A stretch of 64,000 nucleotides of DNA from Mesorhizobium sp. M9A.F.Ca.ET.002.03.1.2. Lineage in GTDB: Bacteria; Pseudomonadota; Alphaproteobacteria; Rhizobiales; Rhizobiaceae. Within the stretch, counting starts at the first letter, position 1. The number at the start of each line of letters is the position of its first letter. The notes below the pieces were generated by a model. That model did not search any database and was not told where the DNA came from. It was given only the letters and a program-made list of their open reading frames with translations. Positions 1-64,000 of the stretch are shown here, piece after piece. A program made the translations under genes and the position numbers. The stretch lies in contig NZ_CP034443.1 of assembly GCF_003952365.1 (NCBI RefSeq), positions 1,543,001-1,607,000 of the forward strand, read 5' to 3'.

Positions 1-152
1 ACCTTGCCGTCGCGCAGCGACAGCCGGTCGGGCGTGTAGTGGAAGAGCTGATGGCCACGACGCTGTGCTTCCAGCGACAGCGCGAAGGACGTGTCGCCGG
101 CAATCGAGACGGTGGAGATGTGGTCCATCTGGACGGCGATTTTCAGAGGCAT
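1..152 (-). CDS. gshB: Glutathione synthetase, N-terminal fragment
   Basis: The gene runs off the left edge, so only about 50 N-terminal residues are present. The start ATG is the complement of 150-152, and the protein begins [20 protein letters not shown], followed by [20 protein letters not shown]. The KIAVQMD stretch and the LEAQRRGH helix are typical of the N-terminal domain of proteobacterial glutathione synthetase, the ATP-grasp enzyme that adds glycine to gamma-glutamylcysteine in the cytoplasm. The ATP-grasp domain lies outside the window. It is divergent from the glycosyltransferase gene starting at 388, so 153-387 should hold both promoters; I recognise no operator there. Confidence 0.85.
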
Positions 153-387
153 GGCGGATCTCCGGCGGATCGGATGGGCAGCTGTGCTTGCCTGTACAGG
201 CTTGCCGGTCATCTGCCAATCGCGACATTTTGAGGATTGCCAGCTGCAGGCCGGGCGCCGGTCGGTCGGTTGGAGACAAAGCGAGGCTGTGCGTCATCGT
301 TTTCTTAAGCCTTGTCGTGCAAGGATAGGCACCAAATGCTCTCCGGCCGGACTAACGCCCATACCGGGAGCTCCCGATGGAACAACG

Positions 388-1632
388 ATGAACGCCGTCA
401 CCACCATCCGCGCCGCCTCGACCAGACCGCTCGAGCTCACCATCCTCATGCCATGCCTCAACGAGGCCGAGACGCTAGCCATCTGCATCGGCAAGGCCAA
501 GGCCTTTCTCGACAAGGCGCAGATCTCGGGCGAGGTGCTGATCGCCGACAACGGCAGCACCGACGGCTCGCAGCAGATCGCAGCCGCAAAGGGTGCCCGC
601 GTCGTGCAGGTGGCGCGGAAGGGTTATGGCGCCGCGATCCTGGGCGGTATCGCCGCCGCCAGGGGCCGCTTCATCATCATGGGCGATGCCGACGACAGCT
701 ATGATTTCGGCGCCCTGGAAGCGTTCGTCTCGCGCCTGCGCGACGGCGCCGATCTGGTCATGGGCAATCGTTTCCAGGGCGGCATCGAGGCCGGCGCCAT
801 GCCGCCGCTGCACCGCTATCTCGGCAATCCGGTGCTCAGTTTCGTCGGTCGCCTGTTCTTCCGCATCAAGACAGGTGATTTCCACTGTGGCCTGCGTGGG
901 TTCAACACCGAGAGCATCAGGAAGCTCGACCTGCAGACGACTGGCATGGAATTCGCGAGCGAGATGGTGGTGCGCGGCGCTCTTGCCGGCCTGCGCATCG
1001 AGGAAGTGCCGACCACACTCAAGCCTGACGGTCGCAGCCGGCCGCCGCATCTCAGGACCTGGCGCGACGGCTGGCGGCACCTGAAGTTTCTGCTGGTGTA
1101 CAATCCACGCTGGATGTTCTTCATTCCGGGCACGGTTCTGTGCGGTCTTGGCACGCTGTTTGCGGCGCTGCTTGTGTTCGGGCCGCTTAGAGTGATCGAC
1201 AATCTGTCGCTCGACCTGAACACCTTCGTCGCCGCCTGTTTCATGGTGGTGACCGGCGTCCAGCTCGTCACCTTCGGCGCCATTTCGCGCTACTATGCCG
1301 AGATAACCGGCATCCTGCCGCGCAGTCGGCATTCCGGCTGGTTGACCAGAACCATCAGCACCGACCGTCTCGCCGCCAACGCCGGCATCTGCTTTGCCGG
1401 CGGCGTGCTGTTCTTCGGCTATGCCGTTCTGCGCTGGGCACATCTCGGTTTCGGTGCTCTGGATGATTCCGAAATCCCCCGCATCGTCGTGTTGGGATTG
1501 AGCCTGATCGTCGTTTCGTTCCAGGCCTTCTTCTCGGCATTTCTGCTCGGGGTCCTTGAAATACCGGTTACGCGGCTGAAAGCTGGCTCCGCCGGCCAAT
1601 CCGACAATTCGTCGGTGCGCGAAGACGCATGA
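388..1632 (+). CDS. Family 2 glycosyltransferase with C-terminal membrane segments
   Basis: A 414-residue protein. The frame is open back to 91, but I choose ATG 388 because the family's GT-A fold starts right after it (LTILMPCLNEAET, about residues 17-29). Residues 53-61 (ADNGSTDGS) and the acidic GDADDS (99-104) are the nucleotide-sugar and metal motifs of dolichol- or undecaprenyl-phosphate sugar transferases. From about residue 243 the protein has several hydrophobic helices, as in membrane-anchored members. The likely role is to move a hexose from a nucleotide sugar to a polyprenyl phosphate at the inner membrane. The stop overlaps the GtrA start by 4 bases (ATGA), so the two are translationally coupled. 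The sugar and lipid cannot be read from sequence. Confidence 0.85.
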   Translation: MNAVTTIRAASTRPLELTILMPCLNEAETLAICIGKAKAFLDKAQISGEVLIADNGSTDGSQQIAAAKGARVVQVARKGYGAAILGGIAAARGRFIIMGDADDSYDFGALEAFVSRLRDGADLVMGNRFQGGIEAGAMPPLHRYLGNPVLSFVGRLFFRIKTGDFHCGLRGFNTESIRKLDLQTTGMEFASEMVVRGALAGLRIEEVPTTLKPDGRSRPPHLRTWRDGWRHLKFLLVYNPRWMFFIPGTVLCGLGTLFAALLVFGPLRVIDNLSLDLNTFVAACFMVVTGVQLVTFGAISRYYAEITGILPRSRHSGWLTRTISTDRLAANAGICFAGGVLFFGYAVLRWAHLGFGALDDSEIPRIVVLGLSLIVVSFQAFFSAFLLGVLEIPVTRLKAGSAGQSDNSSVREDA

Positions 1633-2027
1633 GCCAAGCGCCGCCAGTTTTCGTCCAGACGCGCCTGTTCCGCTTCCTGACGGTCGGCCTCGGCGCCGCC
1701 CTGCTGCTGTTCGTTCTTTCGTGGCTCCTGGTTTCACTCGGCCTTTCGCCCTTCATCGGCAGTGTCGTCGCCTATGCGATCACGGTCCTTGTTGCGTATT
1801 CGGCGCAGCGCGGCTGGACATTTGGTGGAAAGCACGACCATGCCCGCGCCATGCCGCGTTATCTTGCGCTGCAGGCTGGGTGCGCGGGGTTTTCGGGCCT
1901 TGTGTCGCATGTGGCGGTAACACGTTTCGGCATGTCGCCTCTTTCCATGTCCGCGTTGATGACGATCGCAGCGAGCGCTGTAAGCTTCGTCCTGTCCTCC
2001 CTATGGGTGTTTCCGGCGCGTGGCTAA
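1629..2027 (+). CDS. GtrA-like family membrane protein
   Basis: A 132-residue protein with four predicted membrane helices (about 14-36, 38-60, 75-97, 105-128) and little else, which is the size and layout of the GtrA family. Members are thought to flip polyprenyl-phosphate-linked sugars across the inner membrane. The helix-2 to helix-3 stretch with AQRGWTF followed by a basic loop fits the family. Its start overlaps the stop of the family 2 glycosyltransferase, the usual partner of GtrA proteins, so one mRNA should supply both the transferase and the flippase. Confidence 0.82.
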   Translation: MSQAPPVFVQTRLFRFLTVGLGAALLLFVLSWLLVSLGLSPFIGSVVAYAITVLVAYSAQRGWTFGGKHDHARAMPRYLALQAGCAGFSGLVSHVAVTRFGMSPLSMSALMTIAASAVSFVLSSLWVFPARG

Positions 2028-2044
2028 TGCATGTCGCCCGAAAG

Positions 2045-2155
2045 CAAGTCCGCGGACTTGACCCGAGGGTGCGCGGCGATTTCGGGATAACGACATGGAT
2101 AAAGAACAAGGGCTTAAAGCGGGTCGCACGAATCCTTTCAGACGCGACGCGCTTT
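2045..2155. repeat. Intergenic mosaic repeat with two palindromes
   Basis: The 211-base gap after the GtrA gene holds a perfect 16-base palindrome (CAAGTCCG/CGGACTTG, 2045-2060). It also holds an imperfect stem, 11 of 12 bases (AAAGCGGGTCGC at 2116-2127 against GCGACGCGCTTT at 2144-2155). From memory, both resemble dispersed intergenic elements common in Mesorhizobium genomes. Either could fold in RNA and act as a transcript end between 2027 and 2239, but neither has a clear T-run. No gene is seen in the gap. Confidence 0.6.
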
Positions 2156-2238
2156 GGCACGTTTTGCATCCGGTTTTACGCTTTGTTGAACTGACCGGCG
2201 CTAGCCTACGCCGTTGAACACAGGCTGAAAGCCATCCC

Positions 2239-4047
2239 ATGCCCGATGCTGTAATGCCTTCCAAAGGGACTGCTCGTATTTCCTGGCGAACGGACCTCAT
2301 CCTGGCGCTGCTTGCCACGCTGGTGGCGCTCGCCATCAATGCCTCGGTCGGGTTTCCGGAACTGACCAACGCCCACGGCGACAACGACAGTCTGCTGCGT
2401 CTGGTCGAGGTGCGCGACTTGCTGGTCGGCCAGGGCTGGTTCGATCTGCATCAGTACAGGATGGGGCTCGAAGGCGGCTTCGTCATGCATTGGTCGCGGC
2501 TGGTCGATGCGCCGATCGCCGCCATCATCCTTGCCGCGTCGGCCCTGACCGGCGACATGGGTCTGGCCGAGAACGTCGCGCAGGTGCTGTGGCCGGCGCT
2601 GCTCTTCTGCCTGGCGGTGTTTTTCATCACCCGCGCGGCACGCAGTTTCGCCGGTGAGAGCGCCGTGCTGCCCGCCGCCGTCGTCGGCGCGGCGGCGCTG
2701 CATTTCATAGGCATCTTTTCGCCAGGCGCGCTCGATCATCACAATGTCCAGCTCATGCTGACTATGGCCAGCCTCAGCCTTCTGCTTGAAGCCCCCCGGC
2801 GGGGGCCGGCGGCGCTGCTTTCCGGCGTTTGCGCCGCGCTGATGCTGGCCGTCGGCATGGAAACAGCCCCCTATGTCGCCACCATCGGTGCCTGCGTCGC
2901 GATCCTGTTCGCCTTTGACGCAGATGGCGAAAGACGGATTGCCAGGGATTTCGGCCTGGGTTTCGCTGGCGTTTCCGCTCTCGTCTTCGTCGCCACTGTT
3001 CCCGTCTCCGCCTGGGGCCAGGCACAATGCGACGCCTTCTCGACCGTGCAGTTCGTCGTCGCGGTACTGGCCGGAACCGGCCTTGCCGCGATAGCCTTGA
3101 TCGACACCGACGGGCGGACGCGTCGGCTGGTGTCGCTTGGCGTCCTCGCGCTCGCGCTGGGCACGGTCATCGTGGTGCTGTTCCCGCAATGCCTGGCGAC
3201 CCCCTACGCGAACCTCGATCCGCGCCTCAAGGAGCTGTGGCTAGATCATATCGACGAAGCCCAGTCGCTGTTCGAGCTTGTCGTCCACGATCCGGCCAGC
3301 GTGGTGGCGCGTTATGTCACGCCGGCGGTCGCGCTCGCCCTGATGGCGCTTCGCCTTGGCCGTGGCGGCTGGCGGCGGCAGGACAGCCTTGTCGGTGCGC
3401 TGCTTGTCATGGCGTTCGTCGTCAGCGCCTGGCAGGTGCGCGGCTCGACATTCTCGGTCGCGTTGGCGGTCATCCCGCTTTCCGCCTGGATCGCCAGCTG
3501 GCGTCAGCGGGCCGAGGCCAGCCCTTCGCGCAGCGTGGCGCTGCGCATGGCCGCTGTCTGGCTCGCCTCGGTGAATGCCGTCTGGACAGGCGCCGCGGCG
3601 GCAACCTCGGTGGTGTTCGAAGCCGACAAGACGCCGGTCGATGACGGCGGTGCCGACATGGGTTGCCACGGCCAGGCCTCCTTTGCAGCGCTTGGCCGTT
3701 TGCCGGACACCACGGTGCTGGCAATTTCCAATCTCGGATCGCCGATCCTCGCCTATTCCGGCCATCGCGTCTTCGCTGGGCCCTATCATCGCAACATCGC
3801 CGGAGATCTGCTTGCGCTCGACGCATTTCTGGGGTCGGCTGTCGATGCCAGGGCGATCGTGCAAACACATCACGTCGGCCTCGTCGTCCTTTGTCGGGGC
3901 AGTGTGGAAAGCAAGCTTCTCGCCGCCAAGGCGCCGGAAGGTTTTCTTGCCGGGCTGATGCGCGGCAGCGTGCCGGACTGGCTCGAACCGGTCACGCAAA
4001 TCAGCAGAGGTCCCCTCGAATTGTACCGCGTCCGGCTCGATCGCTGA
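2239..4047 (+). CDS. Multi-pass membrane protein, GT-C glycosyltransferase-like
   Basis: A 602-residue protein with about a dozen hydrophobic helices starting at residue 18, then a soluble C-terminal part from about residue 450. After the first helix comes a loop with HGDNDSLLRLVEVRDLL (about residues 45-61) and then FVMHWSRLVDAP. An acidic first external loop followed by an aromatic/basic motif is the layout of GT-C enzymes (STT3, PMT, ArnT), which use lipid-linked sugars on the outer face of the inner membrane. The gene follows a transferase and flippase pair that would make and flip such donors. I cannot name a family with certainty; relatives are often left as hypothetical membrane proteins. 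The start at 2239 is the first ATG; another in frame lies 15 bases later. Confidence 0.55.
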   Translation: MPDAVMPSKGTARISWRTDLILALLATLVALAINASVGFPELTNAHGDNDSLLRLVEVRDLLVGQGWFDLHQYRMGLEGGFVMHWSRLVDAPIAAIILAASALTGDMGLAENVAQVLWPALLFCLAVFFITRAARSFAGESAVLPAAVVGAAALHFIGIFSPGALDHHNVQLMLTMASLSLLLEAPRRGPAALLSGVCAALMLAVGMETAPYVATIGACVAILFAFDADGERRIARDFGLGFAGVSALVFVATVPVSAWGQAQCDAFSTVQFVVAVLAGTGLAAIALIDTDGRTRRLVSLGVLALALGTVIVVLFPQCLATPYANLDPRLKELWLDHIDEAQSLFELVVHDPASVVARYVTPAVALALMALRLGRGGWRRQDSLVGALLVMAFVVSAWQVRGSTFSVALAVIPLSAWIASWRQRAEASPSRSVALRMAAVWLASVNAVWTGAAAATSVVFEADKTPVDDGGADMGCHGQASFAALGRLPDTTVLAISNLGSPILAYSGHRVFAGPYHRNIAGDLLALDAFLGSAVDARAIVQTHHVGLVVLCRGSVESKLLAAKAPEGFLAGLMRGSVPDWLEPVTQISRGPLELYRVRLDR

Positions 4048-4093
4048 AGCAATTCTTCACCTGTGAAAGAAATCGAATTTGGGATCCGTTTCC

Positions 4094-5143
4094 TAGAGCG
4101 GTTCACAGCTTGACTGAATCGGAACGGATTCCCGTTCGGTCGGAATTGTGATTCAAGATGCTGGCTGGATTGGAGGCCAGCATCTGATGACCCGACCTCT
4201 TTCCAATGATCTTCGAGGGCGCGTTGTGGCGGCGGTGGCGGCCGGGGAGAGCTGCCGATCGGTTGCCGAACGGTTCGGTGTTGCGGTTTCGTCGGTGGTG
4301 AAATGGTCGCAGCGCTATCGTGCGACAGGTTCGGTGCGCCGGCCAAGATGGGCGGGCATCGCAAACGGCTTCTGGAGCCGCATCGCGCCTTCATCGTGGA
4401 GCGGATCAACCAGACCTCGCACCTGACGCTGCATGGGCTGAAGGAGGAACTGGCGGCGCGCGGGGTTAAGGTATCGCACAACGCGGTATGGCTGTTCCTG
4501 CGGCGCGAAGGGCTGCGGTTCAAAAAAAACGCTGTTCGCCCTTGAACAGGCCCGCGCCGACATCGCGCGGCGACGACAGCGCTGGCGCTCCTGGCAGGCC
4601 GGCCTGGATCCACGCCGGCTGGTCTTCATCGACGAGACCTGGATCAAGACCAACATGACCCCGTTGCGCGGCTGGGGACTGAGGGGCAAGCCTCTGCGCG
4701 GCTTCGCCCCGCACGGTCACTGGCGCACGCTGACCTTCCTCGGCGCACTGCGCTGCGACCGGCTCACCGCACCTTGCGTCTTCGACGGGCCGATCAACGG
4801 CGAGTGCTTCCGCGCCTATGTCGAACAGCAGCTCGTGCCGGTCCTGGAGCCGGGCGACATAGTCATCATGGACAATCTCGGCTCCCACAAGTCGACGGCT
4901 GTCCGGCAGATGATCCAGGCAGCCGGCGCCAGGCTCTGGTACCTGCCGCCCTACTCGCCCGACCTCAACCCGATCGAGCAAGCCTTCGCCAAGATCAAGC
5001 ACTGGATGCGGAAGGCCCAGAAACGATCGATCGAGGAAACCTGGCGGCATATCGGCCACCTCGTCACCACCATCGAGCCGAACGAATGCAGCAACTACTT
5101 CGCAAACGCAGGCTACGCTTCCGTCAAATCGTGAAAGACTCTA
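4094..5143 (+). mobile_element. IS630-family insertion sequence
   Basis: An element of about 1050 bases bounded by TA on both sides (4094-4095 and 5142-5143), as expected from IS630/Tc1 targeting of TA. The ends form imperfect inverted repeats, with about 20 of 29 positions matching: TAGAGCGGTTCACAGCTTGAC on the left, and TAGAGTCTTTCACGATTTGAC on the right read in reverse, each shown here without flanks. The single gene inside encodes an IS630-type transposase. A 9-base stem (4157-4165 with 4176-4184) sits just before the transposase ATG. The element lies between the GT-C gene and the galactose operon and breaks no recognisable gene. Confidence 0.85.
4187..5134 (+). pseudogene. IS630 transposase, two frame changes
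   Basis: The protein starts MTRPLSNDLRGRVV with a helix-turn-helix (about residues 15-50). It then changes frame twice. Near 4335 one base seems lost (TCGGTGCGCCGGCC instead of a frame reading SVAPAKMGGHR), so the initial frame ends at 4426. The middle part (KMGGHRKRL to LRFKK) is in another frame to an A8 tract at 4522-4529. After that the first frame resumes and carries the DDE nuclease: FIDETWIKTN, IMDNLGSHKS and YSPDLNPIEQ with the final Glu. The A8 tract reads FKKTLFALEQ if one A is skipped, so it may be a slippage site. The 4335 lesion has no such explanation and should inactivate this copy unless it is a sequencing error. Confidence 0.8.
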
Positions 5144-5429
5144 AGCGGTTTGCTGCCAGTCTCGGCATGGATCCGACGTCAAGACAGGGACACCGATGCA
5201 AACGACGTTTGGCACCGGGTAGGCAAGCACGGAAAGCGCGGATCTGGCCTTTACCGATCCGTTGACCAGGCTCGCCTCGCGCGCAAGGCGATCTGACGAC
5301 CGGTGCGCGGCCGCCGCGCCGTCGCATTTTGTCAGACATAGTCCACGAACTTGCTTTTCTCCCTTGCTCCTCCGACCTAGCTGGATAGGATGCGCGCCGG
5401 CCAGATAGGGGCCGGATCGGGAGAAAAAA

Positions 5430-6197
5430 ATGATGCCATCGGCGCGCTTTGCCGACCTTGAAGGCGCTTCGGTGCTGATCACCGGCGGCGGCTCCGGCAT
5501 CGGCGCGGCGCTGACGGAAGGTTTTTCCCGCCAGGGAGCGAAGGTCGCCTTCATCGACATCGCCGATCGCCCGAGCGCGGCACTTGCCGACCGCATCCAG
5601 AAGGATCTCGGCCGGCGACCCCTCTATCTCAAGACAGACATACGCGACATCGAGGCGCTGCGTGCATCAGTCGCCAGCGCCGCCGAGGCGCATGGCGACA
5701 TAACCGTGCTGGTCAACAATGCTGCACTTGACGACCGTCACGCGGTGGAGGACGTCACGGTGGAGTTCTGGGACAACAACCAGGCAATCAATCTGCGTCC
5801 GCATTTCTTCTCCGCACAGGCGGTGGCGCCGGGCATGAAGCGCGCCGGCGGCGGCTCGATCATCAACTTCACCTCGACGTCGTTTCTGATCAACCACCCC
5901 GACATGCCGGCCTATACCGCGGCCAAGGCCGGTATCGTCGGCCTGACCAAGGGGCTTGCCGGCAAGCTTGGCGTCGACGGCATTCGCGTCAATGCGATCG
6001 CACCCGGCTGGGTGATCACCGAGCGGCAGAAGGAGCTCTGGGCCACCGAACAGGCGCTCGCCGCCCACGTTGCCAAACAATGCATCAAGCAGGTGATGCA
6101 GCCGGAAGACATTGTCGGTACGGTGCTGTTCCTGGCGTCGGACGCTTCGCGCATGCTGACGGCTCAGATGCTGATCGTCGATGGGGGCTTCCTGTGA
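5430..6197 (+). CDS. SDR oxidoreductase, likely D-galactose 1-dehydrogenase
   Basis: A 255-residue classical short-chain dehydrogenase. Visible motifs are the cofactor loop TGGGSGIG (18-25), NNA (96-98), Ser149 and the Tyr162-x3-Lys166 pair (AYTAAKAG). Asp43 at the end of strand 2 suggests NAD preference. It heads an operon with 2-dehydro-3-deoxygalactonate kinase, the matching aldolase and a lactonase. The expected first step is oxidation of the galactose C1 to galactonolactone, which rhizobia are known to do with an SDR enzyme. L-arabinose or D-fucose are possible alternative substrates. A purine-rich GGGAG lies about 10 bases before the ATG. The stop overlaps the next start. Confidence 0.75.
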   Translation: MMPSARFADLEGASVLITGGGSGIGAALTEGFSRQGAKVAFIDIADRPSAALADRIQKDLGRRPLYLKTDIRDIEALRASVASAAEAHGDITVLVNNAALDDRHAVEDVTVEFWDNNQAINLRPHFFSAQAVAPGMKRAGGGSIINFTSTSFLINHPDMPAYTAAKAGIVGLTKGLAGKLGVDGIRVNAIAPGWVITERQKELWATEQALAAHVAKQCIKQVMQPEDIVGTVLFLASDASRMLTAQMLIVDGGFL

Positions 6198-7153
6198 GCT
6201 TGGGATTTCCGGGCAAGGCGCCGGCCGTCGCGGCCGTCGATTGGGGCACCACCCGTCTCAGGGTCTGGCTGATCGATGATGCTGGAAACGTTCTTGCCGA
6301 ACGTCGCGGGGACGATGGGCTGATCACCGCGCAAGCCGCAGGCTTTTCGACCATCCTCGAAGGACATCTGACGGCGATGGGTGCGCCGGAGGCGATGCCC
6401 GTCATCATCTGCGGCATGGCCGGCTCCCGCCAGGGCTGGCTGGAGGCGCCCTATGTTACCGTGCCGGCGCCGATTGGCGCCATCCTGGCGGGTGCTGCGC
6501 GCATTCCCGGCCAGCGCCGCGACATCCGCATCGTGCCGGGCCTTGCCCAGCGCCAGGCCGATGCACCCGACGTGATGCGCGGCGAGGAAACGCAACTTGC
6601 CGGCGCTGGTTTGCCGGCAAAGGGCCGCCATCTCGTCTGCATGCCCGGCACTCATTCCAAATGGGTTTTGGTCGAGGACGGCACCGTTGCCGGTTTTGGC
6701 ACCTGGCCGACCGGCGAGCTGTTTTCGGTGCTGGCCGCGCACTCGATCCTGCGCCATTCGCTGGGCGAGCAGCCCAAGCCAGTTGCATCGGGAAATCCGT
6801 TTTTCCGGCGCTGGTGCGAACAAGCGCTGGCCGACGGCGGCGATGTCACGTCGAGGCTGTTCTCGATTCGCGCCGCGGGCCTGCTGCAGGACCTGAAGCC
6901 CGACGATGCCGCTGCATGCCTGTCCGGCCTGCTGATCGGCGGCGAGATCGCCTCGGCCAGTCGCCGCCACGGGAAAGGCACGGCGTCCGTCGTGCTGATT
7001 GCTTCCGGCGCGCTCGGTGCTCTCTACGCTGAAGCTCTTGGCCTTGCCGGACTTGCGGTCCGGACCGTCGACGCCGACGAGGCAGTGCGTGCCGGCTTGA
7101 TCGAGGCCGCGCGCGAAAATGGCATGATTGCCGGAAGCGGAGTTGCCGCATGA
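6194..7153 (+). CDS. dgoK: 2-dehydro-3-deoxygalactonokinase
   Basis: A 319-residue protein. The frame is open from 6080, but GTG 6194 overlaps the previous stop (GTGA) and puts the conserved first strand VDWGTTRLRVWL at residues 15-26. This is the phosphate-binding loop of the DgoK branch of the ASKHA kinase fold. CMPGTHSKWV (about 151-160) is the second family signature. The enzyme phosphorylates 2-keto-3-deoxygalactonate with ATP, giving the substrate of the aldolase encoded next. It is coupled on both sides by 4-base overlaps. Confidence 0.9.
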   Translation: MSLGFPGKAPAVAAVDWGTTRLRVWLIDDAGNVLAERRGDDGLITAQAAGFSTILEGHLTAMGAPEAMPVIICGMAGSRQGWLEAPYVTVPAPIGAILAGAARIPGQRRDIRIVPGLAQRQADAPDVMRGEETQLAGAGLPAKGRHLVCMPGTHSKWVLVEDGTVAGFGTWPTGELFSVLAAHSILRHSLGEQPKPVASGNPFFRRWCEQALADGGDVTSRLFSIRAAGLLQDLKPDDAAACLSGLLIGGEIASASRRHGKGTASVVLIASGALGALYAEALGLAGLAVRTVDADEAVRAGLIEAARENGMIAGSGVAA

Positions 7154-7791
7154 CCGAGACCGCACCGTTTCCCAAGCTCGGGCGCGGGCTTGTTGCCATC
7201 TTGCGCGGCCTCAAGCCCGACGAGGCGGTGGCCGTCGGCCAGGCGATCTTCGAAGCCGGCATCGAAGCCATCGAAGTGCCGCTCAATTCGCCGGACCCGT
7301 TTGCCTCGATCGCAAAGATCGTGGAGACGCTTCCGGCGACGGCACTGGTCGGCGCAGGAACTGTGCTGACCGCAGCCGATGTCGATCGCTTGCACAAGGC
7401 TGGCGGACGGCTGCTGGTCAGCCCCAACATCGATGCCGAGGTCATGGGTCGCGCGATGAATTACGGCATGGTGACGATGCCCGGCGTGTTCACGCCAACC
7501 GAGGCGTTCCAGGCGATCCGGCTCGGCGCTTCGGCCCTGAAATTCTTCCCGGCCAGCGTGCTTGGCGCGGCTGGCATCGCTGCGATGCGTGCCGTTTTGC
7601 CCGCTGAGACGCTGGTCGGCGCGGTCGGCGGCGTTTCGGAAAAGGACTTTGCCGGCTACAAAGCAGCCGGCGTCAGCGTCTTCGGCCTTGGCTCCAGCCT
7701 GTTCAAGCCAGGCATGAGCGCCGATGAGGTGGCCGCGCGGGCCCGTGCTGCCGCAGTAGCCTGGGATGCGGCATTTGGAGCGGCAGGATGA
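7150..7791 (+). CDS. dgoA: 2-dehydro-3-deoxy-6-phosphogalactonate aldolase
   Basis: A 213-residue class I aldolase of the KDPG/KDPGal family. It has the (beta/alpha)8 pattern: VAILRG at 15-20, the catalytic-site Glu42 in IEVPLNS, GAGTVLT (68-74), and the Schiff-base lysine Lys131 in ALKFFPAS. It splits KDPGal into pyruvate and glyceraldehyde-3-phosphate. Unlike E. coli DgoA, which was once described as a fusion, this is the aldolase alone; no galactonate dehydratase lies in the window. The start overlaps dgoK and the stop overlaps the lactonase (ATGA). Confidence 0.9.
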   Translation: MTETAPFPKLGRGLVAILRGLKPDEAVAVGQAIFEAGIEAIEVPLNSPDPFASIAKIVETLPATALVGAGTVLTAADVDRLHKAGGRLLVSPNIDAEVMGRAMNYGMVTMPGVFTPTEAFQAIRLGASALKFFPASVLGAAGIAAMRAVLPAETLVGAVGGVSEKDFAGYKAAGVSVFGLGSSLFKPGMSADEVAARARAAAVAWDAAFGAAG

Positions 7792-8669
7792 GTGAAGCCA
7801 ACGTTTCGGTCTTTTCCGACGATGTCTGCCAGCTCGGCGAAGGGCCGAGCTACGACCCCGCCACCGATACGCTCTACTGGTTCGATATCGTCAACGGCCA
7901 GCTTCTGGAAAAATGCCTTTCCGGCGGTGCGGCCAGAATCCATAAACTTGGCCAGATGGCCAGCGCCGTCGCCATCATCGACGATAACAGACAGCTGATC
8001 GCCACCGAAACCGGCCTGCATGTTCGCGACGTGGCGACCGGCAAGATGACGCTGCACACCGCAATCGAGGCCGACAATCCGGTGACGCGCTCGAACGATT
8101 CGCGCGTCCATCCCTGTGGTGCCTTCTGGGTCGGCACGATGGGCAAGGGCGAGGAAAAGGCCGCCGGCTCGATCTACTGGTTCTTTCGGGGGGAATTGCG
8201 CCGGCTCTATTCGGACATCACCGTGTCGAACTCGATCTGCTTTTCCGAGGATGGAACGCTCGCCTATTACACCGATACCAGCACCGGGCTGCTGATGCGT
8301 GTCGGCTGCGATCCGGCGACCGGCCTGCCTGCCGGAGAGCCGAAGATCTTCGTCGATCACCGCTCGGCCAAGGGCTATGTCGACGGTTCGGTGCTCGACC
8401 GCGACGGTATTCTTTGGAACGCCTGCTGGGGCGGCAGCGTGATCGAAGCCTACGGACCCGACGGCAAGCTCGTCCGGTCAGTTGCGATGCCGGTGACGCA
8501 ACCGTCCTGCCCGGCCTTTGTCGGCAGGAATGCCGACCGGCTGGCGGTCACCTCCGCCTGGTCGGGCAAGGACGAGAAACAGCGCCTGCTGGACCCGCAA
8601 GCCGGCATGACGTTTCTGCTCGACATTCCGGTCAACGGCCGCTTCGAGCCGCGCGTGCTGATTGCCTGA
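7788..8669 (+). CDS. SMP-30/gluconolactonase family lactonase
   Basis: A 293-residue six-bladed propeller protein. Signs are the metal-ligand Glu18 in LGEGPSYDP, the repeated beta strands, SNSICFSEDG (about 146-155) and KGYVDGSVLDRDG (about 194-206), which hold the Asn and Asp metal ligands of this family. It should hydrolyse a sugar-1,5- or 1,4-lactone, here probably galactonolactone made by the SDR dehydrogenase. It is the last gene of the overlapping operon. A 125-base gap follows with no clear terminator. Confidence 0.85.
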   Translation: MSEANVSVFSDDVCQLGEGPSYDPATDTLYWFDIVNGQLLEKCLSGGAARIHKLGQMASAVAIIDDNRQLIATETGLHVRDVATGKMTLHTAIEADNPVTRSNDSRVHPCGAFWVGTMGKGEEKAAGSIYWFFRGELRRLYSDITVSNSICFSEDGTLAYYTDTSTGLLMRVGCDPATGLPAGEPKIFVDHRSAKGYVDGSVLDRDGILWNACWGGSVIEAYGPDGKLVRSVAMPVTQPSCPAFVGRNADRLAVTSAWSGKDEKQRLLDPQAGMTFLLDIPVNGRFEPRVLIA

Positions 8670-8794
8670 GCATATCCAACTGTCGTGCGGGCGTCCGGCC
8701 GACGTCGGTTTTTCGCGAAAGCCTGATACATTCGACATGCGATGGTGGGCAATCGCACTGCCAGGACCGTTCATCCCCAGGACCCGTTCATCCC

Positions 8795-9865
8795 ATGTCA
8801 AGCCGCAAGCCGAAGCTGATCCTTGTCTACGAGCAGCAAAAGGCCTGCTTCGAGCGGCTGGTCGCCAATGGTCACGTGCCGGAGCGTGCTGCCGAAATCG
8901 CCTCGTATCTGGCGCAGTCGACCGACATCGCGCCTGAGTTCGACGCGCTTGCCGCAGCCTGCCAGGCGCGGGACCTGTCCTTCGCGCCGGTGGCGCTCGA
9001 CGATGCCGCAGGCGCGCTTGCCGGCGAAGACCCGCTGACCACGCTTGTCTGGACGCTGACCGACGGCGTCGCTTATTTCCGCGGTGGTGCAGCACCGGCT
9101 CTGGCAAGGCTGAACGGGCTGAAGGTGCTCGGCGCCGATGATGCGCTGTTTGCGCTCTGCCAGGACAAGTTCCGCGCCGGCGCTGTGCTCGGTGCGCTCG
9201 GCCTGCCGGTGCCGCAAGCCGGTCTGGCTCGCGACGGTCATTGGCTGGTCGAGCCACCGCCTTCGCCAACTGGCTGGTTCGTCAAGCCGAACCGGCTCGG
9301 TGCCAAGATCGGCATCTGGCCGGATTCGCGCAGCAGTGATCTTGGTCACGCGCTGGAACTCAGCCGGCGTGTCTTCGCCGCCTATCGCGACGACGTCGTC
9401 GTGCGACCCTATGTCACCGGGCGCAATGCGCGCGCCAGTTTTCTGGGCCTGAGGCCGGACACCGGCGTCGAGGCGCTCGGCATCGCCTTTGTCGATTCGG
9501 GTGGTGATTTCCAGACCATGGAGGACAGCTTGGCGCTCTACGGCGACACTGGCGCGGCTGCCAAGGCGACGGGAACATATGCCGAGCCTGAACTGCTGCC
9601 GGTCGTCGCCAGCCAGCCGCGAGCCGATGCAAGGATCCGGCGGATCGCAGAAGGCCTGACGGCCGGGCTTGGCCTGCGGGATGTGTTTTCCATCGATCTT
9701 CGCGTCGAGGTCGATGACAGCATCCATCTTATCGAGTTCGAGGTCTGCACCGGCCTGCCCTGTTTCGATTTCCGCGCCTATTGCCGCACGCAGTGGGAGA
9801 TGGGCCTCGCCGATGCGATGGCGGAGACCGCCGCAAGCCGTTTTAGTCGAATGGCCGCGTCTTAA
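8795..9865 (+). CDS. ATP-grasp domain ligase of unknown substrate
   Basis: A 356-residue protein. The frame is open from 8414 but overlaps the lactonase; ATG 8795 gives a sensible N-terminus (MSSRKPKLILVYEQQKACFE). The central part has GWFVKPNRLGAKIGIW (about 167-182) and VVVRPYVTGRNARASFLGL (about 205-223). The C-terminal part has IDLRVEVDDSIHLIEFEVCTG with the metal-binding Glu pair. This is the D-Ala-D-Ala-ligase-like ATP-grasp layout. It is not Ddl itself, because the N-terminal domain is unlike Ddl. It could join two amino acids or an amino acid and an amine. It stands alone between two operons, so context does not give a substrate. Confidence 0.7.
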   Translation: MSSRKPKLILVYEQQKACFERLVANGHVPERAAEIASYLAQSTDIAPEFDALAAACQARDLSFAPVALDDAAGALAGEDPLTTLVWTLTDGVAYFRGGAAPALARLNGLKVLGADDALFALCQDKFRAGAVLGALGLPVPQAGLARDGHWLVEPPPSPTGWFVKPNRLGAKIGIWPDSRSSDLGHALELSRRVFAAYRDDVVVRPYVTGRNARASFLGLRPDTGVEALGIAFVDSGGDFQTMEDSLALYGDTGAAAKATGTYAEPELLPVVASQPRADARIRRIAEGLTAGLGLRDVFSIDLRVEVDDSIHLIEFEVCTGLPCFDFRAYCRTQWEMGLADAMAETAASRFSRMAAS

Positions 9866-9997
9866 GCAGAAATCCGGCGTAACGCTGCCCGGAGCCATGC
9901 AGCCAAGTCCGCCAGCGAGATGAGCAGCGCCCGCGTACGCAGCTGTGCCGGCGACCCAGGACCGTGTCTCGACAAATGGCTTGCGTTCCGGCGCCTC

Positions 9998-10016
9998 ACT
10001 TAATAGGGTGTTAAGT
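9998..10016. promoter_or_regulatory. Candidate operator of the XRE-cupin regulator
   Basis: An inverted repeat ACTTAA-N7-TTAAGT lies 35-53 bases before the start of the XRE-cupin gene. Its two-fold symmetry and position suit autoregulation. The rest of the 185-base gap after the ATP-grasp gene holds nothing I recognise. Confidence 0.45.
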
Positions 10017-10050
10017 AAGAGAGGAACACGACCCTGCGATATACCCGAAA

Positions 10051-10689
10051 ATGACAACGCTGGCGCCTACGGAAGCAGACAAGGCGAAGCATGTCGGCGA
10101 GCGGATCAAGGCCATACGCACGGCCCGACGCATTTCGCTTCGCCAGCTGGCCGACATGATCGGCACGACGGCGAGCTTCATCAGCCAGCTCGAGCGCAAT
10201 CTGAGCGGAGCCAGCGCCAGCACCCTTATGCGGATCGCGGCTGCGTTGGATATCGGCATCAACGACTTGTTTGACCAGACCGAAGGTGGGTTCCACAAGG
10301 TGCTCACCAGAGCCGACCGTCCCCTGCTGCCGATCAGCCATGGTTGTCGAAAGACGTTGCTGTCGCGGCGGCCGATCCATGAATTCGAGGTTTATTCGGG
10401 GGATTTCGACGTCGGCGGCTCGACCGGCAACGACGCTTACACGCATGGCGGCAAGCACGAAATGTTCGTCGTCCTGAAGGGAACGGTCGAGCTGACGCTG
10501 GCAGACGAGCGCTTCGTCATGAACGAGGGCGACAGCATCGAGTATGCAACCTCGACGCCGCATCGCACGGTGAACATCGGCAAGACGCCGGCGCAGGTGC
10601 TCTGGATCATCGCGCCCCCGACCAGCGGCGCGGCGGAACTCAATCAATACACGCCTGGACAAGGCTCGCAGCCGGGTGGACCGAAGTAA
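10051..10689 (+). CDS. XRE-family regulator with C-terminal cupin domain
   Basis: A 212-residue protein: a helix-turn-helix of the XRE/Cro type (about 16-72, with ISLRQLADMIGTTASFISQLE), a linker, then a cupin barrel (about 120-200) with YTHGGKHEMFVVLKG and FVMNEGDSIEY. The same architecture is found in PuuR of E. coli, where the cupin senses an amine. It heads a cluster with a PotDBCA-type importer and an amine-oxidase-like flavoprotein, and is most simply the local regulator. The transporter starts 29 bases downstream on the same strand. Confidence 0.85.
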   Translation: MTTLAPTEADKAKHVGERIKAIRTARRISLRQLADMIGTTASFISQLERNLSGASASTLMRIAAALDIGINDLFDQTEGGFHKVLTRADRPLLPISHGCRKTLLSRRPIHEFEVYSGDFDVGGSTGNDAYTHGGKHEMFVVLKGTVELTLADERFVMNEGDSIEYATSTPHRTVNIGKTPAQVLWIIAPPTSGAAELNQYTPGQGSQPGGPK

Positions 10690-10718
10690 TGCGGGTGCAC
10701 GTAAATGGGAGATAAAGA

Positions 10719-11786
10719 ATGAAGAAGATCGGACAGGTGACCGCGCTCGGGCTGCTGATGATCACGACCGCAGCGCTAGCACAGAGCAAGCCCGTGGCGG
10801 GCGAGGTGACCGAGGGCTCGCTGAAGGACAAGACGCTTACCTTCGTCTCGTATGGAGGCATTTATCAGGATGGTCAGATCGCTGCGCTGAAAGAATTCGT
10901 CGACAAGTCCGGTGTGACGCTGCTCAGCGACGGGCCGACCGAAATCTCGAAACTGCAGGCGCAGGTTGAATCCGGGAATGTGACCTGGGACGTTGTCGAT
11001 ACCGGCGACTTCCCGCCCTACGTCTATTGCGGCAAGCTGTTCCAGAAGCTGGACTTCTCGAAGATCGATACGTCCAACATTCCAGAGGGCCAGATCAGCG
11101 AGTGCAGTGTGCCGGCCATGAACTATGGCGTTGTGCTGATGTACAACACCGAAAAGTACAAGGATAACCCGCCCAAGAGCTGGAAGGATTTCTTCGACAT
11201 CGAGAAATTCCCGGGCTCGCGCGCCCTGGAGGGCAGCGGCGATCTGTCGGGCGGCATGGTCGAGCAGGCGCTGCTCGCGGCCGGCGGGTCGGTGGAAAAG
11301 ATGACGATTGCCGATATCGACAAGGCTATCGAGAAGGTGAAGTCGCTCGGTCCGGACACGATCTTCTGGAAGACCGGTGCCGATTCCCAGCAGCTCGCCG
11401 AATCCGGCGAAGCCGACATGATCGCGATGTGGACCGGACGTGCCATGACCGCGGTGAAGAACGGCGCGACGTACACGCCGGTGTGGCAGGATTGGCTGGT
11501 CGTGATGGACCAGATGACCATTCCGATGGGCGTCAAGGACCCCGACGCGGCGCATGCGCTGATCAACGCCTATGTCGGCAAGAGTGCACAGGAGACACTT
11601 GCAAAAACCACCTCGTATACCCCGATCCACAAGGACGCGAAGCCCGAAGTGGACGAGGTCACCGCAGCGTTCATGACCAACACGCCGGACAAACTGAAGC
11701 TTGGCTATCAGCAGAACATCAAGTTCTGGGTGGAGAATTTCGAGGTGGCGAACGAAAAATGGAACGCGTTGATGGCGGGCAACTAG
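10719..11786 (+). CDS. ABC importer substrate-binding protein, PotD/PotF-like
   Basis: A 355-residue periplasmic protein. The signal peptide is residues 1-21, with likely cleavage ALA-QS. The mature part opens with LTFVSYGGIYQDGQ, and VVDTGDFPPYVYCGK follows; this layout is typical of the spermidine/putrescine group. GAAY-like hinge residues and YTPIHKDAKPEV near the C-terminus also fit. The ligand is probably a polyamine or a related cationic amine, given the amine oxidase downstream, but an amino-acid-derived compound is possible. An AAATGGGAG ribosome site precedes the ATG. Confidence 0.85.
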   Translation: MKKIGQVTALGLLMITTAALAQSKPVAGEVTEGSLKDKTLTFVSYGGIYQDGQIAALKEFVDKSGVTLLSDGPTEISKLQAQVESGNVTWDVVDTGDFPPYVYCGKLFQKLDFSKIDTSNIPEGQISECSVPAMNYGVVLMYNTEKYKDNPPKSWKDFFDIEKFPGSRALEGSGDLSGGMVEQALLAAGGSVEKMTIADIDKAIEKVKSLGPDTIFWKTGADSQQLAESGEADMIAMWTGRAMTAVKNGATYTPVWQDWLVVMDQMTIPMGVKDPDAAHALINAYVGKSAQETLAKTTSYTPIHKDAKPEVDEVTAAFMTNTPDKLKLGYQQNIKFWVENFEVANEKWNALMAGN

Positions 11787-11796
11787 GTTCACCGCC

Positions 11797-12687
11797 GTGA
11801 CAGCGAGAGCAACCGACAGCCGGACCGCTGTTCCGGCTGTCGCGGCAGACGACCGGCGGCGCTGGTTTCGGGGGCAGGCCTTCTGGCTTGTCGCGCCGGC
11901 GCTGCTGCTGCTCGTTGTCTCCTTGGGCCTGCCGCTCGCCATCGTGACCTTGCGCAGCTTTTCCGAGCCGCAATGGGGATTGCAGAACTATGCCTGGTTT
12001 TTCGGCACACCGGTCAACCTGACCGTACTTCAGCGGACCTTCGCGATCTCCGCCTGGGTGACGTTGGTATGTCTCGTTGCGGGCTATCCCTATGCCTATC
12101 TGATGACTGCGGTCGGACCCAAGATGCGGCTCATCCTCATCCTCTGCGTGCTGGTGCCGTTCTGGGTGAGCGGCGTGGTGCGTACCCTGGCATGGGTCAT
12201 CCTTTTGCAGGACTCCGGCGTGATCAACTCCGTCATCCGCGCCGCCGGCCTCGGTCCGGTCAAGCTGATCCGCACACAGACAGGCGTGGTGATCGGCATG
12301 GCGCAGGTACTGTTGCCGTTCATGATCCTGCCGCTCTATTCGGTGATGAAGACGATAGATCTGCGGCTCATGCAGGCGGCACGAAGCCTCGGCGCGAGCC
12401 CGGCGCGCGCCTTTGCCCAAGTCTATCTGCCGCTCTCGCTTCCGGGCGTGTACGCGGGCGCCATCATCGTGTTCATTCTTGCGCTCGGGTTCTACATCAC
12501 CCCCGCGCTGCTCGGCGGTCCGCGTTCGACCATGCTTTCGACCCTGATCCAGAACCAGGTGCTCAGCCTGCTCAACTGGGGGCGCGGCGGTGCGATGGGT
12601 GTGGTGTTGTTGATAGCGACCTTCGTCCTGCTCGCGCTGGCGGCGCCGCTGACGCGCCAACCGCACAAGACGGGCTCGAGACGCTGA
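11797..12687 (+). CDS. ABC importer permease, PotB type
   Basis: A 296-residue inner-membrane protein starting at GTG 11797, 10 bases after the binding protein. It has six hydrophobic helices from about residue 29. The coupling-helix motif EAA reads as ARSLGASPARAFAQVYLPLSLPG (split here by its loop), about residues 195-217. It pairs with the PotC-type permease, whose ATG overlaps the stop. Confidence 0.88.
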   Translation: MTARATDSRTAVPAVAADDRRRWFRGQAFWLVAPALLLLVVSLGLPLAIVTLRSFSEPQWGLQNYAWFFGTPVNLTVLQRTFAISAWVTLVCLVAGYPYAYLMTAVGPKMRLILILCVLVPFWVSGVVRTLAWVILLQDSGVINSVIRAAGLGPVKLIRTQTGVVIGMAQVLLPFMILPLYSVMKTIDLRLMQAARSLGASPARAFAQVYLPLSLPGVYAGAIIVFILALGFYITPALLGGPRSTMLSTLIQNQVLSLLNWGRGGAMGVVLLIATFVLLALAAPLTRQPHKTGSRR

Positions 12688-13472
12688 TGAAACAGCCCGG
12701 TCGAATCCTGCTCGGTCTGTTCTGCCTGCTCGTCGCGGTCTGGCTGGTCGCACCGACAATCGTCGTCGTGCCGATGTCTTTCAACGACAAGAAGTCGCTG
12801 GCCTTTCCGCCATCCGGCTTTTCCTGGCAGTGGTACCAGAACTTTTTCACCAACCCCGAATGGTCGGCGAGCCTGGTCGGTTCGCTCAAGGTTGCCATCG
12901 TCACGGCGGTGTTCGCCACCGTCATCGGCACGCTGGCGGCATTCGGCCTCGATCGCATGAAAAGCCGCGTCAGCGGCGTGCTCCGCGCACTGCTGATCAC
13001 ACCAATGGTCGTGCCGGGAGTGGTGCTCGCCGTCGGAATCTACGCGGTCTATCTCGATACGCAGTTGGTCGGCACCATGACCGGCTTCGTGCTGGCCCAC
13101 ACGATGCTCGCCGTCCCTTTCGTCATCATCGCCGTCTCCGCCAGCCTCGAAGTCTTCGACAAACGGCTGGAGACTGCTGCGGCGAGCCTCGGCGCGACCC
13201 GGCTGACGGCGTTCAGGACGGTGACGTTGCCGCTGATCGCGCCGGGCATCCTCTCGGGCTTGCTGTTTGCTTTCGTAACCTCATTCGACGAGATCATCGT
13301 CGCGCTGTTCATCACCAGCCCTTACCTGAAGACATTGCCGGTCCAGATCTTCTCCAGCATTACCCGGGACGCCGACCCGACCGTTGCGGCGGTGGGCACG
13401 CTGCTCTTTATCGCGACGTCGCTGGTGATCGGGGCGGGGCTGCTGATCGGTTCGAGACAGGGAAAACGTTGA
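12687..13472 (+). CDS. ABC importer permease, PotC type
   Basis: A 261-residue inner-membrane protein. ATG 12687 overlaps the previous stop (TGATGA). The N-terminal helix is at about 7-28, followed by NDKKSLAFPPSGFSWQWY, a stretch conserved in PotC proteins. The coupling helix reads ETAAASLGATRLTAF (about 165-179). It forms the second half of the transmembrane channel. One base separates its stop from the ATPase start. Confidence 0.88.
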   Translation: MKQPGRILLGLFCLLVAVWLVAPTIVVVPMSFNDKKSLAFPPSGFSWQWYQNFFTNPEWSASLVGSLKVAIVTAVFATVIGTLAAFGLDRMKSRVSGVLRALLITPMVVPGVVLAVGIYAVYLDTQLVGTMTGFVLAHTMLAVPFVIIAVSASLEVFDKRLETAAASLGATRLTAFRTVTLPLIAPGILSGLLFAFVTSFDEIIVALFITSPYLKTLPVQIFSSITRDADPTVAAVGTLLFIATSLVIGAGLLIGSRQGKR

Positions 13473-13473
13473 C

Positions 13474-14583
13474 ATGGCTTCACCATCGACACGCGGCGCA
13501 GCCATCGATCTCAGATCCGTCGCCAAGCACTATGGCAGCTTCGTTGCTCTCGACAAGGTCTCGCTGCGCATCGAGCCGGGGGAGTTCATGACGCTGCTCG
13601 GACCCAGCGGTTCGGGCAAGACGACCACGCTCAACGTCATCGCCGGCTTCACCGAGGTCAGCTCGGGTTCGCTTGACGTCGCCGGCAAGAGCGTCATCGG
13701 CGTGCCGGCGCACAAACGCAACATCGGCGTGGTCTTCCAGCACTACGCGCTGTTTCCGCATATGACGGTGAGCAGGAACGTCGCATATCCGCTGACCTTG
13801 CGCGGCATCGCCATTCCCGATCGCGAGGCCCGGGTCCGCAAGGCCCTGGACATGGTGAAGATGGCGGATTTCGGCCACCGCTTCCCCAGTGAGCTCTCCG
13901 GCGGGCAGCAGCAGCGCGTCGCGCTGGCCCGCGCCATCGTCTTCGACCCGCCGCTGCTCCTGATGGACGAGCCGCTCGGCGCGCTCGACAAGAAGTTGCG
14001 TGAATGGCTGCAGCTCGAGATCAAACGGATCCACCGGGAACTGGGCACCACCTTCGTTTACGTCACGCACGACCAGGAGGAGGCCCTGGTTCTCTCGGAC
14101 CGCATCGCCGTATTCAACCAGGGACGCATCGAGCAGATCGGCACCGGTCGCCAACTCTACGACGAGCCCGAGACCTTGTTCGTCGGAAAGTTCGTCGGCG
14201 ACTCGACGATACTGCGTGGCGCAGCCTCCACTTCCGGCGACGATACCGCCATCGATATAGCCGGACGGAAAGTGGCCACGGCCAAACGCCTTGCCGACGG
14301 CGCCAAACCCGTGATGCTGCTGCGGCCGGAGAAGCTGAGCCTTGCCAGACGGGGGAAGGGCGGACAGGATCGAAACACCCTGCCCGGGCGCATCGGCGAG
14401 GCCATCTATCTCGGATCGGGCTCCAAATACGAGGTCGTGCTGGCCGACGCCTCCAAGGCGATCGTGCGCTCGACGCTGGACGCCGAAACCTTCGCCATCG
14501 GCGACGAGGTCGACCTCGTATTCGCGGCCAGCGACGCGAAGCTGTTGGCGGACGACGAAAACGCCGATTTCACGCTGACCTGA
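13474..14583 (+). CDS. ABC importer ATPase, PotA type
   Basis: A 369-residue ATPase. Walker A is GPSGSGKTT (43-51), the Q-loop VVFQHYALFPHMT (86-98), the signature LSGGQQQRVALARA (141-154), and Walker B LLLMDEPLGALD (161-172), followed by the H-loop VYVTHDQEEAL. A C-terminal TOBE domain (about 285-360) is typical of PotA/MalK-type subunits and may sense regulatory ligands. It energises the permease pair encoded just upstream. Confidence 0.92.
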   Translation: MASPSTRGAAIDLRSVAKHYGSFVALDKVSLRIEPGEFMTLLGPSGSGKTTTLNVIAGFTEVSSGSLDVAGKSVIGVPAHKRNIGVVFQHYALFPHMTVSRNVAYPLTLRGIAIPDREARVRKALDMVKMADFGHRFPSELSGGQQQRVALARAIVFDPPLLLMDEPLGALDKKLREWLQLEIKRIHRELGTTFVYVTHDQEEALVLSDRIAVFNQGRIEQIGTGRQLYDEPETLFVGKFVGDSTILRGAASTSGDDTAIDIAGRKVATAKRLADGAKPVMLLRPEKLSLARRGKGGQDRNTLPGRIGEAIYLGSGSKYEVVLADASKAIVRSTLDAETFAIGDEVDLVFAASDAKLLADDENADFTLT

Positions 14584-14607
14584 ATCTTATCTGGGAAAAT
14601 CGCGACA

Positions 14608-15993
14608 ATGGACGTGAAGAGGAACGGCGACGTGTCATTCTGGTATGCCGATATCGGCGGCGTGCCCGGCTATCGGCCGCCGCTGCAGGGCGATATCGTG
14701 GCCGACGTTTGCATCGTCGGGGCCGGCTATACCGGCCTTTGGACCGCCTACTACCTGAAGCAGGCAGCCCCGCACCTCAACATTGTCGTCGTCGAGAAGG
14801 AGTTCGCCGGGTTCGGCGCTTCGGGACGCAATGGCGGCTGGTTGTCCGGCGGATTCTCATGGTCGCGCGAAAAATATGAGCAGGCATCGTCGCGCGCTGG
14901 AGTCGTCGCCATGCAGGCGGCGATGATGGGTACGGTCGACGAGGTCATATCGGTCACGGAAACCGAAGGCATCGACGCCGACATTCGCCGTACCGACGAA
15001 CTGCTGGTCGCAACCAACGAGGCGCAGGAGCAGCGCGCGAGGGCGATGTATGCCCATGCCAGATCCTGGGAGCTGACCGACGAACGCGTGGGCTACATCG
15101 ATGCAGCGGAGATGCGCCGGCGCATAGCGGTGCACAATGCGCGCGGCGCCTTCGTCATCAAGAAAGTTGCGCGGGTTCAGCCGGCAAAGCTGGTGCAGGG
15201 GCTCGCCAGAGCGGTGGAGCGCCTCGATGTTCCGATCTACGAACAGACGACCGTGCTATCGATCGAAAAAGGCAAGGTCGCAACCAACCGAGGCGTGGTG
15301 CGCGCCGAAAAGATCGTGCGGGCGACCGAGGGCTTCACCGCGGGAATTGCCGGCCACGAAAGACTTTGGCTGGCGCTAAACAGCGCCATCGTGGTGACCG
15401 AGCCGTTGTCCGAAAAACTGTGGAGCGAAATCGGCTGGGATGGCTACGAGATTCTCGGCGACGCCGCGCACGCATACTGCTACGCGCAGCGCACCCGGGA
15501 AGGACGCATTGCCATGGGCGGGCGCGGGGTGCCGTATCGTTTCGGCTCGAAGACCGACGTTCGAGGCGTCACCCAGCAGGCGACGATCGACAAGCTGCAC
15601 AAGATCCTGACGACGCTTCTGCCGCAGACCAAGGGGCTCAGGCTCGATCATGCGTGGTGCGGAACGCTGGGCGTGCCGCGCGACTGGTGCACGACGGTGG
15701 GCTTTGACAGGCAGACCGGAATAGGGTGGGCAGGCGGCTATGTGGGCCTGGGCGTCTCCACTTCGAACCTCTCGGGACGCACATTGAGGGATCTGCTGCT
15801 GGGCAACGACACCGACCTGACGCGGCTTCCCTGGGTCAATCGAACCGTGCGCAAATGGGAGCCGGAGCCGCTGCGCTGGCTCGGCGTCCATTCCATGTAC
15901 CAGCTCTATCGAATTGCCGACGAGCGGGAAGCAAAGGGGCTGCCGCGCACATCGCGGCTGGCGGCCCTGGCCGATCGCATCACCGGGCATTGA
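14608..15993 (+). CDS. FAD-dependent amine oxidoreductase, PuuB-like
   Basis: A 461-residue flavoprotein of the DAO family. The Rossmann motif VGAGYTGLWTAYYL is at 37-50, the flavin ribityl motif GASGRNGGWLSGGFSW about 72-87, and the C-terminal FAD motif GWAGGYVGLGVSTSNLSGRT about 375-394. Size and motifs match gamma-glutamylputrescine oxidase and related FAD amine dehydrogenases. With the polyamine-type importer upstream it likely deaminates the imported amine. No gamma-glutamyl ligase or aldehyde dehydrogenase lies beside it, so the pathway here is incomplete and the substrate is inferred. Confidence 0.8.
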   Translation: MDVKRNGDVSFWYADIGGVPGYRPPLQGDIVADVCIVGAGYTGLWTAYYLKQAAPHLNIVVVEKEFAGFGASGRNGGWLSGGFSWSREKYEQASSRAGVVAMQAAMMGTVDEVISVTETEGIDADIRRTDELLVATNEAQEQRARAMYAHARSWELTDERVGYIDAAEMRRRIAVHNARGAFVIKKVARVQPAKLVQGLARAVERLDVPIYEQTTVLSIEKGKVATNRGVVRAEKIVRATEGFTAGIAGHERLWLALNSAIVVTEPLSEKLWSEIGWDGYEILGDAAHAYCYAQRTREGRIAMGGRGVPYRFGSKTDVRGVTQQATIDKLHKILTTLLPQTKGLRLDHAWCGTLGVPRDWCTTVGFDRQTGIGWAGGYVGLGVSTSNLSGRTLRDLLLGNDTDLTRLPWVNRTVRKWEPEPLRWLGVHSMYQLYRIADEREAKGLPRTSRLAALADRITGH

Positions 15994-16018
15994 ACCGCAC
16001 CACCTCGAGGACTTCAGC

Positions 16019-16372
16019 ATGATCGACTTCAAGACCTTCGCGCACCTTGCGCATATCGACCTCGGTGAGCCCCAGCCGAAACCCACCTCGGTGGAGGGCG
16101 ATCAGCGGGAAGCGGCCAACACTCTCTGGACTTCGGATGATGGCAAGATCGAAATCGGTGTCTGGGAATGTTCGCAGGGCCGGTTCACCGCGCGCCGGGA
16201 CACGAATTCCGAAATTTGCCACATCGTCTCCGGCCGCGTGACGCTGCACGGCCCCGACGGCGCGGCCAAGGATGTCGGACCCGGCGAATTGCTTGTCCTG
16301 CCGCTTGGCTGGGAGGGCGAGTGGACCATCCACGAGAAAACGCGCAAGCTTTATATCCTGCATTCGGTCTGA
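16019..16372 (+). CDS. Small cupin protein (DUF861-like)
   Basis: A 117-residue single-domain cupin starting at ATG 16019, 25 bases after the oxidoreductase. GRFTARRDTNSEICHIVSG (about 55-73) and GPGELLVLPLGWEGEW (about 86-101) are the two halves of the barrel; the form with few histidines resembles the ethanolamine-utilisation EutQ/DUF861 group. It is common next to PuuB-like oxidoreductases. Its function is unknown; it may bind or turn over a product of the amine pathway. Confidence 0.75.
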   Translation: MIDFKTFAHLAHIDLGEPQPKPTSVEGDQREAANTLWTSDDGKIEIGVWECSQGRFTARRDTNSEICHIVSGRVTLHGPDGAAKDVGPGELLVLPLGWEGEWTIHEKTRKLYILHSV

Positions 16373-16375
16373 CCG

Positions 16376-16393
16376 CAGCGGCGGTTGCCGCTG
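16376..16393. terminator. Hairpin between convergent genes
   Basis: A perfect 7-base stem (CAGCGGC/GCCGCTG) with a GGTT loop lies between the cupin stop at 16372 and the DUF1330 stop at 16396. It could end transcription from both sides, though the T-run is weak in both directions. Confidence 0.5.
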
Positions 16394-16395
16394 AA

Positions 16396-16683
16396 CTAAA
16401 ACCCCTCGACCAACACGATCTCGCCGTCGGCCACCTTCTGGCGGATCGCGGCGGCGCGCTGGTATTCGGGCGAGTGGTAGCAATCGTGCGCCGCAGCCAA
16501 TGACGGAAACTCGATGATCACGTTGCGGTCGCGGCCCGGCCCCTCGGCCTTTTCATGCGCGCCGCCACGCGCCAGGAATTTCACATCGAAACGGTCGAAG
16601 GCCAGTTTGGCGGCAGCGACATAGTCCTTGTAGCCTTCGGCGTCGCGTACATCGACGCGGGCGATCCAATATCCCTTGGGCAT
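16396..16683 (-). CDS. DUF1330 family protein
   Basis: A 95-residue protein in the dimeric alpha/beta barrel (ferredoxin-like) fold of the DUF1330 family. It begins MPKGYWIARVDVRDAEGYK and has the typical NVIIEFPSLAAAHDCYHSPEY segment (about 54-74). I choose the ATG at 16683 rather than the one 30 bases upstream because family members begin with GYW. The function is not known. Its placement near pyrF, the FMN reductase and pmtA recurs in rhizobia. Confidence 0.85.
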   Translation of the reverse strand: MPKGYWIARVDVRDAEGYKDYVAAAKLAFDRFDVKFLARGGAHEKAEGPGRDRNVIIEFPSLAAAHDCYHSPEYQRAAAIRQKVADGEIVLVEGF

Positions 16684-16708
16684 GTTTTTTTCTCCGAAAT
16701 TGCTCCCA

Positions 16709-16797
16709 AGCATCGGCCCGAAAATCGGGGTCGATTTTCGGAAAGCACGATGCGTAGATCAAAAGTATTAGAGCGTACTTTGTGCGTCCAAGTGGAC
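16709..16797. repeat. Rhizobial intergenic mosaic repeat
   Basis: The pyrF to DUF1330 gap is filled by a stretch with a perfect 10-base stem (CCGAAAATCG at 16718-16727 with CGATTTTCGG at 16732-16741), followed by AAAGCACGATGCGTAGATC and a segment with TTAGAGCG. I recognise this arrangement as a dispersed element in Mesorhizobium intergenic DNA. It ends 2 bases before the pyrF stop and could stabilise or end the pyrF mRNA. Confidence 0.65.
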
Positions 16798-16798
16798 G

Positions 16799-17482
16799 TT
16801 ACGCCGAGCGCATTTCCTCAAGTATGGCTTCCGCGACCGCCCGCCTGTCGGCGGCGCCGACGATCGGCCGGCCGACGACGAGATGGCTGGAGCCGTTGCG
16901 GATCGCCTGCGCCGGCGTCACCACGCGTTTCTGGTCGCCATGGTCGCTGCCCTTGGGCCGTATTCCCGGCGTGACGACTGCCATGTTGGGCCCGACGATC
17001 CGGCGCACCGCTTCGGCCTCCTCGGCCGAGCAGACGATACCGCCCATGCCGGCATGCAGGGCCTGTTCGGAGCGCCTCAGCACCAGCGTATGCGGGTCAT
17101 ATTCATAGCCGGCGTCGATCACGTCCTGTTCGTCCATCGAGGTCAGCACGGTGACGCCAAGCAGGCAGAGATCGCTGCCCCTGGCGGCCTCGACCGCTGC
17201 CTTCATCGTCTTCGGATAGGCGTGCAGCGTCAGCATGGTCATGCCCATCCTGACGATGGCCTCGACGCCCTTGGCCACCGTGTTGTCGATGTCGAGCAGC
17301 TTCATGTCGAGGAAGATCCTGGTGCCGCCGCTGGCGAGCTCGCGGGCGAAATCGAGGCCGCCGGCGAAGGCGAGCTGATAACCGATCTTGTAGAAGGAGA
17401 CGACCCCGTCGAGCTCGCGCACCGCCTTCTCGGCTTCCTTCAGCGTCGGCACGTCGAGGCCGACGATCAGCCTGTCTCGCAT
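16799..17482 (-). CDS. pyrF: Orotidine-5'-phosphate decarboxylase
   Basis: A 227-residue TIM-barrel enzyme that makes UMP from OMP in the cytoplasm. Catalytic residues are visible in [13 protein letters not shown] (about 56-68, the DxKxxD motif) and Lys33 in [27 protein letters not shown] (about 174-190) is the phosphate-binding end. The frame is open upstream to 17734, but the start at 17482 gives the family's N-terminus ([12 protein letters not shown]). It lies 17 bases after the FMN reductase gene on the same strand. Confidence 0.95.
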
Positions 17483-17499
17483 AGTGTCTTCGGCGTGGA

Positions 17500-18096
17500 T
17501 CAAGTCTCGATCCGCGTGGACAGCATGCGCGAGGTTTCCATCAGCGTGCGGCATAGGTTCTCCATCGATCTGTGCAGTCTCTCGTCCCTGAAATTCCCGT
17601 CCTCGTCGAAGGCGTTGCCGCCTTCCGGCACCGAGCACTCCGGCGTCACCACCTCCATCTGGCAGCGCACCAGCACGGCGCGCAGATGGTTGATGCAGCG
17701 TACTCCGGCGAAGTGTCCCTTGGAAGACGAACAAAGGCCGGCGGGCTTGCCGGTGAAAGGCCTGAGCGACCGGCCGCCATCCTTGCGCACCCGGCTCACC
17801 CAGTCGATGGTGTTCTTGAGCAGCGGTGGGATGGAGCCGTTATATTCGGGCGTCGCAATCAGCAGCCCGTCATGGGCGGCGATCTGCCGGGCAAGGTTGA
17901 TGGCGTTTTCGGGAATGCCGTTTTCCTTCTCCAGATCCTCGTCCAGGATCGGCAGCGGATAGTCGGCAAGCGAGATGCGGGTCACCTCGGCACCTTGCAT
18001 GGCAAGTTCCTTCTGCGCCACATCGGCGGTCCTGCCGCTGTAGGCGCCTGTGCGAATCGAGCCCGCGAAGACGAGAATTTTCGGCATCACCGCCAT
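17500..18096 (-). CDS. NADPH-dependent FMN reductase family flavoprotein
   Basis: A 198-residue flavodoxin-like protein. [11 protein letters not shown] (about 12-22) binds the FMN phosphate and [19 protein letters not shown] (about 81-99) is the family signature (PEYNGS). Members reduce FMN, azo compounds, quinones or chromate with NAD(P)H; the natural substrate cannot be told from sequence. It is the first gene of a probable pair with pyrF. An alternative ATG lies 9 bases downstream ([10 protein letters not shown]). Confidence 0.88.
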
Positions 18097-18155
18097 GGGC
18101 CACCTTTGTCAACGGACAGGTATAGGCCAGGCACGCCTCAAATCCCAAATACTGA

Positions 18156-18761
18156 TCAATGCGCCCCGCGCCGGTAGATCCAAAGCTGCGTCGGCGGGAT
18201 GTTGCGAATCACGAAATGGAAATGCTCGACCGTGTAGTCGCCGCGGCCGGGCGGGATCGGCGACAGCGGACCGTAGGTCAGCTGCACGACCGGGCGGCCT
18301 GTCGGGATGCGGTCGAGAAGGCTTTCGATATAGGCGATGCGCTGGGCGACCGGAAAATTGAGCAGCGGCACGCCGGAGACGACTGAATCGAACTTCAGGC
18401 CGCTCTTGTCGCCGAGCGTCGCATCGAGATTGAAGGCGTCGCCCTCAATGAGGTTGATATCAGGATAGAGTTGGCGCAGATGGCGCACGAAATCGGTGGA
18501 ATATTCAACCGCATAGAGATTTTCAGGCTTTACGCCCTGGGCGAGGATGGCTCGCGTGATGACGCCGGTACCGGGTCCGACTTCCAGCACCGGCAGGCCC
18601 GATTTCGGGTTGACGACGGAGGCCATCTTGCGGGCGGTGATGGAACTGGTCGGCACGATCGAACCGACCGCCTTCGGCTTGTCGATCCAGCCTTTGAAGA
18701 ACTTCAGTTCGTCGTCGAACTTTTCCGCCAGCGCTTTTCGCAATCCGGGACCATGTGCCAT
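18156..18761 (-). CDS. pmtA: Phosphatidylethanolamine N-methyltransferase, rhizobial type
   Basis: A 201-residue soluble SAM-dependent methyltransferase. It makes phosphatidylcholine by methylating phosphatidylethanolamine. KFDDELKFFKGWIDKPKAVG leads to GSIVPTSSITARKMA, characteristic of Sinorhizobium-type PmtA. The SAM motif LEVGPGTGVITRA is at 59-71 and VVSGVPLLNFP about 128-138. Phosphatidylcholine is a marker of symbiotic and pathogenic rhizobia. AGGAGAACTTGC precedes the ATG as a strong ribosome site. A 140-base gap to dnaJ shows nothing recognisable. Confidence 0.9.
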   Translation of the reverse strand: MAHGPGLRKALAEKFDDELKFFKGWIDKPKAVGSIVPTSSITARKMASVVNPKSGLPVLEVGPGTGVITRAILAQGVKPENLYAVEYSTDFVRHLRQLYPDINLIEGDAFNLDATLGDKSGLKFDSVVSGVPLLNFPVAQRIAYIESLLDRIPTGRPVVQLTYGPLSPIPPGRGDYTVEHFHFVIRNIPPTQLWIYRRGAH

Positions 18762-18902
18762 GCAAGTTCTCCTGAACGCTCCCCCGAGAGGCTACTTAGC
18801 AGCTACGGGGTCCAAGGCAAGGCGGAAGCCGGTATAAGATGTTGATGACGCTTGGGAAGCTTTCGCTAATTGTACTCTATACCCGATTGGCAAGAATAGG
18901 CA

Positions 18903-20033
18903 TCAGCGCTCGCCGAAGGTTTCGAAAAAGTCCTTCATGCGGGCGAAGAATCCGCTCGACTGAGGCGAATTATCCTTCGAGGAAAGCTGCTCGAACTCCT
19001 CCAGCAGCTCGCGCTGGCGGCGGGAAAGGTTTTGCGGCGTCTCGACCGCGGTCTGGATATAGAGGTCGCCGACGTTGTGCTGGCGCAGCACCGGCATGCC
19101 CTTGCCCTTGAGGCGGAACTGGCGGCCGTTCTGGGTGCCTTCCGGCACCTTCACTTTCGTCTGGGTGCCGTCCAGCGTCGTCACCTCGAAGGAGCCGCCA
19201 AGGGCGGCGGTCGTCATCGAGATCGGCACCTTGCAGTAAAGATCGGCACCGTCACGCTGGAAGAATTCGTGCGGCTTGACCGCCAGGAAGATATAGAGGT
19301 CACCCGACGGGCCGCCGCGCAGGCCGGCCTCGCCCTCATTGGCAAGGCGGATGCGGGTGCCGTCCTCGATGCCGGCCGGGATGTTGACCGACAGCGAGCG
19401 CTCCTCGGTGACGCGGCCCTGGCCGGCGCATTTCGGGCACGGCTCCTTGATGGTCTGGCCACGCCCCTGGCATTGCGGACAGGTGCGCTCTATCGAAAAG
19501 AATCCTTGCGTGGCGCGCACCTTGCCGTGGCCGTTGCACATCGAGCAGGTGACGGGCTGGGTGCCAGGCTTGGCGCCGCTGCCGGAGCACTCCGTGCAAG
19601 AGATCGAGGCCGGGACGCGAATCTGCGCGGTCTTGCCGGTGAATGCCTCCTCCAACGTGATTTCCATATTGTAGCGCAGGTCGGCGCCGCGCTCGCGGCC
19701 GCTGGACGAGCGGCGCTGGCGCCCGCCCATCATGTCGCCGAAAATATCCTCGAAGATGTCGGCGAAACCGCCGGCGCCGAAACCTTGCGCACCGCCATTC
19801 ATGCCGCCCTGTTCGAAGGCAGCGTGGCCGAAGCGGTCGTAGGCCGCGCGCTTCTGCGGGTCCTTCAGCGTCTCGTAGGCTTCGTTGATTTCCTTGAACT
19901 TGTGCTCGCAGGAATGATCGCCGGGATTGCGGTCGGGATGGAATTGCATGGCGAGCTTGCGGAACGCGCTCTTGAGCTCCTTCTCGTCGGCCCCCTTTTG
20001 CACGCCCAGCGTTTCGTAGAAATCAGCTTTCAT
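18903..20033 (-). CDS. dnaJ: Chaperone protein DnaJ
   Basis: A 376-residue type I J-protein. The J-domain is at 1-70 with HPD at 32-34, followed by a Gly/Phe-rich stretch (about 78-100). Four CxxCxGxG zinc repeats follow ([32 protein letters not shown], about 145-210), then the substrate-binding C-terminal domains. It delivers unfolded clients to DnaK and stimulates its ATPase. It is downstream of dnaK on the same strand, but a strong terminator and a 211-base gap separate them, so it probably has its own promoter. Confidence 0.97.
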
Positions 20034-20191
20034 TTTTTCCCGCAGTCCGGATATTCAACGTCTTGAAGCCCTGTTGCGTCGTTCGCCGGCACGCAGTTCC
20101 GATTTAGGTGCGATGGGGTCGGGATGCCAGTGTCGACGCGGGGTTGCCCGCATTTTTTCGGCTAAGGCCGCACTTTTTCGTCCAGAGTTGC

Positions 20192-20220
20192 AAAAAAGCC
20201 CGGCCTTGCGCCGGGCTTTT
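20192..20220 (-). terminator. Rho-independent terminator of dnaK
   Basis: On the minus strand, 25 bases past the dnaK stop, the sequence reads AAAAGCCCGGC, a GCAAG loop, GCCGGGCTTTTTT. The stem is near perfect, GC-rich and ends in a T-run. This is the clearest intrinsic terminator in the window. Confidence 0.9.
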
Positions 20221-20244
20221 CCACTTTATCTGCCGTCAGGCCGC

Positions 20245-22161
<1,917 letters not shown>

Positions 22162-22281
22162 TTTTCTAGTCTCTCCGCTAAGCAGGCTCTCAGGACCCGT
22201 ACAGGCGTTCCGACGAAAGCCCCTGTTCACAAGAAATCCCGTTCCGGCAACCGGCATTCCGGCGCCGAACGGCTTGGCGCG

Positions 22282-22311
22282 TATATAAGAACAGGCAGCA
22301 TCGGGCGCAAG
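22282..22311 (-). promoter_or_regulatory. RpoH-like heat-shock promoter of dnaK
   Basis: On the minus strand CTTG (complement of 22308-22311), an 18-base spacer and CTTATATA (complement of 22282-22289) match the alphaproteobacterial RpoH (sigma-32) pattern of CTTG, 17-18 bases, CyTATnT. The predicted 5' leader to the dnaK ATG is about 110 bases. The rest of the gap to 22723 holds no recognised gene or operator. Confidence 0.75.
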
Positions 22312-22723
22312 CATTCTGCGCAACGCGTCTAACAACGTTTGCTCTGGCCGGCCGCGTTCTCCGTCCATGACACGGTGAGCCCAGGCCGTCCGGCTCTTTC
22401 CATGAACCTTTCCGCGTCCGTTCGCGACTGACATCCAGGTGTGCCGCATGGTGCGGCCCGGAAAGGAAAGCCCCATGACTGGAAACCCAGAGATTCCACG
22501 GTCGCCGGGAACAGCGGGAGCTCAGCGCGACTACCGCTTTCGGGACGGGGTCGATACGCCAGGCGTTCCGCTGCTTCCGTTGACCCTGCGTAAGAGCCGG
22601 CGTATCGTGATTATGAGGAAAGCAGACAATTCGATCAGGGAAAAACGTGCCGGTACGTCGCGCCTTGCCCTGATTTGCGCGGCAACGCCGGATGTTTCTC
22701 CCGTCGGCCACGGGGGGAATTCC

Positions 22724-24705
22724 ATGTCTTGCGACCACGGCTCGTTCGTGCGCTCTCGTGCTGACCGCTTGCGCCGTACGATCCAATTAACCAGTGGTTT
22801 CCTGGCAACCGGCGGCTCCCTGACGCTGGCGCTCGCCACTACCCTGTGGCTGGGTGGTGCCGCCCAGGCGCAGGAAACGCAGATCATCTATCCAGGTTCG
22901 ATGGCGGTGACCGGATTTTCCGGCACCATCATTCCAAATTTCGAAGAGGGCCTGCCGCCCGGCGTCGATCCGGTCGACGAAACCTTTATCGACACGACGC
23001 GCGCAACCTTGCGCGTTTTCGACATTTCAAGGCTCGGTGGGCCGGCCTCCGGCCAGCTCGTCTTCACGCCGCCGCCCTTCGAAGTGACGGCCGGGCAGAT
23101 CGGCCAGGTGTTCGGCATCACCTATGACGACGGCGTCCGCGACGGCGTTCCCTCAGGCATTCCGAACCTCTATGCCGGCGCCACCTCGCTGCACGGCATC
23201 CGTATCGTCACATCGGACGAAGATGCGGACGGTCGCCCAGAGCGCCAGCGTCGCGGTGCTGCCGGCGCTACCTTCATGAACGGTCAGTTCGGCACCGAGA
23301 ACGGCGGCGGGCCGGGCACGATCTGGAAGATCGACGGCATCACCGGCCAGGTGAGCAAGTTCGCCGACATCGACACCAACAGCGGTCCCGGCGTCGGCGA
23401 CATCTCTTTCGACAATATTCACCGCCAGTTCTTTGCCAGTGACCTCGACACCGGTCTCATCCACCGCATCGACGCCAATGGCGCGCCGGTCGACACGTTC
23501 GACCACGGCGTTGCCGGGCGGCCGGCGCATGGGCTCGCCCCGCTTGCCGACGATGGCTCGGTGATGGACATAGAGGGCGAGGCCTTCGACAGCGAAGATC
23601 CAGACAGCTGGGGCTACACGCAGGACGAGCGCCGAGTCTGGTCCGTCGCCTATCATGGCGGCCGCCTCTATTATTCGGTCGGTGAAAAGGCCGAGATCTG
23701 GTCGGTTGGCGTTGCCCGCGACGGCAGCTTTGCCGGCGAGCCGCGCTGGGAGCTGACGGTCAAGGCCGACAAGGACCACGCCGTCACCGACATCGCTTTC
23801 GATATCAGCGGCTTCATGTATCTGGCCCAGCGCGGCTCAGTGGAAAACCGCTATGACTACAACCAGTTCGCCGATTCCGGCAAGGGCGAGGTCATCCGCT
23901 ACTGGCGCGAAAACCCGGACGATCCGGCGACGGTCACGGTCTGGGTGGAAATGCCGCAGGAATATGCCGTCGGCTTCCTCCAGGACAACCGGCAGTCGGC
24001 CGGCGGCCTCGACCTGCAGTATGGCTATGACGCTGAGGGCAATCTCGACGCGAGTGTCTGCACCGACACGCTGGTCAAGTCAGGCGACAAATTGCGTGAC
24101 AATCCAGCACTTGCCGAACAGCTCGCCGGTGGCGGGCCGCTGGCCGTGCACGGTGTGCAGATCACGCCGACGGCGCTGGTCAAGCCGGCCAACGTGCCGC
24201 CCTTCGGCTCGTGGTTCGTCGACTTCGACGGCTATTTCGAAGACCCCGAGGTTGAAGGCCATGTCGGCGACGTCGAGGTCTGGCGCCCCTGCGAAGGTCG
24301 TGCCGGCTACTATGAGCAGATACCGGGCGGCGGTTACCTGCCACCTTTCTATCCGCCCTACTTTCCGCCCCCGGTGGCGTGCCTCCTTGCCTCGATATCG
24401 AGGATGTCAGGTATTTCTGCACGCCTTCCGGCCTTGAGGCCGAACTCTATCTCCACGACCCTGCCGGCTTCGGCGGCGATTCGATCAAGGCTCTGTCCAG
24501 GACATCAGGCGTCGCGGTGACTTCACCCCTGTCGCATGCTCCAGGCTCCCCCCACACGATCGGCATCACCGGTCATTATCCTGGCGAGACGGTCGATGTC
24601 GGGCTCTGCTTCTACAGGCAGTCCGACCGCGACAAGGGCGGCTACTTCCCTTGCTGCAAGATGACCGTGCCGCTCAGAACCCCAGCCGTCAGCTGCGAAC
24701 GTTGA
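22724..24705 (+). pseudogene. Exported beta-propeller-like protein, frameshifted
   Basis: This is protein 1 of the exported cluster. ATG 22724 has GGGGGGAA 6 bases upstream. A signal peptide covers about residues 1-46 (TLWLGGAAQA-QE). The body resembles a propeller: repeated strands, GTIWKIDGITGQVSKF, GDISFDNIHRQFFASDLDTG and RVWSVAYHGGRLYYSVGEK. Near 24374 the frame breaks in a C-run (CCGCCCCCGG). One more C would continue PPPGGVPPCLDIEDVRYFC into the other frame, which ends at 24705. That last part, about 106 residues, has C-x9-C and CC motifs also found in the neighbouring protein. As read, translation ends at 24520 with an unrelated tail. A real mutation and a sequencing error are both possible. 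No function is known to me. Confidence 0.6.
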
Positions 24706-24716
24706 GGAGCGGGAAG

Positions 24717-27700
24717 ATGAGCATTTCAGCACGTTCCCCGCTCGCCCCGAGCAATCAATCAACCAGCAACCAAACAACCGGCGATCGGCCATTCGTCAAC
24801 GTTCAGGCAAGGGTCCGGATTCAGGCAACGGTCCGGGAGACGATCCTGAAGCACCTGTCACTCGCCAGGCGCGGGGCGCGCTGGCTGATGGCGGCCGGTA
24901 TCGCGGTCGCCATGCTGAACCCGGTGCCGGGCTTCGCCCAGGATATTGTTCCGGCTCAGGCCAGCCAGACCGACCTCGACAAGCCCGCCGATTCCGGTTC
25001 GCTCGAAACCGTCAATCCGGATTTCAGGCTCGACCTCGACAACCCCCGTATCATCAATCCGCGGCCTGGCCGGGTCGTGCCTTTCTTCACCAAGAAAGGC
25101 AGGCAACGAGGCTGCGACTATGTCGTATATTCCCTGAGCTTCGGCCTGCGCGGCAGCCCGCAAGCTTTTGCCAGCCCGGGCCTCGCGGCCGCGCTGGAAA
25201 AAGCCAGGATCGATTTCAAGGACCAGCTTCCGCATGGCCTGCGGATCGTCGGCGTGCATGTGTCCGGCGACGGCACGGATGCATCCGGCGGACCGCTGCC
25301 CGGGGCCTCGATCAGCACGTCGGCAAATCCGAACGATACGGCGACGGTTTCCGATTTCCGGATTTCCGCCAGTGATCTCGACGGCGTCGGCGCTCCCAAC
25401 GAGCGCGTCATCACCTTCCAGATCACGGCCAAGATCGACCATGCGGCGTTCGCCTCGCCGACGATCGTCGACAATCAGGGCATGATCAAGATCAGAGTCG
25501 GACCCGGCACCGGGACCATCATCCCGTCGCAGGACCCGGGTAAGCCGGACGACGACAATTTCCACACCGGCGAAAAGACCTCGATCAAGATCGACGTCAC
25601 CAAATGCGACCCGCCGCCCCCACCTCCCGGCAAGGAATGCTTCAAGGTGGAACGCGGCACGGTCGACTGCGTGCCCGGCGGCGGCGCTTTCATCTACCAC
25701 ATGCCGGTCGGCGCCGAGATGGCCGGCAAGTGGGTGCAGCTTTCGACGACGACACCCGGCATCACCATCATCCCCGACACGCAGTTGGTGCCGGAGGGCG
25801 GCGGCGTGCTCGACTGGAAGATCGTCGGTGCCTCACCCGGAGACGTCATCCGCCTCGTCGTCACCGGCATCGAAACCTATGCCGGCCCGGAGGAGGGCTG
25901 GGGCTTGTGCTGCACGCAGACGATCGAAATCGTCATTCCGCGCGACCAGAGGTGCCCGCCCAGGGACAGGGAGCCAGATCTCAAGGTTGAAAAACGCGCC
26001 GAGGTTCGGCGTTGCACGATGGGCGGCGGCTGCGACTTCACCATCAGGGTCACCAATGTCGGCGACGGGCCGTATCACGGCAAGATCGTTCTTGACGAAG
26101 TCACCTTGCCGGCCGGCTCCACCCTCGATTCAGGACCGAATGCGCCCTGGGCCTGTGCGCCGGCGGCCACCCCGATGACATGCACCCATCCGGTGACCAC
26201 GCTCAACCCGGGTGCCTCCGTCGATCTCGAGCTCGGCTTCAAGCCGGCCGTAGGCTGGCAAGGCCGCGTCTTGCGCAACTGCGTCGCCTATAATTATGGA
26301 GCCAGCGGCAAGCCACTGTTCGGCAGCCAGCAAAACGACCGCGGCTGCGCCTCGATCCCGATCTGCCGTCGTGGCGACCGCGACTGTCGGCCGCCGGTGG
26401 AAAGGAAGGTCGATCTGATCCTGAAGAAGCGTGCCCGCACCGAGGCATGCACGGCCGATGGTGTCTGCACCTTCGTGATCGACATCATCAACAACGGCAG
26501 CGTCCCCCATGACGGGCCGCTGACGGTCATCGACACCTATCCGGGCGGCGCGCCGGCGTCCTCGACCTTCGGTCCGACCCCGCCCTGGACATGCGGACCG
26601 AACGGCCCCGGCCAGTTCCGCTGCGACAATGCCGGTATCGTGCTGTTGCCGGGCGCCTCCACACCGATCTTCGTCAAGGCGGTGATGCCGGCCGGCTACC
26701 GGCCGGACACGGTCGAGAACTGCGCCGAGCTGAAGGCCATCCCCGGTGAGGGCGACCTCACCAACAATCGGGCCTGCGCCAAGCAACGCATCCGTCATCC
26801 CGATGGCGGCAAGCCGGCCATGCGCATCACCAAAGTGTGCAGCGGTTCGCTGGCCGGTGCTGCGGCCGTTACCTGCCGCATCACCGTCATCAGCACCGGC
26901 ACCACTGCTCCCACCGGTCCGGTGCGGGTCAACGATGCCGCCACGCTGGTGGCCGGCGGCGCGCCTGTCCAGATCCAGACCGTCACCCCTGACGGCGCGG
27001 AATGGGCTTGCGGACCGGTTCCGGCCAATACGCTGTCGTGCCAGATTCCCGGCGCCGTCATGACACCTGGAACCAGCCGCCACTTCGACGTGACGGTTGC
27101 CGCCAATGGCGCGTTCGAGAACTGCGCACGCGGTTCTTACGGCCCGGCGCCTGGAGACGATATCGTCTATCCGATCGGCCGGGCTTGCGCCAAGGGTGGC
27201 GGCACCTCGATCATCCGTGTCGAGAAGACCGGCGATGCGGAGTGCCGGATCGGCCAACCCTGCTCGTTCGAGATCACCGTCGCGAACGATGGGACGAGCG
27301 CCTTCTCCGGTCCGGTTCGCATCGGTGATGCGATCGGCGTCGAAGGCCTCGGCCGGCTGGAAGGCGTTGCGATCACCTCGATCGAGCCGCCCTTCGGCTG
27401 CGCGCCGGAGCCGGCGACCCTGCCTGCGTCCTGCATCGCCAGCCTGACGCTCGCCGCCGGGGAAAGCCGCGTTCACCGTGTGACCGTGATCATTCCCGAC
27501 GACGGCCACCTGGCCAATCTGCAGGACACCGTCAGTGGCCAGAACTGCGTCGGCGTGCTGTCTCCCGACACGCCGGTGCGAGGCGCGGGCGACGTGCTCT
27601 CCCGCGACCTGACCGACGTGCAGGGCGATCGCGGCAAGGCCTACGCCTGCCATCCCTTCACCATCAAGCGTGAGATGGAGAAGGAATGCTCGCGGGGCTT

Positions 27701-28352
27701 TGTCATGAACGACGCCGGCAATTGCGTCTGCCCGCCAGGCACAAATTTCCGCAATGGCCAGTGCTCGTCCGGCGGCGGCACGGTCATCATACCGAGACCG
27801 AAGGACCCACAGCGCTGCGTGCTGCTCAAGGGCCAGATCCGTACCCAGGACGGCGATTGCATCTGCCCGAGAGGAACGGAGCTGAGGGGCGACGCCTGCC
27901 GGCCGATCCGGAAAAAGCCGCCCGTAGTGGAGCAGTGCAAGCTGCTGCGCGGTCAGATCCGCACCAGGAACGGCGACTGCGTCTGCCCGAGAGGGACGGA
28001 ACTGAAGGGCAGGGCCTGCGTGCCGACCGCCAAGAAGCCTGATGTGGAACAGTGCACCATTCGCGGCCAGGTCCACAACAAGCGCGGCGCCTGTGTGTGC
28101 CCGCGCGGGACCGAGGTGATCAGAGGCGCATGCCGCCGGCCGCCGGTGGCGTGCGCGCCCGGCTCACGGCTGATCAACGGCCAGTGCCAGCCGATCATCA
28201 AACGGCGCTGCCCGGCCGGGACAGTCGGACAGTATCCGGACTGCATTCCGATCCGCAGGACGCCGACGCTGCAGATCAACCCGAATCTGTTGCTGAACCC
28301 GGACATCTTGCAGAGGCCTATGCCGAGGCGCAGGCCTCGAGTTCCCCAGTAG
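24717..28352 (+). CDS. Large exported protein with DUF11-like repeats and Cys-rich tail
   Basis: A 1211-residue protein, protein 2 of the cluster. It starts 12 bases after protein 1 with GAGGAGCGGGAAG before the ATG. After an unusually long n-region, a signal peptide ends near residue 76 (NPVPGFA-QD). Then come a unique domain (about 85-300), a C-x9-C...CC domain (about 308-413), and four roughly 120-residue immunoglobulin-like units. Each of these opens like DLKVEKRAEV or IIRVEKTGDA, with paired Cys and a VxNxG core as in DUF11. From about residue 991 there are tandem Cys-rich modules with CPRGTELRGDAC-type units, and a basic proline-rich end. It is probably a secreted or surface structural protein held by disulphides. 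The substrate or partner is unknown. Confidence 0.7.
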   Translation: MSISARSPLAPSNQSTSNQTTGDRPFVNVQARVRIQATVRETILKHLSLARRGARWLMAAGIAVAMLNPVPGFAQDIVPAQASQTDLDKPADSGSLETVNPDFRLDLDNPRIINPRPGRVVPFFTKKGRQRGCDYVVYSLSFGLRGSPQAFASPGLAAALEKARIDFKDQLPHGLRIVGVHVSGDGTDASGGPLPGASISTSANPNDTATVSDFRISASDLDGVGAPNERVITFQITAKIDHAAFASPTIVDNQGMIKIRVGPGTGTIIPSQDPGKPDDDNFHTGEKTSIKIDVTKCDPPPPPPGKECFKVERGTVDCVPGGGAFIYHMPVGAEMAGKWVQLSTTTPGITIIPDTQLVPEGGGVLDWKIVGASPGDVIRLVVTGIETYAGPEEGWGLCCTQTIEIVIPRDQRCPPRDREPDLKVEKRAEVRRCTMGGGCDFTIRVTNVGDGPYHGKIVLDEVTLPAGSTLDSGPNAPWACAPAATPMTCTHPVTTLNPGASVDLELGFKPAVGWQGRVLRNCVAYNYGASGKPLFGSQQNDRGCASIPICRRGDRDCRPPVERKVDLILKKRARTEACTADGVCTFVIDIINNGSVPHDGPLTVIDTYPGGAPASSTFGPTPPWTCGPNGPGQFRCDNAGIVLLPGASTPIFVKAVMPAGYRPDTVENCAELKAIPGEGDLTNNRACAKQRIRHPDGGKPAMRITKVCSGSLAGAAAVTCRITVISTGTTAPTGPVRVNDAATLVAGGAPVQIQTVTPDGAEWACGPVPANTLSCQIPGAVMTPGTSRHFDVTVAANGAFENCARGSYGPAPGDDIVYPIGRACAKGGGTSIIRVEKTGDAECRIGQPCSFEITVANDGTSAFSGPVRIGDAIGVEGLGRLEGVAITSIEPPFGCAPEPATLPASCIASLTLAAGESRVHRVTVIIPDDGHLANLQDTVSGQNCVGVLSPDTPVRGAGDVLSRDLTDVQGDRGKAYACHPFTIKREMEKECSRGFVMNDAGNCVCPPGTNFRNGQCSSGGGTVIIPRPKDPQRCVLLKGQIRTQDGDCICPRGTELRGDACRPIRKKPPVVEQCKLLRGQIRTRNGDCVCPRGTELKGRACVPTAKKPDVEQCTIRGQVHNKRGACVCPRGTEVIRGACRRPPVACAPGSRLINGQCQPIIKRRCPAGTVGQYPDCIPIRRTPTLQINPNLLLNPDILQRPMPRRRPRVPQ
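27687..28244 (+). repeat. Tandem Cys-rich modules in exported protein 2
   Basis: About 186 residues with six C-x10-C units (CPPGTNFRNGQC, CPRGTELRGDAC, CPRGTELKGRAC, CPRGTEVIRGAC, CAPGSRLINGQC, CPAGTVGQYPDC). The second to fourth are each preceded by a C-x12/13-C unit such as CKLLRGQIRTRNGDC. The repeats are coding and diverged, so they are old duplications rather than a simple DNA repeat. Confidence 0.8.
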
Positions 28353-28401
28353 GAGGATTCGGCGCGAAACAAGCCGTGATCTTTTGCACCGCAACGTCCA
28401 G

Positions 28402-28433
28402 GACCTCGCCGGAGCAATCCGGCGGGGTCTTTC
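28402..28433 (+). terminator. Intrinsic terminator after exported protein 2
   Basis: A 12-base stem (GACCTCGCCGGA with TCCGGCGGGGTC, 11 paired plus one G-T), a GCAA loop and TCTTTC after it. It lies 50 bases past the stop, so proteins 1 and 2 form one transcript and protein 3 probably has its own promoter. Confidence 0.8.
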
Positions 28434-28521
28434 ATTGGCCGGAACGTGTTTCGGCGGCTGCGTGAACCTTACAGCGGCGAGCGGCGACAAACTCCTGAAG
28501 GAACATTTCAGGAGAGAGAAA

Positions 28522-30473
28522 ATGTCTTCAGCCAAGCATGTTTTCCGCAACACGGCGGCGACTGTTGCCCTGATCGCAGCGGCGCTCGCCACCACGCCGG
28601 CCGTCGCCAAGCAGGCCAACATCAAGTCAATGTCGTTCCACACCGAAAGCGCCAACACGACGATCCATGTCGGCTCGAGCGACAAGCAAAAATGGGACAC
28701 GCTGAAAAGCGGCAATGTCCAGTTCTGGGGCCACATGAAGCTCAACACGCGGTGGCCAGGCTATGTTCAGGACGTCGGCGTATCGCTCGGCGTTTGCGGG
28801 CCAGGCCAGTGCGGCGTGTTCCCGCCGATCTGGAGCGCGTCACCTGTCAGCCGCGACTACGATCACCAGGAGAATTTCTCCTTCGATCCTTCCATCATAC
28901 CGCAGTCGTCGGACACCGGCATCGCCGTCGTGCCTTATGGCGACCAGATCATCAGCAAGTGCAACCAGCACCTCCAGGCCGATGGACCGACGAAGTCTTA
29001 TTCGTTCACGCATACCTTCCATGCGAGCTTCTCGGCCCTTACCGACACAGCGCTCGACATGGACAATGCTGTCAGCGAGGCACAGGGCGGCAGCTGGCCC
29101 CATCCGCTTTACGACTCGCACTATGCCGAACACGGTTCGTTCGACGTCCAGGTCGTCTGCGACCCGGTGATCAAGCCGAAGGTTCAGGACATCGCCAACG
29201 ATTTCGGCGAATTCGACGTGGAGAACGTCAAGCTGTTCCTGACCACCTACCAGTCGAACCAGGCCGGCTCGACGCCCGGCACTGTCTGCCCTTCGTTGAA
29301 GGTCACGAGCCGGGCGCAAGCCAACCAGGCCGGACCGGTTTCGATGCGCATCTGGCGGCAGAAGAACGCTGGGCCGATCACGTCCGAGGTGCAGCAGGCG
29401 TGGGCGTCATACGACGCGACCAAGAATGGCTATTTCGCCACCTACGATAAATGGGAGGATGTCGGCGCCACCGCCTATTTCCAGTACAAGACCGGGATCA
29501 TCGGCAATGGTCCGTTCGAGCCCTTTGACGGCTGGAAGGACATCACTGTCCACTGCACCGGTGCAGGCGGTGGCGGCTTCACCGACGCCCTCAGGACAAC
29601 CCCGACATCCCGCCGGCACATTCGGACTGGCAGGGCGAGGTCACTGTGTCCGACAGCGCTGGGTTCAAAAAACTCTGCCCGCGCAAGGGCCAGGTGGCGT
29701 TCGAGGTCGAGCGCGATGCGCCGGGTGCGTTTCACTACCGCATCAGCTGCTCGAACGGCGCGTTCTTCACGGGAACCACGGCCGCCTTCAACAATGGCGG
29801 GGTGTTCAAGGCGAGCGCTGCACATGAACTCAACATCGTCAGGACCCGCTCGATCCAGTGCACCCTGCAGGAGATCAAGCAGAATGGCGCGATCGCCACC
29901 ATTGACAACGACGGCGAGGATTTCACCTGCATCAAGCGCAATTTCGACCCGAAAGCCGACGATCTAGTGGTCGATACGCGACCCAATCCCGGTAAACCGC
30001 AACCTCCACCGGTCGTCATCGATGCCGGCCGCACATGCCTGCCGAGCCAGAGGCTGATCCACGGCAAATGCGTCGACAGGCCGCTCGTGGCTGCCTGCCG
30101 CAGCACCGAAAAACTCGTCAACGGCAGGTGCATTGGCGTCAGCATCCACTGCCTGCCCGGTTACCATCAAGTGGGCCTGAAATGCGTCCGCAATGCGGTG
30201 ATCGCCGACAGGTGCAAGCGCAACGAACAGCGCATCAACGGGAGATGTGTGCGCAAGCCTCCCATCATTATCGACTGCAAGCGCGGCTACCATCTGGTCG
30301 GCAAGGCATGCGTGAAGAACCCGGTGATCATCACCGCCTGTCGGGCAACCGAAAAACTGGTGCGCGGACATTGCGTGCCCAAGCCACCCGTGAAGGAGCT
30401 CAAGGTGCAGAAAATGAAGCAAGGCAAGGTCTTTCTGCCACGACTGGCCAGGCCGCGACATCCGGTGAACTGA
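28522..30473 (+). pseudogene. Exported protein with C-x10-C repeats, frameshifted
   Basis: This is protein 3 of the cluster. ATG 28522 follows an ideal AGGAGAG ribosome site. The signal peptide is about residues 1-29 (ATTPAVA-KQ). The body (about 30-355) is not recognised. It has few cysteines in pairs, including SLGVCGPGQCGVFPP and a GFTDAL segment before the break. Near 29592 one base seems missing (GCCCTCAGG; a C before the AG would restore ALQDNPDIPPAHSDW). The other frame then runs through LCPRKGQVAFEVERDAPG to a stop at 30473. Its end holds six C-x10-C units like those of protein 2. As read, the first frame ends at 29967 with a tail of no sense. Function unknown. Confidence 0.6.
30036..30374 (+). 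repeat. Six tandem C-x10-C modules in exported protein 3
   Basis: The units are CLPSQRLIHGKC, CRSTEKLVNGRC, CLPGYHQVGLKC, CKRNEQRINGRC, CKRGYHLVGKAC and CRATEKLVRGHC. Spacing between cysteines is exactly ten residues in all six, and most units have a Gly two or three residues before the last Cys. Two types alternate (xxTEKLVxGxC and xxGYHxVGxxC), which suggests duplication of a two-unit block. Confidence 0.85.
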
Positions 30474-30492
30474 ATCCGATGCTTGTTTCGAA

Positions 30493-30523
30493 AGAGAGGC
30501 GGCCTGAGCCGCCTCTCTCCTTT
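30493..30523 (+). terminator. Intrinsic terminator after exported protein 3
   Basis: A perfect 11-base stem (AGAGAGGCGGC/GCCGCCTCTCT) with a CTGA loop, followed by CCTTT. It starts 20 bases past the stop codon. Confidence 0.8.
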
Positions 30524-30612
30524 GCGCAGACGAGACGCTGACGCCGGATTCCTGTCGACAAGCAGCGTCGGGGCGATTAGGGCGGGAGCGGGCTCAAGAA
30601 CGGGAAGCGGAC

Positions 30613-31290
30613 ATGGCTCACAAGACCCTGATCGCGCCATCGGTGCTGGCGTCGGATTTCTCGAAGCTCGGCGACGAGGTCGAGGCGGTGGCGGCGGCCG
30701 GCGCCGATTGGATCCATCTCGATGTCATGGACGGCCATTTCGTACCCAACATCACCTTCGGCCCGCCGGTGATCAAGGCGATCCGCAACCGCACCAAGGC
30801 CTTCTTCGACTGCCATCTGATGATCGCGCCGGCCGATCCCTATCTGACGGCCTTCGCCGATGCCGGCTGCGACGGCATGACGGTGCATGCCGAGGCCGGG
30901 CCGCATCTCGACCGTTCGCTGCAGACGATCAGGAATCTCGGCAAGAAGGCCGGCGTGTCGCTCAATCCGGCGACGCCGGAAACGGCAATCGAATATGTGC
31001 TCGACCGGCTCGATCTGATCCTGATCATGACCGTCAATCCGGGATTCGGCGGCCAGGCCTTCATTCCGGAGGTCGTCGACAAGGTGAAGCGTGTGAAGGC
31101 GCTGATCGGCAGCCGGCCGATCCGGATCGAGATCGACGGCGGCATCTCGCCGCAAACAGCACCTTTGGTTACCGCCGCCGGCGCCAGCGTGCTGGTGGCG
31201 GGTGCGGCCATCTTCAAGGGCGGCAGCGTCGAAGCCTATCGGGCGAACATCGAGGCGATCAGGACAGCGGCCGACCGGGTGGCCGGCTGA
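30613..31290 (+). CDS. rpe: Ribulose-phosphate 3-epimerase
   Basis: A 225-residue TIM-barrel enzyme interconverting ribulose-5-phosphate and xylulose-5-phosphate. Metal and catalytic residues are in [13 protein letters not shown] (about 35-47, with His36, Asp38 and Asp41), FDCHLMI (about 66-72, His69) and [10 protein letters not shown] (about 175-184, Asp177). [13 protein letters not shown] (about 142-154) is the phosphate loop. GGAAGCGGAC precedes the ATG. It may serve the pentose phosphate or Calvin pathways; no cbb gene lies nearby, so the housekeeping role is likelier. Confidence 0.95.
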
Positions 31291-31462
31291 CGCTGCGGCT
31301 GCTGGCGCGATGTCACCAGCACTCGCTGTCTCTTCAGTCGGTCAGGAATTCGTCGGCCAGCGCCGGTGCGCTTGTGCTCATGACATGCGGTCCCATATTC
31401 TCTGTCTCACCCTTATGCCTCTCCGGACCCTCCCGCAGGCTCCTCTTCGACGGTCGGGATCG

Positions 31463-32842
31463 ATGAACCGCAGCCCTTTCTTCGCTGACCTCCTGAACAC
31501 CATAGCCGATCGCGGCCGGATGATGCTGAACCTCGTTCGCGGTGACGAGCCGGTTTCAGTCGACAGCCTGGCTCGTCTGTGCGCCCGTCTGCTTTCCAGC
31601 CAGGGCGAGGCATCGGGTGTCGCCTATGCAAGGGAAATACTCGATCGCTGGCGCACCCTCGACGCCGACGGAAGGTTGGCGTTCCTGCATGTGCTGCGCG
31701 ATCGTTTCGGCACCGATCACGCCAGACTTGCCATAGCGGTGGATGCCTATCGTGCCGCGCCCGACGATCGCACGGCGCTTGCCCTGCACGACGCCGCCGA
31801 GCCGGCCAGGCAGGAGCTTTTGCGCCGCCTGAACCTGGCGCCCGGCGGCATCGAGACCCTGGTGCGCATGCGTGAGGATCTGCTTAGCCGGCTGACTACA
31901 TCGCCTGATCTCGCCATTGTCGATGCCGACTTCACCCATTTGCTTTCGTCGTGGTTCAACCGCGGCTTCCTGGTGCTGCGGCGGATCGACTGGTCGACGC
32001 CGGCCAACATTCTGGAAAAAATCATCCGCTACGAGGCAGTGCACGCCATCCACACCTGGGATGATCTGCGCCGCCGGATCGAGCCCGACGACCGGCTTTG
32101 CTATGCGTTCTTTCATCCGCAGCTCGGCGACGAGCCGCTGATCTTCGTCGAAGTCGCGCTCACCCGGGCGATGCCGACTACGATCGCCGAGCTGCTTGCC
32201 GATGAGCGGCCGCTTGTGCAGCCACGGCAGGCCACGACGGCGGTGTTCTATTCCATCTCCAACTGCCAGGAGGGTTTGCGCGGCATCTCCTTCGGCAATT
32301 TCCTGATCAAGCAGGTGGTCGAGGATCTGCGCCGCGACCTTCCAGGCCTGACCGATTTCGTCACACTGTCCCCGGTGCCGGGCTTTGCTCGCTGGCTGGC
32401 CGAGCGGGCCGGCCCCTCCGCCGCCGAAGTGCTGGACCTCGTCGCCGACGAGGGCTGGCATGCGGACGCCGCCGTGCGCGACCGCGCGGGTCAGGCTCTG
32501 CTTCCTCTTGCTGCACAATATTTCCTCGAAGCCCGCACTGCCTCCGGCAAGGTGATCGACCCCGTCGCGCGGTTCCATCTCGGCAATGGCGCGCGGCTGG
32601 AGCGCATCGACCATCTCGGCGACCTGTCGCCGCGCGCCTTGCGTCAGGCGCATGGCCTGATGGTTAATTATCGCTACAAGCTCGACGATATCGAGAAGAA
32701 CCACGAGCTGTTCGCCGCCAGGAACGATGTGGCGGCCGCACCCGCCGTGCGCCGCCTGCTGCCGAAAGCGGCGAGACCGACCGCGCCGCGGCTTCCGGTG
32801 CCCCGCCCAAGCTCAGGGGATGAGGACAAAAGGGACATATGA
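31463..32842 (+). CDS. matA: Malonyl-CoA decarboxylase
   Basis: A 459-residue protein. The frame is open from 31202, but ATG 31463 gives the known family start before the helical domain. VFYSISNCQEGLRGISFGNFL (split at the Ser-rich loop) at about 256-276, LSPVPGFARWL (about 297-307) and FHLGNGARLERI (about 378-389, with the His-x-Gly-Asn-Gly motif) are signatures. The catalytic Ser and His of the GNAT-like domain lie in these. It converts malonyl-CoA to acetyl-CoA. In rhizobia it usually precedes malonyl-CoA synthetase (matB) and a malonate carrier (matC); here convergent nagA follows, so it stands alone. Confidence 0.9.
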   Translation: MNRSPFFADLLNTIADRGRMMLNLVRGDEPVSVDSLARLCARLLSSQGEASGVAYAREILDRWRTLDADGRLAFLHVLRDRFGTDHARLAIAVDAYRAAPDDRTALALHDAAEPARQELLRRLNLAPGGIETLVRMREDLLSRLTTSPDLAIVDADFTHLLSSWFNRGFLVLRRIDWSTPANILEKIIRYEAVHAIHTWDDLRRRIEPDDRLCYAFFHPQLGDEPLIFVEVALTRAMPTTIAELLADERPLVQPRQATTAVFYSISNCQEGLRGISFGNFLIKQVVEDLRRDLPGLTDFVTLSPVPGFARWLAERAGPSAAEVLDLVADEGWHADAAVRDRAGQALLPLAAQYFLEARTASGKVIDPVARFHLGNGARLERIDHLGDLSPRALRQAHGLMVNYRYKLDDIEKNHELFAARNDVAAAPAVRRLLPKAARPTAPRLPVPRPSSGDEDKRDI

Positions 32843-32883
32843 GCAACCACCCGCTTCAGGCCGTGGGCCGAACGGCTGGCACC

Positions 32884-34062
32884 TCAGGCGCCCTTTGCGA
32901 CACCAGCTCCAAAAACCCTGTCGCCGCCGATCCAGACGCTTTTGACGTCCATATCGTCCGACAGCGAAACGATATTGGCGACGGTGCCGTTGGCGAAGCG
33001 CCCGAGCCGGTGCGACTGGCAGAGCGCCTGCGCCGGATAGAGCGAAGCCATGCGCAGCGCTTCCGACAGGTCCAGTCCGACAATACGGTGGACGAAGCGC
33101 ACGGCGGAGATCATGTCGAGATCGGCGCCCGCCAGCGTCCCGTCGGCCAGCCTCAGGCTGCCGTCCTTGCGGTGGATGGTGCGGCCGTTCAGTGTGAACG
33201 AGGTCATGTCGGTGCCGATCGTCGCCATGGCGTCGGTGACCAGGACGATTCTTCCCGGCCCCTGCTTGGCGCGCAAAGCGATGCCCATGGTGGCGGGATC
33301 GACATGGATGCCGTCTGCGATGATGCCGGCAAACAATCTGCCCGTATCGATGGCGGCACCCGCCAATCCCGGCTCACGATTGCCGATCTGGCTCATGGCG
33401 TTGAACAGATGGGTGACCACCGTGGCACCCGCATCGGCGAACGCGCGCGCCCTGGCGTAGCCGGTGTCGGAATGACCGAGGCTGACAACGACGCCGGCCT
33501 CGACCAGCGCCGAAACCCGGGAGAGTTCGACGGATTCAGGCGCGATGGTGGTCAGCAGCACCGGCAGGGTTTTCCGCGTCGCAATCAGCATCGCCTGGTC
33601 GGCATCCAGCATCGGCCGGATCAATGCCGGATCATGCGCGCCCTTGCGGGCGACCGACAGATGCGGGCCTTCGAGATGCAGGCCCAAAAAGCCAGGCACC
33701 TTTTGCCGCGCGGCCTCAGTCCCCGCCGCAACCGCAGCAGCGGTAATCTCGGGCGTGTCGGTGATCAGCGTCGGCAGCAGCGCTGTCGTACCGAAAGGCG
33801 CGTGCGCCCGGCAGATGGTTTCGATCGAAGCGACATCGGGATGGTCGTTGAGCATGACGCCGCCGCCGCCATTGACTTGCAGGTCGACAAAGCCCGGCAC
33901 GAGCATGCCGCCGCCGGTCTCGATACGCGCGGCACCGGACGGAACGGCGCTGGCGGCAACGATGGCCTCGACGAGACCGTTGTGCACGACAAGGGCGGCA
34001 TCGTCGTGCCAGTCGTCGCCGTCGAATATCCGGGCGCCAGTCAGGGCAAAACGGTCGCTCAT
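32884..34062 (-). CDS. nagA: N-acetylglucosamine-6-phosphate deacetylase
   Basis: A 392-residue amidohydrolase. PGFVDLQVNGGGG (56-68), GLHLEGPHLS (127-136, with the metal-binding Glu131), SLGHSDTGYA (about 191-200), THLFNAMSQI (about 213-222) and VLVTDAMATIG (about 269-279, catalytic Asp) are all in place. It removes acetate from GlcNAc-6-P to give glucosamine-6-P. It is the last gene of a four-gene overlapping operon; its ATG overlaps the stop of the deaminase gene. Confidence 0.95.
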   Translation of the reverse strand: MSDRFALTGARIFDGDDWHDDAALVVHNGLVEAIVAASAVPSGAARIETGGGMLVPGFVDLQVNGGGGVMLNDHPDVASIETICRAHAPFGTTALLPTLITDTPEITAAAVAAGTEAARQKVPGFLGLHLEGPHLSVARKGAHDPALIRPMLDADQAMLIATRKTLPVLLTTIAPESVELSRVSALVEAGVVVSLGHSDTGYARARAFADAGATVVTHLFNAMSQIGNREPGLAGAAIDTGRLFAGIIADGIHVDPATMGIALRAKQGPGRIVLVTDAMATIGTDMTSFTLNGRTIHRKDGSLRLADGTLAGADLDMISAVRFVHRIVGLDLSEALRMASLYPAQALCQSHRLGRFANGTVANIVSLSDDMDVKSVWIGGDRVFGAGVAKGA

Positions 34063-35090
34063 GTGGTTTCCGTCACCTTGCGAAGATTAGGCGGCGCGTC
34101 GGGGTCGAGGCCGCGATGGCGGGCAAAGACCTCGACGAAGCCATAGAAGGACACGATCAGCGCCAGCGGGTCGGTCAGCGGATGGCCGGTGGCGACATGC
34201 GGCAGGCGCGCAGCACTTTTTGCCTTGTCCGAGGTCACAAAGACCGCCGCGCCCTTGGCCGCCAGGCTGTCGGCAGCCTCGGCAACCGACGGCTCGGAAG
34301 CATCGCGGGCGGCAAGCGCCAGCACCGGGAAGCCCGGCCCGACCAGCGCCAGCGGGCCATGCATGACTTCGGCGGCACTATAGGCCTCGGCGTGCATGGC
34401 GCAGGTTTCCTTGAACTTAAGCGCCGCCTCATTGGCGATCGCCGCGGACGGGCCGCGGCCGAGGATGAACAGCGATTTCTGCGTCTCCAGCGTGCCGGCC
34501 AGCGCCATCCAGTCGCAGCCGATCGCCTTGCGAAAATGCTCCGGCAAGCGGGCAAGCGCTGCCAAAAGCTTGTCGTCCCCTGTGCAATGCGCCATCAAGG
34601 CGAGGCCGGCGACCGCCGAATTGACGAAGGTTTTTGTCGCCGCGACGCTGCGCTCCGGCCCGGCCAGAATGTCGATCGCATAGTCCGAAGCCCGCGCCAG
34701 CGGCGAATCGGCGGTGTTGGTGATGGCGACGGTCAGCGAACCGCCGGCCCTTGCCGCTTGTGCCATGGCGACGATGTCCGGGCTCTTGCCCGACTGCGAG
34801 ATGGCCAGGCAGGCGGAACCGTCGAGCCTGAGCCTGGCGCCATAGATCGAAGCGATCGACGGACCGACCGAAGCGACGGCGAGGCCGGCGGTTAGTTCCA
34901 CGGCATATTTCATGAAGGTGGCGGCATGGTCGGAGGACCCGCGCGCTACGGTTACGATGAAATGCGGATCGCGCTCGCGAATACCGCGCCCAGCTTCGGT
35001 CAGCACCGCCGCCGAGCCGTCGAGCAGGCGGGCGGTGGCTTCCGGGATCTCCTCGATCTCGCGCCGCATATGGGTTTTGGTCGCGCTCAT
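34059..35090 (-). CDS. Glucosamine-6-phosphate deaminase, SIS-type (NagB-II)
   Basis: A 343-residue protein of two SIS domains, like the isomerase half of GlmS but without the glutaminase domain. TVARGSSDHAATFMKY (about 47-62) and SQSGKSPDIVAMA (about 93-105) make the first sugar-phosphate site; FILGRGPSAAIANEAALKFKE (split at about 215) the second, with the Glu and Lys of the isomerase. This architecture is that of NagB-II deaminases, which turn glucosamine-6-P into fructose-6-P and ammonia. Its place between nagA and the kinase fits that reaction. Confidence 0.85.
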   Translation of the reverse strand: MSATKTHMRREIEEIPEATARLLDGSAAVLTEAGRGIRERDPHFIVTVARGSSDHAATFMKYAVELTAGLAVASVGPSIASIYGARLRLDGSACLAISQSGKSPDIVAMAQAARAGGSLTVAITNTADSPLARASDYAIDILAGPERSVAATKTFVNSAVAGLALMAHCTGDDKLLAALARLPEHFRKAIGCDWMALAGTLETQKSLFILGRGPSAAIANEAALKFKETCAMHAEAYSAAEVMHGPLALVGPGFPVLALAARDASEPSVAEAADSLAAKGAAVFVTSDKAKSAARLPHVATGHPLTDPLALIVSFYGFVEVFARHRGLDPDAPPNLRKVTETT

Positions 35091-35869
35091 GGCCGGCCCT
35101 CTTCACCCGGCCCGCTCAGCCGGAGTTCGGCAACGAAATCATAGGCGTCGCCCCTGTAGATGGAGCGGGTGAACTCGATCACCTTGCCGCTCGCCAGATA
35201 GGAAATACGCTCGATGTGAAGTCCGGCAATGCCGGGCGGCACTTCGAGCAGGCGCGCATCGCTGTCGCCGAGATTGGCTGCGGAGATGCGCTGCACCGCC
35301 CGAACCGGCCGCAGGCCAGTGGTTTCCAGCGCAGCGTAGAGCGAGGATCCTATTCCTGCCGGATCGGGCAGCACGCTTGCCGACAGCGCCGCGCGCTCGA
35401 TCGCCAGCGGCGTGTCGTTGGCGATGCGCAGGCGCGCCACGCGCGCCACCAATTCGTTCGACGACAGGCCGAGCACCATCATCTCGTCGGGCGAGGGTGC
35501 ATAGAGGCCGCGGTCGAGCCAGGCCGAACGCACGACCATGCCGCGCCGCGCCATGTCCTCGGTGAAGGATGTGAGCCGCGACAGCGACTGCTCGACACGC
35601 TCCATGCGCGGCGCGACGAAGGTGCCGGAGCCGTGGCGCTGGACGAGGATGCCGCCCTTGACCAGATCCTGCACCGCCTTGCGCACGGTGACGCGCGAAA
35701 TGTCGGCCTTGATGGCGATGTCACGCTCGGAAGGCAGTGCATCGCCCGGTCCGATCAGGCCGCGATTGACCGCGTCCTCGATGCTCTTCCTCAGCTGCAA
35801 ATAGAGCGGCGCGCCGCTTTGCGACGACTGTTTCAGCGTGGCGAAGATCTGGTCGGCGTCCTCGCTCAT
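35087..35869 (-). CDS. GntR/HutC-family transcriptional regulator
   Basis: A 260-residue protein. I take ATG 35869, which overlaps the kinase stop. The winged helix is about residues 20-90 (LYLQLRKSIEDAVNRGLIG, ALPSERDIAIKADISRVTVRKA) and the UTRA ligand-binding domain about 110-250. HutC-type regulators of amino-sugar genes respond to phosphorylated amino sugars. Being inside the operon it should regulate both this operon and the divergent murQ operon, through the repeated TGGTATT sites at 36771-36789 and 36905-36922. Confidence 0.88.
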   Translation of the reverse strand: MSEDADQIFATLKQSSQSGAPLYLQLRKSIEDAVNRGLIGPGDALPSERDIAIKADISRVTVRKAVQDLVKGGILVQRHGSGTFVAPRMERVEQSLSRLTSFTEDMARRGMVVRSAWLDRGLYAPSPDEMMVLGLSSNELVARVARLRIANDTPLAIERAALSASVLPDPAGIGSSLYAALETTGLRPVRAVQRISAANLGDSDARLLEVPPGIAGLHIERISYLASGKVIEFTRSIYRGDAYDFVAELRLSGPGEEGRP

Positions 35870-36747
35870 CGCGCCGCCTCCGCCGATCTGGCAAAAATGC
35901 GAACCGCCATCTGCACCGCGCCGCCCAGCGCGTCGTCGAGCGGCGGTTTCAGCAGCGCCCGGTAGCGCGCCGACAGGCGCGGCGCGTAGAGCGGCGCCAG
36001 CCCGCCGAGCAGGCACAGCGGATCGCCGTCGCGAGGATCGAGCACGCCAAGCGCTGCCTCGACATCGGCGACCGCCCTGTCCAGTATCCAGTTGGCGACA
36101 ACGTCGCCCTTCTCGGCATGCTCGAAGACTTTTGGCGCGAAGCCGCCGAAATCGCCGGGCTTGGCGCTGGTGGTGAATTCGACCAAATCCTCGGGATTGT
36201 TGCGGAAGATGGCCAGCATGGCCTCAGTCAGCGGCGAAGCTTCGCGGATGCCGTCATAGGCAAGCAGCGTCTGCTCCAGCAGGTCGCGGCCGATGCGGGC
36301 GCCGCTGCCTTGGTCTCCGACCTGGAAGCCCCAGCCTCCGATGGCGCGCGATTTGCCGTTCCTGCGCGCCATATAGGCGGTGCCGGTGCCGAGAATGACC
36401 ATGGCGCCGTCGCCGGAGCCGACCGCGCCTTCCAGCGCGATCTCGGCGTCGGTTTCGACGCGGCTTTGGCTGAACGGCAGGATCGCTTCGAGCTGCTGCC
36501 TGTAGGTGCCGACATTGGCGCCGGCAAGGCCAAGGATGGCGGGCGTCTGCGGGATCAGTTCGGGATCCTGCGCGGCGGCGACAAAGGCCTGTCGCGCTGC
36601 ATCGACGATGTTGGCCCTGGCGCCGGTGAGATCGGTGCGGATGTTGGCGGCGCCGCTCTTGGCGCGGCCGACAATGGTGCCGTCCGCTGCTGCAAGGGCT
36701 GCCCTGCAACTGGTGCCGCCGCCATCGATGCCAAGCACGAAATTCAC
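35866..36747 (-). CDS. BadF/BadG-type amino-sugar kinase
   Basis: A 293-residue ASKHA kinase. GTG 36747 is preceded by GGAGGAGAAAT at a good distance and gives the family start NFVLGIDGGGTSCRAAL. GLAGANVGTYR (about 87-97), DAEIALEGAVGSGDGAMVILGTG (split) at about 114-136, and GGWGFQVGDQGSGARIGRDL (about 148-167) are typical of the BadF/BadG family that includes eukaryotic GlcNAc kinase and clostridial MurK. With murQ across the promoter region, it is a good candidate for phosphorylating MurNAc and/or GlcNAc after import by the ABC system. Confidence 0.85.
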   Translation of the reverse strand: MNFVLGIDGGGTSCRAALAAADGTIVGRAKSGAANIRTDLTGARANIVDAARQAFVAAAQDPELIPQTPAILGLAGANVGTYRQQLEAILPFSQSRVETDAEIALEGAVGSGDGAMVILGTGTAYMARRNGKSRAIGGWGFQVGDQGSGARIGRDLLEQTLLAYDGIREASPLTEAMLAIFRNNPEDLVEFTTSAKPGDFGGFAPKVFEHAEKGDVVANWILDRAVADVEAALGVLDPRDGDPLCLLGGLAPLYAPRLSARYRALLKPPLDDALGGAVQMAVRIFARSAEAAR

Positions 36748-36770
36748 GCGATTTCTCCTCCGGGCGGATA

Positions 36771-36789
36771 ATACCAATAAAATACCAAT
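36771..36789 (-). promoter_or_regulatory. Tandem operator before the kinase operon
   Basis: On the plus strand ATACCAAT occurs at 36771-36778 and again at 36782-36789, an exact 11-base period. On the minus strand this reads as two TTGGTAT units heading toward the kinase gene 24 bases away. The same pair, in the opposite direction, stands before murQ. TGGTAT is a usual half-site of HutC-type GntR proteins. Confidence 0.65.
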
Positions 36790-36904
36790 AGCCAAGGGTT
36801 AATTTCAGTTTCAAAAAGATTAAGCCGTATTTTATTGAAAAACCTGCGCATTTTGCCAATCGGTCGCTTCCGACACAACGAATTCGTTAATGCGTGTGGA
36901 CAAG

Positions 36905-36922
36905 TGGTATTTTTTTGGTATT
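36905..36922 (+). promoter_or_regulatory. Tandem operator before the murQ operon
   Basis: TGGTATT at 36905-36911 and again at 36916-36922, with an 11-base period, 25 bases before murQ. It mirrors the pair at 36771-36789, so each divergent gene has its own copy. The 115 bases between the two pairs are AT-richer than the surroundings and should hold both promoters. Confidence 0.65.
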
Positions 36923-36946
36923 GTTTTCTGGATTGGAGGAAAGCGG

Positions 36947-37903
36947 ATGGCCGAAACGCGCACCGAAGCGCTTCACCAGAATGCCGAGGGGCTGGACATC
37001 CAGGCCCCCGACGCCATCCTTTCCTTTTTGGCTAATGCCCAGATCGAGGCCGCCCAGGCCGTGCGCGGCGCCATTCCTGCCATCGCCAAAGCAGCCGAAA
37101 TCATCGCCAGCCAACTGAAGAGCGGGGGCAAGCTCGCCTATGCTGCCGCCGGCAGCTCGGGCTTGATGGCACTGGCCGATGCGCTGGAGCTGCCGGGCAC
37201 CTTTGGCATTCAGCGCGACCGCATCGCCATCCTGATCGCCGGCGGCGACGACGCCCTCAGGACACTGGCCGGCGGGCCGGAGGACGACACCGACGAAGCC
37301 TCGGCATCGGTTGCCGCTGCCGGCATCGGCGAGGGCGACTGCCTGATTGCGATCTCGGCCAGCGGCTCGACACCCTATGCTGTCAGGGCGATCGAGGATG
37401 CCAGGCGCCGGGGTGCGGCAACCATCGCCATCGCCAACAACAAGGATGCGTCGCTGCTTCGGTTGGCCGACGTCGCCATCCTGCTCGAAACGCCGCCGGA
37501 ACTGATCGCCGGCTCGACGCGCATGGGCGCCGGCACTGCCCAGAAGATCGCGCTCAACATGCTGTCGACGCTGACCGCCATTCATCTTGGCCATGTGCAC
37601 GACGGCTACATGGTCAACCTCATGGCCGACAACATCAAGCTGCGCGACCGCGCGGCGCGCATCGTCGCCGCCATAAGCGGGCGCGACAAGCACGATGCGG
37701 CGCGCCTGCTCGAAAAGAGCGGCGGCGCCGTCAAGGCCGCCATTCTGCTCGCCGCAGGTGCTGCCAGCGCCGATGCAGCCGAGAAGATACTGGAGGGGAC
37801 CGGCCAGAAGCTGCGCCCGGCCCTTTCCGCGATCGAGGGGAGCATGGGGCAGAAAGCCCCTGTTCTCAAAACCGAACCTGAAAAAGGTCAACAGGGAGAC
37901 TGA
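36947..37903 (+). CDS. murQ: N-acetylmuramic acid 6-phosphate etherase
   Basis: A 318-residue SIS-domain lyase. The frame is open from 36890; ATG 36947 follows GGAGGAAAGC. The start MAETRTEALHQNAEGLDIQ, KLAYAAAGSSGLMALADALE (about 64-83, with catalytic-site residues), ISASGSTPYAV (about 135-145) and GSTRMGAGTAQKIALNML (about 188-205) are signatures. It cleaves the lactyl ether of MurNAc-6-P to give GlcNAc-6-P and D-lactate. It links peptidoglycan sugars to nagA across the divergent promoter. Three bases separate it from the binding-protein gene. Confidence 0.93.
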   Translation: MAETRTEALHQNAEGLDIQAPDAILSFLANAQIEAAQAVRGAIPAIAKAAEIIASQLKSGGKLAYAAAGSSGLMALADALELPGTFGIQRDRIAILIAGGDDALRTLAGGPEDDTDEASASVAAAGIGEGDCLIAISASGSTPYAVRAIEDARRRGAATIAIANNKDASLLRLADVAILLETPPELIAGSTRMGAGTAQKIALNMLSTLTAIHLGHVHDGYMVNLMADNIKLRDRAARIVAAISGRDKHDAARLLEKSGGAVKAAILLAAGAASADAAEKILEGTGQKLRPALSAIEGSMGQKAPVLKTEPEKGQQGD

Positions 37904-37905
37904 GC

Positions 37906-39165
37906 ATGACAACGAAACTACTGACGGCACTGCTTCTCGGCACCAGCATTCTCGGCTCCGCCGGAATGGCCTGTGCCGCCGACGTAACGCTCAACATCGA
38001 AAGCTGGCGCGGCGACGACCTTGCCATCTGGAAAGACAAGCTGATCCCGGCCTTCGAAGCCAAGAACCCGGGCATCAAAGTGGTGTTCGCGCCGTCGGCG
38101 CCGACGGAGTACGACGCCGCGCTCGGCGCCAAGCTCGCCGCCGGCTCGGCCGGCGACCTGATCACTTGCCGCCCCTTCGACAAGTCGCTCGAACTCTACA
38201 AGAAGGGCAACCTCGCCGACCTCTCGGCGCTGCCCGGCATGGAGAACTTCTCCGATGTCGCCAAGGCCGCCTGGCAGACCGACGACGGCAAGGCGAGCTT
38301 CTGCGTGCCGATGGCCTCGGTCATCCACGGCTTCATCTACAACAAGGACGCCTTCGACCAGCTCGGCATTAAGGTGCCGGAGACTCGCGACGAGTTCTTC
38401 GCCGCGCTCGACAAGATCAAGGCCGACGGCACCTACATCCCGATGGCGATGGGCACCAAGGATCTCTGGGAAGCCGCGACCATGGGCTACCAGAACATCG
38501 GCCCGAACTACTGGAAAGGCGAGGAAGGCCGCGCAGCCCTGATCAAGGGCGAGCAGAAGCTGACCGACAAGGACTGGGTCGCGCCGTATGAAGAGCTGGC
38601 CAAGTGGAAGCCCTATCTCGGCGACGGCTTCGAGGCACAGACCTATCCGGACAGCCAGAACCTGTTCACGCTTGGTCGCGCCGCCATCTACCCGGCCGGA
38701 TCGTGGGAGATCGCGCTGTTCAAAACCCAGGCGCAGTTCAAGATGGGCGCGTTCCCGCCGCCGGTGCAGAAGGCCGGCGACACCTGCTACATCTCCGACC
38801 ACACCGACATCGGCATGGGCCTCAATGCGGCGTCCAAGAACGCCGACGCGGCCAAGACCTTCCTGTCCTGGGTCGCCTCGCCTGATTTTGCCACCATCTA
38901 TGCCAACGCGCTGCCGGGCTTCTTCAGCCTGAACAACACGCCGGTGAAGATGGAAGACCCGCTGGCCCAGGAATTCGTCTCCTGGCGCGACAAGTGCAAG
39001 TCGACGATCCGCTCGACTTACCAGATCCTGGGCCGCGGTACGCCGAACCTCGAAAACGAGACATGGGTTGAATCGGCCAACGTCATCAACGGCACCGATA
39101 CGCCGGAAGCTGCCGCCAAGAAACTGCAGGACGGTCTCGACAGCTGGTACAAGCCGGCGAAGTAA
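37906..39165 (+). CDS. Sugar ABC importer substrate-binding protein
   Basis: A 419-residue periplasmic protein with a signal peptide of about 24 residues (GMACA-AD). Mature motifs are DVTLNIESWRGDDLAIWKD and FAPSAPTEYDAALGAKLAAG, as in family 1 carbohydrate-binding proteins (UgpB/MalE group). FTLGRAAIYPAGSWEI (about 256-271) is a family hallmark. Given its place between murQ and the permeases, the ligand is probably an amino sugar (MurNAc, GlcNAc or a muropeptide sugar). That is inference from context. Confidence 0.85.
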   Translation: MTTKLLTALLLGTSILGSAGMACAADVTLNIESWRGDDLAIWKDKLIPAFEAKNPGIKVVFAPSAPTEYDAALGAKLAAGSAGDLITCRPFDKSLELYKKGNLADLSALPGMENFSDVAKAAWQTDDGKASFCVPMASVIHGFIYNKDAFDQLGIKVPETRDEFFAALDKIKADGTYIPMAMGTKDLWEAATMGYQNIGPNYWKGEEGRAALIKGEQKLTDKDWVAPYEELAKWKPYLGDGFEAQTYPDSQNLFTLGRAAIYPAGSWEIALFKTQAQFKMGAFPPPVQKAGDTCYISDHTDIGMGLNAASKNADAAKTFLSWVASPDFATIYANALPGFFSLNNTPVKMEDPLAQEFVSWRDKCKSTIRSTYQILGRGTPNLENETWVESANVINGTDTPEAAAKKLQDGLDSWYKPAK

Positions 39166-39180
39166 GAGCTCAGGCAACGG

Positions 39181-39206
39181 ACCGGCCGGGCACATGCCCG
39201 GCCGGT
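39181..39206 (+). terminator. Hairpin between binding-protein and permease genes
   Basis: A perfect 11-base stem ACCGGCCGGGC/GCCCGGCCGGT with an ACAT loop, 16 bases after the stop. There is no T-run, so it may serve to stabilise or partly end the message, giving more binding protein than permease. The remaining 39207-39400 holds no gene that I recognise. Confidence 0.65.
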
Positions 39207-39400
39207 ATTCAGATTGCACCGGTTTTGAGATTGCGATTGTCGGCACTGCCTCTCGGCCTTACCCTCCCTTTGTGGGGAAAGGCTGGCTGACCTGTCGCAA
39301 GCCTTGGTCCTTCCCGCATAGGGAGGACATTCGGGCAATGCATCGAGGCATCATCTAGCATCACACCATTTGGAACCGAGAGACGTCGGGGACCGAACTC

Positions 39401-40324
39401 ATGGCCGCAGCACCGAAACGACCGTTCCGCTGGCATATCGGCGTCTTCCTGGCGCCGGCGGTGCTGGTCTATACGGCAATCATGATTCTGCCGCTGGCCG
39501 GCACGCTGCAGCTCTCCTTGTTCCGCAACATAGACCAGTCCCAGGTCTTCGTGGGACTGGCAAACTTCCGCACGCTGTTCGGCGATCCCAACTGGTCCGT
39601 GGGTTTCTGGAACGCTCTCCGGAACAATGTCTGGTTCTTCATCATCCACATGCTGGTGCAGAACCCGATCGGCGTGCTTTTGGCGGCGCTGCTGTCCAGC
39701 CCGAGGCTGAGATTCTCGGCTTTCTACCGCACGGCGATCTTCGTTCCGACGATCCTGTCGTTCGTCATCGTCGGCTTCGCCTGGAAGTTGATCCTGTCGC
39801 CGCTGTGGGGTGTGGCGCCGAACCTAATGGATCTCGTCGGCCTCAAAAGCCTGTTCACGCCATGGTTGGGCAAGGAGCAATATGCGCTGACCGCGCTCAG
39901 CCTGATCTCGGTGTGGCAGTTCGTCGGCATCCCGATGATGCTGATCTATGCTGCGCTGCTGTCGATCCCCGACGAGGTGATCGAAGCGGCCGAATGCGAC
40001 GGCATCACCGGCATGTCGCAGTTCTGGAAGATCAAGCTGCCGCTGATCCTGCCGTCGATAGGCATCATCTCAATCCTCACCTTCGTCGGCAATTTCAACG
40101 CCTTCGACCTGATCTACACCGCGCAAGGCGCGCTGGCCGGCCCGAACTATTCGACCGACATCCTCGGCACCTTTCTCTACCGCGCCTTCTTCGGCTTCCA
40201 GCTGCAGGTTGGCGATCCCAACATGGGCTCGGCGATCGCCACGATGATGTTCCTGATCATCCTTGGCGGCGTCTGCGTCTATCTGTTCCTCATCCAGACG
40301 CGCTTGCGTCGGTATCAGTTCTGA
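39401..40324 (+). CDS. Sugar ABC importer permease (MalF/UgpA type)
   Basis: A 307-residue inner-membrane protein with six hydrophobic segments. It begins MAAAPKRPFRWHIGVFLAPAVLVYT. The coupling helix is EAAECDGITGMSQFWKIKLPL (split at Gly) at about 197-217. FNAFDLIYTAQGALAGPNYSTD follows helix 5, as in carbohydrate-uptake family 1 transporters. It works with the second permease encoded 8 bases downstream. Confidence 0.88.
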   Translation: MAAAPKRPFRWHIGVFLAPAVLVYTAIMILPLAGTLQLSLFRNIDQSQVFVGLANFRTLFGDPNWSVGFWNALRNNVWFFIIHMLVQNPIGVLLAALLSSPRLRFSAFYRTAIFVPTILSFVIVGFAWKLILSPLWGVAPNLMDLVGLKSLFTPWLGKEQYALTALSLISVWQFVGIPMMLIYAALLSIPDEVIEAAECDGITGMSQFWKIKLPLILPSIGIISILTFVGNFNAFDLIYTAQGALAGPNYSTDILGTFLYRAFFGFQLQVGDPNMGSAIATMMFLIILGGVCVYLFLIQTRLRRYQF

Positions 40325-40332
40325 GGCCCGAG

Positions 40333-41172
40333 ATGAGCACAGCAACCCGCTCCCTGCCCCGCACCATCGGCGCCCATGCGATCCTGTTGACCTACACGGC
40401 GATCGCACTGTTCCCGGTGATCCTCGTGGTGATGAATTCGTTTAAATCCCGCGCGGGCATCTTCGGTGCGCCGCTGACGCCGCCGACGCCTGCGACTTTC
40501 GACCTGATCGGCTACACCACGGTGATCGGCCAGGGCGACTTCATCCACTATTTCCAGAACAGCCTCGTCGTCACCGTGGCCTCGCTGTTCTTCGTGCTTT
40601 TGTTTGGCGCCATGGCCGCCTTCGCGCTGTCGGAATACCGCTTCCGCGGCAATTCGCTGATGGGGCTTTATCTCGCGCTCGGCATCATGATCCCGATCCG
40701 CCTCGCCACTGTCGCCATCCTGCAGCTGATGGTGGCAAGCGGGCTGGTCAACACACTGACGGCGCTGATCCTCGTCTACACGGCACAAGGCCTGCCGCTT
40801 GCCGTCTTCATCCTGTCGGAATTCATGAAGCAGGTGTCCGACGATTTGAAGAATGCCGGCAGGATCGACGGCCTGTCCGAATACACCATCTTCTTCCGCC
40901 TGGTGCTGCCGCTGGTCAGGCCATCCATGGCGACGGTTGCCGTCTTCACCATGATCCCAATCTGGAACGATCTGTGGTTCCCGCTGATCCTGGCGCCGTC
41001 GGAAGAGACCAAGACGGTGACGCTGGGCGCGCAGCTATTCCTCGGCCAGTTCGTCACCAATTGGAACGCGATCCTAGCCGCATTGTCGCTGGCGATCATG
41101 CCGGTGCTGATCCTCTATGTCATCTTCTCGCGGCAGCTGATCCGCGGCATCACTTCCGGAGCGGTCAAGTGA
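40333..41172 (+). CDS. Sugar ABC importer permease (MalG/UgpE type)
   Basis: A 279-residue inner-membrane protein. I start at ATG 40333 (MSTATRSLPRTIGAHAILLT) after a GAGGCCCGAG site. The coupling helix reads LKNAGRIDGLSEYTIFFRLVLP (about 172-193, split at its Gly). It has six helices and ends IRGITSGAVK as MalG-type permeases do. Its stop overlaps the GTG of the oxidoreductase gene. Confidence 0.88.
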   Translation: MSTATRSLPRTIGAHAILLTYTAIALFPVILVVMNSFKSRAGIFGAPLTPPTPATFDLIGYTTVIGQGDFIHYFQNSLVVTVASLFFVLLFGAMAAFALSEYRFRGNSLMGLYLALGIMIPIRLATVAILQLMVASGLVNTLTALILVYTAQGLPLAVFILSEFMKQVSDDLKNAGRIDGLSEYTIFFRLVLPLVRPSMATVAVFTMIPIWNDLWFPLILAPSEETKTVTLGAQLFLGQFVTNWNAILAALSLAIMPVLILYVIFSRQLIRGITSGAVK

Positions 41173-42230
41173 GTTCGCAAAAACCCCTTCGCGTCGTCGT
41201 CGCCGGTTTGGGCAATATGGGCCGCAGCCACGCGCTGGCCTATCACACCAATCCAGGCTTCGAGATCGCGGCGCTGGTCAACCGTTCGGATGTGCCGCTG
41301 CCGGCCGGGCTTTCCGGTTATGGCATCAGGCGCTCCTTCGAGGAAGCTTTGCGCGACGAGAAACCCGATGTCGCCTGCATCGCTACCTATTCCGACAGCC
41401 ATGCCGACTATGCAGTCAAGGCGTTCGAGGCCGGCTGCCATGTCTTCGTCGAAAAGCCGCTGGCAACGACGGTGGCGGAAGCCAAACGCGTCGTCGCCGC
41501 CGCCAAGACTAACGGCAAAAAGCTGGTGATCGGCTATATCCTGCGCCATCACCCGTCCTGGATCAGGCTGATCGCCGAGGCGCGCAAGCTGGGCGGCCCT
41601 TACGTGTTCCGCATGAACCTCAACCAGCAATCCTCAGGCCATAGCTGGGAGACACACAAGCAGCTGATGCAGACGACCTCGCCGATCGTCGATTGCGGCG
41701 TGCACTATCTCGACGTGATGCTGCAGATCACCGACGCCAGGCCGGTCGAGGTGCGCGGCATGGGATTGCGGCTGACCAACCAGATCGCGCCCTCGATGTA
41801 CAATTACGGCCACCTGCAAGTGCTGTTCGACGACGGTTCGGTCGGCTGGTACGAGGCGGGCTGGGGCCCGATGATCTCGGAGACGGCCTTTTTCGTGAAG
41901 GACGTGATCTCGCCGAATGGCTGCGTGTCGATCGTCATGAAGGAAGGTGTCAAATCCGACGACATCGACACCCATACCAAGACGTCGACCATCCGCCTGC
42001 ACAGCGCGGCGACCGGGGCGGACGGCAAGTTCGTCAAAGTGGACGAGATGCTGTCGATGGAAGGCGAACCCGGCCATCAGGATCTGTGCGATCTCGAACA
42101 GGCGTTCGTGCTGAAGGCGATCCGCGAGGGTCTCGATCTCACCCGCCACATGGACGACGCGGTGAAATCGCTCGCCGTCTGCCTAGCCGCCGACGAGAGC
42201 GTGCGCAGCGGCGTCGCCGTCAAACTCTAG
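41169..42230 (+). CDS. Gfo/Idh/MocA-family oxidoreductase
   Basis: A 353-residue NAD(P)-dependent protein. GTG 41169 overlaps the permease stop. RVVVAGLGNMGRSHALAYH (about 8-26) is the Rossmann motif; CIATYSDSHADYAVKAFEAG and HVFVEKPLATTVAEAK (about 95-110, with the conserved EKP lysine) follow, and DCGVHYLDVMLQI (about 174-186) holds the C-domain active-site His. Members oxidise or epimerise sugars and inositols. In this operon it may act on the imported amino sugar or a derivative; substrate unknown. Confidence 0.85.
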   Translation: MSSQKPLRVVVAGLGNMGRSHALAYHTNPGFEIAALVNRSDVPLPAGLSGYGIRRSFEEALRDEKPDVACIATYSDSHADYAVKAFEAGCHVFVEKPLATTVAEAKRVVAAAKTNGKKLVIGYILRHHPSWIRLIAEARKLGGPYVFRMNLNQQSSGHSWETHKQLMQTTSPIVDCGVHYLDVMLQITDARPVEVRGMGLRLTNQIAPSMYNYGHLQVLFDDGSVGWYEAGWGPMISETAFFVKDVISPNGCVSIVMKEGVKSDDIDTHTKTSTIRLHSAATGADGKFVKVDEMLSMEGEPGHQDLCDLEQAFVLKAIREGLDLTRHMDDAVKSLAVCLAADESVRSGVAVKL

Positions 42231-42245
42231 AACAGGGACGAAGCC

Positions 42246-43244
42246 GTGGGCTCGCTGAACATCGAGAATGTGAAAAAGGCCTTTGGGCCGGTCGAGGTGC
42301 TGAAGGGCATCAATCTCGAAGTGGCCGACGGCGAGTTCGTCGTCTTCGTCGGGCCCTCCGGCTGCGGCAAGTCGACGCTGCTCAGGGTCATCGCCGGGCT
42401 GGAGGATTCGACCTCGGGCCGCGTCGTCATCGACGGCGCGGATGTCTCCGCCACCCCGCCGGCCAAACGCGGCATCGCCATGGTGTTCCAGACCTACGCG
42501 CTCTACCCGCATCTGACGGTGAGGAACAATATGGGCCTCGGCCTCAAGCAGGCGGGCACGCCGGCGGCCGAGATCGACCGCCGCATCGGCATCGCCTCGT
42601 CGATGCTGTCGCTGGAACCTTATCTCTCGAGGCGGCCGGCCGAGCTCTCCGGAGGCCAGCGGCAGCGCGTCGCCATCGGCCGCGCCGTGGTGCGTGAGCC
42701 CCAGCTTTTTCTCTTCGACGAACCGCTGTCGAACCTCGATGCGGCATTGCGCGTCAACACGCGGCTGGAGATTGCGCAGCTGCATCGCCGGCTGAAGGCG
42801 ACCATGATCTATGTCACCCACGACCAGGTCGAGGCGATGACGCTGGCCGACAAGATCGTCGTGCTCAACGCGGGAAAGATCGAGCAGATCGGCGGCCCGA
42901 TGGAGCTTTACAATTCGCCGGCTAACGAATTCGTCGCAGGCTTCATCGGCTCACCGAAGATGAACTTCGTCGACGGCGCCAGGCTCGGTGAGACGGCCAA
43001 GACGATCGGCGTGCGTCCCGAACATCTGACGGTCGATGCGAAATCCGGCGCGTGGAAGGGCACGGTGGTCCATGCCGAGCACCTCGGCGCCGACACCAAC
43101 CTCTATCTCGACTGCGAGAAGGCCGGGCTGATCACCGTGCGCATCTTCGGCGTCTACAATGCCGAACCGGGCGCGACGCTTTATGCGACGCCGGATCCGG
43201 CAAAGACCTATCGGTTCGGGACTGATGGGAAGGTGCTGAAGTAG
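42246..43244 (+). CDS. Sugar ABC importer ATPase, UgpC/MsmX type
   Basis: A 332-residue ATPase starting at GTG 42246. Walker A is GPSGCGKST (36-44), then MVFQTYALYPHLTVRNNM (about 79-96), the signature LSGGQRQRVAIGRA (about 133-146), Walker B LFLFDEPLSNLD (about 153-164), and a C-terminal MalK-like regulatory OB domain (about 230-330). It closes the importer operon. The stop is followed by a small hairpin and the convergent FAH gene. Confidence 0.92.
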   Translation: MGSLNIENVKKAFGPVEVLKGINLEVADGEFVVFVGPSGCGKSTLLRVIAGLEDSTSGRVVIDGADVSATPPAKRGIAMVFQTYALYPHLTVRNNMGLGLKQAGTPAAEIDRRIGIASSMLSLEPYLSRRPAELSGGQRQRVAIGRAVVREPQLFLFDEPLSNLDAALRVNTRLEIAQLHRRLKATMIYVTHDQVEAMTLADKIVVLNAGKIEQIGGPMELYNSPANEFVAGFIGSPKMNFVDGARLGETAKTIGVRPEHLTVDAKSGAWKGTVVHAEHLGADTNLYLDCEKAGLITVRIFGVYNAEPGATLYATPDPAKTYRFGTDGKVLK

Positions 43245-43253
43245 CGCCCTCTT

Positions 43254-43276
43254 CCTTCTCCCCCTGTGGGAGAAGG
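43254..43276. terminator. Hairpin between convergent operons
   Basis: A perfect 9-base stem CCTTCTCCC/GGGAGAAGG with a CCTGT loop, 9 bases after the ATPase stop and 9 before the end of the convergent FAH gene. Similar short stems are scattered in rhizobial intergenic DNA. It could act as a bidirectional end signal. Confidence 0.55.
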
Positions 43277-43284
43277 TGGAGCGC

Positions 43285-44130
43285 CTACACGTCCGCCCTA
43301 AACGTCTGCTTCTGCATGCCAAGCCCTTCAATGCCAAGCTCGACCACGTCGCCCGCCTTGAGGAACACCGGCGGCTTCATACCCAGCCCGACGCCGGGCG
43401 GCGTGCCGGTTGAGATGATGTCGCCCGGATGCAGCGACATGAACTGGCTGAGATAGGACACCAGGTAGGCAACGCCATAGACCATGGTCTTGGTCGAGCC
43501 GTTCTGCATCGTCTTGCCGTTGACCTTCAGCCACATCGGAATGTTCTGCGGGTCCTTCACCTCGTCCTTGGTCACCAGCCACGGGCCGATCGGCCCGAAC
43601 GTGTCGCAGCTCTTGCCCTTGGTCCACTGGCCCTGCCGCTCGGCCTGAAAGGCACGTTCGGAAACGTCATGCGCGACGCAGTAGCCGGCGACATAGTCCA
43701 ACGCCTCGGCCTCTGTGACGTATTTGGCGGTCCTGCCGATGACCACGCCAAGCTCAACTTCCCAGTCGGTCTTCACCGAGCCGCGCGGGATCAGCACGTC
43801 GTCATCAGGCCCGACGATGGCCGAGCTTGCCTTCATGAAGATGATCGGTTCCGGCGGCACGGTGGCGCCGGTTTCGGCGGCATGGTCGGAATAGTTGAGG
43901 CCGATGCAGATGAATTTGCCGGTGCCGGCGACGCAGGCGCCGATGCGGGGCTTGCCGGAAACCGCCGGCAGCGATTTCGGATCGAGCTTCGATAATGTCT
44001 CGAGGGATACCGGGTCGAGCGCCTTGCCGGCAATGTCGGTGACATGGGCGGAGAGGTCGCGGATTGTCCCATCCGCATCGAGCAGGCCGGGGCGTTCGCT
44101 CCCGGCCTCGCCATAGCGCAGCAGTTTCAT
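43285..44130 (-). CDS. FAH-family hydrolase, likely 2,4-diketo-3-deoxy-L-fuconate hydrolase
   Basis: A 281-residue protein. The N-terminal MKLLRYGEAGSERPGLLDAD is followed by the catalytic FAH fold: CIGLNYSDHAAETG (about 75-88), PIIFMKASSAIVGPDDDV (about 94-111), TDWEVELGVVIGR (about 121-133, metal-binding Glu pair), and STGTPPGVGLGM (about 241-252). This subgroup includes the last enzyme of non-phosphorylating L-fucose degradation. The SDR gene 28 bases upstream on the same strand would give its substrate. Ureidoglycolate lyase annotations of relatives are probably wrong. No fucose dehydrogenase or dehydratase is in the window. Confidence 0.75.
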   Translation of the reverse strand: MKLLRYGEAGSERPGLLDADGTIRDLSAHVTDIAGKALDPVSLETLSKLDPKSLPAVSGKPRIGACVAGTGKFICIGLNYSDHAAETGATVPPEPIIFMKASSAIVGPDDDVLIPRGSVKTDWEVELGVVIGRTAKYVTEAEALDYVAGYCVAHDVSERAFQAERQGQWTKGKSCDTFGPIGPWLVTKDEVKDPQNIPMWLKVNGKTMQNGSTKTMVYGVAYLVSYLSQFMSLHPGDIISTGTPPGVGLGMKPPVFLKAGDVVELGIEGLGMQKQTFRADV

Positions 44131-44158
44131 AGAATTCCTCTCCTTGATTCAGATAAGC

Positions 44159-44890
44159 TCAGATCGACCAGCCACCGTCGATATTATAAGCCTGTCCCGA
44201 CGTATAGGTGGCGCCGGCCAGATAGACGGCGAGATCGGCGATTTCCTCCGGCGTGCCAAGCCGGCCCATGGGCTGGCGGGCGATGAAGGCGGCGCGGGCC
44301 GCCTCGTAGTCGCCCTGCGCATGCATGCGGTCCTCCAGCGACGGGCTTTCGACCGTGCCCGGGCAGATGGCGTTGCAGCGTATGCCCTTGCCGACATAGT
44401 CGGCGGCGATCGATTTGGTCAGGCCGATGACGGCCGCCTTGGTCAGTCCATAGACGAAGCGGTTGGGTACGCCCTTGGTCGAGCCGGCCAGTGACGACAT
44501 GTTGATGATCGAGCCGTCGCCGCGTTCCAGCATGCCGGGCAGCACTGCGCGGATGGTGCGGATCATCGAGCGGACATTGAGGTCATAGGCGAAGTCGAGA
44601 TCGCCTTCCTTCATCTCGAGGATCGAGCCCGAATGGACGAAGCCGGCGCAGTTGAACAGCACGTCGACGGGACCGATCTCGGCGAAGGCCGACGTCACCG
44701 CCTCGTCGTTCAGCACATCGAGCTTGCGCGTCTTGATCCCGGGCGTCTTGCCGAGTTCGGCGAGCATCACCTCGTTGATGTCGGTGGCATGGATGACGGC
44801 GCCCGCCTTGGCGAAAGCCAGCGCGCTCGCCCGGCCGATGCCTTGCGCCGCTGCCGTGACGACAACGACCTTGCCTGTCAGATCCGCCAT
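44159..44890 (-). CDS. SDR oxidoreductase, likely 2-keto-3-deoxy-L-fuconate dehydrogenase
   Basis: A 243-residue SDR starting at 44890 (MADLTGKVVVVTAAAQGIGR), with a GGAGAAAAGA site. The cofactor loop TAAAQGIG is at 12-19, Ser133, Tyr147 and Lys151 form the catalytic set, and Asp37 suggests NAD. IRCNAICPGTVESPSLEDR (about 185-203) is well conserved in the KDF dehydrogenase / BDH2 group. It is in an operon with the FAH hydrolase, giving the last two steps of L-fucose breakdown to pyruvate and lactate. A gap of 179 bases to the ALDH gene shows nothing clear. Confidence 0.75.
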   Translation of the reverse strand: MADLTGKVVVVTAAAQGIGRASALAFAKAGAVIHATDINEVMLAELGKTPGIKTRKLDVLNDEAVTSAFAEIGPVDVLFNCAGFVHSGSILEMKEGDLDFAYDLNVRSMIRTIRAVLPGMLERGDGSIINMSSLAGSTKGVPNRFVYGLTKAAVIGLTKSIAADYVGKGIRCNAICPGTVESPSLEDRMHAQGDYEAARAAFIARQPMGRLGTPEEIADLAVYLAGATYTSGQAYNIDGGWSI

Positions 44891-45069
44891 TCTTTTCTCC
44901 TCTGTGGCCGCCCGGTTTTTACCGGCACGCGACCAAGGCGCAATGTGCCAGACAGGCACTCTTGTGCCGCCTGCGTCGCCGTTCGCTCTGGGGCAAATGT
45001 TTTTTCTCGGTAAAGAGCATCCTTCCTGCCGTCAAGCCCGGACGTCCTCCGCGAGCGTCCGGCTGAAGC

Positions 45070-47442
45070 TCAGTCGCCGTAGGGCACCCAGACGTTCTTG
45101 ACCTCAACGGCACGGCGCAGGAAGGCATCGCCGGCGGCCTCGGCCGACGCCCAGTCAAGGCTGCAACCATCGCCGGTCCAGACGCGCTTGAGATTGCCGA
45201 TGGACTCGGCTTCCGCCTTAGCGCAGGTCTCGGCATCGGCGAACACCCAGAGCCCATCGACGTCGTCATGCTTGGCCAAGACGCCGGCGAGTTCGGCGGT
45301 GCGGCCGGTGACGATGTTGATGGCGCCGGCCGGAACGTCGGAATATTCGATGACCTGGTAGAGGTCGGTGGCAAGCAGCGGATATTTTTCCGAAGGCACC
45401 GCGACCACTGTGTTGCCCATGGCGAGCGCCGGCGCCACCAGCGAGATCAGCCCGAGCAAGGGGGCATTGTCGGATGCCACGATGCCGACGACGCCGACCG
45501 GCTCATGCAGCGCCAGCGTGACTGCGCGGGCCGGCGGCTGGTGGACGCGGCCTTCGAACTTGTCGGCCAGCCCGGCATAGAGGAACAGCCGCTCGATCGA
45601 CAGCTCGACCTCCTCCTGCGCCGCCTTGGCGGTGGCGCCGGTAAGCTGGGTGAGACGCGCCGCAAATTCATCGGCACGGCCAGAAAGGTTTTCGGCCAAA
45701 TAGTAGAGCACCTGGCTGCGGTTGTAGGCGGTCGCCGCCGGCCAGCCCTTGCAGGCACGGGCAGCGGCGACGGCGTCGCGAATATCCTTGCGGTTGCCGA
45801 GACCGACCTCGCCGGCGAGCTTGCCTTTGGCGGTGGCGACGGCAATCGAATAATTGCCGTCCGGTCTGACCTGCTTGCCGCCGATGAACAGCTTTGCCGT
45901 GCGATCGATGGCGTCGCCTTCCGTCTGCTCGACAGGCTGGGCCGTAGCCGTTGCCGGCTTGATGACGGGGCCGAGCGGCAGTTTTGCCGAGAGATATTCG
46001 AACATGCCCTCGCGCCCGCCTTCGCGGCCGAAGCCGCTCTCGCGATAGCCGCCGAAGCCGCAGGCGGCGTCGAACATGTTGGTACCGTTGACCCAGACGA
46101 TGCCGGCCTTCAATTGCGGCGCGACGTGCAGCGCAAGGTTGACGTTCTCGCTCCACACCGAGGCGGCCAGCCCATAGCGTGTGTTGTTGGCGAGCTCGAT
46201 TGCCTCGTCGGTGTTGCGGAAGGTCATGGTCGCCAGCACCGGCCCGAACACCTCTTCCTGCGCCAGGATGTTAGCCGGGGAAACACCCGTCGCCAGCGTC
46301 GGCAGATGGTAATAGCCGGAGGAGGGCAGCGCCACATCCGGCTGCCAGCAGACGGCGCCCTGCCTGGCGCCTTCAGCGACCAGACCCTTGACGCGATCGA
46401 GCTGGGTCACGTCGACCAGCGGGCCGATATCGGTGTTCTTGTCGAGCGGGCTGCCGACGCGAAGCCGGCTCATGCGCGTCTTGACCTTGGCGATGAAGGC
46501 TTCGGCGATGCCTTCCTGCACCAGCAGGCGCGAACCGGCGCAGCAGACCTGGCCCTGGTTGAACCAGATGCCGTCGACGAGGCCTTCGACGGCGCTGTCG
46601 AGATCGGCGTCCTCGAAGACGACGAAGGCCGATTTGCCGCCAAGCTCCAGCGACAGTTTCTTGCCCGACCCAGCAGTGGCTTTGCGGATGATCTTGCCGA
46701 CTTCGGACGAACCGGTGAAGGCGATCTTCTGGACGCCGGGATGGTTGACGATGGCCGCACCCGCCTCCGGCCCGCCCTGGACGATGTTCACGACCCCCTT
46801 CGGCAGGCCGGCGCGTTCGCAGATATCGGCGAACAGAATGGCGGTGAGCGGCGTGAACTCGGCCGGTTTCAGCACGACCGTGCAGCCGGCGGCCAGCGCC
46901 GGCGCGATCTTCCAGGCCAGCATCAGGAGCGGGAAGTTCCACGGGATGATCTGGCCGACGACGCCGACGCCCTTGTGATCAGGAAAATCCTTGTCCAGCA
47001 CCTGCGCCCAGCCGGCATGGTGGATGAAATGGCGGATGGCCAGCGGCACGTCGATGTCGCGGCTTTCGCGGATCGGCTTGCCGTTGTCGATCGATTCCAG
47101 CACCGCGAACAGACGCTGGTGGCGCTGCATGGCGCGGCCGATGGCGTAGAGCACTTTCGCGCGTTGATAGCCGGAGGACGCGGACCATTTCGGCAGCGCC
47201 TTGGCGGCGGCCGAAACCGCTGCGTCGATATCGGCAGCCCCGGCATCCGAGACCTTGGCCAGCAATTTTCCCGAAGACGGTTCGCTGGTGTCGAAGGTCT
47301 TGCCGCCTGCGGCTGCCTTCCAGTCGCCGCCGATGAACAGGGCTTTGGAAAAATCGCGCGCGGCAAGCCAGGCATCGGCCTCGTTGCGGGCTTCCGGCGC
47401 CGGGCCGTAGTCCATGGCGTGATAGCGTTCGAGAATGTTCAT
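45070..47442 (-). CDS. ALDH16-type double-domain aldehyde dehydrogenase
   Basis: A 790-residue protein of two aldehyde dehydrogenase modules. The first (about 1-500) is complete: PWNFPLLMLAWKIAPAL (167-183), FTGSSEVGK (242-250), Glu266 in LELGGKS, and Cys300 in FNQGQVCCAG. The second (about 510-790) keeps the NAD-domain pattern (FIGGKQVRPDGNY, VVASDNAPLLG-like segment) but has no catalytic Cys and is shorter. This layout is that of the ALDH16 family, known in bacteria and animals, where the second domain has a structural role. Unlike the human form the first domain retains the nucleophile. It follows deoC, so acetaldehyde or another aldol product is a candidate substrate. Confidence 0.85.
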   Translation of the reverse strand: MNILERYHAMDYGPAPEARNEADAWLAARDFSKALFIGGDWKAAAGGKTFDTSEPSSGKLLAKVSDAGAADIDAAVSAAAKALPKWSASSGYQRAKVLYAIGRAMQRHQRLFAVLESIDNGKPIRESRDIDVPLAIRHFIHHAGWAQVLDKDFPDHKGVGVVGQIIPWNFPLLMLAWKIAPALAAGCTVVLKPAEFTPLTAILFADICERAGLPKGVVNIVQGGPEAGAAIVNHPGVQKIAFTGSSEVGKIIRKATAGSGKKLSLELGGKSAFVVFEDADLDSAVEGLVDGIWFNQGQVCCAGSRLLVQEGIAEAFIAKVKTRMSRLRVGSPLDKNTDIGPLVDVTQLDRVKGLVAEGARQGAVCWQPDVALPSSGYYHLPTLATGVSPANILAQEEVFGPVLATMTFRNTDEAIELANNTRYGLAASVWSENVNLALHVAPQLKAGIVWVNGTNMFDAACGFGGYRESGFGREGGREGMFEYLSAKLPLGPVIKPATATAQPVEQTEGDAIDRTAKLFIGGKQVRPDGNYSIAVATAKGKLAGEVGLGNRKDIRDAVAAARACKGWPAATAYNRSQVLYYLAENLSGRADEFAARLTQLTGATAKAAQEEVELSIERLFLYAGLADKFEGRVHQPPARAVTLALHEPVGVVGIVASDNAPLLGLISLVAPALAMGNTVVAVPSEKYPLLATDLYQVIEYSDVPAGAINIVTGRTAELAGVLAKHDDVDGLWVFADAETCAKAEAESIGNLKRVWTGDGCSLDWASAEAAGDAFLRRAVEVKNVWVPYGD

Positions 47443-47485
47443 GGGGCGCTCCTTTGGAAGGAGAATTTTCGTCTGGAAGGCGCTC

Positions 47486-47653
47486 CGTCACGCCCCCTCT
47501 GTCCTGCCGGACATCTCCCCCACGAGGGGGGAGATCGGACTTCGCGTTCGTCTGCGGCAGTCCTACAACGTTGGCGATTGGCGAAATCGTCGATGACAGC
47601 CAATCTCCCCACAAGTGGGGGAGATGTCCGGCAGGACAGAGGGGGGCGTGACG
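47486..47653. repeat. Large inverted repeat (RIME-like element)
   Basis: Two arms of about 38 bases, at 47486-47523 and 47615-47653, are near-perfect inverted copies. Their core is CCTCTGTCCTGCCGGACATC on the left and its complement on the right. The 91 bases between them include a smaller stem-forming stretch. This is like the rhizobial intergenic mosaic elements with long palindromes. It fills the deoC to ALDH gap on a common transcript and would fold strongly in RNA, so it may lower expression of the downstream ALDH gene. Confidence 0.8.
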
Positions 47654-47682
47654 GAACTCCACGTTCAAAGCTTTGCCCAGCC

Positions 47683-48738
47683 TTACGCCATCGCGTGGCG
47701 ATGATTGGCCGAATAATGGCCGGTCAGATGATGTTCGAGCTGGCGCTCGATGTCGGTCAACAGGCTCGACGCGCCGAAGCGGAACAAATCTGGCTCCAGC
47801 CACCGCCGGCCAAGCTCCTCCTTCATCAGCACCAGCCAGTCGAGCGACGCCTTGGCGGTCGAAATGCCGCCGGCCGGCTTGAAGCCGATGAGATAGCCGG
47901 TCTCCTCGAAATAGGCGCGGATGGCGCGCACCATGGCGAGGCCGACCGGCAGCGTCGCATTGACGCTTTCCTTGCCGGTTGAGGTCTTGATGAAGTCCGC
48001 GCCCGCCATCATTGCCACCATCGACGCCAGCATGACGTTGCGCAGCGTGGCGAGATCGCCGGTGCCGAGGATGACCTTGAGATGCGCTTCGCCGCAGGCG
48101 GCGCGCATTGAGACGATCTCGTTATAGAGTTCCTGCCATTTCGCAGCGAAAACCAGCCCGCGCGGAATGACGACGTCGATCTCGTCGGCGCCGTCACTTA
48201 CCGACGCTTCGATCTCCTGCAGACGCGTCGAAAGCGGGGTGAGGCCGTGTGGGAAAGCGGTGGATACGGCGGCGACATGGATGCCGGTACCGCGCAGCGC
48301 ATCGACAGCGGTGGCAACGAAGGGATGATAGACGCAGACCGCCGCCGGGCGGATCTTTTCGCCTGCAATGCCGAGGCCTTCGACGATGTCGCGGCGGAAA
48401 GGATTGATCGCCTTGGCGCAGAGCCGGCGCACGCGCTCGTCGGTATCGTTGGAGTTCAGCGTGGTCAGGTCCATGCAAGCGACGGCGCGCAGCAGCCAGG
48501 CCGCCTGGTTATCGGCCTTGATCGAGCGTCGCTTGGTCAGGCTGGCGACGCGGCGTTCCAGCGCCGAGCGGTTAACGCTGCGCACCGATTCCATGAAGCC
48601 GAGATCGAGCTTCATGCCTGGATTGCGGGCAATGCCGTGCGCTTGCGACGCTGGCGCGTTGGCGGCGGTGCGCGCCGGCAGCGGCGTGATCTTGGAAGTC
48701 CCGGCACCGAGATCGGCTTCGCGGATTGTGCTGCTCAT
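47683..48738 (-). CDS. deoC: Deoxyribose-phosphate aldolase
   Basis: A 351-residue class I aldolase, longer than the 220-260 residues of short-form DeoC because of an N-terminal extension of about 60-80 residues. The core has AVCVYHPFV (about 134-142), DEIDVVIPRGLVFAAKW (about 187-203), LKVILGTGDL (about 222-231) and the Schiff-base lysine in FIKTSTGKESVNATL (about 249-263). It splits 2-deoxyribose-5-phosphate to acetaldehyde and glyceraldehyde-3-phosphate. The ALDH16 gene downstream could oxidise the acetaldehyde. A RutR-like palindrome lies 106-125 bases upstream. Confidence 0.92.
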   Translation of the reverse strand: MSSTIREADLGAGTSKITPLPARTAANAPASQAHGIARNPGMKLDLGFMESVRSVNRSALERRVASLTKRRSIKADNQAAWLLRAVACMDLTTLNSNDTDERVRRLCAKAINPFRRDIVEGLGIAGEKIRPAAVCVYHPFVATAVDALRGTGIHVAAVSTAFPHGLTPLSTRLQEIEASVSDGADEIDVVIPRGLVFAAKWQELYNEIVSMRAACGEAHLKVILGTGDLATLRNVMLASMVAMMAGADFIKTSTGKESVNATLPVGLAMVRAIRAYFEETGYLIGFKPAGGISTAKASLDWLVLMKEELGRRWLEPDLFRFGASSLLTDIERQLEHHLTGHYSANHRHAMA

Positions 48739-48843
48739 CTCCTGCCCTTTCGTTCGGCAACCTGTGCCGAAGATAGCCCGTGAAGCAGCGCTTCACGAGT
48801 CTTTCAGGCGGTCATAGACGAAAAAGGCCGTGAACGCACCCGA

Positions 48844-48863
48844 TTTTGACCGTATGGTCAAAA
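48844..48863. promoter_or_regulatory. RutR-like palindromic operator upstream of deoC
   Basis: A perfect 8-4-8 palindrome, TTTTGACC-GTAT-GGTCAAAA. The RutR (TetR family) consensus is TTGACC-A-nn-T-GGTCAA, and this site differs at one position. Both flanking genes are on the minus strand, so it should control deoC and the ALDH gene. RutR responds to uracil and thymine, which would fit a deoxynucleoside salvage operon. Confidence 0.65.
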
Positions 48864-48879
48864 GCCGGTTTCAACGAGG

Positions 48880-48899
48880 CGGGATGCCGAAGCGTCCCG
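48880..48899 (-). terminator. Hairpin at the end of the fpr gene
   Basis: On the minus strand CGGGACGC-TTCG-GCATCCCG forms an 8-base stem with one mismatch and a stable TTCG tetraloop, 4 bases past the fpr stop. There is no T-run, so its role as a terminator is only likely. Confidence 0.5.
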
Positions 48900-48903
48900 G
48901 CCC

Positions 48904-49731
48904 TCAGCCGACGAAGGCGCGCTCGACGACGAAGCTTGCCGGGTGGGACAGCGAGCCTTCCTGGAAGCCAAGGCTTTCGGCGAGTTCCTTGACGTCCTTG
49001 AGCATATGCATCGAGCCGCAGATCATGATGCGGTCGGTTTCCGGATTGAGCTTTTCGATGCCGAGATCGGCATAGAATTTTCCCGAGGCGATCAGCGCGG
49101 TGATGCGGCCCATACGCTCGGAAGTCTCGCGCGTCGTCGAATTGTAGAGGGTGACACGGCCACCGGTCAGTTCGCCGATCAGCGGATCGTTCTCGAGTTC
49201 AGCCACCAGTTCCTGGCCGTAAATGAGTTCGGCCTTGTCGCGGCAGGTGTGGGTCAGGATCACCTGCTCAAACTTCCCATAGGTGTCAGGATCGCGCAGC
49301 AGGCTGGCGAAGGGCGCGATGCCGGTGCCGGTCGAGATCATGAACAGGCGCTTGGCCGGCGTCAGTGCATCGAGCACCAGCGTGCCGGTCGACTTCTGCC
49401 GCATGATGATGGTATCGCCGACCTGGATCTTCTGCAGTTCCGAGGTCAGCGGGCCGTCCGGCACCTTGATCGAGAAGAATTCCAGTTCGTCGTCCCAGGA
49501 CGGGCTGGCGATCGAATAGGCTCGGAACACCGGCTTCTCGGCGTTGGGCAGGCCGATCATGATGAACTCGCCGGAGCGGAAACGCAGCGACTGTGGCCGG
49601 GTGATGCGGAACGAAAACAGCCGGTCGGTATAATGCTTCACCGAGACGACGGTTTCGGCATACACATTGGCCGGAATGGGGAACTGCAAAGGCCGGGCGC
49701 CGGCGGTGTTGAGCGCGGATGTGGTGTTCAT
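48904..49731 (-). CDS. fpr: Ferredoxin-NADP reductase
   Basis: A 275-residue flavoprotein. The frame is open to 49869, but ATG 49731 gives a sensible N-terminus. Motifs are FRAYSIASPSWDDELEF (about 92-108, FAD), GTLVLDALTPAKRLFM (about 138-153), STGTGIAPFASLLRDP (about 155-170, NADP) and IMICGSMHMLKDVKE (about 238-252), and a C-terminal aromatic-plus-short tail typical of the bacterial subclass I Fpr. It passes electrons between NADPH and ferredoxin or flavodoxin and often serves oxidative-stress defence. The gene is divergent from hyuA. Confidence 0.9.
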   Translation of the reverse strand: MNTTSALNTAGARPLQFPIPANVYAETVVSVKHYTDRLFSFRITRPQSLRFRSGEFIMIGLPNAEKPVFRAYSIASPSWDDELEFFSIKVPDGPLTSELQKIQVGDTIIMRQKSTGTLVLDALTPAKRLFMISTGTGIAPFASLLRDPDTYGKFEQVILTHTCRDKAELIYGQELVAELENDPLIGELTGGRVTLYNSTTRETSERMGRITALIASGKFYADLGIEKLNPETDRIMICGSMHMLKDVKELAESLGFQEGSLSHPASFVVERAFVG

Positions 49732-49866
49732 CAAACCTAACCTTCTGGCCCAACCCCGAGGTGCTGACGCCAAGCCCTTTCCTGCGCGCCCGAACCGGTC
49801 AGGTTCCGGCGTGCCGTTTGCACACTGCGAAGCGGTAAGCTCTTGTGTCCGGAATTTATTAGTATA

Positions 49867-49892
49867 CAAATGATATTTGCGTCAAGACGCAA
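49867..49892. promoter_or_regulatory. Overlapping palindromes between fpr and hyuA
   Basis: CAAAT-GAT-ATTTG (49867-49879) overlaps the perfect palindrome TTGCGTC-AA-GACGCAA (49877-49892). They lie 61-86 bases before hyuA and 136-161 before fpr in a 221-base divergent region. They may bind a regulator of either gene; I cannot assign a family. Confidence 0.45.
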
Positions 49893-49952
49893 GCGTAAAA
49901 CGCCTTTCCAAACTGCGACATATAAGTAGTCCGGGCATTTCGGGTTTCGACA

Positions 49953-52052
49953 ATGAAAGAGAATTTTTCGGCGCAGGCGCTGGATTCCCTGGGCCGCGTC
50001 GTCGCCGGCATCGATGTCGGCGGAACCTTTACCGACCTCATTCTGATCGACGGCCGCAGCGGTGGCAAGGTGCATATCGCCAAGACCCCGACCACTGTCG
50101 ACAACCAGGCCTTCGGCGTCGTTTCAGCGCTCAGTGCCACCGGCTTTCCGGTCGGCGGCATCGACCTCATCGTCCACGGCACGACCACCACCACCAACGC
50201 CGTTCTGGAACGCCGGCTGGCGAAAACCGGCATGATCACCACGCGCGGCTTTCGCGACGTGATCGAGCTCGGCCGGCGGACACGGCCGCAGCCCTATGGC
50301 ATGACGGGCGTCTTCGTGCCGATCATTCCGCGCAATCTGCGGCTCGAAGTGTCGGAGAGGGTCGAGGCTTCAGGCGCGGTGCGCATTCCGCTCGACGAGG
50401 CTGAGATGCGGGCAGCGGTTTCACAATTGATCAAAGCCGGCTGCGAATCCCTCGTCATCCATTTCCTGCACTCTTACGCCAATCCGGCGCATGAGCGGCG
50501 TGCGGCCGAGATCGCCGCGGAGCTTTGGCCGAACGGCTACATCACGTCAGGCCACACGCTGCTGTCGGAAGCGCGCGAATTCGAGCGCGGCGTCACCGCT
50601 TCGGTCAACGCCTCGGTGCAACCAATCCTCGAGCGCTACGTCGAACGGCTGCGCAAGGAATTGGGATCGCAAGGCTACGCCCGCGATTTCCTGATCATGA
50701 ACGGCAATGGCGGCATGATCTCGGCGCGCTTCGTCACGCGCGAGTCGGCCAAGACCGTCATGTCGGGGCCGGCTTCTGGCGTCATTGCGGCAGCCTATAC
50801 GGGAAAACGCGCCGGCTACGAAAACCTCGTCACCTACGATATGGGCGGCACCTCGACCGACGTGGCGCTGATCCGCAACGCGGAACCAGCGGTATCGAAC
50901 GAGATCGAGATCGAATATGCCATGCCGATCCATGTGCCGATGGTGGCGGTGCACACGGTCGGCGCCGGCGGCGGTTCGATCGCCCGCGTCGATGCGGCCG
51001 GGCTGATCCAGATCGGCCCGGAAAGTGCCGGCGCCAATCCCGGCCCGATCTGCTACGGGCGCGGCGGCAGCGAGCCGACCGTCACCGACGCCAATCTGGT
51101 GCTTGGGCGACTGGCGCCGAAGAAGCTGCTGGCGGTCGAAAATCCGGTCACCGTCGAACGCGTCACCGGCATTTTCGAGGACAGGATCGGCCGTGCCACC
51201 GGCCTGTCCGGCGTAGAGGCGGCGGGAGCAGTGCTGCGGCTGGGCAACATGAAAATGGCCGGCGCCATCCGCATGGTGTCGGTGTCACGCGGCCACGACC
51301 CGCGCGATTTCGCGCTGTTCGCCTTTGGCGGCGCCGGGCCGCTGCATGCGACCGCACTGGCGCGCGAGCTCGGCCTGCCCCGGGTGCTGGTGCCGGCGCG
51401 GCCGGGCATCACCAATGCGCTCGGCTGCGTCGTCGCCGATCTGCGCCACGACTTCGTCAACACGGTCAACCAGCCGGTGATGGGGCTCGATGAAGCCCAG
51501 CTTCACTCGGTATTAGAACGGCACCGAAACGAAGGTGAAGAGCTGATCGGCAAGGAAGCGGTGAAGCCGGAGACGATCCGCGTCACGCATTCCGCCGACA
51601 TGCAGTTCGTCGGCCAGACCCACATCATCAACGTGCCGCTGCCGTCGTCATCGGTGACGCGCGAGGTGTTGCAGCAGCTCTTCGAAAAGGCCTATTTCGC
51701 CCGCTTCAAGGTTGAGCTGCCGGAGATCCGCGCCAATCTGGTCAACCTCAACACTTCGGTGACTGGTGTCAGGCCGGCGATCGATCTTTCCCGGCTGATC
51801 GATCCGGCAGGGCGCGCCAAAACGCTCGATGAGGCGCGGCGCGAGATCCGGCCCGTCTGGTATGGCGGAGGCTGGCACGACACGCCGGTCTACAGCAGGG
51901 AAAAGCTACCGCTCGACGCCGTCATCGAAGGCCCGGCGATCCTCGAACAGATGGATGCCACCACTGTGCTCGAGCCCGGCGACCGGGCACGCTCGGACGC
52001 CGACGGCAACATCATCATCGACATCGGCATTGAGTGGGTTAGTGGGGCCTGA
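49953..52052 (+). CDS. hyuA: Hydantoinase/oxoprolinase subunit A family protein
   Basis: A 699-residue ASKHA-fold protein. GIDVGGTFTDLILIDG (about 19-34) is the nucleotide site, HGTTTTTNAVLERR (about 74-87) the phosphate-contact segment, TYDMGGTSTDVALI (about 295-308) the second phosphate loop, and VGAGGGSIARVD (about 329-340) follows. The family includes N-methylhydantoinase, 5-oxoprolinase and acetone carboxylase subunits, which use ATP to open cyclic amides or to activate carbonyls. It forms a pair with hyuB. Given the carbamoylase and amino-acid oxidase downstream, hydantoin-like substrates are likely. Confidence 0.88.
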   Translation: MKENFSAQALDSLGRVVAGIDVGGTFTDLILIDGRSGGKVHIAKTPTTVDNQAFGVVSALSATGFPVGGIDLIVHGTTTTTNAVLERRLAKTGMITTRGFRDVIELGRRTRPQPYGMTGVFVPIIPRNLRLEVSERVEASGAVRIPLDEAEMRAAVSQLIKAGCESLVIHFLHSYANPAHERRAAEIAAELWPNGYITSGHTLLSEAREFERGVTASVNASVQPILERYVERLRKELGSQGYARDFLIMNGNGGMISARFVTRESAKTVMSGPASGVIAAAYTGKRAGYENLVTYDMGGTSTDVALIRNAEPAVSNEIEIEYAMPIHVPMVAVHTVGAGGGSIARVDAAGLIQIGPESAGANPGPICYGRGGSEPTVTDANLVLGRLAPKKLLAVENPVTVERVTGIFEDRIGRATGLSGVEAAGAVLRLGNMKMAGAIRMVSVSRGHDPRDFALFAFGGAGPLHATALARELGLPRVLVPARPGITNALGCVVADLRHDFVNTVNQPVMGLDEAQLHSVLERHRNEGEELIGKEAVKPETIRVTHSADMQFVGQTHIINVPLPSSSVTREVLQQLFEKAYFARFKVELPEIRANLVNLNTSVTGVRPAIDLSRLIDPAGRAKTLDEARREIRPVWYGGGWHDTPVYSREKLPLDAVIEGPAILEQMDATTVLEPGDRARSDADGNIIIDIGIEWVSGA

Positions 52053-52053
52053 C

Positions 52054-53805
52054 ATGGAAAAGCTCGACACCATTACGCTTTCGGTCCTCCAAGCGGCGCT
52101 GCAGCAGGTCTGCGACGAGATGGACCTGACCTTCTCGCGCGCCGCCTTCTCGCCTGTGATCGCCGAGGCCAATGACCGCTCAGACGGCATCTATTCGGCG
52201 GTCGACGGTTCGCTGATTGCGCAAGGCAGCCAGGGCCTGCCGGTGTTCGTCGGCGTCATGCAATATTCGACTAGGACCGTGATCGAGATGATCGCCGACG
52301 GCCGCTGCCTGCCGCCTGAGCCTGGCGACATCTACATCGTCAACGATCCCTATCTCGGCGGTACGCATCTTATGGACGTGCGCTTCGCCATGCCGGTCTA
52401 CCGGGGAGAAAAAATCTTCTGCTGGCTGTCGAACACCGGCCATTGGCCGGACATTGGCGGCTCGGTGCCCGGCGGCTTCTCGGCTTCCGCGACCGCGGTC
52501 GAACAGGAGGGCTTGCGGCTGCCGCCGGTGAAACTGTTCAAGAAGGGCGTGCTCGATCCCGAGATATACGCCATCATCTGCTCGAACATCAGGGTTGCCG
52601 ACCAGCGTATCGGCGATATCCGCGCGCAGGCGGCGGCACTGCTGATCGGTCAGGATCGACTCAACGGAATCCTGGATCGTTACGGAGACGAAACAGTTGT
52701 CGAGGCGATCGCCGAATTGCGCCGCCGCGCAGCCGAGCAGATGCGCGCCGATATATCAGCAATTCCCGACGGCATTTACCGCTCGCAGGCCTTCGTCGAT
52801 TCCGACGGGGTGGTGAACGAGCCGCTGACCATCGCGCTTGCGGTCGAGAAACGGGGCGATACGCTCAGCTTCGATTTCGCCGGCTCGTCGAAGCCCTGCG
52901 CCGGGCCGATGAACAGCGTGCTGGCGACGACCTTGTCCTCGGTCTATCTCGCCATGCGCCACATTTTCCCGGACGTGCCGATCAGCGCCGGCGCCTTCGA
53001 GCCGCTTGACGTCAAGCGGCCGGAAGGCACCTTCCTCGACGCAAAATATCCACGCCCGGTATCGGGCTGCGCCGCCGAGGTTTCGCAGCGCATCGCCGAA
53101 GCGGTATTCGCAGCGATGGTGCAGGCGCTGCCGGACAGAGTGACGGCGGCTCCCGCCGGCTCCAGCGGCAATTTCGCGCTCGGCGGCAACGATCCGGCGC
53201 GCGGCCGCGACTATGTCATGTACCAGATCTCCGGCGGTGGCTATGGCGGCAATGCGGCCCACGACGGCCTCACCAATGGCTGCTCGACCATCGGCATTTC
53301 CAAGTCGCCGCCGGTCGAGATCATGGAACAGGCCTTCCCGGTGCTCTACCGCCACTACGCCCTGCGCGAAGGCTCGGGCGGCGCCGGCAAGCATCGCGGC
53401 GGTTTCGGCCTCGCCTATGAGGTCGAGATCCTGCGCGGTGACGCTCGCGCCTCCTTCGTCATGGACCATGGCCGTTTCGGCCCGCAGGGCGCGCTCGGCG
53501 GCAAGGACGGCGCGGTCAACACGGTGACCGTGTTCCGCGACGGCAAGGAACACGTGCCGCCGCACCTCTCCAAGGAGCAGGACATCGCGCTGAAGGCCGG
53601 CGACCGCGTGCGCGTCGGCACGCCTGGCGGCGGCGGCTATGGCGATCCGTTGCAGCGCGATCCGGAACTGGTGCTGAGGGATGTCGCCCTGGGCTACTAC
53701 ACGCCCGAGGACGCCGGCAGAGAATTTGGTGTCACCCTGTCGGCGGATGGGCTGGCGATCGACCGCGCGGCGACAGACAAGAAGCGTGCCGCCGGACCAC
53801 CCTGA
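52054..53805 (+). CDS. hyuB: Hydantoinase/oxoprolinase subunit B family protein
   Basis: A 583-residue protein. I start at ATG 52054, one base after the hyuA stop. MEKLDTITLSVLQAALQQVC begins the conserved HyuB domain. NDPYLGGTHLMDVRF (about 91-105), SNTGHWPDIGGSVPGG (about 119-134) and SGGGYGGNAAHDG (about 387-399) are signatures, and RVGTPGGGGYGDPLQRDP (about 526-543) ends the domain. With HyuA it forms the ATP-dependent amidohydrolase. Metal ligands (Asp and His in the first motifs) are present. Confidence 0.88.
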   Translation: MEKLDTITLSVLQAALQQVCDEMDLTFSRAAFSPVIAEANDRSDGIYSAVDGSLIAQGSQGLPVFVGVMQYSTRTVIEMIADGRCLPPEPGDIYIVNDPYLGGTHLMDVRFAMPVYRGEKIFCWLSNTGHWPDIGGSVPGGFSASATAVEQEGLRLPPVKLFKKGVLDPEIYAIICSNIRVADQRIGDIRAQAAALLIGQDRLNGILDRYGDETVVEAIAELRRRAAEQMRADISAIPDGIYRSQAFVDSDGVVNEPLTIALAVEKRGDTLSFDFAGSSKPCAGPMNSVLATTLSSVYLAMRHIFPDVPISAGAFEPLDVKRPEGTFLDAKYPRPVSGCAAEVSQRIAEAVFAAMVQALPDRVTAAPAGSSGNFALGGNDPARGRDYVMYQISGGGYGGNAAHDGLTNGCSTIGISKSPPVEIMEQAFPVLYRHYALREGSGGAGKHRGGFGLAYEVEILRGDARASFVMDHGRFGPQGALGGKDGAVNTVTVFRDGKEHVPPHLSKEQDIALKAGDRVRVGTPGGGGYGDPLQRDPELVLRDVALGYYTPEDAGREFGVTLSADGLAIDRAATDKKRAAGPP

Positions 53806-53944
53806 GATAGTTCCGTGCGAGACCCCTCGCGCAACTAGGCGCGACGCGGTCACTTTCCCGGCCCTCGCTTTTCCCGCTTGACTGATCAGGCGTACCGAAT
53901 ACGCTAATGGGGAAAATACCGGCTCTGACCGCCGGGCGGCAAAA

Positions 53945-55135
53945 ATGCCTCGTATGCCTCGCCTTCCGCGGCGGCGGCTGCGGGGCATTGTTATTTTGGG
54001 GATTTGCTTGGGACGGCGTATCGAAATCGGCATCCTTTACTCGCGGTCGGGCAACTACCGCTTGCTGTCCGAATCCTGCCGTTCGGGTGCGATGACGGCT
54101 ATCGCCGATGTCAACGCCGATCCCGCCATCCCGATCGAATTCGTTCCGGTGGAGCGCGACCCGCAAGGCAACATCGACGGCTACGCCGCGGGCTGCGCCG
54201 ACATTCTCGCCAACAGCGGCGCACGCCACATCATTGGCTGCATCACGTCGTGGAGCCGCAAGGAGGTCATTCCGATCCTTGAGCGCGCCGGCGGCACGCT
54301 CTGGTACGCCTGTCCCTATGAGGGTTTCGAAGCCAACGAGCATGTCGTCTATATGCACGCTTGCCCAAACCAGCATCTCGTCCCGCTGCTGGCCCATGTC
54401 GTGCCGCGCTTCGGCGCCGACGGCTTCCTGCTCGGCTCGAACTATATCTGGGGCTGGGAGACCAACCGTGTTGCCCGCGACCTGATCGCCGACGCCGGCG
54501 GCAAGGTTTTGGGCGAGCGCTATCTGCCGCTCGGCGAGGTCGATGTCTCGAGGCTGATCGCCGAGATCCAGGCGACCCGGCCGGATTTCATCCTGAACAA
54601 TCTGATCGGCTCGTCGTCCTATGCCTTCATCGCGGCCTATGCCGAACTCGCCGTACGCGACCCGCATTTCAGGCCGGAGCGCTGCCCGATCCTGTCCTGC
54701 AATCTCACCGAATGCGAGTTGCCGGCGCTCAATGATGCGGGTAATGGCCATCTTTCCGTCGGGCCGTACTTTCACGATGTCTCGGCAGCGGATCGCCAGG
54801 GCGATTCCGCGCCCTCCATCATGCCTGCCTCGTCCTTCGAGGCGGCGGCCTATGCCTCGGTGCGGACGCTTGCCGAAATTCTCGCCCGCAATCCCCGCGC
54901 ACAATGGCCGGACCTTCCCCAGGCTTTTGCTGGAACCTCGTTTCGAACCCCGCTCGGCGACATCTCCATCGATCCGCAGACCCAGCACGCCACCTTGCCG
55001 GTGCAGATCGGGCGCATCGAGGGCACCGCGTTCAAGACCGTCACGCTGACGAAGGGCGTCGTGCCCGATCCCTATCTGTCACGCTATGATCGGACCGAGA
55101 CGTTCGGCCGCTCACGCTTGAGGGTGGTGTCGTGA
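53945..55135 (+). CDS. AmiC-like amide-sensing regulator
   Basis: Up to 396 residues. The fold is that of periplasmic binding proteins: RIEIGILYSRSGNYRLLSES, then GCITSWSRKEVIPILERAGG, WYACPYEGFEANEHVVYM, and GSNYIWGWETNRVARDL. This resembles AmiC of Pseudomonas, a cytoplasmic ligand sensor that holds the ANTAR protein AmiR inactive until amide binds. The next gene is an ANTAR protein and overlaps by 4 bases, which strongly supports the pair. The start is unsure: ATG 53945 adds an Arg-rich and hydrophobic lead, while TTG 54008 has a GGGGA site and begins right at the fold. Confidence 0.75.
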   Translation: MPRMPRLPRRRLRGIVILGICLGRRIEIGILYSRSGNYRLLSESCRSGAMTAIADVNADPAIPIEFVPVERDPQGNIDGYAAGCADILANSGARHIIGCITSWSRKEVIPILERAGGTLWYACPYEGFEANEHVVYMHACPNQHLVPLLAHVVPRFGADGFLLGSNYIWGWETNRVARDLIADAGGKVLGERYLPLGEVDVSRLIAEIQATRPDFILNNLIGSSSYAFIAAYAELAVRDPHFRPERCPILSCNLTECELPALNDAGNGHLSVGPYFHDVSAADRQGDSAPSIMPASSFEAAAYASVRTLAEILARNPRAQWPDLPQAFAGTSFRTPLGDISIDPQTQHATLPVQIGRIEGTAFKTVTLTKGVVPDPYLSRYDRTETFGRSRLRVVS

Positions 55136-55731
55136 GCAAGGTCCCGCGCATCCCGAATCTCGGCGGCGCCAGGGCCTTTGTCCTACATCGTCCGCATCCG
55201 ACGGTGCAGGCGATCACCCGGCAATTGTCGGCCATCGGCCTCGAGACGGTCGGCTGCTGGCCGGAACTGCCGGCCAAGGCGCTGGCGGCGGACTTCGTCT
55301 TCTTCGATGCCGATCTCGGCTTCGACGAACAATTCCCATGGGCGCCAGGTGAGGCGCCGATGCCGCTGGTGGCGCTGATCGGCTCCGAAGCGCCAGGCCG
55401 CATCGAGTGGGCGCTGTCGCACAAGGCCGACGCCCAGTTGCTGAAGCCGGTCGGCAACGCCGGCGTCTACAGCGCCCTGTTGATCGCGCGGCAGAGTTTC
55501 GAGGCGCGCAAGCTCTTGGCAAGCGAGATATCGTCGCTTCGCCTGCGCGTCGCGGAGCGCCAGACCATCGTGCGCGCGGTGGAGGCCTTGTCGAAAGGCG
55601 CCGGGGACGGCCGCGCCTATGCGCAGCTCCGGTCGCTGGCGATGAGCTGGCAGATCAGCGTCGAGGAGGCCGCGCGCCGGATCGTGGCGATGACGGAAGA
55701 AGGCGGCGATGACCAATCCCATCGCGCCTGA
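55132..55731 (+). CDS. AmiR-like ANTAR-domain antiterminator
   Basis: A 199-residue protein. The N-terminal part (about 10-125) is a pseudo-receiver without the usual phospho-Asp set (FVLHRPHPTVQAITRQL, FVFFDADLGFDE). A coiled coil follows (about 120-150), then the ANTAR helices (about 142-195: LRVAERQTIVRAVEALSKGAG, AYAQLRSLAMSWQISVEEAA). ANTAR proteins bind paired hexaloop hairpins in leader RNA and prevent termination. It should control the hyu, transport or formamidase genes through such an RNA. It overlaps amiC upstream and the first permease gene by 23 bases. Confidence 0.82.
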   Translation: MSKVPRIPNLGGARAFVLHRPHPTVQAITRQLSAIGLETVGCWPELPAKALAADFVFFDADLGFDEQFPWAPGEAPMPLVALIGSEAPGRIEWALSHKADAQLLKPVGNAGVYSALLIARQSFEARKLLASEISSLRLRVAERQTIVRAVEALSKGAGDGRAYAQLRSLAMSWQISVEEAARRIVAMTEEGGDDQSHRA

Positions 55732-56617
55732 CCTTCCGGCAGCAGGGCGCATGCCGGTCAAGCCACGCGCCGGTGTCTGGCGGCGGTTGGTAAAACGCCC
55801 TCTGGCTCTGCTCGGCCTGGTGATCGTTGCCGTCGTCGTGGCCAGCGCCGTCCTGGCACCGTGGCTGACGGGCTACGATCCGAACGAGCAGATGTTCGAC
55901 GGGCTGACGCTTGAAGGCGCCCCCTTGCCGCCGAATGCCAGCTTCTGGCTGGGCACGGATCTGCTCGGCCGCGATCTCTTGACCCGCATTCTTTTCGGCG
56001 CGCGCACCTCGCTGATCATCGGCATCGTCGCCAACGGCGTGGCGCTTTTGATCGGCACGCTGGTCGGCGTCACCGCGGGCTATTTCCGCGGCTGGATCGG
56101 CAGCGCGCTGATGCGCTTCACCGATCTGATGATGGCCTTTCCGGCGCTGCTGCTTGCCATCTGCCTGGCGGCGGTGCTCCAGCCGAGCCTGTGGATCGTC
56201 GCCATGGTGATCGCGCTGGTCAACTGGGTGCAGACCGCCCGGGTCATCTACACCGAGACCAGCTCGCTCGCCGAGCGCGAGTTCATCGACGCCGAGCGCA
56301 CCATCGGCGCAAGCGCGCCACGCATCCTGTCTCGGCATATCCTGCCGCATCTGCTGCCGACGATCATCGTCTGGGGCACGCTCGGCATCTCGACCACGGT
56401 GCTGCTCGAAGCAACGCTCAGCTATCTCGGCATCGGCGTGCAGCCGCCGACCGCCTCCTGGGGCAACATCATTTTCGAGAACCAGACCTATTTCCAGGCG
56501 GCGCCCTGGCTGGTCTTCTTTCCGGGTGCGGCGATCCTGGCGCTGGCGCTGGCCTTCAACCTGGTCGGCGATGCGCTGCGCGACATCCTCGATCCGACGC
56601 AAAGGGGCCGGGCATGA
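55709..56617 (+). CDS. Peptide/amide ABC importer permease, DppC type
   Basis: A 302-residue inner-membrane protein. It starts inside the end of the ANTAR gene. The N-terminal helix is about 28-50, then SFWLGTDLLGRDLLTRILFGAR (about 79-100, split at its Gly), the hallmark of DppC/OppC permeases. Coupling helix EFIDAERTIGASAPRILSRHI (about 190-210). Note the order C before B, unlike the usual B before C. The stop overlaps the next ATG (ATGA). Confidence 0.88.
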   Translation: MTNPIAPDLPAAGRMPVKPRAGVWRRLVKRPLALLGLVIVAVVVASAVLAPWLTGYDPNEQMFDGLTLEGAPLPPNASFWLGTDLLGRDLLTRILFGARTSLIIGIVANGVALLIGTLVGVTAGYFRGWIGSALMRFTDLMMAFPALLLAICLAAVLQPSLWIVAMVIALVNWVQTARVIYTETSSLAEREFIDAERTIGASAPRILSRHILPHLLPTIIVWGTLGISTTVLLEATLSYLGIGVQPPTASWGNIIFENQTYFQAAPWLVFFPGAAILALALAFNLVGDALRDILDPTQRGRA

Positions 56618-57534
56618 TCGCCTATCTCGGCCGTCGCGTCATCCAGTCCGCGCTCATCCTGCTCGGCGTCTCGCTGATCACCTTTGCACTGCTCTATCTT
56701 CTGCCCGCCGATCCCGTTCGCCAGATCGCCGGCCGCAGCGCCACGCCCGAGACGGTCGAGAACATCCGCCGGCAGCTCGGCCTCGATCAGCCCTTTGTCA
56801 TCCAGTACTGGCACTATCTGGCCAGCCTGCTCAGCGGCGATCTCGGACGCTCCTACATCCAGCGTTCCGAAGTCACGGAGCTCATCGTCTCGCGGCTGCC
56901 GGCAAGCCTGCTTTTGATGGTCGGCGCCATCCTTTGCGAGCTGGCGATCGGCCTGACGATGGGCCTGCTTGCCGCCGTCAGGCGCGGCACCGCCACCGAC
57001 CAGACGCTGATGGTCGCGTCCTTTGTCGGCGTCTCGGCACCGCAATTCGTCGTCGGCCTGCTGCTCCTCTATGTATTCGCCGTGCGGCTCGGCTGGTTTC
57101 CGATCGGCGGCTACGGCACCTGGCGCCATTTGGTGCTGCCCTCGCTGACCATGGGGATACTCGGCGCCGGCTGGTACGCCCGCATGATGCGCTCGTCGAT
57201 GATCGACGTGCTGCGCCAGGACTATATGCGGACCGCCCGCGCCAAGGGCCTTGCGCGCGGCGCCATCATCTTCCGCCACGCACTCCCCAACGCCATCCTG
57301 CCGGTCATCGCCATGATCGGCATCGACATCGGCATCTTCATGGGCGGCATCGTCGTGGTCGAAAGCGTGTTCGGCTGGCCCGGCATCGGCCAGCTCGCCT
57401 GGCAGGCCATCCAGCGCGTCGACATTCCCATCATCATGGGCGTCACCCTGGTTTCGGCCTTCGCCATCGTGCTCGGCAACCTCCTGGCCGACACCGTCGC
57501 ACCGTTCATCGACCCGCGCATCAAGCTCAGATGA
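56614..57534 (+). CDS. Peptide/amide ABC importer permease, DppB type
   Basis: A 306-residue inner-membrane protein, start ATG 56614 overlapping the DppC-type stop. MIAYLGRRVIQSALILLGVSL (split), then LPADPVRQIAGRSATPETVENI and LGLDQPFVIQYWHYLASLLSGDLGRSY (split at its middle) are DppB/GsiC landmarks. The coupling helix is DYMRTARAKGLARGAIIFRHALPN (about 206-229, split). It completes the channel. A 45-base gap with an AGAAAGGGAA ribosome site leads to the binding-protein gene. Confidence 0.88.
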   Translation: MIAYLGRRVIQSALILLGVSLITFALLYLLPADPVRQIAGRSATPETVENIRRQLGLDQPFVIQYWHYLASLLSGDLGRSYIQRSEVTELIVSRLPASLLLMVGAILCELAIGLTMGLLAAVRRGTATDQTLMVASFVGVSAPQFVVGLLLLYVFAVRLGWFPIGGYGTWRHLVLPSLTMGILGAGWYARMMRSSMIDVLRQDYMRTARAKGLARGAIIFRHALPNAILPVIAMIGIDIGIFMGGIVVVESVFGWPGIGQLAWQAIQRVDIPIIMGVTLVSAFAIVLGNLLADTVAPFIDPRIKLR

Positions 57535-57579
57535 AAACCAAAAAAGAGACCGATAACAACCAGAGAAAGGGAACACGAG

Positions 57580-59223
57580 ATGAAGAAATTCTTGACCTCC
57601 ACCGTAGCGGCGTCGGCGCTCGCGCTGATGCTCGGCATGACAAGCGCCCGCACCGAGGACGCCGTCGATCCGAACGCCAAGCAGGGCGGCGCGATCACCA
57701 TCACCTACAAGGACGACGTCGCCACACTCGATCCGGCCATCGGCTACGACTGGCAAAACTGGTCGATGATCAAGAGCCTGTTCGACGGGCTGATGGACTA
57801 CGAGCCGGGCACCACCAACCTGCGGCCCGACCTCGCCGAGAGCTACGAGATCGCGCCTGACGGCAAGACCTTCACCTTCAAGCTGCGCCAAGGGGTGAAG
57901 TTCCACAATGGCCGCGAGATGACCGCCGACGATGTGAAATATTCGCTCGACCGCGTCACCAATCCGAAGACGCAGAGCCCGGGCGCCGGCTTCTTCGGCT
58001 CGATCAAGGGGTTTGACGATGTCACTGCCGGCAAGGCGGAAAGCCTGGCGGGCGTCACCGTCGTCGATCCCTACACGATCAAGTTCGAACTGACCCGGCC
58101 CGACGCCACCTTCCTGCATGTCATGGCCATCAACTTCTCGCATGTCGTGCCGAAGGAGGAGGTCGAGAAATATGGCGCGGATTTCGGCAAGCACCCGGTC
58201 GGCACCGGGGCTTTCAAGCTCGCCGAATGGACGCTCGGCCAGCGCGTCGTCTTCGAGCGCAACCCGGATTACTGGCACAAGGGCCTGCCGCATCTCGACA
58301 GGATCACCTTCGAGATCGGCCAGGAGCCGATCGTGGCCTTGCTGCGCCTGCAGAAGGGCGAGATCGACGTTCCCGGCGACGGCATTCCGCCGGCCAAGTT
58401 CCAGGAGGTGATGGCCGATCCCGAGCAGAAGGCCCGCGTCGTCGAGGGCGGCCAGCTGCACACCGGCTACATCACCATGAACACCACCATGGCGCCCTTC
58501 GACAACGTGAAGGTGCGGCAGGCGGTCAACATGTCGATCAACAAGGGCCGTATCGTCCAGCTGATCAACAACCGTGCGGTGCCGGCCAACCAGCCGCTGC
58601 CGCCGTCGATGCCCGGCTACGACAAGGAATTCAAGGGCTATCCCTATGACGTGGCCAGGGCCAAGGCTTTGCTTGCCGAGGCCGGTCATCCCGACGGCTT
58701 CGAGACGCAGTTGTTTGCCATGAACACCGATCCCAACCCGCGCATCGCGCAGGCGATCCAGCAGGATCTGGCGGCGGTCGGCATCAAGGCCAGCATCCAG
58801 TCGCTGGCGCAAGCCAACGTCATAGCAGCCGGCGGCGACAAGGCCGGCGCGCCGATGATCTGGTCCGGCGGCATGGCCTGGATCGCCGATTTCCCCGATC
58901 CGTCGAACTTCTACGGGCCGATCCTCGGCTGCGCCGGCGCGGTTCCGGGCGGCTGGAACTGGTCGTGGTACTGCAACAAGGATCTCGACGCCAAGGCGGC
59001 GGAGGCCGACTCGGTCGTCGACCCGGCCAAGTCAGGCGAACGTGCCAAGATGTGGAGCGCGATCTACGGCAAGATCATGGAAGACGCGCCCTGGGCGCCG
59101 GTCTTCAACGAGCAGCGCTTCACCATGAAATCGGCCCGGATGAGCGGCGCCGACAACCTCTATGTCGACCCCGTCCATATCCCGATCAACTATGACAATG
59201 TGTATGTGACCGATGTGCAATAA
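57580..59223 (+). CDS. Peptide/amide ABC importer substrate-binding protein
   Basis: A 547-residue family 5 (DppA/OppA) binding protein. The signal peptide is about residues 1-24, ending near TSARTED. Motifs are GGAITITYKDDVATLDP, LRPDLAESYEIAPDGKTFTF (about 72-91) and VKFHNGREMTADDVKYSLDR (about 105-124), all usual in the family. Ligands of this family include peptides, amides and opines. Genes around it point to N-carbamoyl amino acids, hydantoins or formamide-like compounds. The last 11 bases overlap the formamidase gene. Confidence 0.88.
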   Translation: MKKFLTSTVAASALALMLGMTSARTEDAVDPNAKQGGAITITYKDDVATLDPAIGYDWQNWSMIKSLFDGLMDYEPGTTNLRPDLAESYEIAPDGKTFTFKLRQGVKFHNGREMTADDVKYSLDRVTNPKTQSPGAGFFGSIKGFDDVTAGKAESLAGVTVVDPYTIKFELTRPDATFLHVMAINFSHVVPKEEVEKYGADFGKHPVGTGAFKLAEWTLGQRVVFERNPDYWHKGLPHLDRITFEIGQEPIVALLRLQKGEIDVPGDGIPPAKFQEVMADPEQKARVVEGGQLHTGYITMNTTMAPFDNVKVRQAVNMSINKGRIVQLINNRAVPANQPLPPSMPGYDKEFKGYPYDVARAKALLAEAGHPDGFETQLFAMNTDPNPRIAQAIQQDLAAVGIKASIQSLAQANVIAAGGDKAGAPMIWSGGMAWIADFPDPSNFYGPILGCAGAVPGGWNWSWYCNKDLDAKAAEADSVVDPAKSGERAKMWSAIYGKIMEDAPWAPVFNEQRFTMKSARMSGADNLYVDPVHIPINYDNVYVTDVQ

Positions 59224-60153
59224 CTGCGACTACACCATCCACGGGCGCCACCATCATTTCGGCTGGGACAATTCCTTTGCCCCGGCCGAGCGGGTGGCGC
59301 CCGGTTCGACGATCGAGTTTCAATGCCTCGATTCGTCGGGCGGTCAGCTGCAAGCTGACAGCACCGTTGCCGATATCGCCAAGCTCGACTTCAGCAGGAT
59401 CAACCCGGTAACCGGGCCGATCTTCGTCGAAGGTGCCGAGCCGGGCGACGCGCTGAAGGTGACGATCGAGATGTTCAAGCCGTCCGGCTTCGGCTGGACG
59501 GCGAACATTCCGGGGTTCGGCCTGCTCGCCGACGATTTTCCGCAGCCGGCGCTGAACATCTGGACATACGACGCCGCCTCGCTCGAGCCGGCGTTGTTCG
59601 GCAGACAGGCCCGCGTGCCGCTGAAACCCTTTGCCGGCACTATCGGCAATGCGCCGGCTGAAATGGGCCTCCACTCGGTGGTGCCGCCAAGGCGCGTCGG
59701 CGGCAATCTCGACATCCGCGATCTCGCGGCCGGCACCACGCTCTATCTGCCGGTGGAGGTGGCCGGTGCGCTGTTTTCGGTCGGCGATACGCATGCCGCG
59801 CAGGGCGACGGGGAAGTGTGCGGCACGGCGATCGAGAGCCCGATGGACGTCGTGCTCACGCTCGACCTGGTCAAGGATATCAGGTTGAAGACGCCGCGCT
59901 TCACCACGCCGGGCCCGGTGGCGCGCCATCTCGACGCCAAGGGCTATGAGGTGACGACCGGCATCGGACCGGACCTGATGACAGGCGCCAGGGAAGCGGT
60001 CTCCCAGATGGTCGACCTGCTTGCCGGCCGCTACGGAATGGACCCGGTCGAGGCCTACATGCTGGTTTCGGTCTGCGGCGATCTCCGGATCAGCGAGATC
60101 GTCGACATGCCGAACTGGGTGGTGTCGTTCTACTTCCCGCGCTGCGTCTTCGA

Positions 60154-60157
<4 letters not shown>
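59213..60157 (+). CDS. Acetamidase/formamidase family amidohydrolase
   Basis: A 314-residue FmdA/AmdA-family protein. It starts MCNNCDYTIHGRHHHFGWDN. PGSTIEFQCLDSSGGQL (about 31-47), DALKVTIEMFKPSGFGWTANIPGFG (split) about 81-105, VGGNLDIRDLAAGTTLYLPVEV (about 162-183, split at the Leu), and FSVGDTHAAQGDGEVCGTAIE (about 187-207, split) hold the zinc-site residues of the family. It hydrolyses short amides to ammonia. In this operon it may remove formyl or carbamoyl groups. It overlaps the binding-protein gene by 11 bases and the ATPase gene by 4. Confidence 0.88.
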
Positions 60158-61971
<1,814 letters not shown>

Positions 61972-61990
61972 CGCCAGCGAAGCCGTCGCC

Positions 61991-62905
61991 TCAAACCTGA
62001 TCCGCGATCAGTCGATATTGGTCGGGCCGGCGATATCTGGCGAAGTCGAAATTCACCTTGCGGCAAACGGCAATGAGGTCGAGATCGGCACGATGGACGA
62101 TCACCTCATCGTCGAGCGACATTGCCTGCGCCGCGATTTCGCCGGTCGGGGCGATGATGCAGGAGCCGCCGATCAAGGCCTGGCCGTCCTCGACGCCGGC
62201 CTTGGCCGCTGCCGCGACCCAGACCGTGTTCTGATAGGCGCCGGCCTGCATTGGCAGATGGTTGTGGAACATGCGCAGATGCGCCAGCGCCGGTGCCTCA
62301 TCGAGCAGCAGCGGCGTGTTGTAGCCGATAAGGACAATTTCGGCGCCGTTGAGACAGAGCATGCGGTAGGTCTCCGGCCAGCGCCGGTCGTTGCAGATCG
62401 CCATGCCGACGCGCACGCCGCGATAGGCGAAGACCGGAAAGCCGAGATTGCCGGGCTCGAAATAACGGCGTTCGAGATGTACGGTCGTGCCCGGTTCCGG
62501 CTCGCTCGATCCGGGCACATGGATCTTGCGGTAGCGCCCGGCAAGCGTGCCGTCCTGCCCGACCAGATCCATCGTGTTGAAGCGGCGCGTTACCCCGTTC
62601 GCGTGCGTCAGCTCGGCATATCCGAGCGCGAAGCCTATCTTGAGGCGCGCCGCGGCGTCGTAAAGGCGCTGCGTCTGCGGGCCTGGCATAGCCGGCTCGA
62701 AGAACGCCTCGATCTCGGCCTGGTCGTCGATCCGCCAACGCGGAAAGAAGGTCGTGAGCGCGAGTTCGGGAAACACCGCGATTTCAGCGCCGGCGGCGGC
62801 CGCTCTTTCCAGAAGAGCGACGAGCCGGTCCACCGTTTCGGCCCGTTGCGCGCTTTTCTGTATCGGGCCGGTCTGGCAGACCGCGATGGTCAGGTCTCGA
62901 GCCAT
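61991..62905 (-). CDS. N-carbamoyl-D-amino acid hydrolase
   Basis: A 304-residue nitrilase-superfamily enzyme, the same length as the Agrobacterium D-carbamoylase. The Glu-Lys-Cys triad is Glu47 (VFPELALTTFFPRW), Lys127 (YRKIHVPG) and Cys171 (AICNDRRWPET). FFPRW, RRFNT, RRYFEPG and NDRRWPET are stretches that I recall as shared with that enzyme. It hydrolyses N-carbamoyl-D-amino acids to D-amino acid, ammonia and CO2. It heads a minus-strand operon with RidA and an amino-acid oxidase, giving a path from hydantoin to 2-oxo acid. Start ATG 62905. Confidence 0.88.
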   Translation of the reverse strand: MARDLTIAVCQTGPIQKSAQRAETVDRLVALLERAAAAGAEIAVFPELALTTFFPRWRIDDQAEIEAFFEPAMPGPQTQRLYDAAARLKIGFALGYAELTHANGVTRRFNTMDLVGQDGTLAGRYRKIHVPGSSEPEPGTTVHLERRYFEPGNLGFPVFAYRGVRVGMAICNDRRWPETYRMLCLNGAEIVLIGYNTPLLLDEAPALAHLRMFHNHLPMQAGAYQNTVWVAAAAKAGVEDGQALIGGSCIIAPTGEIAAQAMSLDDEVIVHRADLDLIAVCRKVNFDFARYRRPDQYRLIADQV

Positions 62906-62915
62906 CGTCGTCTCC

Positions 62916-63263
62916 TCAGGCTGCAGCGGTCACCATGATCTCGACGCGATAGCCGTCGCCGGCGAGCCGGGCCTCGACCGTGGCCCGCACCGGCATGGCG
63001 CTTTTGTCGATCCAGGCGTCCCAGGCGGTGTTCATCTTGTCGAAGTCGGCAACGTCGCGCAGCCATACCGTGGCACTCAGGATCCTGGTCTTGTCGCTGC
63101 CGGCCTTCGCCAGATAGGTATCGATCTTGGCGAGCACGTCACGCGTCTGCTGCGTCGTATCGCCCGACAGATCGTCGGCCGTCATGCCGGCCAGATAGAT
63201 AATTCCATTGTGGCTGAGCACGCGGCAGAAGCGGGGTCCATTCTCGAAGCGTTCGATTGTCAT
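62916..63263 (-). CDS. RidA-family enamine/imine deaminase
   Basis: A 115-residue protein. I choose ATG 63263 (MTIERFENGPRFCRVLSHNG); upstream frame has no family sequence. IIYLAGMTADDLSGDTTQQT (about 21-40), DKMNTAWDAWI (about 77-87) and ARATVEARLAG-like RATVEARLAGDGYRVEI (about 95-111, with the binding-site Arg) fit the RidA/YjgF trimer. It hydrolyses reactive imines made by amino-acid oxidases, which suits the adjacent FAD oxidase. Confidence 0.88.
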   Translation of the reverse strand: MTIERFENGPRFCRVLSHNGIIYLAGMTADDLSGDTTQQTRDVLAKIDTYLAKAGSDKTRILSATVWLRDVADFDKMNTAWDAWIDKSAMPVRATVEARLAGDGYRVEIMVTAAA

Positions 63264-63276
63264 GCGGTTATCCCTA

Positions 63277-64000
63277 TCACTGTGCTTTTGGTGCCGGCGT
63301 GGATGTCGCCCTGATCCGGCTAGGCGCAAGATCGCCCGGCTCGATGCCTTGACGCAACAGATCATCCGGCAATCGTCCGGTGCGGATCAGGTCACGGCAT
63401 GCCCTGGCCAGCGCCGGCGACGTCTTGATGCCGTAGCCGCCCTGGCCCGCCAGCCAGAAGAAGCCTTCGGCCTTGGCGTCGAAGCCCACCACTGGCGAGG
63501 CGTCGCCGACAAAACTGCGCAGGCCCGCCCATCGATGTTCTATCCGGCGCACGTCGATTATCGTCGCGCGCTGCAGGCGATCGATCCCGACGGCGACGTC
63601 GAAATCATCTGGATAGGCGTCCATCGGCTCGCTCGGGGTCGCATCGGCCGGCGAGACGAAAATCCGGCCGGCGTCCGGCTTGAAGTAGAACTCCTCGCCG
63701 ACATCGTTGACGAGCGGCCAGCCGGCGATGGAGACGCCATCTGGCGCTGCGACATGGAACGCGGTACGCCGCTTCGGCACCAGCCCGACCGGAGCAACGC
63801 CGGCCAAAGCGGCGATCCTGTCCGCCCACGCGCCGGCCGCGTTGACGAGGATCGGCGCGGCGAACAGTCCCTGGCTCGTCCGCAGGATCCAGCGATCCTT
63901 ATGCCGCTCGACCGCATCGACGCCTGCATCAGTGACGATCCGGCCGCCACGCCTGCGCGTATTGCGCAGGAAACCCTGATGAAGCTCGTTGACGTCGATC
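63277..64000 (-). CDS. FAD-dependent amino-acid oxidase, C-terminal part
   Basis: The gene enters from the right edge; about 241 C-terminal residues are present and the frame is open to 64000. Segments include IDVNELHQGFLRNTRRRGGR at the edge, then LVNAAGAWADRIAALAG, EFYFKPDAGRIFVSPAD, HRWAGLRSFVGDASPVVG, and FFWLAGQGGYGIKTSPAL, which carry the FAD contacts of the DAO family. Relatives include glycine oxidase and D-amino acid oxidases. With D-carbamoylase and RidA beside it, oxidation of a D-amino acid to imino and oxo acid is likely. The Rossmann motif lies outside the window. Confidence 0.85.
   Translation of the reverse strand, partial: IDVNELHQGFLRNTRRRGGRIVTDAGVDAVERHKDRWILRTSQGLFAAPILVNAAGAWADRIAALAGVAPVGLVPKRRTAFHVAAPDGVSIAGWPLVNDVGEEFYFKPDAGRIFVSPADATPSEPMDAYPDDFDVAVGIDRLQRATIIDVRRIEHRWAGLRSFVGDASPVVGFDAKAEGFFWLAGQGGYGIKTSPALARACRDLIRTGRLPDDLLRQGIEPGDLAPSRIRATSTPAPKAQ

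Follow-up and report, generated by a model that had tools for sequence, protein, structure and literature searches.

Two adjoining genes in the window, a 64,000-nucleotide stretch of Mesorhizobium sp. M9A.F.Ca.ET.002.03.1.2, encode proteins (P1 and P2) conserved as a pair at the level of the Rhizobiaceae, and we give an even chance to the reading that each is one half of an envelope structure resembling a fibrillar adhesin, split between two proteins and covalently hardened. The gene pair is the core of the cluster, while the third gene, encoding P3, is accessory. As the initial annotation had proposed from its open reading frames (ORFs), the window sequence carries three coding regions adjoining one another on the + strand, whose features are as follows (triad positions are in window numbering and, like the limits of the P2 cysteine module, derived from the ortholog in locus L051):

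22724..24520, + strand, gene 1 (P1), 5' part, in frame: propeller-like domain behind a signal-peptide-like N-terminus (ortholog comparison)
24382..24705, + strand, gene 1 (P1), 3' part, in a different frame: six conserved cysteines in a C-x9-C...CC module
24717..28352, + strand, gene 2 (P2), intact, 1211 aa: stalk-like, with isopeptide-type domains; 65/65 orthologs
25077..25601, + strand, DUF7929 (PF25551) of P2: triad Lys126/Asp169/Asn253, kept in 65/65; fold match
25638..25955, + strand, C-x9-C...CC module of P2 (profile-profile comparison)
25968..26390, + strand, DUF11 unit 1 of P2: triad Lys426/Asp460/Asn521 (Pfam, profile, fold)
26394..26801, + strand, DUF11-like unit 2 of P2: triad Lys571/Asp606/Asn668 (profile comparison)
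26805..27197, + strand, DUF11-like unit 3 of P2: triad Lys706/Asp740/Asn802 (profile comparison)
27201..27659, + strand, DUF11-like unit 4 of P2: triad Lys837/Asp871/Asn943 (profile comparison)
27660..28349, + strand, cysteine-rich basic tail of P2: six C-x10-C pairs
28522..29589, + strand, gene 3 (P3), 5' part: domains of unassigned fold behind a signal-peptide-like N-terminus (ORF and ortholog comparison)
29601..30473, + strand, gene 3 (P3), 3' part, in a different frame: EB-like, short of the Pfam cut-off, with six C-x10-C pairs

The domain content of P2 is that of a long protein with repetitive stalk domains, five of them of isopeptide type, as is characteristic of fibrillar adhesins, and its secretion is predicted, like that of P1 and P3, from signal-peptide-like N-termini judged by eye. 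DUF7929 was found by Pfam at 289 bits against a cut-off of 27 (E about 1.2e-86 to 1.4e-86), and P2 is a clear member of this family, with the triad at exactly the published spacing (Lys, +43 Asp, +127 Asn) in 65/65 orthologs at each position and in 24/24 domains of further genomes (four loci, same genus). DUF11 (PF01345) reached 57 bits against a cut-off of 24.6, and P2 is the only place in its own genome where DUF11 was found. Pfam alone gives two DUF11 stretches, but profile-profile comparison recovers the four units described by the initial annotation, mutually homologous at a probability of 89-99% and holding four invariant cysteines each. All 53 cysteines of P2 are conserved, and each of the five Lys-Asp-Asn triads is retained in 63-65 of the 65 orthologs; the triad recurs in 114 of 122 DUF11-like units that a profile built from P2 detected in further genomes. 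According to the accessible text of PMC12617251, DUF11 and DUF7929 are CnaA-like isopeptide domains, the former (CLIPPER) by crystal structure and the latter by prediction. Consistent with this assignment, the fold search matched a partial P2 model to pilin domains and to the crystal structure of CLIPPER, with integrin Ig domains scoring level with the latter, and the modeled part has the Ig-like beta-sandwich of DUF11/CLIPPER. By sequence profile against the PDB, the DUF11 units gave six matches (E 0.15-0.79), nearly all to one PDZ protein and none to a CLIPPER entry, and a single-sequence PDB search returned no match at E<=1 for either P1 or P2.

P1 is probably a six-bladed propeller, judging from profile and model comparisons. 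Its profile matched 27 PDB sequences at E<=10, every one of them DFPase or an engineered derivative, the best at a marginal E of 0.012, and a Foldseek search with a low-confidence model (pLDDT 43.7) placed SMP-30/DFPase propellers among the best matches (E about 1e-4, TM-scores <=0.39), level with NHL and LDL-receptor-type propellers. No Pfam family reached its cut-off for P1. On this marginal evidence the propeller-like character first attributed to P1 stands, and we regard the propeller as a candidate ligand-binding adhesion domain. Of 25 distant propeller ORFs, 17 carry it fused to DUF11-like units, detected with the P2-derived profile, and three of the six fused relatives scanned contain PG_binding_1. 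Because propeller and DUF11-like units form one polypeptide in these distant relatives, the Mesorhizobium pair is probably a split version.

The cysteine modules, which had been the initial reason for linking the three proteins, are indeed shared, to different degrees. The C-x9-C...CC modules of P1 and P2 matched at a probability of 89% (E 2e-6) in profile-profile comparison, where 30 column-shuffled controls reached 1.3% at most; for P1 the profile was built from 51 of the 65 orthologs, those whose module a simple pattern could pick up. The HMMER cross-search detected the module in some orthologs only. The tails of P2 and P3, with six C-x10-C pairs each, matched at a modest 37% (maximum 1.2% in 30 shuffles). 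The EB module (PF01683) scored 19.5 bits in the P3 tail against a cut-off of 24.3 and was not listed for P2, and the single-sequence PDB search with P3 gave five matches (E 0.045-0.65).

Genes 1 and 2 adjoin in 65/65 related loci, with gene 1 in one frame and the start of gene 2 near-coupled to it, and P1 and P2 co-occur in sampled genomes. Adjacency, near-coupled start, co-occurrence, shared module and propeller-DUF11 fusions together argue for a common assembly of P1 and P2. The initial proposal of a single assembly of three proteins, encoded side by side, holds to that extent; for gene 3, present in only eight of the 65 loci, the case for membership is weak. A sample of 289 genomes from across the class yielded P1 in five, its own included, and DUF7929 in its own alone. 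Only one distant partial match was found among 72,556 plasmid records.

The surroundings of the pair were also compared. Of 16 distinct non-Mesorhizobium loci, seven have near the pair a gene that clusters with Pfam-confirmed S8 subtilases (four of the seven Pfam-tested), and four have an ECF factor near it (two Pfam-tested). Both had been considered as parts of the system and were set aside: neither occurs in the four Mesorhizobium loci of the comparison, and the S8 ortholog of the window genome lies about 320 kb away from the gene pair, so the S8 link stays a hint. Neither GGAAC-N15-18-CGTT, which we take to be an EcfG/ECF promoter motif, nor a second EcfG/ECF pattern was present in any of the 66 regions searched, each covering about 400 nt ahead of the P1 start, as aligned rather than mapped.

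In the window, gene 2 alone is intact, its frame running unbroken from an inferred start codon (ATG, 24717) to 28352, in agreement with the 1211 residues initially reported. Read from 22724, P1 departs from the conserved sequence near 24368 and runs on out of frame to a stop at 24520, the cysteine module resuming in a different frame at 24382-24705, and the P3 frame is lost near 29589, its tail lying in a different frame at 29601-30473. The P1 and P3 of about 650 residues in the initial annotation are thus not ORFs here but readings through two single-base frameshifts. Since P1 is read in one frame by 65/65 related loci, and P3 by six of the eight relatives having gene 3, the breaks in this strain are either lesions or sequence errors. 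It is possible, if doubtful, that we are observing a decaying remnant, in which genes 1 and 3 have become pseudogenes with P2 alone persisting, as the two frameshifts and the gene 3 breaks in L060 and L062 would suggest; nevertheless, P1 is intact in all the relatives, P2 retains all its motifs in the window, and sequencing error is a possible alternative, given that one site sits in a short homopolymer run and that further indels, in one sequence or the other, separate the window from L051. That same run might also suggest programmed frameshifting or phase variation joining the frames of genes 1 and 3, but this is very improbable and programmed frameshifting was rejected, as the orthologs read straight through and the second site is outside any long run.

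The main rival to a surface fibre, although rather unlikely in our estimation, is a periplasmic envelope layer hardened by disulphides and isopeptides, in which P2 would stiffen or tie the envelope and P1 would cap or organize it. Such a layer would be comparable in principle to that of chlamydial OmcB, a DUF11-containing, cysteine-rich envelope protein, from which P2 departs by its DUF7929, its isopeptide triads and its propeller-like partner. The 53 conserved cysteines of P2, the PG_binding_1 of fused relatives and the lack of any surface anchor, sorting or outer-membrane export domain in P1-P3 in Pfam/NCBIfam scans are consistent with a periplasmic location, while Pfam found no peptidoglycan-binding domain in P2 itself. 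In favor of the layer, a methanogen DUF11 protein is termed 'OmcB-like cysteine-rich periplasmic' and thought to act in adhesion (PMC10787695, in the part accessible); against it, published DUF11 and pilin-type domains are mostly found in surface proteins (PMC12617251, accessible text). P1 could otherwise be a secreted enzyme, a lactonase/DFPase/SMP-30-like six-bladed propeller on a DUF11 stalk acting in surface catalysis and not adhesion; the uniform DFPase matches and the Foldseek results favor this, but with marginal E-values, a low-confidence model and other propellers scoring equally, we consider it quite unlikely.

For the fibrillar-adhesin-like structure, we envisage that P1 and P2 are expressed together from one tight transcription unit and that P2, after export, would form the stalk, a row of CnaA-type beta-sandwiches in which DUF7929 is followed by four DUF11/CLIPPER-like units. 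Each sandwich would close a predicted internal Lys-Asn isopeptide bond, assisted by Asp, disulphides would lock it further, and the cysteine-rich basic tail would hold P2 in or on the envelope. P1 would be the head, consisting of the propeller and a disulphide module resembling one in P2, and the split head and stalk would reassemble, perhaps through this shared module. The odd number of conserved cysteines in P2 implies an unpaired one, a possible extra joint to P1. P3 would be a dispensable third secreted protein with a tail of the same kind. As sequenced, P1 is broken, so that the head would be without its module in the window strain. Only tentatively do we propose the full picture, a split adhesin with five isopeptide bonds, up to about 26 disulphides and a separate propeller head joined via the shared module, of which fused relatives persist.

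Literature searches did not turn up the gene pair in print, and to that extent the initial suggestion of an undescribed system holds for the composition; for the P2 domains it does not, as these match families described as isopeptide-bond domains, DUF7929 by prediction. P1 has a marginal propeller match. The accessible text of PMC12617251 has 0 occurrences each of propeller and Mesorhizobium, and no mention of gene 3. It gives Acinetobacter silvestris B9T28_05395 (PDB 9ifr) as an example of a DUF11/CLIPPER fibrillar-adhesin stalk, from which the present case differs by a putative head on a separate gene, four invariant cysteines per unit and no anchor domain found. The DUF7929 seed, A0A090G7K7 (PMC12617251, Table 1, as accessible), may itself be a P2 ortholog; an ATG in each of L036 (Mesorhizobium ORS3324), L017 and L024 places the DUF7929 Lys at residue 86. 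Unlike the Gram-positive CnaA pilins (BcpA 3rkp, GBS80 3pf2, SpaD 4hsq), the pair belongs to a Gram-negative host and has its head gene separate, and P1, though like the DFPase, SMP-30 and NHL propellers by marginal profile and low-confidence fold matches, differs in having no Pfam family at cut-off. DUF11 was named for a Geobacter subtilase (PMC2605481, accessible text), and the DUF11 text matches in PMC10787603 and PMC3420878 were discarded, being, in the accessible passages, the prefix of DUF1134 and DUF1109.

DUF7929, so far a predicted isopeptide domain in the accessible literature, gains here a context of partner gene, shared module and fusions. If true, a head and a stalk that are divided between two secreted proteins and then come together again would be a novel design among isopeptide fibres, a type familiar chiefly from the pili and adhesins of Gram-positive bacteria. 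Mesorhizobium and other Rhizobiaceae would then possess a surface fibre that is covalently cross-linked and has an unusual partner, the propeller, making it a candidate for attachment to roots, to soil or to each other, or for envelope toughness.

The window's genome (6.4 Mb, a single contig) has its close relatives in Mesorhizobium, and the genes bordering the three coding regions of interest are presumably dnaK and rpe, the former divergently oriented relative to them. These regions encode a propeller-like protein (P1), a putative stalk with DUF7929 and DUF11-type units (P2) and an accessory cysteine-rich protein (P3):

22724-30473, + strand: three coding regions, between the dnaK-like and rpe-like genes
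24717 (ATG) to 28352, + strand: P2, intact open reading frame of 1211 aa
near 24368: frameshift in P1
near 29589: frameshift in P3

Only P2 is intact here, and the lengths of about 650 residues initially given for P1 and P3 had to be abandoned, each having ignored a frameshift. We infer the P2 start codon in the window, because the consensus Met residues of its relatives (METIMKPLSYARRGARWLM) are altered in this strain. P1 occupies one frame in all 65 related loci, while P3, present in eight of them, is in one frame in six and broken in two (L060 and L062). Counting the window's own copy (28522-30473), gene 3 is broken in 3/9 copies, while all 65 loci keep genes 1 and 2 unbroken. The two frameshifts of the window may be real breaks or sequencing errors; one of them sits in a homopolymer run, and many other indels separate the window from its closest relative, L051. 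Several indels of lengths not divisible by three, occurring on either side, also separate the open reading frame at 31202-32842 from its counterpart in L051 (near 15.5 kb); one of them is a stretch of 11 nt that L051 lacks, and the L051 gene may be broken.

The linkage of the first two genes is firm. P1 adjoins P2 in 65/65 loci (62 labelled Mesorhizobium), the distance between the P1 stop and the closest in-frame P2 ATG ranging from -3 to 12 nt. An rpe-like gene was found downstream in 63 of these loci, and the retrieved upstream DNA included a dnaK-like gene in 32. The Rhizobiaceae sample comprised 297 genomes from 109 genera; 41 of them (20 genera) have P1, and all 40 genomes with P2 relatives (19 genera) fall within these 41. 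The overlap is to be read cautiously, because many of the weaker P2 matches come from the DUF11 portion of a fusion. A cleaner count is that P1 lies beside a DUF7929-type P2 in 24/24 loci fetched from other genomes, where flanking genes are partly common (one nagA-like group in 10/21 loci) and otherwise vary by genus. In a class-wide sample of 289 genomes, P1 was found in five and DUF7929 in one, the window's own genome being included in both. Side-by-side conservation, the check proposed at first, holds for P1 and P2 and is weak for P3, found in 8/65 loci; P3 occurs in 12/297 Rhizobiaceae genomes, partly as distant relatives at other places, and its close copies adjoin P2 in G031, G055 (judging by length, the same contig as L066) and G165, and a P2-like fragment in G086.

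Several other genera have a secreted S8 subtilase, an ECF sigma factor, or both near the pair (L175:13377-15989, L182:15653-17792, L171:15449-18076, L185:14492-17125 and L180:13519-14979); the ortholog of this subtilase in the window's genome (C1:1894304-1895752) is about 320 kb away from the pair. Beside P2, on the opposite strand, L175:4019-7213 encodes another large repeat protein with DUF11, DUF7507 and DUF7927 matches.

Domain content is established, as is the fold of part of P2. Pfam matched P2 to DUF7929 (E 1.2e-86) and, over two stretches, to DUF11 (E 2.9e-15), found no family above cut-off in P1 and gave P3 a match to the EB module that stayed under the cut-off; the sole NCBIfam match of P2 was a sub-threshold DUF11-type repeat. 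Profile comparison bore out the four DUF11-like units of P2 (89-99%) and supported the C-x9-C...CC module common to P1 and P2 (89%, the P1 side built from 51/65 orthologs, against a maximum of 1.3% in 30 column shuffles), which HMMER cross-searches matched in only some orthologs and which is unlike the DUF11 units and DUF7929 (at most 4.8%). The C-x10-C repeats shared by P2 and P3 were also recovered, at a modest similarity of 37% (maximum 1.2% in 30 shuffles), with six pairs in each cysteine-rich tail. In L051, P2 contains 53 cysteines and mature P1 eight, every one of them kept in at least 95% of the sequences compared (65 orthologs for P2, 48 aligned sequences for P1); mature P3 contains 22. 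Since 53 is odd, at least one cysteine has no partner inside the P2 chain.

A 2025 survey (PMC12617251) renames DUF11 as CLIPPER and describes a solved structure in which an isopeptide bond joins Lys and Asn and an Asp is the putative catalyst, the bond conferring thermostability and protease resistance; it places such domains in fibrillar adhesin stalks, notes that some DUF11 domains have no such bond, and lists DUF7929 (Table 1) as a predicted isopeptide domain with Lys86/Asp129/Asn213. In P2, the DUF7929 triad K131/D174/N258 (L051 numbering) is present in 65/65 orthologs with spacings identical to those published. A P2 ortholog may have served as the basis of this family, as counting from an ATG in L036 (Mesorhizobium ORS3324), L017 and L024 yields the published numbering. 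The DUF11-type triads are nearly as constant.

Triads of the P2 DUF11-type units (L051 numbering), with the number of 65 orthologs keeping K, D and N, respectively
K431/D465/N526: 65, 63, 64
K576/D611/N673: 65, 65, 65
K711/D745/N807: 64, 63, 64
K842/D876/N947: 65, 65, 64

Across 13 DUF11-like units of four proteins, nine columns are invariant, namely K, D and N, the rest being Cys or Gly. In further genomes (four same-genus loci, one contig identical with L066, the remainder other genera), K-D-N is present in 24/24 DUF7929 domains; of 131 distinct DUF11-like matches, 122 cover all three sites and 114 of these keep the triad. Both counts are biased toward P2-like units because the search profiles derive from P2.

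Propeller and DUF11-like units also share one chain. A P2-derived profile, with no matches in 533 shuffled ORFs, detected such units in 17 of 25 distinct propeller ORFs from distant loci, a chosen set in which some are cut by contig ends (L145 duplicates L154). In a Pfam scan of six fusions (L152, L155, L156, L157, L158 and L163), two reached the cut-off for DUF11 and three that for PG_binding_1. Several fused proteins terminate in long basic repeats or cysteine-rich tails. Very long tandem repeats (e.g., SHLKTGSPHNKLQ or VHRPRGSV units), unlike the P2 tail, end the proteins at L155:2555-6274, L162:2231-5176, L163:2686-7038 and L156:2264-4996. An unfused pair in P1-P2 order occurs at L160:1772-8481, its P2-like partner (1556 aa) having a von Willebrand A domain.

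The initial annotation knew of no described system of this composition. The P2 domains are already known; our literature searches found no printed account of the link to a propeller, of the module common to P1 and P2, of the split/fused relation or of the combination with 53 conserved cysteines, and to that extent the claim stands. The N-termini, read by eye, suggest that the proteins are exported. The main rival to a surface fibre is a reinforced layer in the periplasm, which draws its weight from the peptidoglycan-binding domains of some fused relatives and from our finding no anchor or export domain. The fusions are the clearest indication that propeller and stalk may work together, and we consider most likely a head-and-stalk fibre split over two genes, in which P1 would contact a P2 stalk stiffened by predicted isopeptide bonds, putatively in the envelope or at the surface and in adhesive use, with P3 as an optional companion.
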